Shown: one piece after another, positions 1 through 64,000 of the stretch
Layout: each line of letters begins with the position of its first letter
How positions within the stretch are numbered: the stretch's first letter is position 1
NCBI RefSeq assembly: GCF_002557795.1
Contig: NZ_CP023777.1
Coordinates: forward strand, 1,306,001 to 1,370,000
From: Chitinophaga caeni
GTDB taxonomy: Bacteria; Bacteroidota; Bacteroidia; Chitinophagales; Chitinophagaceae
DNA: 64,000 nt
Direction: 5' to 3'
Notes under the pieces: generated by a model
What the model was told of the DNA's origin: nothing
The model's input: only the letters and a program-made list of their open reading frames with translations
Databases searched by the model: none
Translations under genes and position numbers: made by a program

Positions 1-1864
1 TCCAATCCCTGAAAGTATACAGGAACCGCAGGCTTGTTTCCTGTCCAAAATTATCCCGGATCCCGGCATCCATCACATCGATGATCGGTTTGCTGGGAAG
101 GAACACATTGGGCAGCACATATGGGAAGGTGGCGTTCATCCTGATGGCGCTAGTTACTTTAAGTTGACCGGCTGATTGTTTGCTGAAAAATTGTTGAAAG
201 TCGATACCATCAATATCGCGCCATGGCCTTGTCGGATGTAGGTATTGCGGTGCGCAAAGGTAACTGATGGGCTGCGCCGAGATAATTAGCTTCCTGCCAT
301 CGGCATTGATGGCGCCATTCCATATCAGCAGCGGTATATCTGCCTTGGCTTCGGGCTCTTGGTAAGCGCTGATGGGTTTATCGAGAATATAGTCGGTGTT
401 TTTATTCAACTGCATTTCGAAGGCGTATCCGCGGTCTTTCGTATAGCGATTATTCCCGATCTTGAAATTTCTGAACGGCGTGATGAGGTCATTTACTGCT
501 AACGAAGCAAAAACAGCATTGAGGATATCGCTCGAAATTTTCTCACGGTAAGTACTGTCATAAATATTGTGAACTTTTCCCTGTAGTTGTTGCAGGTACA
601 ACTCCCGGAAATAAGTGGCGCCCATCATCCCACCGGAAGCGCCGGTCATCAAAACAGTATGCGTCATTAACCGCCCTTCCAACAAGCTGTCTAATCTTTG
701 CAAAACGTTCATGGTCCAAGTGGCAGAGCGGGTACCGCCGCCGCTAACGTTCAGGATAACCAGTTTCGGTTTAATGTTTTCCGGGAACTTGCTTCTCCAT
801 CTTTGTAAGATTTGAATGGTGCTGGCTTGATCCCGGTAGCTTCTCTCTTCACTGAAAAATGATTGTAAATGCTCGACATCATAAACGGGCCTTTCATTTT
901 TGTTTAGGTAATTGAGCCCATAGCCTTTGTTGCGGTTATCTACCATATCATGCTTTACCATCCAGTTAAGCCCGATCAATATGACAAGGAGAAAAGGTAT
1001 TGACCAGGTTTGTAGTAGGTATGAATAAGCCCCGGCAATGCCGATTAGGAAGGCGAAAAAGATCAGGACGCTGGCCCCGGCCGGTATGCGGAAAGCGTTG
1101 TAGTCCATCAGGTAAGCCAGTATTACCAGGAATACCAAGGCTAGCCCGATCGTGATCATCGCGGCAACATGGTGTTGCTTAAAGATATTATCCAGGTAGT
1201 GTTTGTTGTAGTGGTCAACGTTTCTCGCGCGACGGATGCGCCAGGGGGTAGAAAAATAATTATCAACCGGCAATGCATTTTCATCCGGCTCCTGCGTCGG
1301 TTTAATGATCAGGCGTAGAAAATTCCTCGTGGTGCCGAACTGGCGGTTCAGGCGTTTGCCGATGTTTTTATCCGCATTAAAAAAATAGAAAAAGGAAATA
1401 AAGATGATCAATAAATATCCCGCCACGAACCCTTCGGTCAATAACAATACATTCGGAACCATATTTAACTCCTGGTACAGTTGATAGCGCCATAACCTGA
1501 AGATCATATCCCCGAGGAACAATGCGGGGATGATCATATTATTCAAACAATACCTGAAGAATGGTTGGGTCGTGGTGGCCAGGAATTTAAACCTGCCGGA
1601 ATGCAGGATGAAAGTGGTAATATTCCAACTCATCGTGAATACCGCCAAAGCAACTCCGAGGATGGCCGTGCTGTAAAAGCTCACCTTACCAAGGTATTCC
1701 GGCGCTAAGAATAAGGAATCCCCACCGAAAAGCTTGGCAAACCCGCCGTTAATCGTGCTGAATAAAATTACCCAGAAAATCAACAAGATTTGGTACTTCC
1801 TGAAATGAAGTAACAATAATTGAATAGGAAAGGAATAGTAAATTTTAAATATGAAATATTTCAC
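1..1864 (-). CDS. Membrane-anchored patatin-like phospholipase, partial (C-terminus off window)
   Basis: The reading frame runs off the left edge; 621 residues are visible. I place the start at GTG (1862-1864), the first start after an in-frame TGA; it reads MKYFIFKIYYSFP. The first ~290 residues hold several hydrophobic segments (for example LLIFWVILFSTI, VLIFFAFLIGIAGAY, IPFLLVILIGLNW), so the N-terminus is an integral membrane domain. The rest is patatin-like: a nucleophile elbow GASGG (GxSxG; Ser about residue 410) preceded by a glycine-rich NVSGGGTRSA, and a DAG motif (Asp about residue 599), giving the Ser-Asp dyad of the family. Family role: acyl hydrolysis of membrane lipids; the substrate cannot be read. 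It is divergent from nothing on its left and codirectional with the heme A synthase gene upstream. Confidence is high for the family, moderate for the start. Confidence 0.82.
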   Translation of the reverse strand, partial: MKYFIFKIYYSFPIQLLLLHFRKYQILLIFWVILFSTINGGFAKLFGGDSLFLAPEYLGKVSFYSTAILGVALAVFTMSWNITTFILHSGRFKFLATTTQPFFRYCLNNMIIPALFLGDMIFRLWRYQLYQELNMVPNVLLLTEGFVAGYLLIIFISFFYFFNADKNIGKRLNRQFGTTRNFLRLIIKPTQEPDENALPVDNYFSTPWRIRRARNVDHYNKHYLDNIFKQHHVAAMITIGLALVFLVILAYLMDYNAFRIPAGASVLIFFAFLIGIAGAYSYLLQTWSIPFLLVILIGLNWMVKHDMVDNRNKGYGLNYLNKNERPVYDVEHLQSFFSEERSYRDQASTIQILQRWRSKFPENIKPKLVILNVSGGGTRSATWTMNVLQRLDSLLEGRLMTHTVLMTGASGGMMGATYFRELYLQQLQGKVHNIYDSTYREKISSDILNAVFASLAVNDLITPFRNFKIGNNRYTKDRGYAFEMQLNKNTDYILDKPISAYQEPEAKADIPLLIWNGAINADGRKLIISAQPISYLCAPQYLHPTRPWRDIDGIDFQQFFSKQSAGQLKVTSAIRMNATFPYVLPNVFLPSKPIIDVMDAGIRDNFGQETSLRFLYTFRDW

Positions 1865-1941
1865 TTTTACGCCCGGGCTTTTGGCTAAACTTACGGAAAA
1901 AAATCAGCCCGAGTATCTACGGCATATTAAAATTTTTCTTT

Positions 1942-2985
1942 TTACATTGATTTTTTGCCGGCTAGGAATCTTCCCCAAACCATAACGATCAATAACAACA
2001 TGCCAACAAACTGGTGCGCAAGTGCGAAAGATAACGGAATGGCGACCTTGCTGTTCAATATCGTTAAAACGCCAAGTAAAACTTGCAACAGGACAACAAT
2101 CAGCGCCCAATTACGCATCCGGTGCAACCTGGACGATACCGGTTCTTTACCGGCTTTATACCACCATATGGCAATCAATAGGGTTAAGATATAGGCTAAA
2201 CCGCGGTGTATAAACTGTATCGTGATTTGATTATGCGTAATATCCTCAAAAAAACCGCCCTGTTTAAACATGCCCACCGGCCATGCTTGACCGTTGATGT
2301 CGGGCCAAGTACTAGCTACCAATGCAGCATGTAATCCAGCCATAAAAGCACCGTAAGCGAGTTGAACCACCAGGATAACCAGGATCCAGTTCATCAGCGT
2401 TTTCAATTTCGGTGCAAAGCTGATTTCCATCTTCGGGATAGAGAGTTTCAAGGCAAACCAGAAAGCATATATCAAGCAAAGTAAGGCCGCCAGGAAGTGG
2501 ATGGCCAAGCGGATATGGCTCACGTAAAGATTTTCTTCGTTTAAGCCGCTTTTTACCATCACCCAACCAATGAGTCCTTGCAATGCGCCTAAGCATAGCA
2601 GGATGATCATGGGTTGGATCATTTCCTTGGTAATCTTTTTCTTAACGATAAAGTATATAAACGGAACGATGAATACCAGTCCAATTAACCGGGCCCAGTT
2701 GCGGTGCAGCCACTCCCAGAAATAAATACCCTTGAAATCCTGCAAGGTGAAGTGGTTGTTTATATATTGGAATTGCCCGATTTCCTTGTACTTGTTGAAT
2801 GCCTCTTGCCAAGCTTGTTCATTCATGGGTGGCAAAGCGCCCAGGACAACTTTCCATTCCGTAATGGAAAGCCCGGAGCCGGTGAGGCGGGTGATGCCCC
2901 CCAACAATACTTGCACAATAATCATGGCTACCCCTACGAACAGCCAAATAACGACAGGTTTATGTTGCTTGAAATTGGTATTCAT
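1942..2985 (-). CDS. ctaA: Heme A synthase (COX15/CtaA family)
   Basis: 347 residues, polytopic with about eight membrane segments. It converts heme O to heme A for the aa3-type cytochrome oxidase in the cytoplasmic membrane. The N-terminal signature LLGGITRLTGSGLSITEWK is typical of the COX15 branch. The four heme-ligating histidine contexts are visible: WEWLHRNWAR, YVSHIRLAIHF, IQFIHRGLAY and ALAHQFVGM, in two pairs, as expected for the duplicated four-helix bundle. Start ATG is followed directly by a short hydrophilic stretch and the first membrane helix. It is codirectional with the patatin-like gene downstream, 77 bp apart, and divergent from the RNase HII gene. Length and motifs are normal for the family. 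Confidence 0.95.
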   Translation of the reverse strand: MNTNFKQHKPVVIWLFVGVAMIIVQVLLGGITRLTGSGLSITEWKVVLGALPPMNEQAWQEAFNKYKEIGQFQYINNHFTLQDFKGIYFWEWLHRNWARLIGLVFIVPFIYFIVKKKITKEMIQPMIILLCLGALQGLIGWVMVKSGLNEENLYVSHIRLAIHFLAALLCLIYAFWFALKLSIPKMEISFAPKLKTLMNWILVILVVQLAYGAFMAGLHAALVASTWPDINGQAWPVGMFKQGGFFEDITHNQITIQFIHRGLAYILTLLIAIWWYKAGKEPVSSRLHRMRNWALIVVLLQVLLGVLTILNSKVAIPLSFALAHQFVGMLLLIVMVWGRFLAGKKSM

Positions 2986-3030
2986 AACGGCGCAAAATTA
3001 GGGGTAGAAATCTAATTAATAGAAGGAAAT

Positions 3031-3081
3031 GCCCGGAATCTGATCAAAATCATCTTTTATTGGTGAGATGATGTGCCGGGC
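3031..3081. other. Hairpin in the divergent ctaA/rnhB intergenic region
   Basis: Outer arms GCCCGG (3031-3036) and CCGGGC (3076-3081) enclose a second pair ATCATCT/AGATGAT around a short loop. The structure lies between two divergently transcribed genes, where a terminator is not required, so it may be a 5' UTR structure of ctaA or an operator-like repeat. No T-tract typical of an intrinsic terminator follows in either direction. Confidence 0.45.
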
Positions 3082-3233
3082 TTTATATATTAATATGAAA
3101 ATTAAAACTTTATTTATAATTGAAAAAGAGATAGGATATTTATCAAGCCGTATATAAAAAGAATAATGCAAAAAGCCAAATATGCATTGTAGCTTCGAAT
3201 GATTAATTTTACCCGGATAAAAACATTAGACCA

Positions 3234-3842
3234 TTGCTGTTACCATACTATCAAGATGTATTTATCGAAGCAGGTTGCGATGAAGCGGGTAGAGGCTGCC
3301 TGGCAGGGCCGGTATATGCCGCCGCCGTGATCCTTCCCCGCAATTTTTCGCACCCGTTGCTCAATGATTCTAAACTGCTAAGGGAAGAAGATCGATTGGA
3401 ATTGAAATGTGTAATAGAAGAAAGCGCGCTCGCCTTTGCCGTAGGGAGCGTGGATAACGTGGAAATCGATGAAATCAATATTCTTAAAGCCTCGTTTGTG
3501 GCCATGCACAGGGCATTGGCACAATTGTTGATTGTTCCTGAATTAATCCTGGTCGATGGCAACCGGTTTACTCCCTACGGGGAAATTCCCTATGAATGTA
3601 TCGTGAAAGGAGACGGTAAATTTGCATCCATCGCGGCAGCTTCAATTTTAGCAAAAACTTACCGCGATGCCTATATGGAGCAGTTACATGAAGAATTTCC
3701 GCAATATGGCTGGAACACGAATAAAGGATATCCAACATTGCAGCATCGGGAAGCCATCAAGGAACACGGTGATACCCACTTACACCGAAAATCCTTCCGG
3801 TTATTGCCAGATCAGCTTACCATAGATTTTGACTCGGTTTAA
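3234..3842 (+). CDS. rnhB: Ribonuclease HII
   Basis: 202 residues. The enzyme cleaves the RNA strand of RNA-DNA hybrids and single ribonucleotides in DNA. The signature [22 protein letters not shown] at residues ~14-35 carries the first catalytic Asp-Glu pair; ELILVDGN and [13 protein letters not shown] are the other conserved blocks. The start is a TTG (3234): no in-frame ATG lies between it and the conserved core, and the reading [21 protein letters not shown] matches the usual N-terminal length of Bacteroidota RNase HII. It stands alone, 94 bp before rpoN. Function is secure; only the non-ATG start is uncertain. Confidence 0.95.
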
Positions 3843-3935
3843 TTGTATATTGTTGACATAATACTCCCTTACGCCGACAGCTAAATCTATTTTTAGAACT
3901 ATTGTTATTAATTTTGAGACCGATAGGACGTAGCT

Positions 3936-5417
3936 ATGTTAAAGCAGACTCAACAACAGAAATTATTACAAAAACTGTCACCGCAACAGATTCAATTGAT
4001 GAAGCTGTTGCAGGTTCCTACTGCCAACCTGGAAGAGAGGATCAAGGAAGAATTGGAAGAAAATCCCGCGTTGGAACATAGCGAAGATACTTACGATGAC
4101 GATCTATCTAAAGATCCGGCCGAAGAGTACGAAAATAATGATGATGAGTTCGAAGTGGACGGTGAAAGTGAATATGATAATATAGATATATCAGAATACG
4201 TGTCGGAAGGGGATGACGATATCGCGGACTATAAACTGCGTGATGATAATTACGGCGACCAGGAAGAAACCCGCACCATCCCGGTTAGGGTGGAGACTTC
4301 TTTCCACGAGCAATTATTATCCCAACTGGGAATGCTTGCCCTCGACGAACGCCAACACCGCGTAGCCGAACAAATTATCGGTAGCATCGATGATGATGGT
4401 TACCTGAGGAGGGAGGTCGATGCCATCGTGGATGATCTTTCGTTCTCCCAAAATATCGAGACCTCCGACGAGGAAGTGAAAGAGTTGATCAAGCTGATTC
4501 AAACCTTCGATCCGCCGGGCGTTTGTTGTGCCGATTTGAGGGAATGCCTGCTTTTGCAGCTCCGTAGAAAGCCACAGGATGAACCCAGCATCGTGAATGC
4601 TACCCAAATCCTTGATGAGTACTTCGAAGAATTTACCAAAAAACATTACGAGAAAATCCAAAAGGCCCTGGGCCTAAGCGATGATGATCTGAAGGAAGCC
4701 ATCACGCAAATTATCCGCCTGAACCCGAAACCCGGCTCTAACTTTGAATCGGTTAATAAGGCCGAGAGCTATGTAATACCCGATTTTTTTATATTGAACA
4801 ACAACGGGAAACTGGAACTTTCCCTCAATTCTAAAAATGCGCCGGACTTACGCATTTCCGAAGGTTACCGCGAAATGCTGAGGGAATACGATAAAGGGGA
4901 TAAGAAAGATAAGCGCCAGAAAGAAGCCGTATTGTTTATCAAGCAAAAGATTGATGCCGCGAAATGGTTTATCGATGCCATCAAGCAGCGCCAGCATACA
5001 TTATTGTCCACGATGGAAGCCATCATGGATTATCAAAGGGAGTTTTTCCTCACCGGCGATGAAACCACGTTGAAACCGATGATCTTAAAAGATATCGCGG
5101 ATCGTACGCAGCTCGATATTTCCACCGTTAGCCGCGTAGCCAACAGCAAGTTCGTGCAAACGGAATTCGGTACCTTTAAATTGAAATTCTTCTTCTCCGA
5201 ATCATTATCTACAGATAGCGGCGAAGAGGTGAGTACCCGGGAAGTAAAGAAGATACTTTCCGACCTGATCGAAGGGGAGAATAAGCGCAAGCCCTTGAGC
5301 GATGAAAATCTGACCAAGATGTTACAAGAAAAAGGTTATAATATTGCCCGTAGAACCGTGGCAAAATATAGGGAGCAGCTCAATATCCCGGTGGCCAGGT
5401 TAAGGAAAGCACTTTAA
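3936..5417 (+). CDS. rpoN: RNA polymerase sigma-54 factor
   Basis: 493 residues. Region I is at the N-terminus (MLKQTQQQKLLQKLSPQQIQ, then LLQVPTANLEERIKEELEENPALE), rich in Gln and Leu, which contacts the activator ATPase. Residues ~45-110 form a very acidic region II. A core-binding domain and a helix-turn-helix region (ISTVSRVANSKFVQTEFG, about 400-420) follow. The C-terminal RpoN box ARRTVAKYRE, which reads the -24 promoter element, is intact near residue 475. It directs transcription from -24/-12 promoters with AAA+ activators. The next gene begins 21 bp downstream, so the two are probably cotranscribed. Confidence 0.97.
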   Translation: MLKQTQQQKLLQKLSPQQIQLMKLLQVPTANLEERIKEELEENPALEHSEDTYDDDLSKDPAEEYENNDDEFEVDGESEYDNIDISEYVSEGDDDIADYKLRDDNYGDQEETRTIPVRVETSFHEQLLSQLGMLALDERQHRVAEQIIGSIDDDGYLRREVDAIVDDLSFSQNIETSDEEVKELIKLIQTFDPPGVCCADLRECLLLQLRRKPQDEPSIVNATQILDEYFEEFTKKHYEKIQKALGLSDDDLKEAITQIIRLNPKPGSNFESVNKAESYVIPDFFILNNNGKLELSLNSKNAPDLRISEGYREMLREYDKGDKKDKRQKEAVLFIKQKIDAAKWFIDAIKQRQHTLLSTMEAIMDYQREFFLTGDETTLKPMILKDIADRTQLDISTVSRVANSKFVQTEFGTFKLKFFFSESLSTDSGEEVSTREVKKILSDLIEGENKRKPLSDENLTKMLQEKGYNIARRTVAKYREQLNIPVARLRKAL

Positions 5418-5438
5418 TATTTAGACTTTAACAAATAG

Positions 5439-6131
5439 ATGTTACTAGAAGATAAGCCGTTTATCGAAGCATCGGCCCCGGAGCCGATATCATTTGCACC
5501 AGGTTTAAAAACCATGGCGCAGGTAATTTCCTATATTTTTCACCCGTTGTTCTTGCCTTTGGTGGTAACCTACCTCTGTGTAACGGCGATGCCGGAACAG
5601 TTCGTGTATTTCAAGGAAATCAGCCGCGTATTTTCTTTTGACATTTTGTATATCAGGGTTTTTGCTAATACCTTGCTTTTTCCTTTGCTGGTGGTAGTGC
5701 TGGGGCGGGCCTTGGGTTTTGTGAGCTCAATTTACCTCAAATCCCAGCAAGACAGGATCATCCCTTACGTGGCCAGCATTATTTTTTACTTCTGGACTTT
5801 TTACACGTTTAAACGTGAAGGGGAGGCGCCGCCATTTATGAACGCGTTTTTCCTGGGGATTTTCATCGCCGTCATCTTGAGCCTGGTAGCTAATAACTTT
5901 GTGAAAATCAGTATGCACACGGTGGGTTGGGGCGGCATGATCGGCTTTTTCATCATGTTGATGTTCGGGATGGATATGAATGTAGCGCTCCCGCTGGCAA
6001 TTATTTTCGTAATTTCAGGTTTAGTGGCTACGGCCAGGATGATCTTGAATGCGCACACTACCGGCGAGATTTATATCGGCTTTATCGTTGGAATTATTTC
6101 TCAAATGCTAGGATATTGGTTCGTAGGTTGA
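5439..6131 (+). CDS. Polytopic membrane protein, PAP2-like architecture, function unknown
   Basis: 230 residues with about six hydrophobic segments (for example YIFHPLFLPLVVTYLCV, LLFPLLVVVLGRAL, FFLGIFIAVILSLVANNF, GFFIMLMFGMDM, LPLAIIFVISGLVA and a final GFIVGIISQMLGYWFV). The ending, with a single His in NAHTTGEIYIGFIVG, resembles the last helix of PAP2-type phosphatases, but the full catalytic KxxxxxxRP and SGH motifs are absent, so I do not assign phosphatase activity. It starts 21 bp after rpoN and is followed by an intrinsic terminator, implying an rpoN operon. Function is not recognised. Confidence 0.7.
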   Translation: MLLEDKPFIEASAPEPISFAPGLKTMAQVISYIFHPLFLPLVVTYLCVTAMPEQFVYFKEISRVFSFDILYIRVFANTLLFPLLVVVLGRALGFVSSIYLKSQQDRIIPYVASIIFYFWTFYTFKREGEAPPFMNAFFLGIFIAVILSLVANNFVKISMHTVGWGGMIGFFIMLMFGMDMNVALPLAIIFVISGLVATARMILNAHTTGEIYIGFIVGIISQMLGYWFVG

Positions 6132-6158
6132 AGATTTTCAATAAATTGCAAGAGAGCT

Positions 6159-6188
6159 GGCCGCCTTTCAGGGGGCCTTTTTTATTTT
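6159..6188 (+). terminator. Intrinsic terminator after the rpoN operon
   Basis: Hairpin GGCCGCCT / AGGGGGCC with a three-base loop (one mismatched pair) is followed by a long T-rich run. It lies 27 bp after the stop of the membrane protein gene. Confidence 0.8.
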
Positions 6189-6206
6189 TTCTAAAAACTT
6201 TTTGGT

Positions 6207-6225
6207 TACGCATGTTCAATGCGTA
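6207..6225. promoter_or_regulatory. Inverted repeat upstream of recA, possible operator
   Basis: TACGCAT-GTTCA-ATGCGTA is a perfect 7-bp inverted repeat around a 5-base spacer, about 185 bp before the recA start and just after the preceding terminator. Its size and symmetry suit a dimeric repressor such as LexA, but I know of no matching consensus for this group and no lexA gene is in the window. Confidence 0.3.
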
Positions 6226-6408
6226 CCGTGTTACGATCTTTGTATTGTCTATTGCAGTTGACCTCAAAAATTAAAAAACACGGTAGATGCTATTAAAATT
6301 AGTAATTCTATAAAAATGCTAAAATTTTTAGGACAATTTCAGAATTTAGTTTTACCTTAGCACTACCATTAGATTTTAAACTTAACTAACTAAAACAAAC
6401 GAAATTTT

Positions 6409-7470
6409 ATGTCTAACGCCAATACAGATAAATTGAAGGCCCTGCGCCTTACAATGGATAAAATCGAGAAAGATTTTGGGAAAGGTTCTGTGATGATGAT
6501 GGGTGAGCGTGGAGTAGAGCGTACGGAAGTTATCTCTACAGGTTCCCTGGGTTTGGATATCGCGTTGGGAATTGGTGGTTTTCCAAAGGGTAGGATCATC
6601 GAGATCTACGGCCCGGAATCTTCTGGTAAAACAACGGTTGCAATTCACACCATCGCGGAAGCGCAGAAAAAAGGTGGAATTTGCGCCATCATCGATGCTG
6701 AACACGCTTTTGATAGTTCATATGCTCAAAGATTGGGAGTGGATGTAGACTCCTTGTTGATTTCACAACCTGATCACGGGGAGCAAGCTTTGGAAATCGC
6801 GGATCGCCTGATTCTTTCCGGCGCCGTGGATGTTGTAGTGATTGACTCCGTGGCAGCCTTGGTGCCGAAAGGTGAATTGGAAGGTGAAATGGGTGATAGC
6901 AAGATGGGTTTGCAAGCCCGCTTGATGTCCCAGGCATTGAGGAAGCTGACCGCAACGATTTCTAAAACTAATAGTTGCTGCATCTTCATCAACCAATTGC
7001 GTGAAAAAATCGGTGTCATGTTCGGTAACCCCGAAACAACAACCGGTGGTAATGCCTTGAAATTCTATGCTTCGGTAAGGTTGGATATCCGCCGTATGAG
7101 CCAAATTAAAGATGGCGATGAAGCAGTAGGTAACAGGGTGAAAGTGAAAGTGGTAAAAAATAAAGTAGCACCTCCTTTCCGCCAAGCAGAATTTGATATT
7201 ATTTACGGTCGCGGTATCTCTAAAGTGGGCGAGTTGATCGACATGGGCGTAGAGTTTGGAATCGTTCAAAAAAGCGGTAGCTGGTTTAGTTACGAAGGCA
7301 ATAAGTTGGGTCAAGGCCGGGATGCCGTGAAACAATTACTGCTGGATAACCCTGAAGTAGCTAACGAGATCGAAGCAAAAATCAAAGCCAAGTTGATCGA
7401 ACAAACAACTCCTGCTACTCCTGCTCCTAATGGTAAAGATAAAGAGGCAGCGGCGGCACCTACTGCATAA
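6409..7470 (+). CDS. recA: Recombinase RecA
   Basis: 353 residues. ATP-dependent strand exchange protein of homologous recombination and SOS co-protease. Walker [10 protein letters not shown] (about residues 68-76), Walker [11 protein letters not shown], the L2 loop with [20 protein letters not shown] and the INQLREKIG block are all intact. The C-terminal tail is enriched in Ala, Pro and Thr rather than strongly acidic ([21 protein letters not shown]), a lineage variation. It is monocistronic: a terminator precedes it and a long inverted repeat follows it. Start ATG gives [32 protein letters not shown], the standard N-terminus. Confidence 0.98.
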
Positions 7471-7505
7471 GCGGTAATGATTATTCTCTTTCTGTTCATA
7501 AAAAC

Positions 7506-7567
7506 TATTTAGCTAAGCTGCGTAAAATAGTATAGTTCATTATACAAGAACAAAGCTTAGCTAAATA
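7506..7567. repeat. Inverted repeat downstream of recA
   Basis: Perfect 14-bp arms TATTTAGCTAAGCT (7506-7519) and AGCTTAGCTAAATA (7554-7567) enclose a 34-base loop that itself contains GTATA/TATAC. It probably folds in the 3' end of the recA transcript; the T-tract after it is weak, so it may stabilise the mRNA rather than terminate. Confidence 0.6.
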
Positions 7568-7665
7568 ATTTTAACTGTCTATAGTTTTTAATTCCCCGGT
7601 GCTAAATGTACCTAAGGATGAGAGAATGACTATATGAGGTTGATTGGATATCTATACTTTGCTTT

Positions 7666-8015
7666 CGAGAGTTGAGGCGATTGTATTTGAGAGTTGAAGT
7701 GATTGTATTCGAGAATTGAGGCGATTGTATTCGAGAATTGAAGTGATTGTATTCTAGAGTTGAGGCGATTGCATTCGAGAATTGAAGTGATTGTATTCGA
7801 GAGTTGAGGCGATTGTATTTGAGAGTTGAGGCGATTGCATTCTAGAATTGAAGTGATTGTATTCGAGAGTTGAGGCGATTGTATTTGAGAGTTGAGGCGA
7901 TTGTATTTGAGAGTTGAGGCGATTGCATTCTAGAATTGAAGTGATTGTATTCGAGAATTGAGGCGATTGCATTCTAGAATTGAAGCGATTGTATTCGAGA
8001 ATTGAAGTGATTGTA
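7666..8015. repeat. Tandem array of sixteen 22-bp repeats
   Basis: Sixteen copies in perfect register (last one lacks 2 bp). Base unit: CGAGAGTTGAGGCGATTGTATT. There are no indels; I find variation only at unit positions 1, 2, 6, 11, 13 and 19. Positions 11 and 13 change together (G..C or A..T), except in copy 15. Copies 7-9 recur as copies 10-13 with one extra unit, showing a higher-order 66-bp duplication. Copies ending GCATT and followed by CTAGAAT create the palindrome ATTCTAGAAT at three junctions. The unit has no stop codon in any minus-strand frame, so an open frame exists across it, but there is no sign it is a gene. Confidence 0.95.
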
Positions 8016-8379
8016 AAAAAATGTTCGAGCAAGAATATTTTTAAGAATAAATATTTAAAGTGAAGGTTGGGTTTGTGGCGATGAATGCTGTCAGTTTCGG
8101 TTAATGTTATATTTGTTTGGATTGATGTGCGGTAACGAGTAGCGGTGTAAGATTACTGCCCAAATTGTCTCGATGTAGGAGCACTGATTTGTTAATATAT
8201 TGATCAATTTGTTGGCTGAACATCATTTTGACGGCTTATAAACAGCGACGCAGAGAAGCCACAGATTTATGGCTCATAACTCACAGATGCCCGGTTGAAA
8301 TATACCAAATTGAAATATTTCAGATTAAATAAACCCATTGGACTGTTATCTCCCATTATCTTTTTAAGACAACGTTTAT

Positions 8380-8387
8380 TACGTTTG
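8380..8387 (+). promoter_or_regulatory. Possible Bacteroidota -7 promoter element
   Basis: TACGTTTG matches the Bacteroidetes -7 consensus TAnnTTTG. No convincing -33 TTG at the right distance was found. If active it would make a transcript ending at one of the two terminators just downstream. Confidence 0.25.
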
Positions 8388-8406
8388 TTTGGGTTAGTTT
8401 AGTCAT

Positions 8407-8434
8407 AAAGGTTCGTTTTCTAGCGAACCTTTTT
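8407..8434 (+). terminator. Intrinsic terminator
   Basis: Arms AAAGGTTCG (8407-8415) and CGAACCTTT (8424-8432) with an eight-base loop, followed by T residues. There is no gene immediately before it; the nearest upstream gene is recA. Confidence 0.75.
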
Positions 8435-8487
8435 AATCTAAAACATTACGTCATTTATCATAATATTTATTTGGGTTAGTAACATTC

Positions 8488-8516
8488 AAGCGCCTGTTTT
8501 CCAACAGGCGCTTTTT
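8488..8516 (+). terminator. Second intrinsic terminator
   Basis: Arms AAGCGCCTGTT (8488-8498) and AACAGGCGCTT (8503-8513), four-base loop, followed by TTT. It follows the first terminator by about 55 bp, and both are preceded at 8-9 bp by the same 11-mer TTTGGGTTAGT (8388-8398 and 8470-8480). Confidence 0.75.
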
Positions 8517-8562
8517 ACGAGCGAAGTAGCGTCAAGGCATGCCTTGACGCTACTTCGCTCGT
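8517..8562. repeat. 46-bp perfect palindrome
   Basis: A loopless perfect palindrome centred on GGCATGCC (centre 8539/8540), arms beginning ACGAGCGAAGTAGCGTCAAG. It abuts the terminator at 8488. It resembles the long GC-rich intergenic palindromes dispersed in many bacterial genomes; a similar but sequence-unrelated one sits inside the IS256 element at 25094-25135. Confidence 0.9.
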
Positions 8563-8685
8563 TTCCGATCTCTCCGGATCACACCCCGTCCATCCCAACA
8601 CTGGCACAGCATTTGAACTAGAAGCACTGATACTCCAAACATTTTACAAGCTTCAATGTTTTAATAATTAGAAAGTCTATATACA

Positions 8686-8946
8686 ATGGAACAATTTAAC
8701 ATTACCTTCGATGCGAATGCCAAAAATTACGTGGTAGTAATTATCCCAAAAGAAGAAGATGGCAAACAGCTTTTTACCGCAATTATTGATGAAGATCGTA
8801 AAGTAGAGTTCGAAAAACAAAAAGACGGTACACTTGATGTAACTAATAATCCCAAACTGGAAACCAACGTCATCAACTCGATAGCCACAAGGATATTAGA
8901 GCAAGTCAACCTTGAAGATCGTAACAACCATCCTTGGAATGGTTAA
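8686..8946 (+). CDS. Small conserved-looking cytoplasmic protein, unknown function
   Basis: 86 residues, start ATG, no signal peptide or membrane segment. The sequence is a short mixed alpha/beta protein (MEQFNITFDANAKNYVVVII at the start, acidic middle, ending LEDRNNHPWNG). I do not recognise a domain. The composition and codon use resemble neighbours, and it starts after the long repeat region and ends 48 bp before the histidine kinase gene, so it could share its promoter. Confidence 0.65.
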   Translation: MEQFNITFDANAKNYVVVIIPKEEDGKQLFTAIIDEDRKVEFEKQKDGTLDVTNNPKLETNVINSIATRILEQVNLEDRNNHPWNG

Positions 8947-8994
8947 TGTGATTTCATCGCAAATAATGAGTATCTTACCCCGGTAATCCGGTGT

Positions 8995-10839
8995 ATGAAT
9001 CTTAAATGGTATTTCCTGTTTTGCATTGCAATCCTTCAATCTGTCACAGTAATTGCCCGATCTTCCGGGCAAAATCCAGGACCGAAATATTATTATTTAG
9101 AGGATTCAACAAGGTCGCTCAGGGCTGATCAGGCCTTGAAAGCCTATGTGAATGGTCATTTTAGCCCATTGTCAACCGGGGCTTTAAATCCCGGATTTAC
9201 AAATTCCGATTATTGGTTAGTGCTGGAGCTGGATTCCAACTATCGAAAGGAGCAGGGTGTTTTCGTGATCGATAATGCGCATATTAATGAAATCCAAGCA
9301 TATTATCTGGATTCACTTCATGAAGAAGCGCTTACTCCGCGGTATGTTACCGGCGACTTTCACCCCTTTGCACAAAGGCCAATCCAGTATAATACTTTTG
9401 CTTTCCCATTAAGGCAAAAAACGACGACTTACTTATTCAAGATCGATAAACATTTTGAATCATTACAGGCGCCGTTCTATTTAACGAATTACGCAAGGCT
9501 GCTTGCTTCGGTCGCCACTGAAGAATTATTAAATGGAATATTTACAGGAATATTGATATTGATCGTATTGTTTGGATTATTCCTTTTCCTTAATACCAGG
9601 GAGAAAGTTTATTTATATTACGCGGGGTACGTACTCGTAATAACCCTTTGGATCTTGTCTAATAAAGGGATAGGATTCCATTATTTATGGCCCAATTCGC
9701 ATTTCTTTCCCAGCCGGGCGCGGCCACTTTTCGCCATGTTGAACATTGTCCTGATGATAGGGTTCTTACAATCTTTTATCCAGCAGCCCCGGAAAAGTTG
9801 GTTCTTTATTCCGCTGAAGATTTTACAATATTTTGCACTTATTATTTGCCTCGTTATTATATGCCCGGTAGAATACACCCGGTTTGGACAGTATTCCAAT
9901 TACGTTCAGCATACCATGTCCCTATCTACTTTGGCATTAGTAGCATTATTCCTAGGTAGCATCGTTGAAAAAATCAAGCAAGGGAGCAGGCCGGCTTTGT
10001 TGTACCTGGTTGCCACGGTAGTTTTGCTATGTTTTGCCATGTTAGAAAGCCTGTATCATTTGGGGAAGGTAAATTTACCGTATTTACTGGCACATTACGG
10101 TATGTTTATAGGTGTTGTACTAGAAATGGTGATCATCACCCTCGGTTTAACAATGAGGTTCAACCAATACCGTAAGGAAAAACTAGTTTTACTTGAAGAA
10201 CTGAATCAACAACAAGCTAAATTAACAGATACAATTGTTGCTGTCCAAGAGCAAGAACGCAAGGAGATCGCTGATCGTTTACATGATGAAATCGGGGCAA
10301 TGTTATCCGTAGCTTCCTTACAGATCGATAGTTTAAGTCAATCAATGGATATTCAAAAACTGTATCATACACGTAGTATGATGAATGAAATATCTAATAC
10401 GGTAAGAAACATTAGCCACCAATTGACACCTATCGTAATAGAAAAATATGGGCTTCGTAAAGCGATAACTGACCTGGTCGATAATACTAACCTGCCAAGC
10501 AATTTTAAGGTTGAAGCGATTATTATTGGCCTGGAAGAACCAATGCCCTTACAATTTCAGTTCACGGTGTACAGGATCATCCAAGAACTAGTTCAAAATG
10601 CAATTAAGCATGCTAAAGCCAAAAATGTACTATTGCAAGTAGTTGAACATGAAGATGCTATCAATATAGAAGTGACAGATAACGGGCAGGGGGTTGCGGA
10701 CTTTGAAAATAAAAAGGAGGATGCTTTATTTTTACGTAGTGTCCGCGCTAAAGTAGCGTATTTGCATGGGATTATGGAGACGAACAGCAGCCAACCATCC
10801 GGGATGTCTATATTGATAGAGATTCCTAAGAACTATTAA
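8995..10839 (+). CDS. 7TMR-DISM sensor histidine kinase (HisKA_3 type)
   Basis: 614 residues. An N-terminal signal peptide (ends near residue 22) is followed by a periplasmic 7TMR-DISMED2-type sensor domain (about 30-165), a seven-helix 7TMR-DISM membrane domain (about 175-390), a coiled coil, and a NarX/DesK-type kinase core. The phosphoacceptor is His ~430 in RKEIADRLHDEIGAMLS; the ATPase domain shows the N-box QELVQNAIKHAKA and DNGQG. Such kinases sense extracellular ligands (often carbohydrates) and phosphorylate a NarL-type regulator. The partner gene follows 24 bp downstream on the same strand. Confidence 0.92.
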   Translation: MNLKWYFLFCIAILQSVTVIARSSGQNPGPKYYYLEDSTRSLRADQALKAYVNGHFSPLSTGALNPGFTNSDYWLVLELDSNYRKEQGVFVIDNAHINEIQAYYLDSLHEEALTPRYVTGDFHPFAQRPIQYNTFAFPLRQKTTTYLFKIDKHFESLQAPFYLTNYARLLASVATEELLNGIFTGILILIVLFGLFLFLNTREKVYLYYAGYVLVITLWILSNKGIGFHYLWPNSHFFPSRARPLFAMLNIVLMIGFLQSFIQQPRKSWFFIPLKILQYFALIICLVIICPVEYTRFGQYSNYVQHTMSLSTLALVALFLGSIVEKIKQGSRPALLYLVATVVLLCFAMLESLYHLGKVNLPYLLAHYGMFIGVVLEMVIITLGLTMRFNQYRKEKLVLLEELNQQQAKLTDTIVAVQEQERKEIADRLHDEIGAMLSVASLQIDSLSQSMDIQKLYHTRSMMNEISNTVRNISHQLTPIVIEKYGLRKAITDLVDNTNLPSNFKVEAIIIGLEEPMPLQFQFTVYRIIQELVQNAIKHAKAKNVLLQVVEHEDAINIEVTDNGQGVADFENKKEDALFLRSVRAKVAYLHGIMETNSSQPSGMSILIEIPKNY

Positions 10840-10863
10840 CCGGGTTATATCAATAATATTACA

Positions 10864-11496
10864 ATGAAAGCTAGAATCATTATTGCTGACGATCACCAAT
10901 TATTAATTGATGGATTACAATCCGTTTTAGCGGCGAATAAAGAATGGGAGTTAATTGAACCGGTGAATGATGGACGGGCCTTACTCGATCGTTTAGCTAA
11001 TACGGAGGTTGACCTCGTGTTGCTCGATCTCAATATGCCCCAGCTAGATGGAATAAAGTCTTTAGAGCAAATAAAGAGATTATACCCGCGAATTAAAGTA
11101 TTAGTAATTTCAAATTATCACCAAGCGCAATTGATCTTAAATATTCAGCAAATGGGGGCCGATGGATACCTGCTGAAAAACACGAATGCCAGCACCCTCC
11201 TTAAAGTGATCGAATTGATCTTGAACGGGGAAAAGTTTTTCGATGCCCCGCAATCCCAAGGCCAAGAAATTCCAGATTATTTTATTGACGACTTTCTCAA
11301 AAAATATCAACTAACGAAAAGGGAGGTTGAAATTATTAAGATGATAGGGGATGAAATGACCAGCAGGGAAATAGGACAGCAGTTATATATCAGCGAATTT
11401 ACAGTCAATACGCACCGCAAAAATATCATGAGGAAACTTGCAGTAAAAAACTTGGCGGGAATTATGAATTTTGCGAAGAGTCATGGTATTTGCTAG
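10864..11496 (+). CDS. NarL/FixJ-family response regulator
   Basis: 210 residues. Receiver domain (about 1-120) with acidic pair Asp-Asp in IIIADDHQ, phosphoacceptor Asp55 in DLVLLDLNMPQLDG, and the conserved Lys in GYLLKNTNAS. The C-terminal LuxR-type helix-turn-helix (about 145-205) contains LTKREVEIIKMIGDEMTSREIGQQLYISEFTVNTHRKNIMRKL. It is the evident partner of the upstream kinase; target promoters cannot be deduced. A short hairpin (11493-11516, arms CTAGCCACCC/GGATGGCTAG with one G-T pair) overlaps the stop codon. Confidence 0.95.
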   Translation: MKARIIIADDHQLLIDGLQSVLAANKEWELIEPVNDGRALLDRLANTEVDLVLLDLNMPQLDGIKSLEQIKRLYPRIKVLVISNYHQAQLILNIQQMGADGYLLKNTNASTLLKVIELILNGEKFFDAPQSQGQEIPDYFIDDFLKKYQLTKREVEIIKMIGDEMTSREIGQQLYISEFTVNTHRKNIMRKLAVKNLAGIMNFAKSHGIC

Positions 11497-11556
11497 CCAC
11501 CCAAATGGATGGCTAGTGTGCTACCAGTTGTAGGTTGTTATAAAAAATATTCCTGG

Positions 11557-12708
11557 TTACGATTCTTGTTCTTCATAACCATCTTCATCTGAATACGCAT
11601 CGTCATCGTCCTCATCTCCTGCTTCACCTTCCTCATCTTGTACTTGCCAGTAAGGGGTTTTGCGAACTACAGGTTCCCTTTCGGCAAGGAAGCTATAATG
11701 AGGTTTTTCATCAACAGGTTTATTCAAAGCTTCCCATAATTTATCTTTTAGGATTGTTAAACCCTCGTTCTGAACGGAAGAGATAAATATCAATGGCAAG
11801 TCGTCCGGAAATTCGGCTGCTATGGCTTCTTTCAGCTCATCATCCAACATATCACTTTTGCTAATCGCCACCAGGAATTGCTTGTCAAGCAGTTCAGGGT
11901 TATATTGCTCCAGCTCGTTGACCAATATTTCAAATTCCTTCATATGGTCATTACTATCTGCCGGGATCATGAACAGTAACACCGAGTTCCTTTCGATATG
12001 CCTTAGGAAGCGGTGTCCCAAGCCTTTTCCTTCATGCGCCCCCTCGATAATACCGGGAAGGTCGGCCATGCAGAATGACTTGTTATCGCGGTAAGCAACG
12101 ATTCCAAGTTGCGGGGTCAGCGTCGTAAAAGCGTAGTTGGCCACCTTGGGTTTAGCCGCGGTAATGGCTGATAAAAGCGTTGATTTACCTGCATTGGGAA
12201 AACCAACTAAGCCAACATCGGCCAGCATCTTTAACTCCAGCAACTTCCAACCTTCTACCCCGGGCATGCCCGGTTGTGCATATTCGGGAGTTTGGTTGGT
12301 GGCGCTTTTGAAATAAGAATTGCCCCTGCCGCCTTGCCCGCCGGGTAACCAGATCAGTTCTTGCCCATCATGAAGAATTTCAGCTTCGATTTCACCTGTT
12401 TCCTGGTCGCGCGCGATGGTACCTAGCGGCACTTCTATCACGACATCTTTTCCGTATGCCCCGGTTGAGTTATTGCCACTACCATTTTGGCCATTTTCGG
12501 CAATTACGTTTTTGTACCAACGTAAATGTAGTAATGTCCATAGTTGTTGATTACCCCTTAGGATAATATGTCCGCCGCGGCCACCGTCGCCACCGTCGGG
12601 GCCGGCTTGGGCGTTAAATTTGGTGCGCATGAAGTGTAAGCTTCCCGCGCCGCCTTTGCCTGATTTGGCATAAATCCTAATATAATCAACAAAATTCCCT
12701 TTCTCCAT
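11557..12708 (-). CDS. obg: Obg-family GTPase
   Basis: 383 residues. The glycine-rich Obg fold is at residues 1-~158 ([48 protein letters not shown]). The G domain has G1 [10 protein letters not shown]3 [17 protein letters not shown]4 SKSD and a G5 ISSV block. The C-terminus is a lineage-type very acidic tail ([17 protein letters not shown]). Role: ribosome large-subunit assembly and stringent response. It lies downstream of adk on the same strand, with a strong hairpin between them. Confidence 0.97.
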
Positions 12709-12719
12709 GATTCAAAAAT

Positions 12720-12781
12720 AAAACGCAAAGATCGGAAAGTTTAGGCAGTTAATAACTGTCCATTCCGGTTCTTTGCGTTTT
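12720..12781 (-). terminator. Long hairpin between adk and obg
   Basis: Outer arms AAAACGCAAAGA-TCGGAA (from 12720) and TTCCG-GT-TCTTTGCGTTTT (to 12781) pair almost completely; an inner pair GGCAGTT/AACTGTCC closes the loop. Read on the minus strand it ends in TTTTATTTTT just before the obg start, so it probably terminates adk transcription or attenuates obg. Confidence 0.7.
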
Positions 12782-12828
12782 AGCAATATTTTTAAAGACT
12801 AAGCTGTCTTTGAATAACTTATAAACTA

Positions 12829-13416
12829 TTATACGCGCTCGCTCACCAGCTCATCAATTTCTTTGCTCAGCAGTTCGAAAGTGCTTTCCACGGTACCATC
12901 TCCTTTTACACGCTTGAACTTGCCGAATTTGGCATAATGATCTGCCACCGGGGCCGTTTTATTGTGATATTCCACGATACGGGCCTTGATAACATCCTCG
13001 TTGGCATCATCAGAACGGCCGGAAGTTAAACCGCGGTTCAACAGGCGACGGATCAATTCATCCTCGGGCACCTCTAAAGACAACACGATAGAAATGGCCG
13101 TTTTCTTTAACGCCAATAATTTATCCAAAGCCTCTGCTTGCGCAGTAGTACGTGGGAAACCATCAAAAATGAAGCCCTTAGCGTCCGGGTTGGCGTCAAG
13201 TTTGGAGCCGATCATTCCAATCACCACTTCATCAGGTACCAATGAACCTTGATCGATGAACTTTTTTGCCTCAAGACCAAGAGGTGTTTGTTTTTCAATC
13301 TCTGCACGTAATAAATCCCCAGTCGATAAGTGAATCAACTGGTACTTATCGATAATATTTTTACTCTGTGTGCCTTTACCACTGCCCGGAGGGCCAAAAA
13401 GAATAAGATTGACCAT
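12829..13416 (-). CDS. adk: Adenylate kinase (short form)
   Basis: 195 residues. It interconverts ATP + AMP and 2 ADP. P-loop GPPGSGKGTQ at the N-terminus, AMP-binding STGDLLRAEI, FDGFPRTTAQAEALD, and the lid/arginine region RRLLNRGLTSGRSDDANEDVIKARI. There is no long zinc-type LID insertion, so it is the short eukaryote-like form usual in Bacteroidota. Start ATG gives MVNLILFGPPGSGKGTQ, the expected N-terminus. Confidence 0.97.
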   Translation of the reverse strand: MVNLILFGPPGSGKGTQSKNIIDKYQLIHLSTGDLLRAEIEKQTPLGLEAKKFIDQGSLVPDEVVIGMIGSKLDANPDAKGFIFDGFPRTTAQAEALDKLLALKKTAISIVLSLEVPEDELIRRLLNRGLTSGRSDDANEDVIKARIVEYHNKTAPVADHYAKFGKFKRVKGDGTVESTFELLSKEIDELVSERV

Positions 13417-13662
13417 GTGCTATTATACTAAAAAATACATTGCGTAGGTTGCAAATATAGCAAACTTTTGAATGTATTGGTAATTTAAATTGGGTTTGCT
13501 TAATAAATAAGAATAAAACAGCGAAATTTATAAAAAAAATTCAAAAAAATCAAATAATGTATAGAACTTATTAAATGTTGATTACATTCATGTTGCTCAA
13601 TAGCTACAATATTAACTTAAATGTTAATACATGAGCGGTTGTAATTATCCCCGAATGCTTAC

Positions 13663-16600
13663 ATGTTCTTTATCAAATCTTTGTATGTTTATAACATGAT
13701 AAAATATTTTCTGGCAATTGGATTGGCTGCCTCTGTTTTTTCAACGGTAGCATTCCCCAAGAAGAATAAAAATCAAGGGGAGAGAAATGTGGATCGCAAT
13801 GGTGTAAATGTATCCAGGTACGAGGATAGCGCTAAATTATGGGTGGACTCCGTTTTTAATTCCCTTACGCCAGAAGAAAGGATCGCACAGTTGATCATGA
13901 TACGCGTGCACTCGAATCTAGGGCAAAGCCATATCAATAGCGTAGTGGATGATATCGTTAATAATAAGATCGGCGGTATCGTTACATTCCAAGGTGGACC
14001 AGGAAGGCAGGCTAACCTCGTTAATTATTATCAATCTATATCTAAAGTACCTTTACTGGTTGCAGTTGACGGGGAGTGGGGGCTCGGTATGAGGCTTGAT
14101 AGCGTCATGAGCTTTCCCCGTAACATGATGCTTGGCGCTATACAGGATAGCGCATTGGTTTATGAAATTGGTAAAGCCATCGGTCAACAATGCGTTAGGA
14201 TGGGGATTCAATACAACTTTGCCCCCGTTCTCGATGTCAATAATAACCGTAACAACCCCGTCATCAACGATCGCTCCTTCGGTGAAGATAAATACCAGGT
14301 AGCCCGCTTAGGCATCGCGCTAATTAAAGGGATGCAGGATCAAGGTATCATGGCTTGCGCCAAACACTTTCCCGGCCATGGAGATACGGAAACAGATAGT
14401 CATGCCGACTTGCCGGTGATCAGGAAGTCGATGAAGTCGTTACAAAACTTGGAACTATACCCGTTTCAAAGAGCCATCGATGCAGGCGTAGCTTCTATCA
14501 TGATCGCGCATTTGAATGTGCCGGCTATTGACCCGACCCCTAATAGGCCCACTTCTATCTCGTATAAAACGGTTACCAACTTGTTGCAAAAGAAGATGGG
14601 CTTCGACGGATTGATCGTAACTGATGCCTTGGAAATGAAAGGCATCTCCAAGTATTATAAAAATGGGCAGGAATCGGCTCAATCATTGCTTGCCGGTAAT
14701 GATTTAATGGAATTGCCTTCTACGGCAAAAGGTAGTATTAGCGCTATTCAAGCTGCTATCAAATCCGGGAAGATCTCGCAGAAAGAAGTTGACGGAAGGG
14801 TGAAGAAAGTTTTATATGCCAAGTACAAGGTGGGCCTTTCGCAAAGACCGGCCATCGATCCTGTAAACTTGGTTGAAGATTTGAACAAGGATATAATGCC
14901 ACTCCGCCAAAGAATATCCGAAGAGGCAGTAACCCTTTTAAATAACGATGCCCAGCTATTGCCTTATAGCTCGGATGACGACAGTACCAGGATTGCTGTA
15001 ATTACCGTTGGAGGTGAAGAAGAAAACGATTTCGTGAAGACCCTGCGATCCTTTAACCCTAAAATCGATTCTTATGTATTCGCTGCTAATCAATCTGCAT
15101 CAGCTATCGCGGCAACGGTGAAAAAATTAAAAGACAATTACGAATCTGTGATTGTCGGCGTGCAAAACTATAGCAGGAGGCCTGCACGCAACTATGGGTT
15201 GAGTAACTCTGAAAGGATGTTGGTCAACAAGATCCAGCATGAAATGCCTGCCGTAATTGTCATGTTCGGAAATCCTTACGCTATTCAATATTTCTGCGAT
15301 GCCAATACGATGATCGCGGCTTATGAAGATGATTCCACGACGCAAAAAGTAACGGCAAACATCATATTCGGTAGGTTGAAACCTAAAGGGAAATTGCCGG
15401 TTACGGTTTGCGAAAATTTTAAATTTGGAACGGGTCTTAGCTTGGAACCGCGCAAACCTTACGAGTTGCCGGTAGCTAGGCCTGGAGATGTTGGAATGGA
15501 CGGCACTATATTGTTGAGAATTGATTCCCTGGCTTATGATATGATTGAAAAGGGCGCAGCTCCCGGCTGTGAAGTGGTCGCTTTGAAGGATGGGAAGATG
15601 GTCTATAATAAGAACTTCGGCTATTATGATTATAACAACCATGAACCTGTTACGAACCGCTCTATTTACGACCTGGCTTCGGTAACCAAAGTTTGTGCTA
15701 CGACCGTTTCGGTTATGCGTTTATACGATCAAAAAAAAATTAAACTTGACGCCACGCTCGGCACTTATTTGCCATGGGTGAGAGGCACAAACAAAGCCCG
15801 GCTGAAAATCAGGGATATCCTGTTGCACCAGGCGGGCTTGGTCGCATATATACCTTTTTACCGCGAAGTTCTGTACAGCAATGGTTACCCCGATTCTATC
15901 CTGTTTAGCCATGAAGAAGACAGTATTCATACGGTAAGGGTCGCTGAAGATCTTTATATGAAGCAGGAATATATCGATACGATGTTCGATGAAATTTTAG
16001 CTAGCAGGTTGGGTCCCAGGAATAAATATGTTTACAGTGACAACGATTTTATTTTCCTTGGCAAAATAGTGGAACAGGTTACGGGTAAGCCACTGGAAGA
16101 ATATGTAAAGGAAACGTTTTACGACCCTTTGAATATGCATACCACGGGCTTCCACCCGCGTGAACGCTTTCCCTTAAAGGACCTGGTGCCTACCGAAAGG
16201 GAGAATATTTTCCGCTTACAGTGGATCAGGGGTGATGTACATGATCCCGGTGCTGCAATGTTTGGTGGTGTTGCCGGTCATGCAGGGCTTTTTTCAAATG
16301 CAAAGGATCTGGCAATTTTATTACAGATGTTGCTGAACGGCGGCGAATTAAATGGCCAAAGATTTATCAAGGAAAACACGATCAAGCAATTTACTGCATA
16401 TAAAAGTAAATATAGCCGCAGGGGTTTGGGCTTCGATAAACCTGAAAATGACAGGCGCAAATCCTGGTATGGCGAATATCCTTGCAAAAGTGCTTCCCCA
16501 TTGGTTTTCGGCCATACGGGTTTTACAGGAACCTGTATTTGGGTAGACCCGAAGTATAACCTCGTGTTTGTATTCTTAAGTAATAGGGTTTGCCCTAACG

Positions 16601-16692
16601 GCGGCGATAACCACCAGCTTTCCCGGATGAACGTGAGGGAAAATATGATGGAAGTTTTATATCAATCCATGGGGATTAGCCACTCCTTTTAA
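13663..16692 (+). CDS. GH3 beta-N-acetylhexosaminidase fused to a serine beta-lactamase-type domain
   Basis: Up to 1009 residues. An in-frame ATG at 13696 (MIKYFLAIGLAASVFSTVAF) begins a better signal peptide and is probably the true start. GH3 catalytic domain about 50-400: the NagZ-type dyad KHFPGHGDTETDSH (about 228-241) and nucleophile Asp ~321 in GLIVTDALEMKGI. A GH3 C-terminal-like domain (about 430-600) follows, then a class C beta-lactamase/esterase-like domain (about 620-1000) with SxxK as SVTK, Tyr in YSDND, and GHTGFTGT near the end. Such fusions in Bacteroidota are thought to act in periplasmic peptidoglycan recycling. It is monocistronic, followed by a hairpin terminator. Confidence 0.93.
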   Translation: MFFIKSLYVYNMIKYFLAIGLAASVFSTVAFPKKNKNQGERNVDRNGVNVSRYEDSAKLWVDSVFNSLTPEERIAQLIMIRVHSNLGQSHINSVVDDIVNNKIGGIVTFQGGPGRQANLVNYYQSISKVPLLVAVDGEWGLGMRLDSVMSFPRNMMLGAIQDSALVYEIGKAIGQQCVRMGIQYNFAPVLDVNNNRNNPVINDRSFGEDKYQVARLGIALIKGMQDQGIMACAKHFPGHGDTETDSHADLPVIRKSMKSLQNLELYPFQRAIDAGVASIMIAHLNVPAIDPTPNRPTSISYKTVTNLLQKKMGFDGLIVTDALEMKGISKYYKNGQESAQSLLAGNDLMELPSTAKGSISAIQAAIKSGKISQKEVDGRVKKVLYAKYKVGLSQRPAIDPVNLVEDLNKDIMPLRQRISEEAVTLLNNDAQLLPYSSDDDSTRIAVITVGGEEENDFVKTLRSFNPKIDSYVFAANQSASAIAATVKKLKDNYESVIVGVQNYSRRPARNYGLSNSERMLVNKIQHEMPAVIVMFGNPYAIQYFCDANTMIAAYEDDSTTQKVTANIIFGRLKPKGKLPVTVCENFKFGTGLSLEPRKPYELPVARPGDVGMDGTILLRIDSLAYDMIEKGAAPGCEVVALKDGKMVYNKNFGYYDYNNHEPVTNRSIYDLASVTKVCATTVSVMRLYDQKKIKLDATLGTYLPWVRGTNKARLKIRDILLHQAGLVAYIPFYREVLYSNGYPDSILFSHEEDSIHTVRVAEDLYMKQEYIDTMFDEILASRLGPRNKYVYSDNDFIFLGKIVEQVTGKPLEEYVKETFYDPLNMHTTGFHPRERFPLKDLVPTERENIFRLQWIRGDVHDPGAAMFGGVAGHAGLFSNAKDLAILLQMLLNGGELNGQRFIKENTIKQFTAYKSKYSRRGLGFDKPENDRRKSWYGEYPCKSASPLVFGHTGFTGTCIWVDPKYNLVFVFLSNRVCPNGGDNHQLSRMNVRENMMEVLYQSMGISHSF

Positions 16693-16717
16693 AAGGTATA
16701 TAAATGATCACCGCAAA

Positions 16718-16765
16718 TAGCCAAACACCGTGCTTGGATTGCTCCTTGCACGGTGTTTTCGGCTA
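16718..16765. terminator. Terminator hairpin between convergent genes
   Basis: Inner arms ACACCGTGC (16725-16733) and GCACGGTGT (16748-16756), extended by TAGCC/GGCTA outside. TTTT follows the right arm inside the outer stem. It probably serves both the GH3 gene (+) and the convergent gene at 16803 (-). Confidence 0.7.
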
Positions 16766-16802
16766 ATAGGGGGAGTTAACAAATCGTGGGGTATCTTACT
16801 AA

Positions 16803-17267
16803 TTAATCAACCAAAGCTGTTCTTTGCACCTGTGTGCGAGTTTTCAACTGTATTTCCTTACGGTATTTCTTCTTGCCTTTCAGCACGCTGATCTGGTACT
16901 GACCATCTTCCAATGATTGGAAGTTGTAGCGTGTAATGAAAGTAGAAGTAGCGCTGACTACATCGCGGTGTAAAATATTATTGTGGCCGTCTTTAATATA
17001 AACGGTTACTTTTTCTTCGGTTGGATTTTCAATGGCAACACGGAAAATGAGCCCGTTTTCTTTTTCCTGTTGAATATGAACGATCATCTTGTTTTTTGCT
17101 TCAGTAGCATCTTCAATGATCGTTTTTTCCGTTTTGCGGGCATCATTATAGGCAAATGCATCGCTGCCTTCTTGTTGAGCTGTCGCTTTTACGGAAGTAA
17201 ATGTGGTCATTGCGGCAATTATCGCGATGATCCAGTTTTTGGGCTTTACAACAAAAATCTTTTTCAT
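16803..17267 (-). CDS. Secreted small protein, unknown function
   Basis: 154 residues. Signal peptide at the N-terminus (KNWIIAIIAAMTTFTSVKATAQ), then a charged linker, then a beta-rich domain (about 60-140) with NGLIFRVAIENPTEEKVTVYIKD and ending VLKGKKKYRKEIQLKTRTQVQ. The C-terminal part resembles small immunoglobulin-like beta-sandwich repeats seen in Bacteroidota secreted proteins (DUF3244-like), but I am not sure of the family. It is divergent from the gene at 17648. Not lipidated: no Lipobox Cys is present. Confidence 0.65.
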   Translation of the reverse strand: MKKIFVVKPKNWIIAIIAAMTTFTSVKATAQQEGSDAFAYNDARKTEKTIIEDATEAKNKMIVHIQQEKENGLIFRVAIENPTEEKVTVYIKDGHNNILHRDVVSATSTFITRYNFQSLEDGQYQISVLKGKKKYRKEIQLKTRTQVQRTALVD

Positions 17268-17647
17268 GATGGTGTATTTATTGTTTTTGTACTGAAGGCC
17301 GTTCTTGTTTTTTTACCTTCATTTTGATGACACAAAGCTCAAAGCTTAACATTACCAGGATATTAAGGCCGTATTAAGTAAATGTGAAACAAAACAGGGG
17401 AACATGTATGAAATAAAATTATAATAAATAACTCCTTTATAACGGCTATATTTCTTACATTTGCTCGATGATTGAATCAACCCGGTGTGTCCGGGGTTAA
17501 GTTTTTGCCTACAAGAGGAGAATATTGAATAAGGTATGTACAGAAATTTGGATGATAAAAAAGTTTGTTAGTTAGGAATTGCTATAAATACCCCCGGTAC
17601 AATATTTTCTGATTTTTTACGATTTATTATTTCAACAAGTTCGATTC
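17268..17647. other. Divergent intergenic region
   Basis: 380 bp of AT-rich sequence between divergent genes holds no ORF. A small stem AACCC-GG...CC-GGGGTT lies near 17477-17497, followed by TTTTT, and could be a short leader or sRNA end. I see nothing else supportable. Confidence 0.4.
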
Positions 17648-18454
17648 ATGGTGCAGCGGATACGCATTATTTCACGGATCACCTTACTATGCCTGGCATG
17701 TTTAAGCTTTGAGTTCTTGCATGCGCAACATTTTATGATTGATGCCGATACGGAGTTTTCCTGGTTGTCGAAACTGGATGTCCAGGATGCTTCACAAAAA
17801 ATGAAAGGGCAAATACTCAACGCGGTAGTCAGAAAGAAGCCACGGGAGATGCTACAGGATGTTAATTACCTGGTAACGGTATTGTACTTCCCAAGAAAAG
17901 TGGATGTTGCTGAAGGCAACCACGTTTCCATGAAAACATGGTTGGATAAGTTTCCGGAAGGGCAGGCCGCGTTCAATGCTAATATCACCAATTTTAAAGC
18001 GTATACACCTAAGAACTATATAGTGGATTCCGTTTTATACATCAAGGAAAATGGCCAATCCGTTGCTTTGAAAGGAACCGTAGTGATCAGGGTTTACCTG
18101 ATGAAACATTATTACCAAGCCGTCAACCTCCAAACGAATAATTTTATTATCAACATAAAAGCCAAAAAAACGAAACTTACCAGCGAAAATGGTATTCCTA
18201 AATTGGTAGATAAAGTGATGGACTGTGACTATGATGATAAGATTTTCTTGGTAGATGAAGTAGAGGGTAAATACAATTTTGTCAAATCCGGCAACATTTG
18301 CAGGGAGTGCTTGTATAACGATAAACCGGAAGAATTTACTTTTGATCCGCTGAAAGGGATCATATCATATAATGGCTTCCTCCCCGTTGGGCCGGTTACC
18401 GCCGATGGTAGGTATAATAATAGTAAGCTATATTATCATTTTAAACCAATCTAA
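17648..18454 (+). CDS. Secreted hypothetical protein
   Basis: 268 residues. N-terminal signal peptide (ISRITLLCLACLSFEFLHAQ), with a signal peptidase I-like HAQ site. The mature part is beta-rich, with no recognised motif; it includes ICRECLYNDKPEEF with two Cys (CREC) near residue 218-221 and ends in PVGPVTADGRYNNSKLYYHFKPI. Not recognised. It is monocistronic, divergent from the neighbouring secreted protein at 16803, and followed by the mobile-element remnant. Confidence 0.7.
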   Translation: MVQRIRIISRITLLCLACLSFEFLHAQHFMIDADTEFSWLSKLDVQDASQKMKGQILNAVVRKKPREMLQDVNYLVTVLYFPRKVDVAEGNHVSMKTWLDKFPEGQAAFNANITNFKAYTPKNYIVDSVLYIKENGQSVALKGTVVIRVYLMKHYYQAVNLQTNNFIINIKAKKTKLTSENGIPKLVDKVMDCDYDDKIFLVDEVEGKYNFVKSGNICRECLYNDKPEEFTFDPLKGIISYNGFLPVGPVTADGRYNNSKLYYHFKPI

Positions 18455-18665
18455 TAGGGAATCCCGGAGAAACGATCCTTCTACCAACATCACTGTCCCG
18501 GTTTGTTTACCGTTGAAATAAAATTAATACTGGCAGTAACAAATGCTTATAATTAAAGTGGCTGATATACTATTTTTCTCTTCCAGTCAATCATTATAAT
18601 TCAATTAAAATATATAGTCGGTGCGGCATTAGCTATTAAAACCGGCGTATAGAAAGTAATTTTAT

Positions 18666-18993
18666 CATTATTGTCCGACTAAAATTGGATTAAATTTACT
18701 TGGATCCCTTATCTGGTCAAGGACATAAGTGAAGAATGATCTATTCAAAATCCCGGGTAGCCCCGCGAAGAAAACGGTGGCACTTCGCAGCGTTGATAGC
18801 GAACTGTAGCTGGGCCACACAGTAGTACAAAAGCTGGATCGAGCGATCAAATTGGCGGCCGTGATGGCCAATTTGTGCCCTTTTGAGGTACTTTTTTGGG
18901 CAAGCAAAAAAATACAAAGAAATGTGCAGGTAGACATTGAATCGAACTATTGAGGCGATGATCATTTTTTCATTGAAAATTTAGTCGGACAAC
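18666..18993. mobile_element. MITE-like or truncated IS element with terminal inverted repeats
   Basis: About 328 bp. Termini TTGTCCGACTAAAATT (left, 18671) and its complement AAATTTAGTCGGACAA (right, ends 18992) share the 13-mer TTGTCCGACTAAA. The flanks carry a 13-bp direct repeat AAAGTAATTTTAT at 18653-18665 and 18994-19006, i.e. a target-site duplication. The minus strand has two overlapping open frames (18668-18937 and 18741-18965) but no recognisable transposase motif; they look like degenerated coding sequence. A 11-13 bp duplication fits the IS4 family, though the family is not established. Confidence 0.75.
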
Positions 18994-19023
18994 AAAGTAA
19001 TTTTATAATAAATAATTATAAGG

Positions 19024-20391
19024 ATGTTCAGCAGGAAAATTTCAAGAATCTTATTAGCAACTGCGGCCACCGTTATGGCCGGTTGTGCAGGAAGCCACAA
19101 AACACAGCAATCTGGCAGCAAGGGACTATCCGGCCTGAAAGGAATAGAGAACGTTAAACATGTTGTGGTAATTTACATGGAAAACCACAGCTTTGATAAT
19201 CTCTACGGCCAATTTGAAGGTGCGGAAGGTTTGGCTAATGCTTCGAAAGAATCGGTAACGCAAGTCGACAGGAAAGGTGCGCCTTATAAGTTTCTCCCGC
19301 CGGTGCCACGTTCCAGCGAGTTTCCGACCAACATCCCGAATAATTATTTCAACATCGACCAATACATTTCTTCCGATAAAGAAACGCCGGATGTAGTGCA
19401 CCGCTATTACCAAGAGCAAGCACAGATCAACAACGGTAAAATGAATAAATTTGCCGCGTATAACAGTACTGCCGGTTTTGCCATGGGATATTATAAAACC
19501 TCCTTATTGCCTCTATATCCCGTTGCAAAAGAATTTACGCTATGCGATCATTTTTTTCATAGCGCTTTCGGTAGTTCCTTCTTAAATCATCAATGGCTCA
19601 TCGCGGCGGCTACACCTTATTTTGAAAATGCTCCCAAAGAAATGAGAGCTGTATTGGATGAGAACGGTAAATATAAAAGAGATGGCTCCGTAACTCCCGA
19701 TGGCTACGCTGTAAATACGGTTTATTCCGTGAATCAGCCGCATCCGTCCGGCGCTAGAAAATCTCACCTGGTTCCCAATCAGACGAATCCAACAATCGGG
19801 GATCGCCTGAGTGAGAAGAACATTTCCTGGGCTTGGTATTCTGGTGGATGGGATGATGCGATGGCCGACAATGCAGATGAATTTTTCCAATACCATCACC
19901 AGCCGTTTATATATTTTAAAAATTTTGCCGACGGAACCGCTGCTAAAAAGGAACATCTGAAAGATGAGAAGGATTTTTTGAAAGCCGCGGAAGAAGGCAC
20001 TTTGCCTGCCGTTTCTTTTGTTAAACCATTGGGTTTCCAGAATGAACACCCCGGCTACTCGAATGTTATTACGGGTGAAAATCATGCCTTGGAACTGATC
20101 AACGCCGTGCGTAATGGCCCTAACTGGAAAGATGCCGTTGTAATTCTTACGTATGATGAAAACGGTGGTTTTTGGGATCACGTAGCTCCGCCGGTAATTG
20201 ACAAATGGGGGCCCGGAAGCCGTATTCCGGCTATCATTATCTCTCCCTTTGCCAAGAAAGGTTACGTGGATCATACGCAATATGAAACTGTGAGTATCCT
20301 GGCTTTTATCGAAAAACGTTGGGGATTGAGACCTCTGAATAGCAGGGATGGAAATGCCAATCCATTGCAAGGGGCTTTCGAGTTTAAATAA
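19024..20391 (+). CDS. Phosphoesterase (AcpA / phospholipase C family), lipoprotein
   Basis: 455 residues. N-terminal lipoprotein signal with Lipobox-like VMAGC (Cys about 21). The family motifs are clear: HVVVIYMENHSFDNLYG near residue 45, GENHALELINAVRNG, and TYDENGGFWDHVAPP near residue 380. These provide the catalytic/metal residues of PF04185 hydrolases, which remove phosphate or phosphoryl head groups. Substrate unknown. Start ATG (19024) follows shortly after the MITE, and the next gene begins 19 bp after its stop. The pair forms an operon with a di-heme peroxidase. Confidence 0.9.
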   Translation: MFSRKISRILLATAATVMAGCAGSHKTQQSGSKGLSGLKGIENVKHVVVIYMENHSFDNLYGQFEGAEGLANASKESVTQVDRKGAPYKFLPPVPRSSEFPTNIPNNYFNIDQYISSDKETPDVVHRYYQEQAQINNGKMNKFAAYNSTAGFAMGYYKTSLLPLYPVAKEFTLCDHFFHSAFGSSFLNHQWLIAAATPYFENAPKEMRAVLDENGKYKRDGSVTPDGYAVNTVYSVNQPHPSGARKSHLVPNQTNPTIGDRLSEKNISWAWYSGGWDDAMADNADEFFQYHHQPFIYFKNFADGTAAKKEHLKDEKDFLKAAEEGTLPAVSFVKPLGFQNEHPGYSNVITGENHALELINAVRNGPNWKDAVVILTYDENGGFWDHVAPPVIDKWGPGSRIPAIIISPFAKKGYVDHTQYETVSILAFIEKRWGLRPLNSRDGNANPLQGAFEFK

Positions 20392-20409
20392 AATAATTAT
20401 ATCTATACA

Positions 20410-22224
20410 GTGAAGTACGTTAGGATAGCAATAGTATTCGTGTCGATGCTAGGGATGGTTTGGTTGCTATCCTCCTTCGGGAGAAATAAAAACGGGTCCG
20501 CAGAAAGGGAGATCACAAGTTTGATCTGTGGAAATATTGATGTGTTCACAGGTTTTATCAAGGATTCGTTGCAACCCGCGATTCAATCCGGTAATGAGCA
20601 AATGCTGCAATCTTCCTTTTTGAATGCTAGGAAGTATTATAAAAAGATAGAGTGGGCAACGGAGTACTTTGCTTTCACCTCCGCGAAATTTATCAATGGT
20701 GCACCCAAAGCGGAAGCAGAACTTACCGGCAGGATGATACAACGACCTACAGGATTACAGGTAATGGAAGAATATATCTTTCCTGATTTCGATACTACTT
20801 CCCGCGAGATTTTACTCCAACAATCGGGCATTATACTTGAAAAATTATCAGTATTTAAAACCTATTTCTCGGGTATCCCCCTGGCCGCTTGGCAAATAAT
20901 AGATGGGGCTAAGCAGGAAGTTTTCAGGATAGAAACCCTGGGAATTACAGGTTATGATAATCCCCTCAGCAAAAATAGCATGGAAGAGTGCGCCACTGCG
21001 CTGCAAGCGCTGGTTCCGGTATTAAAATACTATTCCGCCGGGCAGGATAATGTTCTCGGGCTGTTGCAGGAAAATATCTCGTTCTTACGCTCGGCTACCG
21101 ATTTTAATAGTTTCGACCGGGCCAGGTATATCCGGGAGTTTGCCAACCCTTTATCTACGGCGATAGAACAATTGAGAAGAGGGTTGGATTTCCAGGGATA
21201 TCATTATAATCGGTTGCTCAAACAGGATGCGTTCACTTTATTCGATATCAATGCTTTCGATGCGGATGCTTATTCGCCTTTCTTGGAGCAGGAACATAAA
21301 CGGGAAAAAGCGGAACTGGGTAAAGCGCTTTTCAGGGATCCCGCTTTTTCTGCTAACAGGAGCATCAGTTGTGCATCCTGCCATCAACCGGAAAAATCGT
21401 TCGCAGAAAATCTTCCCAAACATCCTGATGTAAGTGGTACCGGTTTGATCGATAGGAACGTTCCTTCCTTGTTGAATGCCGCATTGCAGCCCCAGTTATT
21501 TTATGATCAACGGGCGGAAACCCTGGAAGACCAGGTAAGCGATGTGGTGCATAATCCGAAAGAAATGGGAGGATCGATCCGGCTTGCGTTAAAACATTTC
21601 GGGGAAACGGGTAAATACCAACAACTGTTCGCCGCGGCATTTCCAGGTATGGTTAAACCCGATTCTGCTGCTATTACCGAAGCATTAGCCGCTTACGTTA
21701 GGAGCCTTGTAAAGCTGGACAGCCGTTTTGATGAATATATGCAGGGAAAAGACGGCGCCTTATCAAAAAGTGAGGTCAACGGCTTCAACCTGTTCATGGG
21801 CAAAGCGAATTGTGGCAGTTGTCACTTTATGCCCTTATTTAATGGTGTGCTGCCCCCGAAATACATTACCCAGGATGCTGAAATAATCGGTGTCCCGGTA
21901 AAAAAGGGTAGCAAGGCGATAGACCCCGACAGGGGACTGTTTAACTACCTGCTTGGGTATCGATATTTTGATAGTAGCCGGTTATCAGAATTTGATCATG
22001 CCTTTAAAACCGTGACCGTCAGAAACGTTACGAAAACGGCGCCGTATATGCACAATGGCGTGTATGAAACATTGGATGATGTCATGGATTTTTATAATGA
22101 AGGAGGTGGTACCGGCAATGGTTTAGTATTATCGAACCAAAGCCTGAGCGAACAAAAGCTTGCACTCAGCCCCGAAGAAATTCAAGATATCATAGCCTTT
22201 ATGAAATCTTTGGACAGTAAATAA
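20410..22224 (+). CDS. Di-heme cytochrome c peroxidase (MauG/CcpA type) with helical N-terminal domain
   Basis: 604 residues, GTG start, N-terminal membrane/signal segment (IAIVFVSMLGMVWLLSSF). Residues ~30-270 are helical and resemble imelysin-like domains, though no motif is certain. The C-terminal 330 residues carry two c-type heme motifs: CASCH (Cys ~321) and CGSCH (Cys ~468), plus NVTKTAPYMHNGVYETLDDVMDFYNEG, the typical CCP ending with a distal-heme Met/His context. It should act in the periplasm on H2O2 or another substrate. It directly follows the phosphoesterase gene (19 bp), so co-expression is likely. It is convergent with the beta-helix gene, only 8 bp away. Confidence 0.88.
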   Translation: MKYVRIAIVFVSMLGMVWLLSSFGRNKNGSAEREITSLICGNIDVFTGFIKDSLQPAIQSGNEQMLQSSFLNARKYYKKIEWATEYFAFTSAKFINGAPKAEAELTGRMIQRPTGLQVMEEYIFPDFDTTSREILLQQSGIILEKLSVFKTYFSGIPLAAWQIIDGAKQEVFRIETLGITGYDNPLSKNSMEECATALQALVPVLKYYSAGQDNVLGLLQENISFLRSATDFNSFDRARYIREFANPLSTAIEQLRRGLDFQGYHYNRLLKQDAFTLFDINAFDADAYSPFLEQEHKREKAELGKALFRDPAFSANRSISCASCHQPEKSFAENLPKHPDVSGTGLIDRNVPSLLNAALQPQLFYDQRAETLEDQVSDVVHNPKEMGGSIRLALKHFGETGKYQQLFAAAFPGMVKPDSAAITEALAAYVRSLVKLDSRFDEYMQGKDGALSKSEVNGFNLFMGKANCGSCHFMPLFNGVLPPKYITQDAEIIGVPVKKGSKAIDPDRGLFNYLLGYRYFDSSRLSEFDHAFKTVTVRNVTKTAPYMHNGVYETLDDVMDFYNEGGGTGNGLVLSNQSLSEQKLALSPEEIQDIIAFMKSLDSK

Positions 22225-22232
22225 CACGCGGT

Positions 22233-24581
22233 TTAATTTGTAACCAAAATTTCTTTTTGGTCTCTCCACACGGTGAATTGATGATGGCCCTTCCATCGAT
22301 GTTTCCTTTCGATCATCAAGAGGTCTTCAACATTTTGTACAGGTTCATGGTCGAGTTTCAGGATAACATCGTTTACCTGTAATGTTTTGTAATTGCCATT
22401 CTGTTGGGGCGCTTTTATAATTAATACGCCGTTCATATCTGCTAAGCCCGTGGCAGACTGTTCCCCGAGCGTAGTAATATTCTTAATTTGATACTTGCCC
22501 CAATGAATAACCTTTTGTTTATCCTCGACTTCTTGAGAAATGAGCAGCGGAGTTGAAGGCTTTAGTGCCAAATTCTTTAAAAACGTTTTTGTAACGCCGA
22601 ATTGCTGCATCGGTATATTGCTGAACTTGCCTTTTGCCGCATCAATATTTGTGATTGTATAGTCCAATTCAGCGGGTGCTTTGAACCTCAATGCTGCAAA
22701 AACCGAGTGGTTATCTATTCCCAGCGCTTGATTTTTTTGTAAACTTTTCTCGGTTATAAAAACATTATTATCTACCTGATCGCCAAAGTCGGCCACTTGT
22801 ATCGGGCTGAATGCGGTCATCAAGACATTGTTTTGTACCGTGTCTTCGGAATGTTTAAACCATACATGCGGATGTAGGGAATTATTAACAAGTATATTGT
22901 TCCGAACCTTTCTATGGAATCCTTCACGGAGCTTAATGCCGCCGCTTAGGCAGAGGTTGTTGTAAATATTATAGTTTGAAGAGCCGTCATCAAGATCAAT
23001 GTCCCAACCATGTTCGCATTGGAAGCGGTTATCGTGAATTTTGGTAACCTGGTATGCATCCAGCAATATTAAACCCGGTTCGGCAGCGACCAAGGCATTC
23101 ATTTTGGCGCGGTTCGCTTGCCAATAACGATCCCTGCCCCAAGAGTTGAAGGCACCGTGATCGGAAGTTTCCAACACGGTGTTAAATACATCGTTATAAG
23201 CAATGTCATGACCACCAAAAGCCCCGTCACCAATGTTAATACCGGCTCTCGGAACATCATAGATACTATTGTGTAATACGCTGATACGGGAAGCAATTTG
23301 TATCTGCACTCCCGCCGATTGTTTTTCTATTAAGCCGATATCATGGATTAAATTACCGGAGGCAATGCAATCAACGGGATAATTGTCATTTTTAGGACCC
23401 GGTGTCCGGTTAATCAATGAGCTGTTGACCGTATCACCGTAATTATATAAAGGATTATATACCGCATCCGGACCGCCGACAAACAAGATAGCCGATGCGC
23501 CTAATTTTTCTAACAGGTTATCTTTAATAACAACATTTTTATTCTTATAACTGACGAAGATGCCATTTCCGCCCAACATGCTGAAAGCGTTATTAGCGAT
23601 CAATACATTTTGGGTATGGGAAATGTAAATGGCTGCCTGCCGGTATACCTTCCAATCACTTCTCATCAACGGTTCTTCCGTTTTCATGAAAGTTGGAACG
23701 GTATGTTTGAATTGAATACCTTCAATATGAATATTGCTAAGCGGCTGCGCCCCTGTTCCTTCGAGATGTAAGCAGCTTTCCAAATGCCCGGCGATGAAAT
23801 GGATGTTATGGATATTTTCGCCCTGCTTCGGGATGTAATAAAGCATGCTTTCATTTTTATCAAAAAACCATTCACCCGGTACATCCAGCTCCTCTTTGAT
23901 GTTTTCAACATAACGGAACAACGGATGCGGTTTGCTGGGGCGATTATTTTGCCATCCGCCGATCATGGAAACCGAGGTGTCGGTAACTTTACCTGTTATT
24001 TCGAAATGCATACCGCCCCACCTTCCTGAATGTAAAGCATGCAAATAAGCACCGCCGGGGTCTTTCCATGTTTTTATCTTTTGTGAAGAAAGGGCATCTT
24101 TATCATATCCACCGAAGGGCAATATGCCCGCTTGATAGTTGGGATATCTTGCAAGGGTCAATAAACTATCATTACCATAAAGACTGGGTATTTCGGTTAT
24201 TCCTTGTTTTATTGCCGCTTTCCATATGCCGTCACGGTACAATTCCCAGGTTAATTGTAGGGGAATGCCCGCACTTAAAGTTGCTCGTCCTTCATGCTCG
24301 GCTTTAATTGTTATTCCCTGTGCCCTATTATCTATCGTGATGGCCTTATCCAGGTAATAAGTTCCATCTTTCAGAATGATTGTTACCCCGTGATCATATC
24401 GTCCCTGCCCCGGTGCTTTGACCCGTTCTAACGCGGCGGTAATACTTTGTAAAGGATGATACATATCTCCTTTTTGATGATCATTTCCGGTGGGAGAAAT
24501 ATATATTTTATGTTCCTGGGCCAATAAGCCGGCAGAAAAAAATGAAATGAATATGAGTAGCAAAGGAGTCTTACGCATCAT
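22233..24581 (-). CDS. Secreted right-handed parallel beta-helix protein
   Basis: 782 residues. Signal peptide (LLLIFISFFSAGLLAQ) followed by the usual pectate-lyase-like start IYISPTGNDHQKGDMYHPLQSITAALERVK. Beta-helix rungs run through about 110-620 (repeats of the NVLIANNAF, NVVIKDNLLEKLGAS, ISVLHNSIYDVPR, NNVFI type). The C-terminal 80 residues (VNDVILKLDHEPVQNVEDLLMIERKHRWKG) look like a PDZ-like module. Likely a polysaccharide-active or binding protein; catalytic residues are not identifiable. It is convergent with the peroxidase gene. Start ATG is 24579-24581. Confidence 0.85.
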   Translation of the reverse strand: MMRKTPLLLIFISFFSAGLLAQEHKIYISPTGNDHQKGDMYHPLQSITAALERVKAPGQGRYDHGVTIILKDGTYYLDKAITIDNRAQGITIKAEHEGRATLSAGIPLQLTWELYRDGIWKAAIKQGITEIPSLYGNDSLLTLARYPNYQAGILPFGGYDKDALSSQKIKTWKDPGGAYLHALHSGRWGGMHFEITGKVTDTSVSMIGGWQNNRPSKPHPLFRYVENIKEELDVPGEWFFDKNESMLYYIPKQGENIHNIHFIAGHLESCLHLEGTGAQPLSNIHIEGIQFKHTVPTFMKTEEPLMRSDWKVYRQAAIYISHTQNVLIANNAFSMLGGNGIFVSYKNKNVVIKDNLLEKLGASAILFVGGPDAVYNPLYNYGDTVNSSLINRTPGPKNDNYPVDCIASGNLIHDIGLIEKQSAGVQIQIASRISVLHNSIYDVPRAGINIGDGAFGGHDIAYNDVFNTVLETSDHGAFNSWGRDRYWQANRAKMNALVAAEPGLILLDAYQVTKIHDNRFQCEHGWDIDLDDGSSNYNIYNNLCLSGGIKLREGFHRKVRNNILVNNSLHPHVWFKHSEDTVQNNVLMTAFSPIQVADFGDQVDNNVFITEKSLQKNQALGIDNHSVFAALRFKAPAELDYTITNIDAAKGKFSNIPMQQFGVTKTFLKNLALKPSTPLLISQEVEDKQKVIHWGKYQIKNITTLGEQSATGLADMNGVLIIKAPQQNGNYKTLQVNDVILKLDHEPVQNVEDLLMIERKHRWKGHHQFTVWRDQKEILVTN

Positions 24582-24789
24582 GGTAGCATATTATGCATGT
24601 TTACAATGGGATCAATAACCGTTCATCGACCGGTAATCAATATTAATGTTTGGTAGTTTATTCTCCAAAGGAAGTGGTCATTTCGGTAATTTGCTACTAC
24701 AGATTCTTAAAAAAGTATCTTAGGGGGGATAACTATTTTGACTTTTGTGATAAAGAAATATCGACAAGAGCCAGTTAGAAATTAAAATA

Positions 24790-25059
24790 TAAACTAGTAG
24801 GCATGTTGCCGAAGGGTTTTCTCCAATGGCAGTTAGTGTACTATTACTAGCGCAAATGGGTAGCGGGAAAAATTTTCGATATGAAAAATTAGGCAGTAAT
24901 GTCCGAGTCAGCGATGGTCAAAAGTCCCGTGCGACATTGGGTATTGTGAATAGCCAGAAAGTTCGCTGAGGTAATAATCGCTCTTATAAAGCTATGATGG
25001 CAAAAGAAAGTAAAAGGAATCAAACGCTATGTGCCGGTGGATAAAAGCAGTTTTTTGAA
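24790..25059 (+). pseudogene. Decayed IS5-family (IS427-like) transposase remnant
   Basis: Fragments read in shifting frames: LPKGF-QWQL at the start, then LGIV-SQ-VR followed by TGA and GNNRS (intact relatives read LGIVDSQSVRWGNNRS), then KVKGIKRYVPVDKSSFL, matching the intact family block KVKGIKRHVVVDKNGFL. Stops and frameshifts interrupt it, so it is inactive. It is cut on its right by the IS256 element, whose left copy of the 8-bp target duplication begins at 25060. Confidence 0.75.
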
Positions 25060-25093
25060 CTTTTGGAGTGAGTGTAAATTAAACTGTGTCAAG

Positions 25094-25135
25094 GTCCCTG
25101 GCTTAGAGCCGCCTGCAGGCGGCTCTAAGCCAGGG
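25094..25135. repeat. 42-bp perfect palindrome inside IS256 copy 1
   Basis: Loopless palindrome centred on CCTGCAGG (25114/25115), arms TCCCTGGCTTAGAGCCGCC. It lies between the left inverted repeat and the transposase stop. The other IS256 copy (36176-37491) has no such sequence, and the two elements differ in length by exactly 42 bp. Confidence 0.92.
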
Positions 25136-25143
25136 AAAAATTT

Positions 25144-26363
25144 TTAAATATCGAGCTGCACCCGGTTGCCAAAGATTATCGATAACTGCGATACCGTGAT
25201 GCCCCAGTTTTGTAGTGGCTGCGTCCATTTCTTCTCTATATTCCGGGTTGCCAGGTAGATCAACTTCAACAGCGCTATATCGCTCGTAAAGGCCCCTTTG
25301 CTCTTCGTTACTTTGCGCACCTGCCGGTGGAAGCCTTCAATCGTGTTGGTCGTGTAGATCAGCTTGCGAATGGCGGGCGGATATTCAAAATAGGCACTCA
25401 GCTTGTCCCAGTTATTACGCCAGGAAATTGTTACCACCGGATATTTCTTGCCCCATTTTCCTTCCAGTGCATCCAGTTTATCCTCCGCCTGCTGCTTGCT
25501 CACTGCCTGGTAAACAGGCTTCAGATCATTCATAAAACCTTCTGGTCCTTGCTCGCTACATACTTCAGTGAGTTGCGGATCTGATGCACGATACAGCTCT
25601 GAACCACTGTTTGAGGGTATATCGTGCCAATAGCATCTGCAAGACCCTTCAGATTGTCTATGCACGCGATTAGTATATCCTCCACGCCCCGGTTCTGAAG
25701 ATCGGTCAGCACGCTCAGCCAGAAATTAGCGCCCTCGCTTTCACTAACATACATACCCAGTAATTCCTTGCGACCGTCTTTCTTTATTCCCAGGATATTA
25801 TACACGCACCGTGTTTGCACCTTGCCGTCTTCCTTCACCTTGTAGAACATCGCATCCAGCCATACAATGCGGTACAAAGACTCCAAGGGCCGGCTCTGCC
25901 ACTTCCTGACCATCGGCACTACTTTATCCGTAATAGCCGATAACGTTGTTGCCGATATCTCCGTATCGTACATATCCTCAATATGTGCCGAGATATCCCG
26001 GAAACTCATCCCCCGTCCATACATGCTGATGATCTTCTTCTCCAGGCTCTCTGCCAGTATCTTTTCCCGTTTACGTACGATTTGGGGATCAAAATGGCCG
26101 GACCGGTCACGGGGAGTGGAAAGCGCTATGGTGCCATCGGAAGTCTTTAACTGCTTGTTTGTCTTACCGTTCTTACGGTTCCCCTGCTGCCGCTCCTGTT
26201 CATTTACCTGATCCTCTATTTCCTCTTCCAGGGCGGCTTCCAGAAACTCCTTTAATAAAGGGGCAAACGCGCCGTCTTTGCCGAATAAGGATCTGCCGTT
26301 TCGTAGTTGGGAAAGTGTTTTTTGCTTCAGCGCTTCGTAATCGAATTTTTCTTTCTCCATCAT
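25144..26363 (-). pseudogene. IS256-family transposase, frameshifted
   Basis: Two open frames, 25530-26363 (N-terminal 277 residues) and 25144-25665 (C-terminal). Together they match the intact transposase at 36209-37429 along its length. The reading frame breaks in KDQK (GACCAGAAGG): the intact copy reads KDQKPFMADLKPVY, while here one base is missing between the AAG and TTTTATG. The frames meet near 25534-25545. DDE blocks are visible: IVWLDAMFYKV and ACIDNLKGLADAIG in the N-terminal piece, TTNTIEGFHRQVRK in the C-terminal piece. Programmed frameshifting is not usual for this family, and no heptamer slippery site is present, so I call it a pseudogene. Confidence 0.9.
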
Positions 26364-26607
26364 ATGTGTTTAAAGTTAAGAATTTCTCAATTTCTTAACC
26401 TTGACACACTTTATTTTACAGTCTCCTTTTGGAAGCAGATTATCTGCTATAAAGAATTTTTAATAAAATATATTTTAAATAAGCTCTTAATGTTTTTGAA
26501 TATTCGGCTAGGTAATTTTAAAAAAAACTTTTTTTTTACAAAAAAGAACTATATTACACATATAAACTTAAGATTGTATGTTTAACCTATTTTAACAACC
26601 TAACTAT

Positions 26608-27906
26608 ATGAAATGTATAAAATACATTGTTTTGTTGATTACATATGGTACTAGTTTCTTACACAGATTAAAGAGTTGGAATTTCTTCGTAATTAGTATT
26701 TGCTTCCTTTTTTATTCTTCCTGTAATATACATACCGAGCAACTTAATACTGAGGGCTTTAGCGACAGTCTGACTGTTTCTATTAATCTCAAAGATACTT
26801 CAATTAACACGACTGGAGAACTTTTTGACTCTATTGAATACATTTTTTTAGAATCAAGTACTGAAGAAAGTATATTTTCTAATATCGATAAAATTGAAAT
26901 AACTGATAATTATTATATAATACTTGACACGAGAACTAATAAACTTCTTTTTTTTAATAAAGATGGGAGATTTTCTCACAGTCTACCACAAGTTTTGGCA
27001 AATGGAGATTCGATATTTACTACATTAAGCGACTTTACTGTAAATGAAAATAAGGAAGAAATTTTGATTTATGATAGTGGAATAGCTTTTGATGGAGTTA
27101 TCAAAACTGATTTTCACGGCACTTATAAGTTGGCAAGTAGAACTCCAATGTCGTTTAATGAATTTGCTTTGGGTGAGGGTGGCATGTTTTATTACAAAAG
27201 GTATTCTTCAAAATATTATAAGAGTGTAGAAAGTAATAATGAGAATCATCTTTTATATTATGTTTCCGATTCAAGTAGTATAAAGTATTTATATTTTTCT
27301 TACGATTCAAAGATTATCAATGGAAGAGACATGTATGATTTAGATCATATGTTTACGCGGTCAGGCAATAAGGTATATTTCCAAAGGCCTTTTGATTATT
27401 CAGTGTATGAATTTAATATGAATGGGACTAAATCATTAAGGATTGATTTCCTTTTCCCCAATTATTCCAAATTTCCTGAAGATTTCCTGAGGAATAATAA
27501 ATACTTGGGTAATAGGATATCTGAATTTAAGGCTCCATCGAATAAACTTAAAATTTGGACAATATCTAGTTATCACAGGGTTTTAAATAGTATCATTTTT
27601 AACATAAATATTGTTGGCAGTAAAGATTTTTCTTTCTTATATAATCTTAAAAATAAAAAGTACTATAATATTGAGAATATTTACTCTTCTAGTATTTCGA
27701 ATTGGATGCCCTTTTTTGAAGATAGGATAATCGCTGCTGATAATAAATCGTATTACAGCTATATTACTCCCAAGCTAATGTTGCAAGCTTATAGGACTCT
27801 CGGTGATAGACATTTAAAAAATAGCCCTTTTATTTTGAAGAAAATAAAGGAATTAACCATTTTTAGTAACCCTATCCTAGTTAGACTCGAGCCAAGATCA
27901 AACTAG
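26608..27906 (+). CDS. 6-bladed beta-propeller lipoprotein
   Basis: 432 residues. The N-terminus has a hydrophobic segment ending SFVISICFLFYSSCN-like (NFFVISICFLFYSSC), a probable Lipobox with Cys ~39. The rest follows the 6-bladed beta-propeller pattern of Bacteroidota surface proteins: FDSIEYIFLESSTEES, IDKIEITDNYYIILDTRTNKLLFFNKDGRFSHSL, and later repeated DYSVYEFNMNG-type strands. Start of the AT-rich gene run; composition differs clearly from the flanking host genes. Function unknown; the family is often seen beside small secreted peptides and SusCD-like receptors. The next gene starts 83 bp downstream. Confidence 0.78.
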   Translation: MKCIKYIVLLITYGTSFLHRLKSWNFFVISICFLFYSSCNIHTEQLNTEGFSDSLTVSINLKDTSINTTGELFDSIEYIFLESSTEESIFSNIDKIEITDNYYIILDTRTNKLLFFNKDGRFSHSLPQVLANGDSIFTTLSDFTVNENKEEILIYDSGIAFDGVIKTDFHGTYKLASRTPMSFNEFALGEGGMFYYKRYSSKYYKSVESNNENHLLYYVSDSSSIKYLYFSYDSKIINGRDMYDLDHMFTRSGNKVYFQRPFDYSVYEFNMNGTKSLRIDFLFPNYSKFPEDFLRNNKYLGNRISEFKAPSNKLKIWTISSYHRVLNSIIFNINIVGSKDFSFLYNLKNKKYYNIENIYSSSISNWMPFFEDRIIAADNKSYYSYITPKLMLQAYRTLGDRHLKNSPFILKKIKELTIFSNPILVRLEPRSN

Positions 27907-27989
27907 CAAAATTGAAGGATTAGATTAAGAAATACACTTCTTGTATAACTTCTTAGCAAACGACCAATTTTAATCTCAAAACAAGAATT

Positions 27990-28430
27990 ATGAAGAAAAA
28001 TCGATATTTAATATTTACAATTTGCTTAACATTTATTGTTTTAGCGACATTGAACTTGACATCAAGTGCCGTAGCTCAAAGCGGTAGCACAGGAACTGGA
28101 ACCGGTACAGGAAGTTCGAGTTGTAGTACGACACAGGTTACAAATCAGGGGGCTGAAATCAATAAGACAACAGAGAAAGTGTCATGCGGTGAATGTACTT
28201 TGTATAGAATTAAAGCGGGTTGGAAGGAAGGAGAAGGTGTAGGGGCAAAGTATGAATCATATAAACAAACAGTTTATGCCACGGTACAAACGTGCAAATC
28301 TTCAGAGGATAAAACTCGCACATGTATTCTTGTAGCACTTGCAGGTAGCATAAACTGCCCTCCTCCACCTTCGGATTCTGATACAGGAACAGGAACGGGA
28401 ACGGGAACAGGAACGGGTACAGGGAATTAA
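27990..28430 (+). CDS. Small secreted Thr-Gly repeat protein with six cysteines
   Basis: 146 residues. Signal peptide about 1-30 (YLIFTICLTFIVLATLNL...SSAVAQ, cut after AVAQ). The mature protein has two Thr-Gly repeat stretches: TGTGTGTG (34-41 region) at the N-terminus and (TG) x8 at the C-terminus (132-145). Between them lie six Cys at 45, 66, 69, 102, 112 and 123, including CGEC, and a PPPP. Repeat DNA is hexanucleotide (ACAGGA/ACGGGA) in frame, 28383-28427. Thr/Ser-rich ends flanking a disulfide-rich core suggest an exported structural or signalling protein and a possible O-glycosylation acceptor. No known family recognised. Confidence 0.8.
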   Translation: MKKNRYLIFTICLTFIVLATLNLTSSAVAQSGSTGTGTGTGSSSCSTTQVTNQGAEINKTTEKVSCGECTLYRIKAGWKEGEGVGAKYESYKQTVYATVQTCKSSEDKTRTCILVALAGSINCPPPPSDSDTGTGTGTGTGTGTGN

Positions 28431-28485
28431 TTTTATTAAAATAAATTAAAAGGTCGTTTGCTATTATTACTATTATAAGAAGCCT

Positions 28486-29739
28486 ATGATTATTAAAATA
28501 TCAAAGTTGTTTTTTATTGTAATTGTTATCATTATTGTTTTCAATTCTATCCTTGACATAGGATTTTCAACACGGGATGATGATTGGATGCTTTTAAATA
28601 ACCCATTTGTTTTAATGCCTAATGATGAAAACTGGTTTTGGTGGATTAAAGGTCTTTTTTTAAATTATTGGGATATACAGTATTCTCCTTTAAATACTAT
28701 ATATTATTCTTTAGTTTACAAAATAAATGGTTACGATTCATTCTATTTTCATTTATCTTCTATTGTCATTCATATAATGAATGGGGTATTGCTTTGTAAA
28801 CTAGGAGAACAGACCTATATTTTATTTCAGCCTGATTTTAATCGAGCAGATTTGAAAACAATATGCTATATATCTACTTTTTTTTGGCTTATTGCGCCAA
28901 TTAATGTTGAGGCAGTCGTATGGATCGCAGCTTCCAAAGTTCTTTTATGTACGATGTTTACAATATTATGCTTGATTTTTTTTATTAGTAGCTTATTAAA
29001 TATAGATATAGATTCTTTGAAGAGCTTCAGGATACGTTTAGTATTGAGCTTTACATGTTTCTTTCTTTCTTTCTTTTTTAAGGAACAAGCATTTATGACG
29101 CCTCTTATAATTGGTGCGATTTTATTTTACTATACCAGTAGTAATATGAAGATGATTGGTAAAATTTTCCTAAAACAGTTGATAATATATTTAATATTAA
29201 TGTTTATTTTTTCGATCATATTCGTTTATATTACATTAGATGCTAATCAATTATCAAATAGCCCATTCTATATTTACCCACTTTGTGATAGGTTAGTTTT
29301 ATCTTTTTATTGCTTTTTCAAATATGTTTTTGATGTTTTTATACCAATGAACCTGCATTATGCCTATAAATTTCCAATGGCTCCACAGGAAAACTTGCCT
29401 TTTATTTATTATTTGTTTATTGTTCTTTTCTTTATAATTATTTGGCAAGGGTATAAAATATTTAGCACCTCGTTAAGTAATTACTTTTTTGAATTATTAT
29501 GTATTTCAATTTTTATTTCTCAAATAGTATTGGTTCTTCAAATATTTCCCTTAAATAGGCCAATGCTATCAGCAGATAGATATATGTATTTGTCGTCATT
29601 TTTCTTAATTCTATTTGCTTCAAAATATGGATTTAAGCTATATAAAAGATATAGGACATTGTTATATACATTACTTATTGGACTAGGTGTATATTTTTTT
29701 ATGTACAGTAGCTATCTTGCTTCGGTTTGGCATTTCTAA
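28486..29739 (+). CDS. TMTC-like GT-C membrane glycosyltransferase
   Basis: 417 residues, about ten membrane segments. The N-terminal loop has DDDW (residues 31-34), then YSPLNTIYYSLVYKINGYDSFYFHLSSIVIHIMNGVLLCKL, IAPINVEAVVWIAASKVLL, FFKEQAFMTPLI and SADRYMYLSSFF. These are the blocks of TMTC/PMT-type O-glycosyltransferases (equivalent of YRPLTTLSF, HPVHVEAVAWVAGRKDLL, and YLYLPS), which transfer sugar from a polyprenyl-phosphate donor to protein Ser/Thr. No TPR repeats follow. Substrate is inferred from the neighbouring Thr-rich protein. The next gene starts 1 bp after its stop. Confidence 0.75.
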   Translation: MIIKISKLFFIVIVIIIVFNSILDIGFSTRDDDWMLLNNPFVLMPNDENWFWWIKGLFLNYWDIQYSPLNTIYYSLVYKINGYDSFYFHLSSIVIHIMNGVLLCKLGEQTYILFQPDFNRADLKTICYISTFFWLIAPINVEAVVWIAASKVLLCTMFTILCLIFFISSLLNIDIDSLKSFRIRLVLSFTCFFLSFFFKEQAFMTPLIIGAILFYYTSSNMKMIGKIFLKQLIIYLILMFIFSIIFVYITLDANQLSNSPFYIYPLCDRLVLSFYCFFKYVFDVFIPMNLHYAYKFPMAPQENLPFIYYLFIVLFFIIIWQGYKIFSTSLSNYFFELLCISIFISQIVLVLQIFPLNRPMLSADRYMYLSSFFLILFASKYGFKLYKRYRTLLYTLLIGLGVYFFMYSSYLASVWHF

Positions 29740-29740
29740 A

Positions 29741-30376
29741 ATGAGTATTATGCATTCAAAAAAAACAGTTCGATTATTATTTGCACTGCTTTGTGTATTA
29801 TTTGTTTCAACAATTTATTTTGCTGTTATTAAAAGGAATAATATTGAAGTGTCTAATCTTGGAGAGAGTCTTAGTGGTGGAGATTCAGAATTCAGTATTG
29901 CCAATTCTTTATATAGTATTTATATTCCATTTATAGTTAAAACTGAGGGAGAATTAATTGATTCTACAATTGTGATAGAGGATAGTTCATTGAAAAAGAT
30001 AAAATTAATTTCATTAATGAAAGGGAAAAGGAAATTAGTATTCAGGTACTCATTCCGAGATTGTGATCTATGCGTTAACACCGTTAAAGGGCTGATATAC
30101 AAAAATATTATAGATAAGGAGAATGTTTTGTTTTTGTCCGATAACTATTCTACAAAGGACTTTATATTGAAAGAGAAGTCTAGTGACAAGAGAGTTAGTT
30201 GTTATAACATTGTTGATGGAATTTCAGGGCTAAATTTAGAGGCGATTGAGGGTAAAAATTTACCGTTTTTATTCGTACTCAATTCTGATTTACGAGTACA
30301 GAAAGTTTTTATACCTTTTAAAGAAGATCCACAGCAAATAGAGGAATATCTTAATTATATTAACGAAATTTTATAG
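29741..30376 (+). CDS. Membrane-anchored thioredoxin-like protein
   Basis: 211 residues from the ATG at 29741, 1 bp after the upstream stop; a longer frame from 29687 would overlap the previous gene and I reject it. One membrane anchor (VRLLFALLCVLFVSTIYFAVI) leaves the rest periplasmic. A CDLC motif (Cys108, Cys111) with the preceding FRYSF, and a later LPFLFVLNSDLRV (cis-Pro position), fits a divergent TlpA/thioredoxin fold. A role in disulfide chemistry of the cysteine-rich small protein is plausible but unproven. The beta-propeller gene starts 1 bp after its stop. Confidence 0.72.
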   Translation: MSIMHSKKTVRLLFALLCVLFVSTIYFAVIKRNNIEVSNLGESLSGGDSEFSIANSLYSIYIPFIVKTEGELIDSTIVIEDSSLKKIKLISLMKGKRKLVFRYSFRDCDLCVNTVKGLIYKNIIDKENVLFLSDNYSTKDFILKEKSSDKRVSCYNIVDGISGLNLEAIEGKNLPFLFVLNSDLRVQKVFIPFKEDPQQIEEYLNYINEIL

Positions 30377-30377
30377 A

Positions 30378-31613
30378 ATGGGTTCAAGATTAAATGTAAT
30401 TGCATTTATATGTATTCTTGTTAATTTATTGACAAATAAATTGCATGCTCAAGATTCCATGGAAATAAGAATAGCTCCGAATTATGCCATGGGTGGAAAG
30501 TGCTCAGAACTATTTCAATCCGTACGTTACATCCCGTTAGAAACAAGCAAAAAATGTATCATAGGAAGAGTTAGGAAATTGTATGTTGCCAAGGACAATT
30601 TTATTGTTTATGATGATACGCGAAATCAAATTGTAATTTTCGATAGAAATGGAAAGTACTTATCTAAAATAAATGATCTTTCCGGCAGTAGTAAAATCCC
30701 GGCCTGGGATATCCTTTTTGAAAATATCTCCATTGATTATGTTAATAATAAGATTATAGTTTTACCTAATTATGTACATGAAAAGATACGCGACATTATA
30801 TTTGAATTTGACTTTAACGGGAAACTATTAGCTAAAAGAAAATTCGATGTGTCAAACTTTGGTAGATCGTTTGCATCATTAGGAGATGATGCTTTCTTTA
30901 TTAAGTATGAACAGGGCGGGAGTTTATGGAAAACGCTTAAAAAGAAATACACTTTCGCCGTTATTAAAAATGGGAAAGTCTTATCAAACATTTTACCATG
31001 TTCGGAACATCCAATATTAGAAAATCAAGATAATCTTTTTGTCGTAAACATGGTAGAGAAATGGGCGAAAGGTACTCAAAGCGTATTTTTTAACCAAGCA
31101 TATAAGGATGAAATATATGAAATTGATACCGGGGGAGTGAGAAAGAAATACAAGTTAATCCTGCCTATAGAATATTCGATCCCTACTGATTTTCTTAGTA
31201 ACTCAATATATAATGGCAAAAGACTTGATACACTTATAGCGCACAATAAATGGGTTTACGGTTTTGATGAGATATACGGACAAGATGATATACTCTTGCT
31301 AAAGTATTTAAATACTGAGAATAATAATTATAATAAATACCTGCGTATTAACTTTTTAAACGGAATGTTTTATTCATTTAATTTCATTGAACCTGACACC
31401 TTGAGTTATTATTTACCTGTTGTTAGCGATGTTTTGGTTATGGCTAATGATAAAATCTATTCGGCTTTAAATACAAGAGATTTAATGGATGCGTATAGCA
31501 GGAATACATTTAAAAAAGTATACAAAGAAAACAGCTCGGTTCCAATCATTAGTAGCATAAATAAACTATCAAACCCTGTCATAGTCGAAATTACCCCTAA
31601 GGTAGATTTTTAA
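30378..31613 (+). CDS. 6-bladed beta-propeller secreted protein
   Basis: 411 residues. Signal peptide (VIAFICILVNLLTNKLHAQ). The start of the propeller (SELFQSVRYIPLETSKKCIIGRVRKLYVAKDNFIVYD, then IVIFDRNGKYLSKI) is characteristic of the family, with ~six blades over the length. It is a paralogue of the protein at 26608 but divergent. It lies 1 bp after the thioredoxin-like gene and 10 bp before the barrel receptor gene, so the genes are translationally close-coupled. Not lipidated. Function unknown; perhaps ligand or peptide binding at the outer membrane. Confidence 0.85.
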   Translation: MGSRLNVIAFICILVNLLTNKLHAQDSMEIRIAPNYAMGGKCSELFQSVRYIPLETSKKCIIGRVRKLYVAKDNFIVYDDTRNQIVIFDRNGKYLSKINDLSGSSKIPAWDILFENISIDYVNNKIIVLPNYVHEKIRDIIFEFDFNGKLLAKRKFDVSNFGRSFASLGDDAFFIKYEQGGSLWKTLKKKYTFAVIKNGKVLSNILPCSEHPILENQDNLFVVNMVEKWAKGTQSVFFNQAYKDEIYEIDTGGVRKKYKLILPIEYSIPTDFLSNSIYNGKRLDTLIAHNKWVYGFDEIYGQDDILLLKYLNTENNNYNKYLRINFLNGMFYSFNFIEPDTLSYYLPVVSDVLVMANDKIYSALNTRDLMDAYSRNTFKKVYKENSSVPIISSINKLSNPVIVEITPKVDF

Positions 31614-31623
31614 ATTACTTTTA

Positions 31624-34479
31624 ATGAGAAGAAAATTATGCCTACTTGTTTTTGCCATCTCAATTTTGATTTCTTTTTCTCTTAAAGCGCAAGAAATTAG
31701 CGATAGTTTACAAAAAGGAACCGTTTACGGGGTACTTTATGATTCATCACATAATCATTCATTACCTGCGGCAACCGTTGCAGTATATGCGCACGATTCT
31801 GTTCTGATATCGTATGCATTGACCGACAATTTTGGCAAATTCGAATTTCATAATTTGCCAATCGAACAGCCGTTGAAAGTTATCTGTACCCATATTGGAT
31901 ATAAGACCACGAGCTTTATATTTCAAATTAAAGCAAAGGAAATATCTGTGAAATTACCTTCAATAAATATGACTATACTGTATCAAGATTTAGAAGAAGT
32001 TGTAATTAAGGCAATGCCACCTGTAAGTATGAAGGGGGATACGATAGAATTTAATGCAGAGGCTTTTAAAATGGATAAGAATGCTGTAGCGGAGGATCTC
32101 TTGAGAAAGTTGCCGGGTGTGATTATTTGGGGGGATGGTACTATTACAGTTTATGGAAAAGAGGTAAATGCGATTTTGGTAAATGGAAAAAGTTTCTTTA
32201 ATAACGAAACAAAAGTAGCAACACAAAATATTGATAAAGGTGCTATTGATAAAGTTCAAGTATATAAAAGAAGTGATAATGACGCAAGGAAGGATTCAAT
32301 AATGGAAATCAATATAAAACTAAAAGAAGGGAAGGACAATGGATTTTTTGGTAAAGTTTCTGTAGGTAAAGGTTCCTGGAAGAGGCATGAATCAAATTTA
32401 AATTTTAATGCTTTTAATGCTAAAACACAAGTATCAATCGTAGGGGCACTTAATAATGTTAATAAGGCTCCAAAAGATATTATGACACTAATTTCCAATA
32501 GCACATTTAAGGGGGTTGGACTAAGTGTAGACTATCAACCTGAATTTAATCAACAGGGAGTAACCACTTCCAAGATGTTAGGCGGATTTTTTAAAAGGGA
32601 TTTTTCAAAACCAGGTGGTAGGCTCAATGAATTGAACATCGACTATTATTATAAAAATTCAAAGCTAATTGCAAATGAAAATTTAAGTACTTCTACACTT
32701 ATAGGAGATAATAATCGATTGAGTTCTTATGATAGCTCAAATAATAGAAATTTGGATAAAACGCACGTACTGAATTTAAAGTATGAAAGAGAGGGTTCCA
32801 AATACAGGGCTGTACTATCTACTGCTGTCAATATCCGGGACTCTAAAAATTATAGCATGAGAAACTTGGAAAGTCTAGATTTTATTAGTTATACTGCTTT
32901 AAGTAAGACGAGCAACTTAGGAGATGAAAGGAACTTGAATGAAAGTTACTCTTTTAGAATTGAACTTTCACCTTTGAAAAATAAAAATGACTTCCACAAC
33001 AAAAGTATACTTAGTGCTTTTGATAAAATCATATATGATTTTCATTACCTACGAGATTCTAGCCATTCGCATAACGATATAAATTTTGTTTCCTACGTTG
33101 ACACATTGGAGAATTTGAAATTTAACAGGAAATATGATAAGAACTTTAACCGGGTTTCCCAAGACGTTAATATTAAATCGAGCACCTTTGATGGACCGGG
33201 TATTCTTAAGCATTTGCATATTAAATATTTTTTTCTGAACAGATTCAAATTAGTCACGGATTGGAATAATACAAATGCTCTGGACTTTGATAATTCAAAA
33301 GATATGTACCTAAGAAATGATTATTTGACTAATAGAAGCCATTATACTGAAATTGATGAGCGACCGCAGATTTCTTTAACCAAATCTATCACAGATATTC
33401 TATATGGTCGATACAGCAAAAATTTGAACATTTCATTGAATATAATCGGACAGCTTATTCGGCAAAGGAATAATTCAGCCAAGCCCTTTCAGGATCTAGA
33501 TAAAAAGTACCATAATTTTATACCTGAAATTAGTGTGCAATATAGAAATAACCAATATTCTTTAACGGATCAATTTTTGGAAGCTGAATATAAAATATTT
33601 TACGATTACCCGTCTGTAAACCAATTAGTTCCCTTAATAGATAGCAGTGATATTTATTATCAGTACCTTGGAAGTCCCGATCTTAAGCCTCAAAAGAATA
33701 AGCAGTTAACACTCAGGTATCAATATAATGATTTAAAAGCTAGCAATAATTTCAAGTTATCTGCCATGTTGCGAGCTAAGATTATAAGTGATTTTTATGC
33801 CACTAATACCTTCATCAATCCTTCAGGTAGAAAATTCGTAAATTTAATAAATACTAACGGTTACAAAATTGCATATTTCAATGCGAATTTGAATAAAGCA
33901 TATAAGATCAATAAGAATAACTTATTTCAACTAGAGTATGTCAATTCCACGTACTTAAGTAAAAGACCTAGTTTCTTAAAGACTGCATCCACAGACATAA
34001 CTACGAGTATCATTTCTAATATTTTTAGTATAAATAATGATGTTTCTATATATTATAGCTGGCTGGAAAATTTGGTATTTAAATTATCTGAGAGCTACCA
34101 TTTTTATCAATCAAAGCAGGGGAAGGGCACTGCTGATTTATTGAAAAATGTTTATTATAATACACTCGCAAGTGTCTCCTATAATGCTACTAAGCGATTA
34201 AATGTGGGTAGCAATATAAGTTTTAAAAGTATGTTATCCAGTTATGGACAAAGAGATAAGTTTAAGATATGGAATGCAAATGTAAATTATAGATGTTTAC
34301 CCGGTAATAACCTCGAAATAACATTTGCTGCTCTGGATTTGCTAAAGCAAAATAAGGCTTTGATAAATTTTGGCGATTCTTATTCTATAACGGAAGGTTA
34401 TTCAAATGTACTACAGCAATATTTTATGCTTTCAATTGCTTTCTATCCTCGTCAGTTTGGAAGAAAGACATCTAACTGA
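31624..34479 (+). CDS. Outer-membrane beta-barrel receptor with carboxypeptidase-regulatory-like and plug domains
   Basis: 951 residues. Signal peptide (LLVFAISILISFSLKAQ). Residues ~28-110 form a CarboxypepD_reg-like sandwich (GTVYGVLYDSSHNHSLPAATVAVY, DNFGKFEFHNLP). A plug follows at about 130-240 (LEEVVIKAMPPVSMKGDTIEFNAEAFKMDKNAVAEDLLRKLPGVIIW), then a beta-strand-rich barrel to the end (FYPRQFGRKTSN). Typical of TonB-dependent-like Bacteroidota receptors without an obvious SusD partner nearby. Gene is AT-rich like its neighbours. It may export or import the small secreted protein or a ligand; no TonB box was positively identified. Confidence 0.85.
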   Translation: MRRKLCLLVFAISILISFSLKAQEISDSLQKGTVYGVLYDSSHNHSLPAATVAVYAHDSVLISYALTDNFGKFEFHNLPIEQPLKVICTHIGYKTTSFIFQIKAKEISVKLPSINMTILYQDLEEVVIKAMPPVSMKGDTIEFNAEAFKMDKNAVAEDLLRKLPGVIIWGDGTITVYGKEVNAILVNGKSFFNNETKVATQNIDKGAIDKVQVYKRSDNDARKDSIMEINIKLKEGKDNGFFGKVSVGKGSWKRHESNLNFNAFNAKTQVSIVGALNNVNKAPKDIMTLISNSTFKGVGLSVDYQPEFNQQGVTTSKMLGGFFKRDFSKPGGRLNELNIDYYYKNSKLIANENLSTSTLIGDNNRLSSYDSSNNRNLDKTHVLNLKYEREGSKYRAVLSTAVNIRDSKNYSMRNLESLDFISYTALSKTSNLGDERNLNESYSFRIELSPLKNKNDFHNKSILSAFDKIIYDFHYLRDSSHSHNDINFVSYVDTLENLKFNRKYDKNFNRVSQDVNIKSSTFDGPGILKHLHIKYFFLNRFKLVTDWNNTNALDFDNSKDMYLRNDYLTNRSHYTEIDERPQISLTKSITDILYGRYSKNLNISLNIIGQLIRQRNNSAKPFQDLDKKYHNFIPEISVQYRNNQYSLTDQFLEAEYKIFYDYPSVNQLVPLIDSSDIYYQYLGSPDLKPQKNKQLTLRYQYNDLKASNNFKLSAMLRAKIISDFYATNTFINPSGRKFVNLINTNGYKIAYFNANLNKAYKINKNNLFQLEYVNSTYLSKRPSFLKTASTDITTSIISNIFSINNDVSIYYSWLENLVFKLSESYHFYQSKQGKGTADLLKNVYYNTLASVSYNATKRLNVGSNISFKSMLSSYGQRDKFKIWNANVNYRCLPGNNLEITFAALDLLKQNKALINFGDSYSITEGYSNVLQQYFMLSIAFYPRQFGRKTSN

Positions 34480-34527
34480 TATTTGTGAAATAACCTTATA
34501 AGTTTGGAACCATCAAATCTTAGATTA

Positions 34528-35481
34528 ATGAATGTTGTAGAAGTTAAGCCGTTAATAAGCATAGTAGTTCCTTGTTACAATGAAGAGGAGATAATTGAAA
34601 GAACAGAACGAACACTTTCGAATTATTTGGCTACGCTAGTTAATGATAATAAAGTATCTTCGGAAAGTTATATCGTGTTTGTTGATGATGGAAGTGTCGA
34701 CAATACATTTGATATTCTATTGAAATCTAGGAATTTGAATAGTAAGATTATTAAACTTGCTTCTAATAAAGGCCACCAATATGCCTTGTTGGCGGGGTTA
34801 GATTATGTCATTAATAAAACTGACTGTGTTATTACTATTGATGCAGATTTACAACACGATGTATATGCAATTAACAAAATGATTGATGCGTACCGAAGCG
34901 GTGCACATATCGTATATGGAATTTGGAAACATCGGCGCACTGAGACTTGGTTTAAGAAAAATTCAGCTTATTTTTTTTCATTGATGTTGAGAATGTTCGG
35001 AGTACCTCTAGTACCTAGACATTCAGACTTTAGACTGTTATCTAATAAAGTGCTTCAAGAGCTTTCTCGATATAAGGAATCAAATTTATTTTTAAGGGGA
35101 CTATTACCCCTCATTAATTTAAAAACAACGGCAATTGCTTATGAACAATCGGGTCGAATAGGAGGTAAGACTAAATATACACTAAAAAAGATGTTATCAC
35201 TAGCCATTAATGGTATTACTTCATTTAGCAATGTACCAATTCGTTTAATCACGATAATTGGGTTAATTTTATTTTTTGTTACAATGGGGCTAAGTATCAA
35301 TGTTTTAATTATTTATTTGAGAGGAAGAACCCTTCCAGGTTGGGCATCTATATCATTACCTATGTATTTTTTAAGCGGAGTACAATTATTAAGTTTAGGG
35401 GTTATAGGTGAATATATTGCGAAGATATATAAAGAAACAAAATGTCGGCCTAAGTATCATATTGAAGTGATAGTTGAGTAA
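34528..35481 (+). CDS. GT2 polyprenyl-phosphate glycosyltransferase (DPM1/ArnC/GtrB type)
   Basis: 317 residues from ATG 34528; an in-frame TTG at 34504 gives eight extra residues. GT-A fold with ISIVVPCYNEEEIIE, DDGSVDNT, and the DAD motif in TIDADLQHD. The DFRLLSNKVLQEL and ESNLFLRGLLPLI blocks and two C-terminal membrane helices (LITIIGLILFFVTMGLSINVLII; FLSGVQLLSLGVIGEYIAKIY) are those of undecaprenyl-phosphate hexosyltransferases. It would produce the lipid-linked sugar used by the GT-C enzyme at 28486. It is the last gene of the run. Confidence 0.9.
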   Translation: MNVVEVKPLISIVVPCYNEEEIIERTERTLSNYLATLVNDNKVSSESYIVFVDDGSVDNTFDILLKSRNLNSKIIKLASNKGHQYALLAGLDYVINKTDCVITIDADLQHDVYAINKMIDAYRSGAHIVYGIWKHRRTETWFKKNSAYFFSLMLRMFGVPLVPRHSDFRLLSNKVLQELSRYKESNLFLRGLLPLINLKTTAIAYEQSGRIGGKTKYTLKKMLSLAINGITSFSNVPIRLITIIGLILFFVTMGLSINVLIIYLRGRTLPGWASISLPMYFLSGVQLLSLGVIGEYIAKIYKETKCRPKYHIEVIVE

Positions 35482-35631
35482 TGTTAAGTTAAAGGTTGAA
35501 TTTTTTTTATAGTGTAGGAGATTATTATATAATGTGTATAAGTAAAAGTTTTTAACTTTAACTTGATATCACAATATGGATAGCCATTTAAGTTAGAGAT
35601 TTTTCCCTAACCATACTGGATCAATTTTCGG
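35482..35631. other. AT-rich gap before an IS256 remnant
   Basis: No ORF and no recognised structure. Confidence 0.4.
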
Positions 35632-36073
35632 GGAACCTTACAAGAGTTTTGTGCTGATCTAAAGGAAGTTTATGGAGCACCTAATCGCGCAGCAGCAGAG
35701 CATGCGTTAGCCGCCTGTTCTGATAAATGGGGTGCCAAATACAGACATGCAATCCAATCCTGGGAGAACAACTGGGAGAATCTTACCAGCTATTTTGACT
35801 TCCCTATGGAGATCCGAAAGATCATGTATACCACAAATACCATCGAAAATCTTAACAGGGGCATCCGTAAGTATACTAAGACCAAAGTTCAATTTACCGA
35901 CGATGCATCGGCTCAAAAGGCCGTTTACCTGACTATAATGAACATCGAAAAGAAATGGAGCATGCCGCTCCATAACTGGGGGCTGGTGCTCCATCAATAT
36001 ATTACTATCTTTGAAAACAGATGTCGAATTTGATCAGTTGACTATGCGTTTACACAATATATTTTATAGTCTC
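35632..36073 (+). pseudogene. IS256-family transposase C-terminal fragment with its end repeat
   Basis: Open in one frame from about 35632 to the stop at 36033, reading TLQEFCADLKEVYGAPNRAAAEH, then MYTTNTIENLNRGIRKYTK and IFENRCRI. It matches the last third of IS256 transposases, including the TTNTIE block with the final catalytic Glu. The N-terminus is missing. The right inverted repeat remains at 36049-36073 (TTTACACAATATATTTTATA-GTCTC), resembling the intact IS256 ends. It is a different subfamily from copies 1 and 2 and lies on the opposite strand. Confidence 0.85.
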
Positions 36074-36175
36074 GTCCAGGAGAGAATATATATGCCAAGT
36101 GGAAGAAGCCAGTACAACTGGAATCAAACATTGGCTTAATTGTATTTAGTGATTACCGATGAAGTGATCCTCTTG

Positions 36176-37491
36176 GGGAGTGTAAAATAAACTGTGTCAA
36201 CATTTAATTTATAATCGCAATTTCAGTCGATCCCCAAATATAATTGACAGCTGAGACACAGTCAGACTCCAGTTTTGAAGGGGCTGTGTCCATTTCTTCT
36301 GGATGTTCTGGGCAGCCAGGTAAATTAATTTCAGCAAGGCCATATCGGAGGTAAAGGCTCCTTTGGTTTTGGTCACTTTACGCACCTGGCGATGGAACCC
36401 CTCGATAGTATTAGTGGTGTAGATCAACCTGCGGATGGCCTCAGAATATTGGAAATACGTAGTGAGCTTATCCCAGTTCCGGCGCCAGGAGTCTATAACA
36501 ACTGGATATTTCTTTCCCCATTTTTCGTCCAGTTGATCCAGCTGCGACTCTGCTTCTTCCTTGCTCACCGCCTGATAAACCGGTTTTAAATCGGCCATAA
36601 ATGGCTTCTGGTCCTTACTGGCTATGTACCTGATAGAATTGCGGATTTGATGTACGACACAGGTTTGTACCGCTGTAGAGGGGAATATCGTGGCAATAGC
36701 CTCGGAAAATCCCTTCAAATTATCGATACAGGCAATAAGTATATCAGATACCCCCCGTTGCTGAAGATTGGCCAGGACACTCAGCCAGAAGTTAGCTCCC
36801 TCGCTCTCCGAGACATACATGCCTAATAGCTCTTTGCGTCCATCGGTATTTATACCAAGGATATTATAAACACAACGGTTAACTACTTTGCCTTCTTCTT
36901 TGACTTTATAAAACATGGCGTCCAGCCAGACAATGCAATACAGTGGCTCCAAAGGACGGGCCTGCCATTCTTTGACCAGAGGGATAACTTTATCGGTTAT
37001 GGAAGATAATGTCGCAGCTGAAATCTCTGTATCGTACATATCTTTGATATGAGCTGAGATGTCCCGTAAGCTCATGCCATGCCCATACATACCGATGATT
37101 TTACTCTCCAGGCTCTCTGCCAGAATGGTCTCCCGCTTTTTGATGATCTGTGGTTCAAAGCTGCTTGCCCGGTCACGGGGTGTCTCCAGATCGATAGTAC
37201 CATCTGCTGTTTTAAGCCGTTTTCGGTTTTTGCCATTCTTCCGGTTCCCATTTGCCCGTTGCTCATCATCTAAATGAACCTCCATCTCGCCCTCCAGTGC
37301 AGCTTCGAGAATATCTTTCAGAAGAGGTGCGAAAGCCCCATCTTTGCCAAACAGGGACTTACCAGAGCGGAGTTGCTCTAAGGTCTTCCGTTTGAGTTCT
37401 TCGTAGTCAAATTTTCCTTTTTGTTCCATAAAAAAAACTGTGTTAAAGATCTTGTTTTTTTAGTCTTTGACACAGTTTATTTTACAGTCTC
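36176..37491 (-). mobile_element. IS256-family element, copy 2 (intact)
   Basis: 1316 bp. The ends match: left GGGAGTGTAAAATAAACTG and right (reverse complement) GAGACTGTAAAATAAACTG. A 9-bp target duplication ATCCTCTTG is at 36167-36175 and 37492-37500. It carries one full transposase. It sits at the right margin of the AT-rich gene run, just after a different IS256 remnant. Confidence 0.95.
36209..37429 (-). CDS. IS256-family transposase
   Basis: 406 residues, intact. DDE blocks: IVWLDAMFYKV (first Asp), ACIDNLKGFSEAIATIFP (second Asp), YTTNTIEGFHRQVRKV (Glu). The N-terminal RKNGKNRKRLKTADGTIDLETPRDR stretch is typical. It is a close relative of the frameshifted copy at 25144-26363. It catalyses cut-and-paste or copy-paste transposition of its element. 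Start ATG lies 62 bp inside the right inverted repeat end. Confidence 0.96.
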   Translation of the reverse strand: MEQKGKFDYEELKRKTLEQLRSGKSLFGKDGAFAPLLKDILEAALEGEMEVHLDDEQRANGNRKNGKNRKRLKTADGTIDLETPRDRASSFEPQIIKKRETILAESLESKIIGMYGHGMSLRDISAHIKDMYDTEISAATLSSITDKVIPLVKEWQARPLEPLYCIVWLDAMFYKVKEEGKVVNRCVYNILGINTDGRKELLGMYVSESEGANFWLSVLANLQQRGVSDILIACIDNLKGFSEAIATIFPSTAVQTCVVHQIRNSIRYIASKDQKPFMADLKPVYQAVSKEEAESQLDQLDEKWGKKYPVVIDSWRRNWDKLTTYFQYSEAIRRLIYTTNTIEGFHRQVRKVTKTKGAFTSDMALLKLIYLAAQNIQKKWTQPLQNWSLTVSQLSIIFGDRLKLRL

Positions 37492-37529
37492 ATCCTCTTG
37501 TCATGTGTTGTATACTGAATGCTTTCTAG

Positions 37530-37964
37530 TTATTTGAACAACTCCTTAAAATCGTTCTTAAACTCCTTCCATTCATCTTCGGTTTTTTTCATCAGGGAGT
37601 TTGTTTTTTCTTTGGTGGCTTCCCAGGTTTCAGCGGTACTGTTCTTAACATCATCCAATTGTTTATTCATTTCTGCTTTCAGCTCTTCCAATTTTTTCTG
37701 GGTTTCTTTACTTTTTTCGGAAGCATCTTTTTTCAACTCATCCATCTTTTTGTCGATATCATCAATTTTTTTGTTGATGGCATCTTCAGTTTCTTTCTTT
37801 TGTTCTTCGAAAGATGCTTTAGCATCATCCATTGCCTCTTGTCCATCTTCTTTCATCTGATCCATACTCTTTTGCAGGGAGTCACCGGTGGCAGATTTCG
37901 AATTATTGTTGTTACAAGCCATGAATGTGGCTGCTGCTGCAAATATCAAGAACATCTTTTTCAT
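37530..37964 (-). CDS. Coiled-coil lipoprotein
   Basis: 144 residues. A lipoprotein signal (MKKMFLIFAAAATFMACNNNN; Lipobox FMAC, Cys17) is followed by a very Lys/Glu-rich heptad-like segment from about 30 to the end (DQMKEDGQEAMDDAKASFEEQKKETEDAINKK, etc.), predicted as one long coiled coil. Similar small lipoproteins are common in Bacteroidota, function unknown. Stands alone. Confidence 0.75.
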   Translation of the reverse strand: MKKMFLIFAAAATFMACNNNNSKSATGDSLQKSMDQMKEDGQEAMDDAKASFEEQKKETEDAINKKIDDIDKKMDELKKDASEKSKETQKKLEELKAEMNKQLDDVKNSTAETWEATKEKTNSLMKKTEDEWKEFKNDFKELFK

Positions 37965-38032
37965 AATTCTGATTTTATAGTTTGTAAATATTTTGAGGTT
38001 GTTATAAATCTTACAAAATACAGGCCAAAGAA

Positions 38033-38500
38033 TTAGAGGATTGGCGTGGATTTGAATTCTGCAATGAGGGTATCTTGTTTAAATAAGTACAAATTACCTT
38101 GCTCTAATTTGAAACTATTGGCTTCTGAAAGCGCGGTTTGGAAGCCCTGTTCTGTTGGTAAGGCAGGGCAGGCCACCCTTGTGCTGACCAAGTCCGTGAT
38201 CGCGATCTTCGAACCGTTGACCGCAAAATTGGCATTGAAGCTATTACAGCCCAAAAAACCATGAACCTGGTTATTTTCTTGTGAAAATTGCATATAAATT
38301 TCCTTTTCGTGATCCTTTGCCAGGACAATTTGTTCCCTGAGCTGGGTTAATTGCCAGCGGGTACCATCTAAATTAACCGATGGAGCCTGGGTATTGGCCT
38401 GTGCTTCCGTACTGTCTGTTGGATGTTTTTTGCCTTGTTGTTGACAAGCACAACACCAAGAGCCGTAAATAAGGATTAGCAGCAAGAATTGCTTTTTCAT
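38033..38500 (-). CDS. META-domain (HslJ-like) lipoprotein
   Basis: 155 residues from the ATG at 38498-38500. A longer frame to 38554 exists, but the lipoprotein signal (MKKQFLLLILIYGSWCCACQQQ) starts at this ATG. The META domain is clear from about residue 55: LDGTRWQLTQLREQ, QENNQVHGFLGCNSFNANF, TRVACP, EQGFQTALSEANSFKLEQGNLYLF. META proteins are outer-membrane or periplasmic lipoproteins associated with envelope stress in other bacteria. Downstream it is near the coiled-coil lipoprotein gene. Confidence 0.85.
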   Translation of the reverse strand: MKKQFLLLILIYGSWCCACQQQGKKHPTDSTEAQANTQAPSVNLDGTRWQLTQLREQIVLAKDHEKEIYMQFSQENNQVHGFLGCNSFNANFAVNGSKIAITDLVSTRVACPALPTEQGFQTALSEANSFKLEQGNLYLFKQDTLIAEFKSTPIL

Positions 38501-38811
38501 AAACGCGTTTGTTAGGTTCATAGATTTTGCGGATTCCATGGATTTCAATTGCACCGGTCATTGAATTTTCCAAAGCCCTGGCTTTTTTGGGTACTCTTGA
38601 AATTAAGGATTTTCATGAAATAATATCGCATCCTAGCATGCTCATCATATAAAATATTTTTATATCAACATGTTTTGCTGCCTTAAAGGTTTTATCGCTA
38701 GATGGAGCTATTTCTTAGAAAGCTTTCATTTCCTGAAATTTATATATATATGTCGCTTTTTAGTCTTTAAGGGTGTTTTCCGAAGTTTCTTTGGGGGGAA
38801 ATTTGCCTGAT

Positions 38812-39170
38812 GACCCACTTCTGAACCCCATGGGGGTACTTCCGAAGTGGGTGGGGGTACCTCTGAGGTGGGGGTAGGTACTTCCGAACTCCGACTTCGG
38901 GATTATTTTAAGGTCTATACCCTTCGGGCAAGTGGGTGGGGGTACTTCCGAAGTGGGTACCTTCCTGCCGATTTTATTAAAATCGGCTTTTTGAGCTGTT
39001 TTTTGCCTGTTTTTACTCGGCTGAAAGCCCTTGGAAACGCGGATATCCACCTAATTTATCCAAATATCCAGTTAAAAGATCCTCGCTTGGAGTTCCGAAG
39101 TGGGTGGGGGTACCTCAGAGGTGGTAGGGGGTACTTCGGAGGTGGGTAGGGGTACCTCGGAAGTGGGTAG
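38812..39170. repeat. G-rich quasi-palindromic repeat arrays
   Basis: Two clusters (38812-38960 and 39090-39170) of a ~21-22 bp unit, about eight recognisable copies in all. Core: GGGGGTACYTCnGARGTGGGT. The core pairs with itself (ACTTC-n-GAAGT or ACCTC-n-GAGGT) and copies often change both sides together. Spacing is exact in the tandem parts (38832, 38853; 39106, 39127, 39149). The first cluster also begins with an inverted copy (ACCCACTTCTGA). No ORF explains it. Confidence 0.85.
38967..38987. terminator. Hairpin with T-run within repeat region
   Basis: GCCGATTTTA / TAAAATCGGC around a one-base centre, then TTTTT. Looks like an intrinsic terminator read on the + strand, but no + strand gene precedes it; it may mark an unannotated transcript. 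Confidence 0.5.
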
Positions 39171-39281
39171 TTGAGCCCAATTCGGATACGAGTTAAAATA
39201 ATTTCAGGAGTTTTATTCGAAATATTTTAGTTCGATCAAAAATCCTTAGGTTTGGAGTCCTTTTTACAAAATCTACTTATT

Positions 39282-41438
39282 ATGAAGAAAAAGCTACTAG
39301 TACTCCTATTACTATTGGTGGTAAAATTTGCCCATGCCGATGAAGGGATGTGGCTGCCATACCTGCTTGGCCAGAAAGTTTATGCGGATATGGTCAAGAA
39401 AGGTTTAAAACTTTCCAAAGAGCAACTTTACAGTATTAACAAGGCTTCCATCAAGGATGCTATCATAATTTTCGGCGGTGGCTGTACCGGTGAAATCGTC
39501 AGCAAAAACGGGCTGATTTTTACCAATCACCACTGCGGTTATGGAGCTATTGCCGCGGCAAGTAGCGTGGAGCATAATTATCTGAAAGACGGGTTTTATG
39601 CTAAGAGTTTCGCCGAAGAAATTCCGGCTAATGGTCTGAGCGTGCAATTTTTAGTTAGGGTAGAAGATGTTTCCGAACAACTGATGCCGGCCCTAAAAGG
39701 ACTTTCGGGCGCTGAATATAATAAAAAGTTCCAGGAGCTTTCCGGCGACATTGTGAAGAAATTGGTTGAGGGTACGGATTATGAGGCAAAGGTTGTGCCC
39801 ATGTTTAAGGGAAATCAATTCCTGGCTTTCGTATATGAGCGTTATTCCGATATCAGGCTGGTAGGTACCCCCCCGGAAAGTATCGGTAAGTTTGGTGGCG
39901 ATACCGACAACTGGGAATGGCCGCGCCATACGGGCGATTTTTCCATTTTCCGCGTGTATGCCAACAAGGATAATAAGCCGGCTGAATATGACGCTGCAAA
40001 CGTGCCATTGAAACCTAAGTATTTCTTGCCGGTATCCATTAAAGGGGTGAAGGAAAATGATTATGCAATGATTTTCGGTTATCCCGGCGGAACAAACCGC
40101 TATGAAACATCTTACGGGGTGAAGTTGAAAACTTCCATTGAGAATCCGAATATCGTGAACTTGCGCGATGCACGCCTGAAAGCGATGTTTGAACAAATGA
40201 AAAATGATCCTGCCGTTAAACTGCAACTGGCTTCTTCTTATGCAGGTATCGCGAACTACTGGAAATTTTATGACGGTGAAAGGAAACAATTGCTGAAATA
40301 TAAAGTATACGAAGAAAAGCAAAAGGAAGAGGCGGCTTTCAATGCTTGGGCTAAAGGTAAGCCGGAGTATGAAAATATCCTTTCCCAATACGAGCAAAAC
40401 TATAAAGCCTGGGAACCTTATGCCAAGGAGAGAATTTATTTGACAGAAGGCGTTTTAGGTTCACCATTGGCCAGCTTCGCCGCTAGTCTTTCCGGTGTTG
40501 AAGATGCCTTGGTGCGCAGCGGCCTTCCTGCTGATGCTGCGGCTAAAGCGATTCAGAAAGCCGATGCATCTCGCACCAATTTCTTGAAAAATGAAAATAA
40601 GCCGAGCGATCAGAAAATCCTGGCTATAACGGCACAGATGTATTATAATGATGTTCCGAAAGATCAGCACCCGATCGGTTTCTTTGAAGGCATCCGGCAA
40701 CAATTCGGTGATCTGAGCGATGCTAAGACTTTTCAGGATTGGGCCGCTTACGTCTTTGCAAATACAATGGTTTTTGATGATACCAAATGGAACCAATTTA
40801 AAACATTGCCCGATGCAGCCAAGTTGCAAGCTGATCCCGCTTATGCTTATGCTTCCGCTTTCATTAAGAATTATATCTCTAAATACTTGCCTTTATACAG
40901 GAAATTCGTTTCTACCAATGATGACTTAGGCCGTAGTTACCTGGCGGGTATAATGGCCATGAAACCTACTGCTACGCGTTATCCGGATGCCAACTTTACC
41001 ATGCGTTTGTCCTATGGTCAAGTGAAATCGTATAATCCAAGGGATGCCGTTCATTACGATTATGTAACAACGCTCACGGGTGTTATGGAGAAATATATCC
41101 CGGGTGATTACGAATTTGATTTACCGCAAAAACTGATCGATCTATATAACAAAAAGGATTTTGGTCAATATAAAGATGCCCGCAAAAATGACATCGTTGT
41201 AGGATTTATTACGACCAATGACATTACGGGCGGTAACTCCGGTTCCCCGGTAATTAATGGCAACGGTGAATTGATCGGTTTAGCTTTTGATGGTAACTAT
41301 GAAGCGCTGAGCCATAAAATCCAGTTTGATTCCGTTTACAACCGCACCATTTGCGTAGATGTTCGTTATGTGTTGTGGTGTATTGATAAATTAGGCGGCG
41401 CTAGCAATATCATTAACGAATTGAAATTAGTCCGCTAA
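39282..41438 (+). CDS. S46-family dipeptidyl peptidase (DPP7/DPP11 type)
   Basis: 718 residues from ATG 39282, preferred over an in-frame TTG at 39252 because the signal peptide MKKKLLVLLLLLVVKFAHAD begins there. Catalytic blocks of the chymotrypsin-like S46 family: TNHHCGYGA (His), GDTDNWEWPRHTGDF (Asp), and TGGNSGSPVING (Ser). It releases dipeptides in the periplasm. DPP7 and DPP11 differ at one residue in the S1 region, which I cannot assign. Stands alone. Confidence 0.95.
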   Translation: MKKKLLVLLLLLVVKFAHADEGMWLPYLLGQKVYADMVKKGLKLSKEQLYSINKASIKDAIIIFGGGCTGEIVSKNGLIFTNHHCGYGAIAAASSVEHNYLKDGFYAKSFAEEIPANGLSVQFLVRVEDVSEQLMPALKGLSGAEYNKKFQELSGDIVKKLVEGTDYEAKVVPMFKGNQFLAFVYERYSDIRLVGTPPESIGKFGGDTDNWEWPRHTGDFSIFRVYANKDNKPAEYDAANVPLKPKYFLPVSIKGVKENDYAMIFGYPGGTNRYETSYGVKLKTSIENPNIVNLRDARLKAMFEQMKNDPAVKLQLASSYAGIANYWKFYDGERKQLLKYKVYEEKQKEEAAFNAWAKGKPEYENILSQYEQNYKAWEPYAKERIYLTEGVLGSPLASFAASLSGVEDALVRSGLPADAAAKAIQKADASRTNFLKNENKPSDQKILAITAQMYYNDVPKDQHPIGFFEGIRQQFGDLSDAKTFQDWAAYVFANTMVFDDTKWNQFKTLPDAAKLQADPAYAYASAFIKNYISKYLPLYRKFVSTNDDLGRSYLAGIMAMKPTATRYPDANFTMRLSYGQVKSYNPRDAVHYDYVTTLTGVMEKYIPGDYEFDLPQKLIDLYNKKDFGQYKDARKNDIVVGFITTNDITGGNSGSPVINGNGELIGLAFDGNYEALSHKIQFDSVYNRTICVDVRYVLWCIDKLGGASNIINELKLVR

Positions 41439-41447
41439 AAAAAACGT

Positions 41448-41621
41448 TCACGGATTATAGGACACGGATTAAAGGATTACACGGATTACAGGTTAATGGA
41501 TGGCATATAATTGTCATGAAGTTTTTTAGAAATATTTCTTCAATTTCTAAGCCATCCATTAATCAATTGAATTGAATCTCAAATCCGTGTAATCCTTTAA
41601 TCCGTGTCCTTCAATCCGTGA
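41448..41621. repeat. Nested 174-bp inverted repeat
   Basis: Outer arms of 40 bp (41448-41487 and 41582-41621), differing at two positions, contain the motif CACGGATTAAAGGATTACAC. Inner arms TTAATGGATGGC (41493-41504) and GCCATCCATTAA (41551-41562) and TTAGAAAT/ATTTCTAA close the centre. The outer arms are themselves built from a direct repeat CACGGATTA(TA/AA)GGA. It fills the entire space between convergent genes. Confidence 0.9.
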
Positions 41622-41623
41622 TT

Positions 41624-42235
41624 TTAATTGTTATCGCGCCATAGCCAGAGATGCCTGCAAGCGAAGCTCCTGTAGGGTTTAAATTTTTCTGCGATCTTCA
41701 GGATTTTTGCATCGCAAGATTTTTTATCGCTAGGATCAATTTTATATAATTTAATCATCGATTGCCGCACACCGTAATCCCCTAATGAGAAAACATCTTC
41801 ACGACCCAATTGAAACATTAACAGCATCTCGACCGACCAGGCCCCGACACCCTTAATCTGTGTCAAATATTTTAATATTTCTTCATTTTCCATCTCCAGC
41901 AGCTTTTCATCATCCAGATTTTCATCTACTGCAAACTGTGCAACGTTTAGAATGTATTGAGCCTTTGCAGCGGAAATACCAATGCTCCTGAGATCTGTAA
42001 TGCCGAGTTGCAGGATAGCTTCCGCGGTTGGTGTTGCGGGGAACAATGCGAGGAAGCGGGCATATATTACATCTGCAACCTTAATGCTTAACTGTTGATT
42101 AATGATACAACTGATTAAGAGTAATGTTATATTATGCTTGGGCTGTACGGGCAACAGTGGCGTTTCCATGATCTTTAGGAAACGCTTGTCTTTCGAGAGA
42201 TGTTCAAAGTAGGGATGAAGCTTCTTCTTGGGCAT
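41624..42235 (-). CDS. DNA-3-methyladenine glycosylase II (AlkA-like)
   Basis: 203 residues. HhH-GPD base-excision glycosylase: helix-hairpin-helix LTQIKGVGAWSVEMLLMF and catalytic Asp in FSLGDYGVRQSM. N-terminus MPKKKLHPYFEHLSKDKRF and PVQPKHNITLLLISCIINQQLS is standard. Removes alkylated purines. The N-terminal extra AlkA domain is absent, so it is the short bacterial form. It lies downstream of the M28 peptidase gene on the same strand with a nested palindrome between. Confidence 0.92.
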   Translation of the reverse strand: MPKKKLHPYFEHLSKDKRFLKIMETPLLPVQPKHNITLLLISCIINQQLSIKVADVIYARFLALFPATPTAEAILQLGITDLRSIGISAAKAQYILNVAQFAVDENLDDEKLLEMENEEILKYLTQIKGVGAWSVEMLLMFQLGREDVFSLGDYGVRQSMIKLYKIDPSDKKSCDAKILKIAEKFKPYRSFACRHLWLWRDNN

Positions 42236-42242
42236 GGATTAA

Positions 42243-42323
42243 AATTTTGAAACCGTTTCCATGAAATTAAGCAATCTTTCGTACGAAAGATAATCCTAAG
42301 ATATTGAAAACGGTTTCAAAATT
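42243..42323. repeat. Nested palindrome between the M28 and AlkA genes
   Basis: 16-bp perfect arms AATTTTGAAACCGTTT (42243-42258) and AAACGGTTTCAAAATT (42308-42323) enclose a 16-bp perfect palindrome TCTTTCGTACGAAAGA (42275-42290). The right arm overlaps the M28 stop codon at 42322. Possibly a terminator or an operator. Confidence 0.85.
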
Positions 42324-43308
42324 AGTAACTGAAAGGCTGTACGTACAAAACTTCCAATAAAGTTTGTCCTACTGCTTTCAACGTATTTTTATCAATGATA
42401 TCCATATTGTCTTTCTGGGTATGCCAGTGGGGCATGAAGTCGGCATTCTGTTGAAAAGCGATCACGTCAAATGTCGGGATCTTAGCGATCGTATTTACAT
42501 ATACGTGATCATCCGTTGTGCCGGCCCCGATATTATCGTACGGGAAATAATCGGAATAGCCGATTTTATTAGCAGCATTCCAGAAATTATTCATCGGTCG
42601 ATTGGCGTATTGGCGGGAGATCGTTTCCATGAAGAAACGTGATCCCATGGCTCCTACCATGTCTAAACCGATTCCATAAGTAGCTTTGTACCCCGGGATA
42701 TGTGGATTTCTGGCCCAATACTGCGTACCGAGGCAATAAGAATCTTCATCGCCGGGATCACCGTAATCTTCCACATCATTTAGCAAGATATCTACACCGA
42801 TGCCGGGATTCTTTAATTTCATTTGCCTGGCGGCTTCCAATGCCACGGCCACACCGCTACCTCCATCGTCTGCTCCGTCAATCAATGCTTTCTTGTTTTC
42901 CGGATCTTCGTCAGCAAAAGGACGGGTGTCCCAATGCGCTACTAATAAAATCCGTTGCTTAGATGCGGGGTTAAAAGAACCGATAATATTCGTACAAGGT
43001 ACGCGTTTGCCTCCCGGAACAACCACATCCGTATTCTGGATATATACCGTATCGGCAAATTCCTGCATCTTTTCAATTAGCCAAGCAGCACAATCTGCTT
43101 GGGCTTTGGTGCCGGGAATCCTCGGACCGAAGGCAACTTGCCGGGCTACGAAATTGTAGGCGCTATCTGCATTAAAGTTAGGCGCTGTTTGTGTGAAAGT
43201 ACTTTCTTTGTTCGATTCGCTTTCACTGGATGATGAATTCGGAGAGTGATTATTACAAGCCGCCAAGGTGGCCATCAATCCGAATAAAAGCCAGCGTTTT
43301 ATTGACAT
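42322..43308 (-). CDS. M28-family metallopeptidase / glutaminyl-cyclase-like lipoprotein
   Basis: 328 residues. Lipoprotein signal (LFGLMATLAACNNH, Cys18). Zinc-site blocks: LVAHWDTRPFADED (His-Asp), DGADDGGSGVAVALEAAR (bridging Asp), NDVEDYGDPGDEDSYCLGTQYW (catalytic/zinc acid), GLDMVGA (Asp) and a later AGTTDDHVYVN. The LNDVEDYG block and the sequence after it favour the glutaminyl-peptide cyclotransferase branch over aminopeptidases. Extracytoplasmic. Codirectional with cysS and alkA-like genes. Confidence 0.85.
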   Translation of the reverse strand: MSIKRWLLFGLMATLAACNNHSPNSSSSESESNKESTFTQTAPNFNADSAYNFVARQVAFGPRIPGTKAQADCAAWLIEKMQEFADTVYIQNTDVVVPGGKRVPCTNIIGSFNPASKQRILLVAHWDTRPFADEDPENKKALIDGADDGGSGVAVALEAARQMKLKNPGIGVDILLNDVEDYGDPGDEDSYCLGTQYWARNPHIPGYKATYGIGLDMVGAMGSRFFMETISRQYANRPMNNFWNAANKIGYSDYFPYDNIGAGTTDDHVYVNTIAKIPTFDVIAFQQNADFMPHWHTQKDNMDIIDKNTLKAVGQTLLEVLYVQPFSY

Positions 43309-43359
43309 ATTTATTAAACTTTATTCCCGGCAATTTCTAGGTTGCCGGGAGATTGAATA

Positions 43360-44856
43360 TTATTCGATCGTATAACTTACAGTGCCGTCTTTTTCATCTT
43401 TCAACAAGATGCCGATTTGTTGTAATTGTTGTCGGATCTTGTCGGAAGTGGCATAATCTTTTTTGCCTTTGGCTTCTTTCCTGATATCAACTAATAATTG
43501 AATAACGCCGTCCAATTTTCCGCTGTCGGCCATAGTAACGGGCTGCAAGCCCAAGATATCTACCATGAAAGTTTGCCAGGTATCTTTCATCAGTTGGAAA
43601 GTAGCTTCACTGATTTCTTCCATCTTGATCTGTCCACCTTTCAGGGAATTGATGACCGGCACCATCTCGAAAAGGTTCGCTAGTACTTTGGCGGTATTAA
43701 AATCATCGTTGATATATTCTTTACAGCCATTGCTCCAGTCCTGCACGTTTTTATCCAATTCTTCGTTGATGCTGCCGTTTTTTCCAGGCGCATATTGCAG
43801 TTGCTGCAATACATTGTAGGCGGCCCATAAACGTTGCAAGCCTTTCTCCGCCGCGATCAAGCCTTCATTAGAGAAGTCTAAAGTGCTGCGGTAGTGGGTT
43901 TGCAAGATAAAGAAACGTACCGTCATAGGGTGGAAAGGTTGTTGCAAGATCGGGTTGGTGCCTGCAAACATTTCCGTTAGCTTGATGGTGTTATTGTATG
44001 ATTTCCCCATCTTCTTTCCGTTGATGGTGATCATGTTGTTGTGCATCCAGTAGCGGGCCATCAACTCCTCGTTGGCAATTTCACTTTGGGCAATTTCACA
44101 TTCATGGTGCGGGAATACGAGATCCATCCCGCCCCCGTGGATGTCGAATTGCTTGCCCAGGTACTTACCGCTCATTGCCGAACATTCGATATGCCAACCG
44201 GGGAAACCTTCTCCCCACGGACTTGGCCAACGCATCAGGTGTTCCGGCGGCGCTTTTTTCCATAAGGCGAAGTCCTCTTTATTTCTTTTTTCACCTTGGT
44301 TTTCCAGTTCGCGGTTAGAAGCTTGTAACTCCTCTAAGACACGGCCGCTTAAAATACCATATTGGTGGGATGTAGCATATTTTTTTACATCGAAATACAC
44401 GGAACCGTTCACTTCGTAAGCATATCCTTTTTCAATGATCTTTTGAATCATGCTGATCTGCTCCACGATATGGCCGGTAGCCGTGGGCTCTATGCTTGGT
44501 TCCAAACAGTTAAACTGGTGCATAGCCCAATGGTACAGGTTCGTATATTTCTGTACCAACTCCATCGGCTCCAACTTTTCTAAAATGGCGCCCTTGGCGA
44601 TCTTATCTTCTGCTTCCCTGCCTTCTTCTTCGAAATGCCCGGCATCGGTCAGGTTACGAACGTAGCGTACCTTGTACCCGAGGTGTTGCAGGTATCTGAA
44701 TACTACATCGAAAGTAATATATGGACGGGCATGACCCAGGTGAGATTCCCCTGAAACGGTCGGGCCGCAGACGTACATGCCTACGTGACCGGGATATAGC
44801 GATTCAAAAGCTTCCTTCTTCCTTGTTAGCGTGTTGTATATTTTAAGTTCTGACAT
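43360..44856 (-). CDS. cysS: Cysteine--tRNA ligase
   Basis: 498 residues. Class I synthetase with HIGH-type SHLGHARP near residue 34, zinc ligand Cys in YVCGPTVSGESHLGHARPYITFD, later CSAMS and HHECEIAQSE, and a KMSKS-like KKMGKSYNN near residue 275. The helical C-terminal domain is complete. Charges tRNA-Cys with cysteine. Start ATG gives MSELKIYNTLTRKKEAFESL, the usual N-terminus. Confidence 0.98.
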   Translation of the reverse strand: MSELKIYNTLTRKKEAFESLYPGHVGMYVCGPTVSGESHLGHARPYITFDVVFRYLQHLGYKVRYVRNLTDAGHFEEEGREAEDKIAKGAILEKLEPMELVQKYTNLYHWAMHQFNCLEPSIEPTATGHIVEQISMIQKIIEKGYAYEVNGSVYFDVKKYATSHQYGILSGRVLEELQASNRELENQGEKRNKEDFALWKKAPPEHLMRWPSPWGEGFPGWHIECSAMSGKYLGKQFDIHGGGMDLVFPHHECEIAQSEIANEELMARYWMHNNMITINGKKMGKSYNNTIKLTEMFAGTNPILQQPFHPMTVRFFILQTHYRSTLDFSNEGLIAAEKGLQRLWAAYNVLQQLQYAPGKNGSINEELDKNVQDWSNGCKEYINDDFNTAKVLANLFEMVPVINSLKGGQIKMEEISEATFQLMKDTWQTFMVDILGLQPVTMADSGKLDGVIQLLVDIRKEAKGKKDYATSDKIRQQLQQIGILLKDEKDGTVSYTIE

Positions 44857-44923
44857 ATAAAGCCATCTTTAAATTTCATAAAATTACCTGGATTGCAAAG
44901 ATAAGAATTGTAACATCTCCGGG

Positions 44924-46051
44924 TTATTTTCTTGGTTCTTGGGTTTTAATAAGATGCATGTTGGCAATAACAGGATAATGATCCGACAAGTCTACGGATA
45001 ATTTTTTGAAATGATTGACGGCGAAAGTATTGCCGGCAAAAATATAATCGATCCTTAATGTCGGTGACAGGCTGGCGAATGTTCGGCCAATGCCGCTTCC
45101 CTTCTGCAAGAACGCATCTTGAAGATCGCCCTTAACCGTGAAATATGTGTAGGAAGCCGGCGTATCGTTAAAATCTCCGCAAACTATTACGGGGTGCGGG
45201 CTTTCGCGGATAAAACTATCTACTATATTGGCTTGCTTGGCCCTCCTGATAAAAGCTTCCCGCATTTTCTCAATAATTCCTTTGGTGGCCACCAAACCTT
45301 TATCCTCGGATTTTTTGATCTTTTCTATGGAATTATAATCTTCTTCGTTGAAGCGATAAGATTCCAAGTGCATGTTGATGATTCTCAACGTGTCTTCATC
45401 CTTAAGAATATCGGCAAAAATGAGGCTCTCGCTGCGTGGGCCCTTGGAAAGTTTGATTTTATCCGACTGGATAATTGGGTACTTCGAAAATATGATCGAG
45501 CCCCAATGCTGCATCCCGTTCCTGTTAAAATCACTGGAAAAAAAGCGGTAGGGAAGACCCATTTGCAAGCTGATGTCCTCACGGTTGTTAAAATCATCCC
45601 TTTTCTCGGAAGTATAAAAGTCCTGGAAGCAGGCAATATCGGGCTTTTGTTGTTCTATTAATTGGAAGATGGCTTCCCGGCGGGGCGCACTGTTTTTATC
45701 GCGGTACAAACCGAATAAACCTACGTTGTAGCTCATCACGGTAATGCTATTGGCCGGTTTTTCGAAATGATCTTTCGGCCAGTTAAAAGCGATGAAAGCC
45801 GTTACCGATCGCCAGCCGATAATAATTGCCACCAAGGAAATCAGCGCATATTTGGGATGGAAGATCAACCAGAATATGATGAAAAGTAAGAGGATGCCAA
45901 GTAAAATTGGGAATATTAACGTGAAAAAGCCCATCGGCCAAAATTTCTCGGGAGAAATGATGGGAGCGAGGCAAGCTATCAAAAATAATAGCTCCACGAT
46001 GATATTGGTTACAAGGAAAAATCCCTTGGTGAATAGTCGTAAAAATCTCAA
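44924..46051 (-). CDS. Membrane-anchored endonuclease/exonuclease/phosphatase-family protein
   Basis: 375 residues. Three N-terminal hydrophobic segments (about 10-100) then an EEP domain: MSYNVGLFG, PDIACFQDFYTSEKRDD, INMHLESYR, CGDFNDTPASYTYF and SDHYPVIA. These provide the metal and catalytic residues of the DNase I/sphingomyelinase superfamily, probably facing the periplasm. Substrate unknown. A paralogue of the next gene at 46202; the two are in tandem. Confidence 0.88.
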   Translation of the reverse strand: MRFLRLFTKGFFLVTNIIVELLFLIACLAPIISPEKFWPMGFFTLIFPILLGILLLFIIFWLIFHPKYALISLVAIIIGWRSVTAFIAFNWPKDHFEKPANSITVMSYNVGLFGLYRDKNSAPRREAIFQLIEQQKPDIACFQDFYTSEKRDDFNNREDISLQMGLPYRFFSSDFNRNGMQHWGSIIFSKYPIIQSDKIKLSKGPRSESLIFADILKDEDTLRIINMHLESYRFNEEDYNSIEKIKKSEDKGLVATKGIIEKMREAFIRRAKQANIVDSFIRESPHPVIVCGDFNDTPASYTYFTVKGDLQDAFLQKGSGIGRTFASLSPTLRIDYIFAGNTFAVNHFKKLSVDLSDHYPVIANMHLIKTQEPRK

Positions 46052-46201
46052 AATGGCGTCGTTTTTTGGGTATTATCCCCCCGGCATGTTATCTAAGCTT
46101 ATCGCTATAAATTTACCGCAATTAACTTATTTCCAAGCCTTAATATTTATTTTATTTCAATAGATGACGCAATACTTGATCTTGGAATTACGAATTTCAC
46201 A

Positions 46202-47284
46202 TTATAGCTCGATCGTGGTGATGATAGGATAATGTTCAAATGGTAAATGGTGCAGTACCCTGAAATCTTGCACCCTAATCCCGGGATTACAAAATATATA
46301 ATCGATCCTTAGAAACGGCGAGATCGTATGGAAGGTTGTGCCCCAGCCGAAGCCTTTTTTTAAGAATGCGTCCTGGAAATCACCCTTCACGCTTTTATAA
46401 ACAAAGGAATTGGGGATAGCGTTCAAATCCCCGCATAAAATTGTAGGGCCATCGCTGTTATGCACGTTTTCTTTTACGATCATGGCTTGCTGTACGCGGC
46501 CGCTGAAAGTGGCTTTCATCTTCCTGATTAAACCCCTGATGCCGTGTAGCTGCTCCGAATTAGCCGTTTGGTAATTGGATCGATCGAAGCTATATGAGTA
46601 TAAATGGGTGTTGAAGATCGTCAGCGTTTCCTGTCCGAACCGGATGCGCGCTTTCAGTAAGTTCTCGGATTCAGGCCCGGCACCGGTAAGTATCTTGGCG
46701 GTATCCAGGATGGGATATTTAGAAAATAAGGCCAATCCGAAATGCCAGGTGTTCCAGCGGGTGAGATCCTTGGTTTGGTATACATACCGGAATCCGCCGT
46801 ATTTCATGATCGAATCGAGGTGATGGCTCTTAGTTGGGTCATCATTCGTATAAAATTCTTGCAAGCATAATACATCAACAGGATTTTCTCTAATCATTTG
46901 TAGGATCCTGTTCCGCTGCGGCTCATCGATTTTATAATCTTTCAATCCCATGCTGCTGCAATTAAAGCTCATGATGCGTATTTGCCCAGCCGCAGGCTCG
47001 CCGCTAGTTTTAGCCGCAAAAGGATGGAACGCGAACGATGCTAAAAATGGAGGAACGGAAGCCAGCAGGGCAATGAATGGAATCCATGCATAACCCCGGT
47101 AAAAAATTAAGTGAACTATCAAGCTCAAGACTGCTAGCAGTCCGAATACCGGGAAGAAAAACCCTGCAAATCCGCAAATCCAAGATTTGCTAGGATTGAT
47201 ATAAGGTAAAAAAGCGGTTGCTAATAGTCCAGTTGCGATTAATACATTGATTAATAACAAACAACGATGCATCCAAAGTTTCAT
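46202..47284 (-). CDS. Membrane-anchored endonuclease/exonuclease/phosphatase-family protein, paralogue
   Basis: 360 residues, same architecture as the gene at 44924: N-terminal membrane segments, then IMSFNCSSMGL, PVDVLCLQEFYTN, IFNTHLYSYSF, CGDLNAIPNSFVYK, and FEHYPIITT. The catalytic His-bearing end is EHYPI where the paralogue has SDHYPV, with His retained. Likely a tandem duplication, 150 bp apart, same strand. Confidence 0.88.
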   Translation of the reverse strand: MKLWMHRCLLLINVLIATGLLATAFLPYINPSKSWICGFAGFFFPVFGLLAVLSLIVHLIFYRGYAWIPFIALLASVPPFLASFAFHPFAAKTSGEPAAGQIRIMSFNCSSMGLKDYKIDEPQRNRILQMIRENPVDVLCLQEFYTNDDPTKSHHLDSIMKYGGFRYVYQTKDLTRWNTWHFGLALFSKYPILDTAKILTGAGPESENLLKARIRFGQETLTIFNTHLYSYSFDRSNYQTANSEQLHGIRGLIRKMKATFSGRVQQAMIVKENVHNSDGPTILCGDLNAIPNSFVYKSVKGDFQDAFLKKGFGWGTTFHTISPFLRIDYIFCNPGIRVQDFRVLHHLPFEHYPIITTIEL

Positions 47285-47394
47285 ATAGTATAGGTTGTTA
47301 TTGAGGTTAGGCTATAAAAATAATGGATAGATTTGCAAAAACGTAAAAAAATTTATGGGTAGTGTACGGGAGATCCTGGTAGAAATCGAGCGGC

Positions 47395-48351
47395 TTACTC
47401 CTTGGATTTGCTGGCTCTTTCCAAGGTAAGCTTTTCCTCTTCGGTAAGTGATTCCATGCCGGTTTCATTTATCTTATCGAGTATTTCATTCAGCTTATTT
47501 TCTGAAACTGTTCCAACTTTTTGATAAGGTACCGTGTCTTGCTTGTAAAACACTCTTTCCTTAGCTAAATATTGTGTAGAAGTATATTCTTGCCTTACTC
47601 TTTGCTCTTTTGGATGGAACAGGTGGCCGATGTTAAATAATAACTTGTCGAGCCAAGCCCCGATATCGCGACCTTTCTTTAGCTGGGCAGCATAAATCGC
47701 TCCCATGATGGCTCCGCCGGCGAGATAAAAATATATTTCATAATGATGGTTGCCATTTACATTATAGTTAGCGGCAATCACTAAAACGAAATACAACAGG
47801 CCAATTAGCCATACGGGGATTCCACCGCCTTTTAATGAAGTGAAAATGCGGTGCTTCGGCGCCAGCATAATGGATGCTACGGCAAATGCGGTAACAGGCG
47901 CCCAAGCCCCGAACACATTCAAACCGGTTGCCCGCAACCCACCTAGTTGCAGGCCGAAAAATCCGAGCATGAAAACCAGGTAACCTGCCCATCCAGCGAA
48001 TACGTACATCGGGACAATTTTTTGGTGACCGACAGCATGCTGCACGGTAGAGCCAAAGAACCACAACCATAAAAAATTACTAAATGCCTGGAATACGCCA
48101 ATATGTGTAAACATGGCCGTAATAATTGTCCAGGGATGCCAAATCAACTGTTCGGGATCGGATTGGAAAACGATCTTATCGAAAAGGGAGCTGTTAAAAT
48201 CTTGGTCGGTATAGTTTTCTATTCTAAATATTACCCATGTAAAGAACAGGAAGATAAACACCGTGATGTTGATCAACAATAATTGCGTTACCATGTTCTT
48301 TTCTTCACCTAATGAAAGGCGCGAACTTTTTTCTGAATCCACTAGTTGCAT
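47395..48351 (-). CDS. Rhomboid-like membrane protein lacking catalytic residues
   Basis: 318 residues, six membrane segments. It has rhomboid landmarks (TAMFTHIGVFQAFSNFLWLWFFGS, then a GLNVFGAWAPVTAFAVAS helix) but where active rhomboids have GxSG it reads GAWAP, and the last helix reads HHYEIYFYLAGGAIMGAI without the usual catalytic HxGG His (Tyr in its place). A cytosolic C-terminal tail of ~75 residues (RQEYTSTQYLAKERVFYKQDT...) follows. Probably a pseudo-protease. It is directly downstream of an active rhomboid gene on the same strand. Confidence 0.8.
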   Translation of the reverse strand: MQLVDSEKSSRLSLGEEKNMVTQLLLINITVFIFLFFTWVIFRIENYTDQDFNSSLFDKIVFQSDPEQLIWHPWTIITAMFTHIGVFQAFSNFLWLWFFGSTVQHAVGHQKIVPMYVFAGWAGYLVFMLGFFGLQLGGLRATGLNVFGAWAPVTAFAVASIMLAPKHRIFTSLKGGGIPVWLIGLLYFVLVIAANYNVNGNHHYEIYFYLAGGAIMGAIYAAQLKKGRDIGAWLDKLLFNIGHLFHPKEQRVRQEYTSTQYLAKERVFYKQDTVPYQKVGTVSENKLNEILDKINETGMESLTEEEKLTLERASKSKE

Positions 48352-48468
48352 GGCATAATACTTTATAATACAAAATTAGCGAATAATGCCGCTCCTACCC
48401 AGTATTTTTTATTGGTTCATCGATTTAGATGACTCCTATTTTATTAACAGGAGAGAGGCTATCATGGT

Positions 48469-49299
48469 TTAATAAAAATCCTTCCGGTTATTTCTATTCC
48501 AAGTTTTCAGCAGGATATAACTAAATAACACGCCACCCAAATGCGCGAAATGCGCCACGTTATCCCCTGCCACGTTCCTGAACCCGGCTAATATTTCCAT
48601 GATAATCATCGTACCGACGATATATTTCGCCTTTATTTGGAAAGGTAACAGGAACAAGTAGAAGTAAGTGTTCGGAAATAAATACCCGAAGGCAAACAAT
48701 ATACCGTATACGGCGCCGGATGCGCCCAATGTAGCCATGTTGCGGTATTCCTCTTGGAAATGCTGCAAGAAAATCTTGGCATTCTCCATAACAGTAGGAT
48801 CGTTAGGGTAATCCATCACCGCGTTTACAAGTTGTGTAACGGCAAATGAGCCGGAGTTGAGGTCGTAATCGCGGTAAATCTTCATAAAGGCATCGCTACC
48901 CGGCTCGTTCATAAACTCGCTGATATGCTTAGATAGCTCTACGTTCTCGTAAGTAAGTACGCCTAAATGGCATAATGCTGCGCCGATACCGCAGATCAGG
49001 TAAAAATTCAGAAATCGCTTTGGCCCCCAATATACCTCCAACTTGCTACCGAATACCCAAAGGGTAAACATGTTCATGAACAGGTGAGTCCAGGAACCGT
49101 GCATAAATAAGTGTGTAATTAATTGGTGCGGGCGAAATAATTCAGAACCCCAATAATGCAGTGCAAAGAAATTAACCATCTGGTTGCTGACCTCGGCGGG
49201 GAGCGATATTTCCACCAGGAATACTGCCGCGTTGATCAACATCAGGTATTTAATTACGGGGGGAAGTACCCCAAATTGCCCATATCTTGGGTAATTCAT
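48469..49299 (-). CDS. Rhomboid intramembrane serine protease
   Basis: 276 residues, about six helices. HGSWTHLFMNMFTLWVFG (the HxxxN block), GASGAVYGILFAFG (nucleophile Ser in GxSG), and HFAHLGGVLFSYIL (catalytic His). The ~60-residue insertion between helices 2 and 4 (HISEFMNEPGSDAFMKIYRDYD...) is unusual in length. Cleaves membrane proteins within the bilayer. Partner rhomboid-like gene follows on the same strand. Confidence 0.93.
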   Translation of the reverse strand: MNYPRYGQFGVLPPVIKYLMLINAAVFLVEISLPAEVSNQMVNFFALHYWGSELFRPHQLITHLFMHGSWTHLFMNMFTLWVFGSKLEVYWGPKRFLNFYLICGIGAALCHLGVLTYENVELSKHISEFMNEPGSDAFMKIYRDYDLNSGSFAVTQLVNAVMDYPNDPTVMENAKIFLQHFQEEYRNMATLGASGAVYGILFAFGYLFPNTYFYLFLLPFQIKAKYIVGTMIIMEILAGFRNVAGDNVAHFAHLGGVLFSYILLKTWNRNNRKDFY

Positions 49300-49326
49300 A
49301 AGCTAATCCTCTTTTTTAATCCTTAA

Positions 49327-50805
49327 TTACGATGTTAAGTCGGTATCACGCCGTTTTAACAACACCACGTTTTCAATATGATGCGTATGAGGGAACATAT
49401 CTACCGGTTGTATTTTTTCCACCGTATATTTCTCATGTAACAATGCCAAGTCGCGGGCTTGTGTAGCCGGGTTGCAACTTACATACACGATTTTTGGGGC
49501 GGCTATTTCTAATAATTTTTGGACTAATTTCTCATGCATACCGGCCCTGGGGGGGTCGGTTATAATTACGTCCGGCGCACCGTGAGCCGCGAAAAAAGCA
49601 TCATCACAAATATCTATTACATCACCTGCATAAAATTGGGCATTTTTCACGTCATTACGATCTGCATTTTCAATAGCATCGTCGATGGCCTCCTTGATCA
49701 GTTCTATCCCGATCACTTTTTTAGCCATTCGCGACACGAAAATGCCGATGCTTCCGGTACCACAGTACAAATCGTATACCACTTCATTACCTGTCAGCCC
49801 CGCAAAATCGCGGGTAACCTGGTAAAGCCTTTCCCCTTGGTGCGTATTAGTTTGGAAAAATGACTTGGGGCCGATCTTGAAGGTAAAATCTTCCAAGCGT
49901 TCTTCCGCGTAGCCTTTCCCAAAATAAACCTTGGGTTCCAGGTCAAAAATGCTATCGTTCTTCTTCGGGTTAAAGGTATATAATAAGGTAGTAATAGAGG
50001 GAACCTTCGCCAGCAAGTGATCTAGTAATGCGATACGTTCTTCCTTGCTTTCATGGTGCAATACGAGGTTTACCATCACTTCGCCGGTTCTAAGAACCCG
50101 GATCACGAGGTTGCGCAACCAACCCTCGTGGTTGCGGATATCGTAAAAAGGTAAATTATTTGCCAGGGCATATTCCTTGATCGTGTTACGGATAAGGTTG
50201 GTAGGTTCGTCTTGCAAGTAGCAAGTATTGATATCCAAAACTTTATCAAACAACCTCGGTACATGAAAGCCCAGTGCCGAACGTTGCATGATTTCCCCAT
50301 CGCCGGCAGCGGCAATTTCTTCAGTCGTGAGGTAAGCCTTGTTGCTGAAGGTGAATTCCAGCTTGTTCCGGTATTTTTCGGTGAGCTCTGAACCAAGTAT
50401 CGGGTTCATTTCCGGTAAAGGCATCCTCCCGATCCGGCTCAAGTGATCCTGCACCTGCTGTTGTTTATATTGTAATTGTAATGAATATGGCATCATCTGC
50501 CATTTACACCCGCCGCAAAGCCCGAAATGCTCGCAAAACGGCTCCACGCGATCCGGCGAATAGGTATGAATGGTAGTAGCTTTACCTTCAGCCCAATCTT
50601 TCTTGTTTTTACTCAACCTCACATCTACCACATCCCCGGGCATGACGCCCCCTTCGATGAAGATCACTTTTCCATCAATTTTCGCTAAGGCCTTACCTTC
50701 CGCGGCATATCCCGTAACGGGAACATCGGTTAAAACAACATTCTTTTTTCTCACGCTTGCAAAGGTAGGATTTCCCTTCGCTAAAATCGAATGGTTTAGG
50801 ATCAA
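49327..50805 (-). CDS. 23S rRNA (uracil-C5)-methyltransferase, RlmD/RumA type
   Basis: 492 residues. N-terminal TRAM domain (VVLTDVPVTGYAAEGKALAKIDGKVIFIEGGVMPGDVVDVRLSK), an iron-sulfur motif CEHFGLCGGCKWQ (cluster Cys plus a distant one) and a C-terminal SAM-dependent domain: DLYCGTGSIGIF, and the catalytic YVSCNPATQARDL (Cys nucleophile). All TrmA-fold residues are retained. Target uridine is inferred from the family (U1939). Confidence 0.95.
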   Translation of the reverse strand: MILNHSILAKGNPTFASVRKKNVVLTDVPVTGYAAEGKALAKIDGKVIFIEGGVMPGDVVDVRLSKNKKDWAEGKATTIHTYSPDRVEPFCEHFGLCGGCKWQMMPYSLQLQYKQQQVQDHLSRIGRMPLPEMNPILGSELTEKYRNKLEFTFSNKAYLTTEEIAAAGDGEIMQRSALGFHVPRLFDKVLDINTCYLQDEPTNLIRNTIKEYALANNLPFYDIRNHEGWLRNLVIRVLRTGEVMVNLVLHHESKEERIALLDHLLAKVPSITTLLYTFNPKKNDSIFDLEPKVYFGKGYAEERLEDFTFKIGPKSFFQTNTHQGERLYQVTRDFAGLTGNEVVYDLYCGTGSIGIFVSRMAKKVIGIELIKEAIDDAIENADRNDVKNAQFYAGDVIDICDDAFFAAHGAPDVIITDPPRAGMHEKLVQKLLEIAAPKIVYVSCNPATQARDLALLHEKYTVEKIQPVDMFPHTHHIENVVLLKRRDTDLTS

Positions 50806-50905
50806 AGTTGAATGCCTGTGCAGCGATGACTTTTAAATCGTATACTACCGTTCCCAAAATTATCGTTTGTTATGCATATCCTTTTTTCGTTATTTTACAA
50901 AACCT

Positions 50906-52312
50906 ATGCAAAAGCTATTATTCTTATTACTCGGCATATTTTCAGCGGCAAGCATGTCGGCCCAAGGCTATGAAATTAGCGTGAAAGTGAGCCCCTATAC
51001 TTCCGGATATTATTATTTGGGGCATTATATGGGGAAAAATACGTATTTGGCAGATTCCGCTAAGATGGATGCTAACGGGGTAGCGGTTATTAAGGGTGAT
51101 AAAGCGTTGATCGGCGGTATTTACTTGATCGTAATGCCTGGGAAACAGCGCTATTTTGAAATCCTGCTAGATAAACAGCAAAAATTTTCAATCGAAACAG
51201 ATACTTCTAACTTTATACAACTGGCCAAGTTCAAAAACTCTCCCGATAATGATCTTTTCTACGAATACAACCGCTACTTAGCAACGGAAGCCGCGGCCAA
51301 TGAAAAGTTAAGGAAGCAATTTGCCGCAGCCCGTACTGCTGCCGATACAGCAGCGGTAAAAGAAGGGGAAAAAGCTTTTGGCAAAAGACTGCAAGCGCAT
51401 AGGGAAGATATCATTAAGAAGGCGCCGAAGTCATTATTGGCTAGCATTTTCCTGGCCATGAAAGAACCGGAAGTGCCCCCGATGCCGAAGAAAGCAGATG
51501 GAAGCCTAGACTCAACATATCCATACTTATATTATAAATCAAAATATTGGGATCACTTCAACTTTGCAGATGAAAGGCTGGTTCGCACGCCAATCATAGA
51601 AAATAAATTGGAGAAATATTTCAAGCAATTGGTACCGATGCACCCGGATTCGGTGATTGCTGCTTGTGATGACCTGATCGGTAGGGCGAGTAAGAACCCT
51701 GAAATGTTCAAATACTTCGTTTGGTGGTGTACTTATAAATACGAACAATCGCCTTACATGGGCTTCGACGCCGTTTTTGTTCACCTGGTAGAAAAATATT
51801 ACGTGAGTGGAAAAGTAAACTGGATCTCGGATGAACAATTGAACAAGATCATCAACCGCGCATATAGTATGGCGCCTAACTTGATCGGGCAAAAAGCAGC
51901 GCCGCTAGAGCTGGAAGATTCATTATCCAAACCTGTATCCTTATATAATATCAAGGCAAAATATACGGTGCTCGTATTCTGGGACCCAACATGCGGGCAT
52001 TGTAAAACGGAAATTCCCCGCCTGGACTCCGCGTATAAATCGAGCTGGAAAAATAAAGGGGTGAAAATCCTGGGTATTAAAACGGAAGGAACGAAAGAGC
52101 AGTGGGAACAATTCATTGCAGAATACAAGCTCGATTGGATCCATGCTTGGGATCCGCAGTATAAATCAAATTACCGCCGGCTATACGATGTTTACAGCAC
52201 GCCCGTGGTGTACTTACTGGATGAAAATAAAAAGATCTTGGCAAAACGTTTGGCAGTAGAGCAGCTCGATGATTTTATCGATCATGTGGACAAGGCTAGC
52301 CGCGGGAATTAA
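50906..52312 (+). CDS. TlpA-like thiol:disulfide protein with DUF4369/DUF5106-type N-terminus
   Basis: 468 residues from ATG 50906 (MQKLLFLLLGIFSAASMSAQ, signal peptide); a longer frame begins at 50867 without a signal. Residues ~20-150 form a DUF4369-like beta domain, 150-330 a helical part, and the C-terminal 140 residues a thioredoxin fold with WDPTCGHCKTEIPRLD. Its cis-Pro is in YSTPVVYLLDENKKIL. Periplasmic disulfide or redox function is likely; partner unknown. It diverges from the RlmD-type gene 60 bp away. Confidence 0.88.
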   Translation: MQKLLFLLLGIFSAASMSAQGYEISVKVSPYTSGYYYLGHYMGKNTYLADSAKMDANGVAVIKGDKALIGGIYLIVMPGKQRYFEILLDKQQKFSIETDTSNFIQLAKFKNSPDNDLFYEYNRYLATEAAANEKLRKQFAAARTAADTAAVKEGEKAFGKRLQAHREDIIKKAPKSLLASIFLAMKEPEVPPMPKKADGSLDSTYPYLYYKSKYWDHFNFADERLVRTPIIENKLEKYFKQLVPMHPDSVIAACDDLIGRASKNPEMFKYFVWWCTYKYEQSPYMGFDAVFVHLVEKYYVSGKVNWISDEQLNKIINRAYSMAPNLIGQKAAPLELEDSLSKPVSLYNIKAKYTVLVFWDPTCGHCKTEIPRLDSAYKSSWKNKGVKILGIKTEGTKEQWEQFIAEYKLDWIHAWDPQYKSNYRRLYDVYSTPVVYLLDENKKILAKRLAVEQLDDFIDHVDKASRGN

Positions 52313-52425
52313 ATAATTTATTTGATATTACCCTTTATAATATATTTATTATCAAATTGATATAATTGATAACAAGTTCTTTGGCACAGTCTTTGGATTT
52401 TTAAAGACAACCAAAAAACTTGAAT

Positions 52426-53130
52426 ATGAGAAAGAAAATCCTGCTATCAATTGTTGCTTTGACATTTGCAGGGGCGTCTATGGCACAAGTTCGTGTTGGT
52501 ATTAAAGGCGGATGGAACCTGGCAAATGTTACAAAAGATAATAACGGTTCAGTTGATAACAAAAACTCCCTTAGTTCATATAATATCGGTGTAATTGCCG
52601 ATTTGCCCTTATCTGAAGTATTATCATTCCAACCGGGTATATTTTATACCGGGAAAGGTTCGAAATTGGAATCTGGAGATAAGAACAGCACTTTCTATAG
52701 CAAGTCTACTACTAACCCGATGTATATCGAGATCCCGTTAAACTTTCTTGGTAAAATTCCTATAGGCAATAATGCAAGGTTGTTTGCCGGTGTGGGGCCA
52801 TATGCTGCCTTCGGCGTAGCCGGTAAAAATAAGTATGAATATATTGCCGCTGGTATTAATGTAAACGGTGAAGATAATATCAAGTGGGATGATGATACAC
52901 CATTTAACGACGATGATCCGAATCAAGGTTGGGATAAATTCAAACGCTTTGATTACGGCGCAAACTTCTTAGCCGGTGTGGAAGTAGGGGATAATTTCCT
53001 GGTTTCCGCGCAATACGGACTTGGGTTAGCTAAGATCCGGTCAGGTTCCGATAATGGTTCGGATGATAAGTATAAAAACCGTGTCTTTAGCGTATCGATC
53101 GGTTATATGTTCGGTAGGGCGCCGAGATAA
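52426..53130 (+). CDS. Outer-membrane beta-barrel (porin-family) protein A
   Basis: 234 residues. Signal peptide (ILLSIVALTFAGASMAQ). Ends in the aromatic-rich barrel terminator SVSIGYMFGRAPR; repeat strands such as VGIKGGWNLANVT, FQPGIFYTGKGSKL and GVGPYAAFGVAGK. Matches the OmpW/PF13568-type barrel. Start preferred at the ATG 52426 (an in-frame TTG precedes). First of three tandem barrel paralogues. Confidence 0.88.
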   Translation: MRKKILLSIVALTFAGASMAQVRVGIKGGWNLANVTKDNNGSVDNKNSLSSYNIGVIADLPLSEVLSFQPGIFYTGKGSKLESGDKNSTFYSKSTTNPMYIEIPLNFLGKIPIGNNARLFAGVGPYAAFGVAGKNKYEYIAAGINVNGEDNIKWDDDTPFNDDDPNQGWDKFKRFDYGANFLAGVEVGDNFLVSAQYGLGLAKIRSGSDNGSDDKYKNRVFSVSIGYMFGRAPR

Positions 53131-53230
53131 ATTCTTGAATCGAACAAAATATGACATTTACTGTTGGCATTTTGTTTGATATAATTTTCAAACACAGAAA
53201 CCATCTTTAATCTCAAAAAAACAAAATCAC

Positions 53231-53830
53231 ATGAAAAAACTATTGTTTTTTGCAATAGCCATACTGTTGTCTGGCGCTACTTTTGCACAGGCAAAATGGG
53301 GTGTCGTTGCCGGTCCATCCTTTTCTAGCTACACGATGAAAGTAGCCGGGAAGAAATCTACCAGCGACCTGATTACCAATTTCAGGGGAGGATTTACAGT
53401 GGATCTGCCATTAGCAGATGAATTTTATATTCAACCCAGCTTGTTATATGCCGGTAAAGGAGGAACAGGTGATTTCTTAGGTACAGATGTTAAAACAAAT
53501 TTGAATTACTTGGAATTGCCTTTGAATTTCATGTATAAGCCGGAAGTTGGCAACGGTAATATTTACATCGGGGTAGGGCCATATTTTGCCTATGCCCTGG
53601 GTGGTAATACCGATGGTAATGATATCGAGTTTGGTAATAACCTCGGTGAAATGAAACGTTTCGATGCCGGTGGTAACCTGCAATTCGGTTACGAATTATT
53701 CAACGGTTTGAATTTCGGCCTTTACACTGATTTAGGTTTGGTTAACCTGGCAGGCGAAGGCGACAGCGATAACTCGTTCCGTAATACATCCTTCGGCGTG
53801 AATATCGGGTATAAATTCGGTGGCCGATAG
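53231..53830 (+). CDS. Outer-membrane beta-barrel (porin-family) protein B
   Basis: 199 residues, same fold as the previous gene: signal peptide (LFFAIAILLSGATFAQ), WGVVAGPSFSSYTMK, IQPSLLYAGKGGTG, NIYIGVGPYFAYALG, ending FGVNIGYKFGGR. Paralogue in tandem, 100 bp downstream. Confidence 0.88.
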   Translation: MKKLLFFAIAILLSGATFAQAKWGVVAGPSFSSYTMKVAGKKSTSDLITNFRGGFTVDLPLADEFYIQPSLLYAGKGGTGDFLGTDVKTNLNYLELPLNFMYKPEVGNGNIYIGVGPYFAYALGGNTDGNDIEFGNNLGEMKRFDAGGNLQFGYELFNGLNFGLYTDLGLVNLAGEGDSDNSFRNTSFGVNIGYKFGGR

Positions 53831-53866
53831 GCAAATAAATTATTGATATATATAATTTTATCTCCC

Positions 53867-53904
53867 AATACCATATACCGTAATCCGGTGTATGGTATTT
53901 TTTT
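53867..53904 (+). terminator. Intrinsic terminator after barrel genes A and B
   Basis: Arms AATACCATATACCG (53867-53880) and CGGTGTATGGTATT (53886-53899, one mismatch), short loop, then TTTTTTT. Confidence 0.85.
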
Positions 53905-54234
53905 ATCGGTACATGTTAAAATTCTCAGATATTAAAAATTGAACATTTGAAAACTATTTCGCGTTATATGCAGGTAATAGTACAGGTACAGGTAAATTAA
54001 CAGTCAAACCAGGATAGCAAGGGGTTTTATGGCATGTTTACCACATTAATATTGTGTAAAATGCGCTTTAAAAATTATAATTTTTTAGGTCGATGTTTTA
54101 TCTTGCGATAAATTTCACCTGTTTTTGCTGGCCAAGCATTTATTCGAGAACATAAGGTAACCCTAAATCATTCATTCCTTATCGAGATAAGAATCATAGG
54201 TTTTTTTTAGACATCGAGACAGTAACAATAAACA
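53905..54234. other. Intergenic region before barrel protein C
   Basis: 330 bp, no ORF or strong structure. Direct T-rich and A-rich tracts only; likely contains the promoter of the next gene. Confidence 0.35.
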
Positions 54235-54954
54235 ATGAGCATCTACCGAATCATCCGTTTTAGCATTCTCATGCTAACTATAGCAGTTGCTATTCCTTCA
54301 AAAGCGCAGGTAAGTTTAGGAATTGAAGCAGGCTATACAAGTTCAGATCTATCCTTGAAAGGTAACTACCAAGAATTTGCCAATGTAGGCAATACCACCA
54401 AGCCATTGAAAGGTTGGCATGTTGATCTGCAAGTAAATATTCCTTTGATACGACAAACCCTTTATTTGCAGCCGGTATTACGTTATACGACTAAAGGCGC
54501 TTGCTTGGAGTCATCGGGAATATTGAACCCGGATATTTATACCCCCGTAGGACAAAAACTGAAATTAGACTACTTCGATTTACCCGTAAATTTGGTATTC
54601 AGGCCTAAGTTGGGTAGGGCAGGTCGATTATTTATCGGGGCCGGCCCTTATATTGGGCATGGCTTGAGTGGAAAATATTCTTTCCAAACCCAATTCAAAG
54701 GAGAAGTAACCGATAAAAACACGCAGGATGTTGTGTTCACTTCGAAGGAAGGCAGCAGCCCCATGGAAGTGCGGCTCTATCCTTGGGATTTTGGAGTTAA
54801 TTGCCTGGTTGGCTTTGAGTTTAGAAGCTTGCTTACCATAAGCGCTAACTATAGTAAAGGATTTCAGGATATTGACAGAAATAGTAGTACTACGACCAAG
54901 AATCAATACTGGGGCCTTAGTTTGGGATTCTTCTTCAGCCGGGAAGATTATTAA
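54235..54954 (+). CDS. Outer-membrane beta-barrel (porin-family) protein C
   Basis: 239 residues. Signal peptide (FSILMLTIAVAIPSKAQ). Barrel landmarks LGIEAGYTSSDL, LQPVLRYTTKGACLE, RLFIGAGPYIGHGLSGKY, ending YWGLSLGFFFSREDY. A divergent third paralogue of proteins A and B, but separated by ~400 bp and a terminator, hence its own unit. Confidence 0.85.
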   Translation: MSIYRIIRFSILMLTIAVAIPSKAQVSLGIEAGYTSSDLSLKGNYQEFANVGNTTKPLKGWHVDLQVNIPLIRQTLYLQPVLRYTTKGACLESSGILNPDIYTPVGQKLKLDYFDLPVNLVFRPKLGRAGRLFIGAGPYIGHGLSGKYSFQTQFKGEVTDKNTQDVVFTSKEGSSPMEVRLYPWDFGVNCLVGFEFRSLLTISANYSKGFQDIDRNSSTTTKNQYWGLSLGFFFSREDY

Positions 54955-55100
54955 TTTCTATTTAAGGAAGCCAACTATTCAAAGTACAAAAGACCGATCA
55001 ATTTTATTGTATTGGAATAGGGGTGGTATGCGAATTTCCCGTCATAATTATATTCATTCTACCGAAAGAAATAATTAAGTCAAAGTGTGACAGTTATAGG

Positions 55101-55134
55101 GAAAAAAAATGCCACCCTGTATCTACAAGGTGGC
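55101..55134 (-). terminator. Intrinsic terminator after metF
   Basis: Arms GCCACC-YTGTA pair (55111-55121 with TACAAGGTGGC to 55134, one G-T pair) and, read on the minus strand, eight T residues follow. Confidence 0.85.
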
Positions 55135-55163
55135 CATTTAAATAAAATATCTTTCAATTCGGA

Positions 55164-56117
55164 TTATTGAATGGCTTCCATTACTTTACGAACCACTAGG
55201 GGTTTGCCCAAAGTATAATAATGCAATACCGGAACACCGAATGCTTTTAATTCCTTGGATTGCTGAATAAGCCATTCGGTACCTACCTGTTCAACCTCTT
55301 TGTCCGTTTTACATTTCAAAATCTCGTTAGAAAATTCTGTTGGGATATCCACTTGGAATGTTCTCGGGATGACAGAGAGTTGTTTCTTGGTGGTTAAAGG
55401 TTTCAATCCCGGAATGATGGGAACGTTTATGCCGATCTCCCGGCATTTCTTCACGTAATCAAAATATTTTTGATTATCGAAGAACATCTGTGTTACCACG
55501 TAATCAGCGCCGCTATCTACTTTTTGTTTTAAATATTGTAGATCGCTTTGCAAATTAGGCGCTTCGAAATGCTTTTCAGGGTAACCGGCAACGCCGATAC
55601 AGAATTTTGTTTTAACCCCGTTTTGCAGATCTTCTTCCAAATACATCCCGTTATTCATATGCATCACCTGGTGCAACAGGTCTATCGCGTAACGGTGACC
55701 ATTTGGCTCCGGTTCGAAGAATGTTTCGTTTTTAGGAGCATCTCCCCTGAGTACCAATACGTTATCTACACCAAGAAAAGCTAGGTCGATCAAGGCATTC
55801 TCAGTTTCTTCTTTCGTAAAACCACCGCAGATCAAGTGTGGAACGGCATCTACATTATAATGGTTCATAATGGCCGCACAAATACCCACCGTTCCGGGGC
55901 GTTTGCGAATTTCAACTTTTTCAAAAGAGCCGTCCAGCTTCTTCTTGAACATATGCTCGCTACGGTGATAAGTCACATTAATAAAAGCCGGATTAAATTC
56001 CATTAATGGATCCAGGTGATCGTAAATAGACTCGATGCTTTTACCTTTCAGCGGTGGCAAAATTTCAAAGGAGATCAGCGTATCCTTTGCTTGTTCGATA
56101 TGTTCAATAACTTTCAT
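55164..56117 (-). CDS. metF: 5,10-methylenetetrahydrofolate reductase
   Basis: 317 residues. FAD-dependent TIM barrel: ISFEILPPLKGKSIESI, INVTYHRSEHM, VPHLICGGFTKEE, DNVLVLRGDAPK, IGVAGYPEKHFEAPN, and DYVVTQMFFDNQKYF. Reduces methylene-THF to 5-methyl-THF for methionine synthesis. Monocistronic with its own terminator. Confidence 0.97.
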   Translation of the reverse strand: MKVIEHIEQAKDTLISFEILPPLKGKSIESIYDHLDPLMEFNPAFINVTYHRSEHMFKKKLDGSFEKVEIRKRPGTVGICAAIMNHYNVDAVPHLICGGFTKEETENALIDLAFLGVDNVLVLRGDAPKNETFFEPEPNGHRYAIDLLHQVMHMNNGMYLEEDLQNGVKTKFCIGVAGYPEKHFEAPNLQSDLQYLKQKVDSGADYVVTQMFFDNQKYFDYVKKCREIGINVPIIPGLKPLTTKKQLSVIPRTFQVDIPTEFSNEILKCKTDKEVEQVGTEWLIQQSKELKAFGVPVLHYYTLGKPLVVRKVMEAIQ

Positions 56118-56274
56118 AATAAAAGGCCGGTTTCAAATGCTATTCTTAAAGCCCGGCAAAAATAACATATCTCTAGGTCTTTCGCCACATCTTTTATTTC
56201 TATATAAACTGTTATAAGTTGCCGCTATTCCCGCCAATGTCAACTATTTTATTATTTTTGCTTAGTTTGAGTTT

Positions 56275-57042
56275 ATGGCGCTACGTATACATACACAGGA
56301 ATTGGTCAAACGTTATCGTGCCCGGACGGTGGTAAATCACGTTTCCGTGGAAGTGACCCAAGGTGAGATTGTTGGTTTGTTGGGACCGAACGGTGCCGGG
56401 AAAACCACGACTTTTTACATGGTTGTAGGCTTGATTAAGCCGGATGAAGGGCGAGTATTCCTTGATAATGAGGAGATTACAAAATTGCCTATGTACAAAC
56501 GTGCGCAGATGGGAATCGGTTACCTCCCGCAAGAAGCTTCCGTTTTTCGTAAGCTGAGCGTCGAGGATAATATTTCTGCCGTATTAGAAATGACCAATTT
56601 GACCCGGAGTGAGCAAAAAGAGAAATTGGAATCTTTGTTGGACGAGTTTCGCTTGCAACATGTTCGGAAAAGTCCGGGTGATGTACTGAGCGGGGGAGAA
56701 CGCCGGAGAACAGAGATCGCGAGAGCCTTGGCAGTTGACCCGAAATTTATCCTATTAGATGAGCCCTTTGCCGGGATTGACCCTATCGCTGTGGAAGATA
56801 TTCAAGGTATCGTAGCTAAATTAAAATATAAAAATATCGGCATCCTGATTACCGACCATAACGTACAAGAAACCTTATCCATTACGGATAGAGCCTATTT
56901 GCTATTCGAAGGTAAAATCCTGAAAGCAGGCACAGCGGAAGAACTGGCGGAAGATGAACAGGTAAGGAAAGTATACCTTGGCCAAAACTTCGTCCTCCGC
57001 AGGAAAAACTACCTGGAAGAAGCAGCTAAACAAAGTAATTAG
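56275..57042 (+). CDS. lptB: LPS export ABC transporter ATP-binding protein
   Basis: 255 residues. Walker [11 protein letters not shown]-loop in [13 protein letters not shown], signature [15 protein letters not shown], Walker [16 protein letters not shown], switch His in TDHNVQE. This exact arrangement (NFVLRRK near the end) is the LptB subfamily. Powers LPS transport to the outer membrane with LptF/G. A GH3-family gene follows 27 bp later. Confidence 0.96.
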
Positions 57043-57069
57043 GCTTAACAATCTTCGATCTAATCCAAT

Positions 57070-58599
57070 ATGAAAATATTAAGTCCTGCTATATCACAAT
57101 TGGCCAGGTTGCGCATGGGGCGCATAGAATATTTTATGCAATACCCCTTGCAAGTGCAGCACCAGGTGTTTCAGAACCTGCTAAGCGCTGCTCAATACAC
57201 TGAATTTGGAAAGAAATACGGCTTTTCCAAAATATTCAAGGTGGAGGAATTTAAAAAAAATGTCCCCATCCACGACTATGATAGTATGAAACCTTACATC
57301 CAAAGGGTGATGGAAGGTGAACAAAATATCATCTGGAATACCCCGATTAAATGGTTCGCCAAATCGAGCGGCACCACGGCCGATAAGAGTAAGTTTATCC
57401 CCATCTCCGTAGAGTGTTTGGATGAATGTCACTACCGCGCGGGCCGCGATGTATTCTCATTATATTATTATAATAATCCGGATTCGGATTTACTCACGGG
57501 GAAATCCCTCGCTATTGGCGGCAGCCACCAAATCAACCCGCTTTCACCAGATAGCGATTCGTTTTATGGCGACTTAAGCGCTGTTATGCTCCAGAACATG
57601 CCCTTTTATGGCAACCTGGTGCGTACACCGGATCTCTCTATCGCTTTGATGGACGAGTGGGAAGCCAAGATAGAAAAGATGGCGCATGCCGTTATCAGGG
57701 AAAATGTGACCTCCATTGCCGGTGTACCTACCTGGACGATCGTATTGATTAAGCGGATCTTCGAATTGACCAATACCGATAATTTAATGGATGTATGGCC
57801 CAACTTGGAGTTGTATATCCACGGCGGTGTGAGCTTCACACCTTACCGCGACCAATTCAACAAATTGATACGGGGTAATAATATGCATTACCAGGAATCG
57901 TATAACGCTTCCGAAGGGTTCTTTGCTGCGCAAGATGTTATCGGGGAGGAAGGATTGTTGTTATTCTTAAACCACGGCATCTTTTACGAATTTATGCCGA
58001 TGGAGGAATTTGGGAAAGATGATCCACAAACTTTACAGCTACAACAGGTAGAACTCGGGAAAAATTATGCCCTGGTGATTAGTACAAATGGTGGATTATG
58101 GCGTTACCTGGTGGGAGATACAATACAGTTTACTTCGCTGGCGCCTTACCGCATCCGGGTGAGCGGTCGTACGAAGTCCTTTATTAATGCTTTCGGTGAA
58201 GAGGTGATCGTAGATAATAGCGATAAAGCAATAGCAAAAGCTTGTGAGCGTACGGGAGCAGTGGTAAACGATTATACCGCGGCCCCGGTATATTTTAGCG
58301 GGGAAGGAAATGGAGGGCACGAGTGGATCATTGCTTTCGAGGTGCCGCCGAATGATTTGAATGTGTTCACGGAAACGCTCGATAAGACGCTGCAAGAAAT
58401 AAATTCTGACTACGAAGCCAAGAGGCATAAAGATATGGCCTTGAAAATGCCGATCATTCACAGCGTGGGAAAGAATACCTTCACGGAATGGTTGAAGAGC
58501 AAAGGTAAATTAGGGGGGCAGCATAAAGTGCCGAGGTTAAATAATGACCGTAAAATTTTAGAAGAAATTCTCAGTTTTGTAAAACAAAATCCACAATAA
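57070..58599 (+). CDS. GH3 auxin-responsive-promoter family protein
   Basis: 509 residues. ANL-superfamily acyl-adenylate fold. Motifs: WFAKSSGTTADKSKFIPIS, and SINAFGEEV-type FINAFGEEVIVDNSDKAI near residue 375. In plants these conjugate amino acids to hormones; in Bacteroidota the role is unknown, possibly amino-acid conjugation of an acyl substrate. Follows lptB by 27 bp, probably cotranscribed. Confidence 0.9.
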   Translation: MKILSPAISQLARLRMGRIEYFMQYPLQVQHQVFQNLLSAAQYTEFGKKYGFSKIFKVEEFKKNVPIHDYDSMKPYIQRVMEGEQNIIWNTPIKWFAKSSGTTADKSKFIPISVECLDECHYRAGRDVFSLYYYNNPDSDLLTGKSLAIGGSHQINPLSPDSDSFYGDLSAVMLQNMPFYGNLVRTPDLSIALMDEWEAKIEKMAHAVIRENVTSIAGVPTWTIVLIKRIFELTNTDNLMDVWPNLELYIHGGVSFTPYRDQFNKLIRGNNMHYQESYNASEGFFAAQDVIGEEGLLLFLNHGIFYEFMPMEEFGKDDPQTLQLQQVELGKNYALVISTNGGLWRYLVGDTIQFTSLAPYRIRVSGRTKSFINAFGEEVIVDNSDKAIAKACERTGAVVNDYTAAPVYFSGEGNGGHEWIIAFEVPPNDLNVFTETLDKTLQEINSDYEAKRHKDMALKMPIIHSVGKNTFTEWLKSKGKLGGQHKVPRLNNDRKILEEILSFVKQNPQ

Positions 58600-58635
58600 T
58601 TCTTATAATTAAAGTTAAACTAACAACAACTTACG

Positions 58636-59385
58636 ATGAAATTACTTGACAACAAGGTCGCGATAGTAACCGGTGCTAGCCGTGGAATTGGTGAAGCCAT
58701 CGCGGTAAAATTTGCTGAGCAAGGCGCAAACGTTGCTTTCACTTACGTTAGCTCCGATGAAAAAGCGAAAGCGTTGGAAGATAAATTGACTGCCCTCGGT
58801 GTAAAGGCAAAAGCATATAAAAGTAATGCAGGTAATTTCCAGGATTGCGAAACCTTGGTTGCAGAGGTGTTGAAAGAATTTGGTAGCGTTGACATCTGCG
58901 TGAATAATGCCGGTATCTCCAAGGATAACTTGTTGTTACGTATGAGTGAAGATCAATGGGATGATGTAATGGACATCAACCTGAAGAGCGTTTTCAACAT
59001 GACCAAGCAAGTGATCCGCCCGATGATGAAAGCTAAAAACGGTGTTATCATTAATATGAGTTCTATTATCGGTATCAAGGGTAATGCCGGGCAAAGCAGC
59101 TATGCAGCTTCTAAAGCCGGGATCATCGGTTTTACAAAATCCGTTGCGCAGGAGCTGGGTAGTCGCAACATTCGTTGCAACGCCGTGGCGCCGGGTTTCA
59201 TCGAAACTGATATGACTAATTACCTGAAGGAAGGAGAAACCGCTAAAACCTACATGGAAAAAATTCCTTTAGGTCGATTCGGCACCCCGGAAGATATCGC
59301 TAATACCTGCCTGTTCTTGGCATCAGATATGGGGAATTATATTACGGGACAGGTACTAAGTGTTTGCGGTGGTATGAACGTTTAA
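58636..59385 (+). CDS. fabG: 3-oxoacyl-ACP reductase (FabG)
   Basis: 249 residues, SDR family. Cofactor motif TGASRGIGEA, NNAG (CVNNAGIS), catalytic Ser/Tyr/Lys as SSIIG...YAASKAGI. NADPH-dependent reduction of 3-oxoacyl-ACP in fatty-acid elongation. Typical length and start. Followed by an intrinsic terminator. Confidence 0.93.
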   Translation: MKLLDNKVAIVTGASRGIGEAIAVKFAEQGANVAFTYVSSDEKAKALEDKLTALGVKAKAYKSNAGNFQDCETLVAEVLKEFGSVDICVNNAGISKDNLLLRMSEDQWDDVMDINLKSVFNMTKQVIRPMMKAKNGVIINMSSIIGIKGNAGQSSYAASKAGIIGFTKSVAQELGSRNIRCNAVAPGFIETDMTNYLKEGETAKTYMEKIPLGRFGTPEDIANTCLFLASDMGNYITGQVLSVCGGMNV

Positions 59386-59415
59386 TGCGCTTCTCTATCC
59401 ATAAACTTGTTTTAC

Positions 59416-59446
59416 AACCGGGTCAGATTTGACCCGGTTTTTTTGT
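59416..59446 (+). terminator. Intrinsic terminator after fabG
   Basis: AACCGGGTCA (59416-59425) and TGACCCGGTT (59430-59439) with a four-base loop, then TTTTTTT. Confidence 0.92.
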
Positions 59447-60243
59447 GCCCAAATACAATTATATGTATTAATTACATGAAGTATTATCCTTAATTATCAT
59501 GGAAAGTTAAATGCTTTACTTTCCCATTCTTGCTGGTTAATAAGCGAAAATGCAAGAAAAGTTAACAAAGTATTGAAAAAACATATGAATAATAATTGTT
59601 TATACTGACGGAGAGCCTATTTTTGACATCCCTAATTGTCTATGTATTGTCATGTAAATGTAAATGCTTGTTAACATTTTCATAAAGAAAGTTAGAGATA
59701 ATTAGTTTTAAAGCATAATCGGATAGCATAAGGAACCATAGTAGAATGTGCCGGGGAATCCCGGGGCGTTCATATAAAGTGAGTATAACCAAATTTATTG
59801 TAAGGTAGTTAGTAGCAATTATGATAGCTATTTCGGAAGGATTTAGTTATGAAGCAACAGTGAACAATTTGCCAGCTAAGTACTCCTGATCATTGTAATG
59901 GAAGTTAATTTTTCTTGGGGTGTGATACCCCGTGGAAATGTTTTGTCAACCTGGCTAAATACATTCCAAAGTCAATCAATCGATTGTAGTTAATTCATTC
60001 TGTGAATTTACTATGACAATTTAGAATTATTTGAATCTATCGGTCGAAATAGTCCCGGAGTTACCAAGTAACACCGGCTTTTTTAGGCCCAAATGGGATA
60101 AGTGTAATTATTACGTTGATTATGTTCAATATAAGCCTGTATGGAAAACAAACATCTTTATATGCCACCTTGAAGGGCGGCATTATCATAAACCAAAATT
60201 TTAGTTCCAAGAATCTTCATTATTCAAGTCTGAAAGAAACGCA
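59447..60243. other. Long intergenic region before susC
   Basis: 797 bp with no ORF. A small hairpin GGGGT...ACCCC near 59918-59932 and an imperfect stem ATGCCACC...GGCGGCAT about 60162-60184 are the only structures seen. It probably holds the SusC promoter and 5' UTR; no ECF sigma/anti-sigma genes are present here. Confidence 0.4.
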
Positions 60244-63210
60244 ATGAGAAAATCCATTTTTTTAGTGCCGCTGTTAACTGTTGCAAGTATAACGGCATAT
60301 GCACAAAACATTACCGTGAAAGGTAAGGTGGTCTCCGCTAAAGATAAGCAGCCACTGCCCGGGGTTACGGTTATAGATAAAGCTACCAAGAAAGGAGCTA
60401 TTACCACGCCAGACGGCTTATTTCAAATTGAAGTAGACAAAAATGCTACGCTCAGTTTTAGCTTGATCGGCTACGGTTCCAAAGACGTACCCGTTAATGG
60501 TAACGCATCTTTGAATATCGAACTCGCAGAAAGTACGCAGGGGCTCGATGAAGTAGTTGTTATGGGGTACACTTCTACTACGGTTAGAAACCAAACGGGC
60601 GCTGCTCAAACAATTAAAGAAAAAGAAATCAAGGATGTAACGGCATCCAGTGTAGATAAAATGTTGCAGGGTAAGGCTTCCGGTGTATTCATAGGTTCCA
60701 GCTCCGGTAACCCGAACGAACCGCCAACTATCCGTATCCGTGGTAATGGTACGCTCACTGCCGGTACGAGTCCTTTATTGGTGGTGGATGGAGTTATCAG
60801 TAACTATTATCCCAATCCTTCCGATATCGAGAACGTAACCGTGCTTAAAGATGCCGCTTCTACCTCTCTTTACGGTGCACGCGCGGCTAACGGTGTATTG
60901 GTTATTACTACCAAACGTGGGAAGGCAGGTAAAACGAAAATCACTGCGCGTGGTAACCTAGGGGTGAATAAATTAAACATGGGCCGCTTCGGATTGATGG
61001 ATACTCAAGGTCTATACGATTTGCAATATAAATCTGCACAAGAGTTGTATGCCAACGATCCTGATAAATTCCAGAAATTCATTACCGAATCTTTACCGCC
61101 TGAAATTTTAAATACCAATACTGACTGGACGGATGTAGGTTTCCAAACAGGTACGAACCAGAACTACGAGGTGAACATCAGCGGGGGGAACGAAAAAACT
61201 CGTTTCTTCTTAGTAGGTAACTATTATAATGAAGAAGGTATTTTGAAAGGCGTAGGTCTTGAAAGGTACAGCGCCCGCTTAAACCTCGATCACCAAGTGT
61301 CCGACAAATTCAAAGTAGGTGTAAACTTATCCGGTATCATGGCTAATGAAACCGATAACTCGCTGGGTTCTATTTACCCGATGTTCCTGAACTTGCCTTG
61401 GGACAAGCCTTACAATGACGACGGCACTCCTTTAGATCCCCGCGTCAGCAAATGGTACGGTCGTGATCCGAGTAACTTCGTGTATGATCAACAGTTCAGC
61501 AATAACAAGACCCGTAAGCAAACCTTCGATGCCTTGGTGAAATTGGAGTACCAGTTTACGGATTGGTTGAGCTTCTCCTCTACGAACAGGGCACAGTACA
61601 ATAACTTTAGGAACCAAGACAATACTGATTACCGTACTGCCAGCGGTGCGGATTTACAAGGTTTGTTGAGTAACGAATACCGCTATACACAAACGTATTT
61701 GTCGTCGAACTTACTGAAAGCGCAACGTAATTTTGGTAAACACCATGTAGATGGTTTAATCGGGGCCGAGTTCCAGACATATAATTATGACAATATGGAA
61801 GGTACCGGTAAAGGAATCATTGCCGGGGGCGTATTAAATAATACTTCTGCACCGAACAGCCTGGGGGGGACCAAGATTGATAGGGCATTCAACTCTTATT
61901 TTGTAAATGCAAACTATAACTACGATTACCGTTACTACGTAACCACTTCATTCCGTAGGGATGGTTCTTCCCGCTTCGGGTTCAATAATCAATATGGTAA
62001 TTTCTACGCGCTGGGCTTCACCTGGGCTGCTTCTAATGAAGAATTCCTGAAGTACAACGAAGTGATTTCTAACCTGAAATTGAGAACCAGTTTAGGTACC
62101 ACCGGTAATGCCGAGATCACGGACTATATCGCTTACCCTTCCTATGCCATCAATGCCCAGTATAACGGCTCCCCTGCAGGTTATCCAAGCATTATCGGTA
62201 ACCCGAACTTATCTTGGGAAAAGGCTATGAACTATAACGTGGGAGTAGATGTAGGTTTCCTGAACAACCGTTTCAATTTAACCGTGGATGTTTATCAACG
62301 TGATAATAAAGACTTATTATATAATGTTCCGTTAAACGTGGCCACGGGTTATTATAACATGATTCAAAACATTGGCGCCGTTAGGAATAGGGGAATTGAA
62401 ATCGGTATCTCTACCGATAACTTGGGCCCGAACAGCCAGGTTACCTGGACGACCGACTTCAATATTGCTTTCAACAACAACAGGATTCAATCCCTAAATG
62501 ATGGCGTGGGCCAAGTGGTTGATCCGTCAAATGGTAGCTTCGTATTGGCAATCGGTCATGATATGCGCACTTATTACATGCGCAAGTGGGCTGGTGTTGA
62601 CCCCGAAAATGGCGATCCGCTATGGGAAAAAGTAAGCACGGATGCCGATGGCAAAAAAGTAGTTACTACGACGAATAGTTATAACCAGGCTACGATACAA
62701 ATGGTAGGTAGCTCTACTCCGAAATTCTTCGGGGGGATGAGAAACACCGTTTCTTATAAAGGGGTTCAACTGAGTGCATTCTTCAACTTCGTTTCCGGAA
62801 ATAAGGTGTATAACAACCAGAGGGAGCTGTTTGATAATGATGGTTTCTACGCTCAATACAACATCATGAAATTGGATGATAACTGGAGCCGTTGGGAAAA
62901 ACCGGGCGACAATGCCACCCATCCTAAATATGTATTAAACGGTAATAAAAATTCTAACAAACCTTCTTCCCGCTTTATTGAAGATGGTAGCTACCTGCGC
63001 CTGAGAAACGTAACCCTTTCGTATGACCTGCCCAAAACTTGGTTGCAGTCCTTGAAAGTAGAAGGTGTAAGGGTATCATTCTCTGGAGACAACTTATGGA
63101 CGCTCACTAAATTCTCTGGCATAGATCCGGATGCTGACGACAGGGCGGTTATGGGCTTCAAATACCCGTTCGCTACGAGGTGGTTAGCCGGTTTGGAAAT
63201 CAATTTTTAA
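60244..63210 (+). CDS. SusC/RagA-family TonB-linked outer-membrane protein
   Basis: 988 residues. Signal peptide (FLVPLLTVASITAYAQ). CarboxypepD_reg-like domain at about 22-95 (NITVKGKVVSAKDKQPLPGVTVID), TonB-box-like region LDEVVVMGYTST, plug (AAQTIKEKEIKDVTASSVDKMLQGKASGVFI, and GAASTSLYGARAANGVLVITTKRG with the usual VLKDAASTSLYGARAANG), then the barrel ending FKYPFATRWLAGLEINF. Imports oligosaccharides or other ligands with its SusD partner, whose gene starts 21 bp downstream. Confidence 0.97.
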   Translation: MRKSIFLVPLLTVASITAYAQNITVKGKVVSAKDKQPLPGVTVIDKATKKGAITTPDGLFQIEVDKNATLSFSLIGYGSKDVPVNGNASLNIELAESTQGLDEVVVMGYTSTTVRNQTGAAQTIKEKEIKDVTASSVDKMLQGKASGVFIGSSSGNPNEPPTIRIRGNGTLTAGTSPLLVVDGVISNYYPNPSDIENVTVLKDAASTSLYGARAANGVLVITTKRGKAGKTKITARGNLGVNKLNMGRFGLMDTQGLYDLQYKSAQELYANDPDKFQKFITESLPPEILNTNTDWTDVGFQTGTNQNYEVNISGGNEKTRFFLVGNYYNEEGILKGVGLERYSARLNLDHQVSDKFKVGVNLSGIMANETDNSLGSIYPMFLNLPWDKPYNDDGTPLDPRVSKWYGRDPSNFVYDQQFSNNKTRKQTFDALVKLEYQFTDWLSFSSTNRAQYNNFRNQDNTDYRTASGADLQGLLSNEYRYTQTYLSSNLLKAQRNFGKHHVDGLIGAEFQTYNYDNMEGTGKGIIAGGVLNNTSAPNSLGGTKIDRAFNSYFVNANYNYDYRYYVTTSFRRDGSSRFGFNNQYGNFYALGFTWAASNEEFLKYNEVISNLKLRTSLGTTGNAEITDYIAYPSYAINAQYNGSPAGYPSIIGNPNLSWEKAMNYNVGVDVGFLNNRFNLTVDVYQRDNKDLLYNVPLNVATGYYNMIQNIGAVRNRGIEIGISTDNLGPNSQVTWTTDFNIAFNNNRIQSLNDGVGQVVDPSNGSFVLAIGHDMRTYYMRKWAGVDPENGDPLWEKVSTDADGKKVVTTTNSYNQATIQMVGSSTPKFFGGMRNTVSYKGVQLSAFFNFVSGNKVYNNQRELFDNDGFYAQYNIMKLDDNWSRWEKPGDNATHPKYVLNGNKNSNKPSSRFIEDGSYLRLRNVTLSYDLPKTWLQSLKVEGVRVSFSGDNLWTLTKFSGIDPDADDRAVMGFKYPFATRWLAGLEINF

Positions 63211-63231
63211 TGAGCTAAAAAGTAATTAACA

Positions 63232-64000
63232 ATGAAAAATTTCATAAAAGGAATCGTGGGTGTTGCCTTGCTTGCTGTTACTGCAACCTCTTGCGATCTG
63301 AAAAAAGAACCATATACCGCTATCTCTGATGAGACTTTCTTGCATGATGAATCCAAGTGGCCGGTAATTACAGCAGGTAATTATTACTTCTTAAAAGATG
63401 AATATTTTACTCGTAACTATTATATGATGGGGGAGTACCCGGGCGATAACGTGGCCTTGAGCGGCGGTACCTCCGATGCCTTGTATTATTCTTATACATA
63501 TCAACATCTGAAAAATCAGGGTAACGCCAACCAGATCTGGAGAAAGGGCTACCAAGCGATCAACGGTGCCAACAAGATCATCGAGGTGATGCCGGAAGGC
63601 CGCGATGCGGCTACGGATCAGTTAATCGGTGAAAACCTGTTCATCCGCGCTTTCGTGCATTTCTCCCTTTGCCGCATTTTTGCGCGCCCTTACAACCAAG
63701 GAGCAGATAACCCGGGTGTTCCCGTAATGCTGAAACCGGACGTTAATGCCATGCCTGCACGTAACACCGTGAAAGAAGTGTATGATGCCGTAATCGCTGA
63801 TTTGTTGAAGGCTAAAGACCTGATGACCGAGGATAAGGAATGCAGCTACGCGACGAAAGAAGCGGCGGAAGCATTATTATCAAGGGTATATTTATATAAA
63901 GAAGATAACCAATTAGCCAAAGATTATGCTGATTCCGTGTTGTTATCAAATAAATATAGCCTGACTTCAACGGCTAGTTTCCCCGGTTATTACGCGGCTA
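63232..64000 (+). CDS. SusD/RagB-family nutrient-binding lipoprotein, partial
   Basis: Starts at ATG 63232; the frame is open to the window end (256 codons visible). Lipobox VTATSC (Cys about 21). Characteristic SusD N-terminal part: KKEPYTAISDETFLHDESKWPVITAGNYYFL, and INGANKIIEVMPEG, then LIGENLFIRAFVHFSLCRIFARPYN and GVPVMLKP, typical of the TPR region. Ligand unknown. The C-terminus is outside the window. Confidence 0.93.
   Translation, partial: MKNFIKGIVGVALLAVTATSCDLKKEPYTAISDETFLHDESKWPVITAGNYYFLKDEYFTRNYYMMGEYPGDNVALSGGTSDALYYSYTYQHLKNQGNANQIWRKGYQAINGANKIIEVMPEGRDAATDQLIGENLFIRAFVHFSLCRIFARPYNQGADNPGVPVMLKPDVNAMPARNTVKEVYDAVIADLLKAKDLMTEDKECSYATKEAAEALLSRVYLYKEDNQLAKDYADSVLLSNKYSLTSTASFPGYYAA

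Follow-up and report, generated by a model that had tools for sequence, protein, structure and literature searches.

A putative O-glycosylation cassette beside a small threonine-rich secreted protein in Chitinophaga caeni

The window, by which we mean the whole 64,000-nucleotide stretch of Chitinophaga caeni DNA analysed here, comes from a genome held on a single contig of 5.28 Mb and contains seven open reading frames, all on the forward strand, that fill the interval 26608-35481. With the thioredoxin gene started at the ATG at 29741 rather than at the listed GTG at 29687, the intergenic gaps across the seven genes are 1-83 bases, and GC content is 0.30-0.34 in the bins covering them versus 0.39-0.46 in the remaining bins of the window, in agreement with the first-pass annotation of codirectional, tightly spaced, AT-rich genes. 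An IS256-type insertion sequence lies on either side, both on the reverse strand. The left element (25070-26423) has its transposase in two overlapping pieces (PF00872 on 25530-26363 and 25144-25665) and 26-base inverted ends (25070-25095 and 26398-26423) that are 88% complementary; the right element (36178-37489) has a one-ORF transposase (PF00872, E 4.3e-102) and inverted ends (36178-36200 and 37467-37489) that are 96% complementary. The two share orientation, 71% DNA identity and near-identical inverted ends. Because of this flanking pair, together with a match at 1e-60 (open frames of 420-507 amino acids) in 21 of the 79 searched genomes of the window's genus, Chitinophaga, our data suggest that the cassette is mobile and accessory. 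A defence system was considered and rejected, the seven proteins having no PADLOC match at E 0.001.

The proposed acceptor is encoded at 27990-28430 (forward strand). This 146-residue protein has a signal-like N-terminus, from which alone its secretion is predicted, followed by six cysteines with Thr-Gly tracts at both ends of the Cys core, (TG)4 at 28089-28112 and (TG)7 at 28383-28424, just as had been described from the first pass. No other tract of (TG)4 or longer occurs in the six frames of the window, and since Thr and Gly codons are mixed within both tracts, neither is simply a repeat at the DNA level. The protein matched no Pfam or NCBIfam family above that family's cut-off; P0017, its sole strong relative in the database, shows 33% identity over the full length and likewise has a C-terminus of TG repeats. 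Homologous small proteins were found in the cassettes of Pedobacter caeni (L002), where the gene adjoins that of the GT-C enzyme, Sphingobacterium hungaricum (L004) and P. frigiditerrae (L016), and four aligned cysteines are common to this group, P0017 and the small protein of L018. TG or DTG tracts also recur without detected homology in C. deserti (L003), Niabella (L006), P. steynii (L012) and two Chitinophaga loci (L181, L184), while small proteins of other GT-C clades carry a Ser-rich stretch directly after an ALA-, VLAQ- or VIAQ-like cleavage site (e.g. L026, L043, L178, L188, L190). Tract type thus varies by clade, while its place beside the GT-C gene is constant. To us the leaders look similar to NVEALA leaders, but we rejected this assignment: the 33 small proteins scanned matched 13 Pfam and 6 NCBIfam families at E 0.1 or below, none of them bearing that name (which the libraries may lack), and the word NVEALA was absent from the open-licence literature searched.

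The adjacent gene (28486-29739, forward strand) encodes a 417-residue membrane protein that we assign, by structural modelling, to the GT-C glycosyltransferases. A Pfam search at E 1 gave no family for it, and a search of the PDB with its profile gave one chance-level match (E 1). VIA-align of the structure model (pLDDT 84.7, pTM 0.88) placed STT3 (21.6), Pmt4 (21.1), Pmt1-Pmt2 (20.1), ArnT (18.4), PglB (17.2) and DPY19 (13.0) ahead of FtsW (4.9), which was the highest-scoring entry that is neither a GT-C enzyme nor a complex containing one, and all 417 residues fell inside the GT-C alignment range. Foldseek ranked ArnT and Pmt4 near the top and returned no match at E 0.001 or below (best ArnT, 6.3e-3), so the fold claim is based on VIA-align. 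The prediction is therefore of a GT-C transmembrane fold over the whole protein, as the first-pass comparison with TMTC and PMT enzymes had anticipated, and not of a permease.

A database search with this protein, in which 5784 candidates from 5.8 billion were scored, yielded 16 proteins at E 1e-3. When the window protein is aligned with 15 homologues from the database, no variation is seen at D31 and D32 of the DDDW block (28576-28587, forward strand), K199 or E200, and hardly any at R365 and Y368; among 37 sequences D32 remains invariant and D31 is conserved at 90% or more. An acidic residue is thus present in the first periplasmic loop (D31, D32). Pfam PMT_2 was matched by 4 of the 16 aligned sequences (best E 8.3e-4), the window protein not among them. 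At E up to 1 the 16 sequences matched seven families; PF08409, which we take to be the TMTC family domain, was not one of them, in a library that may lack the model. The TMTC motif table in excerpts of PMC7801869 lists a DD pair in EL1, a K-E pair, D/E-R-x-x-Y, SHKSYRP and RxD. Like human TMTC1-4 and TPR-bearing bacterial relatives, the window enzyme has the first two and a D/E-R-x-x-Y-like motif, but it has QYSP and AASK (placed by eye) where SHKSYRP and RxD would be, and no TPR match in Pfam at E 1.

At the end of the cassette (34504-35481, forward strand; start codon TTG at 34504 or ATG at 34528) lies a GT2 protein (PF00535, E 5.6e-22) resembling polyprenyl-phosphate hexose synthases of the GtrB/ArnC type. 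Residues 18-320 align to 5ekp (sll0501), which we take to be GtrB, at E 4.1e-55, and residues 17-324 to ArnC (9hwj) at E 2.7e-34, so that the similarity is full-length, membrane part included. GtrB/ArnC enzymes make polyprenyl-phosphate sugars, and this family assignment, made from sequence, bears out the earlier description as a polyprenyl-phosphate hexosyltransferase. The source genome encodes a second, distant GT2 at 28% identity.

The remaining four genes, all on the forward strand, encode a membrane-anchored thioredoxin-like protein, two propellers and a probable barrel. The first (29741..30376, probably starting at 29741) had no Pfam match at E 1 and matched nothing in the PDB by sequence; by model it is an anchored thioredoxin of the ResA/TlpA kind, with CDLC at residues 108-111 as its CxxC and a conserved proline, presumably the cis-Pro. 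The suggestion that this protein handles the cysteines of the small protein does not hold generally, since CxxC is absent in at least two (L003:11230, L016:11214) of 19 aligned thioredoxin-like proteins. A six-bladed propeller (26608-27906; PF17170, E 2.2e-18) is a probable lipoprotein from a lipobox-like SSC identified by eye, and a second follows at 30378-31613 (PF17170, E 3e-18; PF16288, 5.2e-10). The gene at 31624-34479 encodes a probable outer-membrane barrel with a CarboxypepD_reg-like N-terminus (PF13620, E 3.7e-7; Plug, E 0.033), both matches being sub-threshold (PF13620 at 30.8 bits versus a cut-off of 32.3). The propellers named in the first pass are thus recovered, but 'receptor' is not established for the barrel.

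The cassette recurs well beyond this genome, in many parts of the Bacteroidota. A scan of named genomes gave at least 78 GT-C loci (80 of 347 confirmed stretches were kept, representing 78 loci), with hosts among the matches listed including Pedobacter, Sphingobacterium, Algoriphagus, Arenibacter, Flavivirga, Tannerella MAGs, Fodinibius and one Phycisphaerales MAG. Counts took in L002-L043 and 30 further stretches chosen around GT-C matches; L044-L050, mostly long forms, were mapped only, and L051-L079 lie outside the counts. Four duplicates of named contigs (L166, L167, L180, L194) were dropped beforehand, three stretches (L007, L014, L035) yielded no GT-C ORF, and two GT-C fragments (L006, L195) were kept. 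From 66 loci with a short GT-C (under 500 amino acids), six were excluded for having less than 1 kb of flank on one side (L005, L010, L024, L028, L036, L173), leaving 60 with the window included.

Within 6.5 kb and on the same strand, a small secreted protein with two or more cysteines accompanies 50 of the 60 short GT-C genes, a figure nearer 47 by eye since the ORFs that pass the rule at L029, L030, L034 and L042 look unrelated; the small protein of L020, missed by the automatic rule, is outside the 50. A small protein with 7 or more Ser/Thr in some 15 residues occurs at 33/60 loci, a DUF5128-type propeller at 42, a thioredoxin at 35, a GT2 at 26 and a barrel at 12. By comparison, 20 longer relatives (577-737 amino acids, hand-picked for contig size, with TPR inferred from length and P0016) had a small protein at two loci, a GT2 at two, and no Ser/Thr-rich small protein, propeller, thioredoxin or barrel; their flanks were about 4-8 kb versus mostly 8-10 kb for the short loci, with these counts restricted to 6.5 kb. 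The difference between short and long loci is marked for the small protein (Fisher 5.0e-9) and the propeller (9.5e-9), values that ignore kinship and are overstated because many loci are close relatives. Synteny is thus conserved in relatives, as the first-pass interpretation would require, and its expected trio of GT-C, GT2 and small protein holds for the small protein but less well for the GT2, found near only 26/60; at the other 34 loci a GT2 elsewhere in the genome might serve. Eight GT-C genes have no propeller, thioredoxin, GT2 or barrel nearby (L015, L029-L031, L034, L042, L182, L193), and L185 has the other cassette parts with no small protein found.

A starred clade of nine on the GT-C tree includes the window, and each of its members has the barrel; barrel presence against T- or S-type tracts gave two independent pairs on this tree and no power. 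Two further families were counted over whole stretches on the GT-C and propeller loci, and the mostly longer stretches of the short loci favour these in both counts. An Alg9-like family (PF03901, matched by 10 of 46 neighbour proteins) was present, on either strand, in 21/60 short, 0/20 long and 0/49 propeller-only stretches, and a search with no positive control found no Alg9-like gene elsewhere in the source genome. S26 signal peptidases were present in 8/60, 0/20 and 2/49, one of the last two (L007) having a GT-C at the contig end.

Ser/Thr tracts go with the GT-C gene. With the DUF5128 propeller as anchor, we compared stretches with and without a GT-C, 'without' meaning none in the fetched stretch, as some genomes (e.g. 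G726, G777, G830, G833, G886) have one elsewhere; 48 of 50 hand-chosen propeller stretches entered (L225 and L234 were left out), and L007, whose GT-C ORF runs off the contig, was counted as having one. A small secreted Cys protein was present at 43/47 loci with a GT-C and 30/48 without, and it was Ser/Thr-rich at 32/43 versus 9/30 (Fisher 2.7e-4; Mann-Whitney 5.5e-5), by a threshold chosen after the first loci were seen. Tracts with 8 or more Ser/Thr occurred at 23/43 versus 4/30 (p 5.2e-4). The most Ser/Thr-rich candidate per locus was used, which slightly favours loci with a GT-C (1.5 candidates versus 1.0), and doubtful-looking candidates at loci without one (e.g. L217, L235, L264, L265) were retained. 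The difference is weaker once relatedness is considered: across 13 independent contrasts on the propeller tree, Ser/Thr content was on average higher with a GT-C in 9.3 and lower in 2.0 (sign test, median p 0.065, range 0.012-0.34); well supported branches alone gave only three contrasts and were uninformative.

Among the four loci without a GT-C that nonetheless have 8 or more Ser/Thr, L262 has a GT-C in its own genome at a distance of about 9 kb. L238 (poly-Ser) and L256 (SG repeats) sit among multi-spanning-looking membrane proteins and an FAD enzyme, with a GtrA-family gene also at L256; Pfam gave nothing for these membrane proteins at E 0.01, and that they are replacement glycosyltransferases is a guess by eye. 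The fourth is L253. The association favours the view, proposed from the first pass, that the Thr repeats are the acceptor, against which 17 of 50 linked small proteins miss the threshold, including clear family members (L013, L025, L037, L168) that are Tyr- and Trp-rich instead.

Taken together, we think the locus is probably an O-glycosylation cassette devoted to a single small secreted protein, so that the earlier interpretation as an O-glycosylation system is partly supported. PMT/TMTC-type GT-C enzymes use polyprenyl-phosphate sugar donors on secreted proteins. Here, the GT2 would work on the cytoplasmic side of the inner membrane and charge undecaprenyl phosphate with a hexose. This lipid-linked sugar would then reach the periplasm, where the short GT-C would transfer the hexose to Thr (Ser in other lineages) in the tracts flanking the Cys core of the exported small protein. 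The membrane-anchored thioredoxin could set the redox state of the cysteines, and the lipoprotein propellers and barrel may retain the product at the outer membrane, hand it on or accept it there; gene linkage is what points to the export, display or sensing suggested for them earlier.

The cassette may, by analogy, work like Pgf, PMT and TMTC systems, though it falls outside the definitions of both TMTC and PgfS. Cnm of Streptococcus mutans has a Thr-rich repeat. In excerpts of PMC5856776, PgfS, PgfM1, PgfE and PgfM2 act on Cnm, PgfS being a membrane-bound GT-A enzyme accompanied by PMT-like membrane proteins, and the genes beside cnm control its modification. The window likewise has a GT2 and a TMTC/PMT-like membrane enzyme beside a Thr-rich predicted secreted protein (27990-28430), but its GT2 scores 206 bits versus a PgfS equivalog cut-off of 500, no PgfE-like gene is among the seven, and the candidate acceptor, a small Cys protein secreted by a Gram-negative bacterium, is accompanied by a thioredoxin, propellers and a barrel. 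TPR-bearing TMTC relatives differ in that the 20 long loci examined lack the cassette. No published description of this gene set was found in the open-licence literature, which mostly leaves out subscription journals, and within that scope the earlier remark that no such system is known to have been described holds.

Alternatively, the GT-C could modify a lipid or glycan in the manner of ArnT (lipid A or a surface polysaccharide), with the small protein and propellers representing a neighbouring, co-travelling function. The ArnC/ArnT lipid A pathway joins a polyprenyl-phosphate sugar synthase to a GT-C transferase whose acceptor is lipid A, and the window too pairs a GtrB/ArnC-like GT2 with a GT-C. 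Its GT-C, however, is linked to small secreted proteins (50/60) whose Ser/Thr content shifts with GT-C presence, and we regard a lipid or glycan acceptor as rather unlikely.

Ser/Thr-Gly tracts are also common as linkers, and those here could be flexible linkers or tails, any sugar coming from the general Bacteroidota system, which likewise targets non-cytoplasmic proteins in this phylum. Excerpts of PMC12871550 give its acceptor motif as D-[ST]-[ALVIMT], with Gly after the acceptor seen occasionally. The small protein of the window has no such motif, only D-S-D and D-T-G, and across 55 small proteins the motif occurs 8 times versus 24 in shuffles (0 of 1000 shuffles as low). Shuffling breaks Ser/Thr tracts, and the deficit may reflect tract structure rather than avoidance; the proportion of D[ST] pairs in the usual motif (3/17 without a GT-C versus 5/51 with) is not clearly different. 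D-[ST]-G, by contrast, occurs 21 times versus 7.4 in shuffles of the same 55 proteins, which is in favour of the linker explanation. On balance, we consider it improbable.

A different target within the cassette, for instance a propeller lipoprotein or the barrel, seems very improbable for the GT-C: propellers are linked nearly as often (42/60; barrel 12/60), yet they occur in 48 fetched stretches without a GT-C, while the Ser/Thr tracts track it.

Gene order here links a family with the GT-C fold to one specific candidate acceptor, so that donor, enzyme and substrate are testable together in a small operon. The OTase of the general Bacteroidota system is stated in excerpts of PMC12871550 to be undiscovered; we offer the cassette as a separate system, not as that missing enzyme. 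If the cassette does glycosylate the small protein, a function would also follow for small secreted Cys proteins that lack a match in Pfam and NCBIfam (33 scanned), and DUF5128 propellers would gain a context. More tentatively, and as a possibility we would not yet favour, such cassettes may belong to a phylum-wide class of exchangeable secreted glycoproteins, in which each lineage combines a fast-changing small Cys protein of its own, bearing a Ser or Thr tract, with a propeller, a thioredoxin and a short TPR-less TMTC/PMT-like GT-C (in some cases perhaps replaced by a different membrane glycosyltransferase), the tracts being O-glycosylated by rules separate from the D-S/T system and the products serving as secreted signals, adhesins or antagonists.

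A search of the window's own genome with the GT-C protein, at E values up to 10, matched one place only, the gene itself (window 28486-29739). The same genome carries a second cluster of propeller, thioredoxin-like and barrel genes (locus L225, C1:542000-556500); no GT-C gene was found within that stretch, its propeller and thioredoxin pieces are short, and the cluster looks decayed. At the right boundary of the cassette, an ORF on the + strand (window 35806-36033) looks, on visual inspection, like the final part of an IS256 transposase and is perhaps a third, partial IS256 copy lying inside that boundary.

Among propeller loci without GT-C in the fetched stretch, one that also encodes a small Cys protein is adjoined by two genes recognized by eye (L228:9069-12537), one for an ABC exporter resembling the C39 type and the other HlyD-like, and this gene pair suggests a peptide-export route in relatives lacking GT-C. 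At another such locus, small proteins with an apparent chitin-binding, peritrophin-type Cys pattern were noted by eye (L216:5771-6810). S26 signal peptidase genes occur in several loci that have the small secreted protein, with Pfam matches at L033:6546-7226 and L043:14390-14977 and a by-eye assignment at L238:3986-4996; these peptidases are perhaps dedicated to the leader of that protein.

A clade of short GT-C proteins from Pedobacter and Mucilaginibacter (loci L015, L029, L030, L031, L034 and L042) has neither a propeller nor a credible small protein in the stretches covered, and an Alg9-like gene is present there. We read this clade as putting the same GT-C enzyme to a different use.
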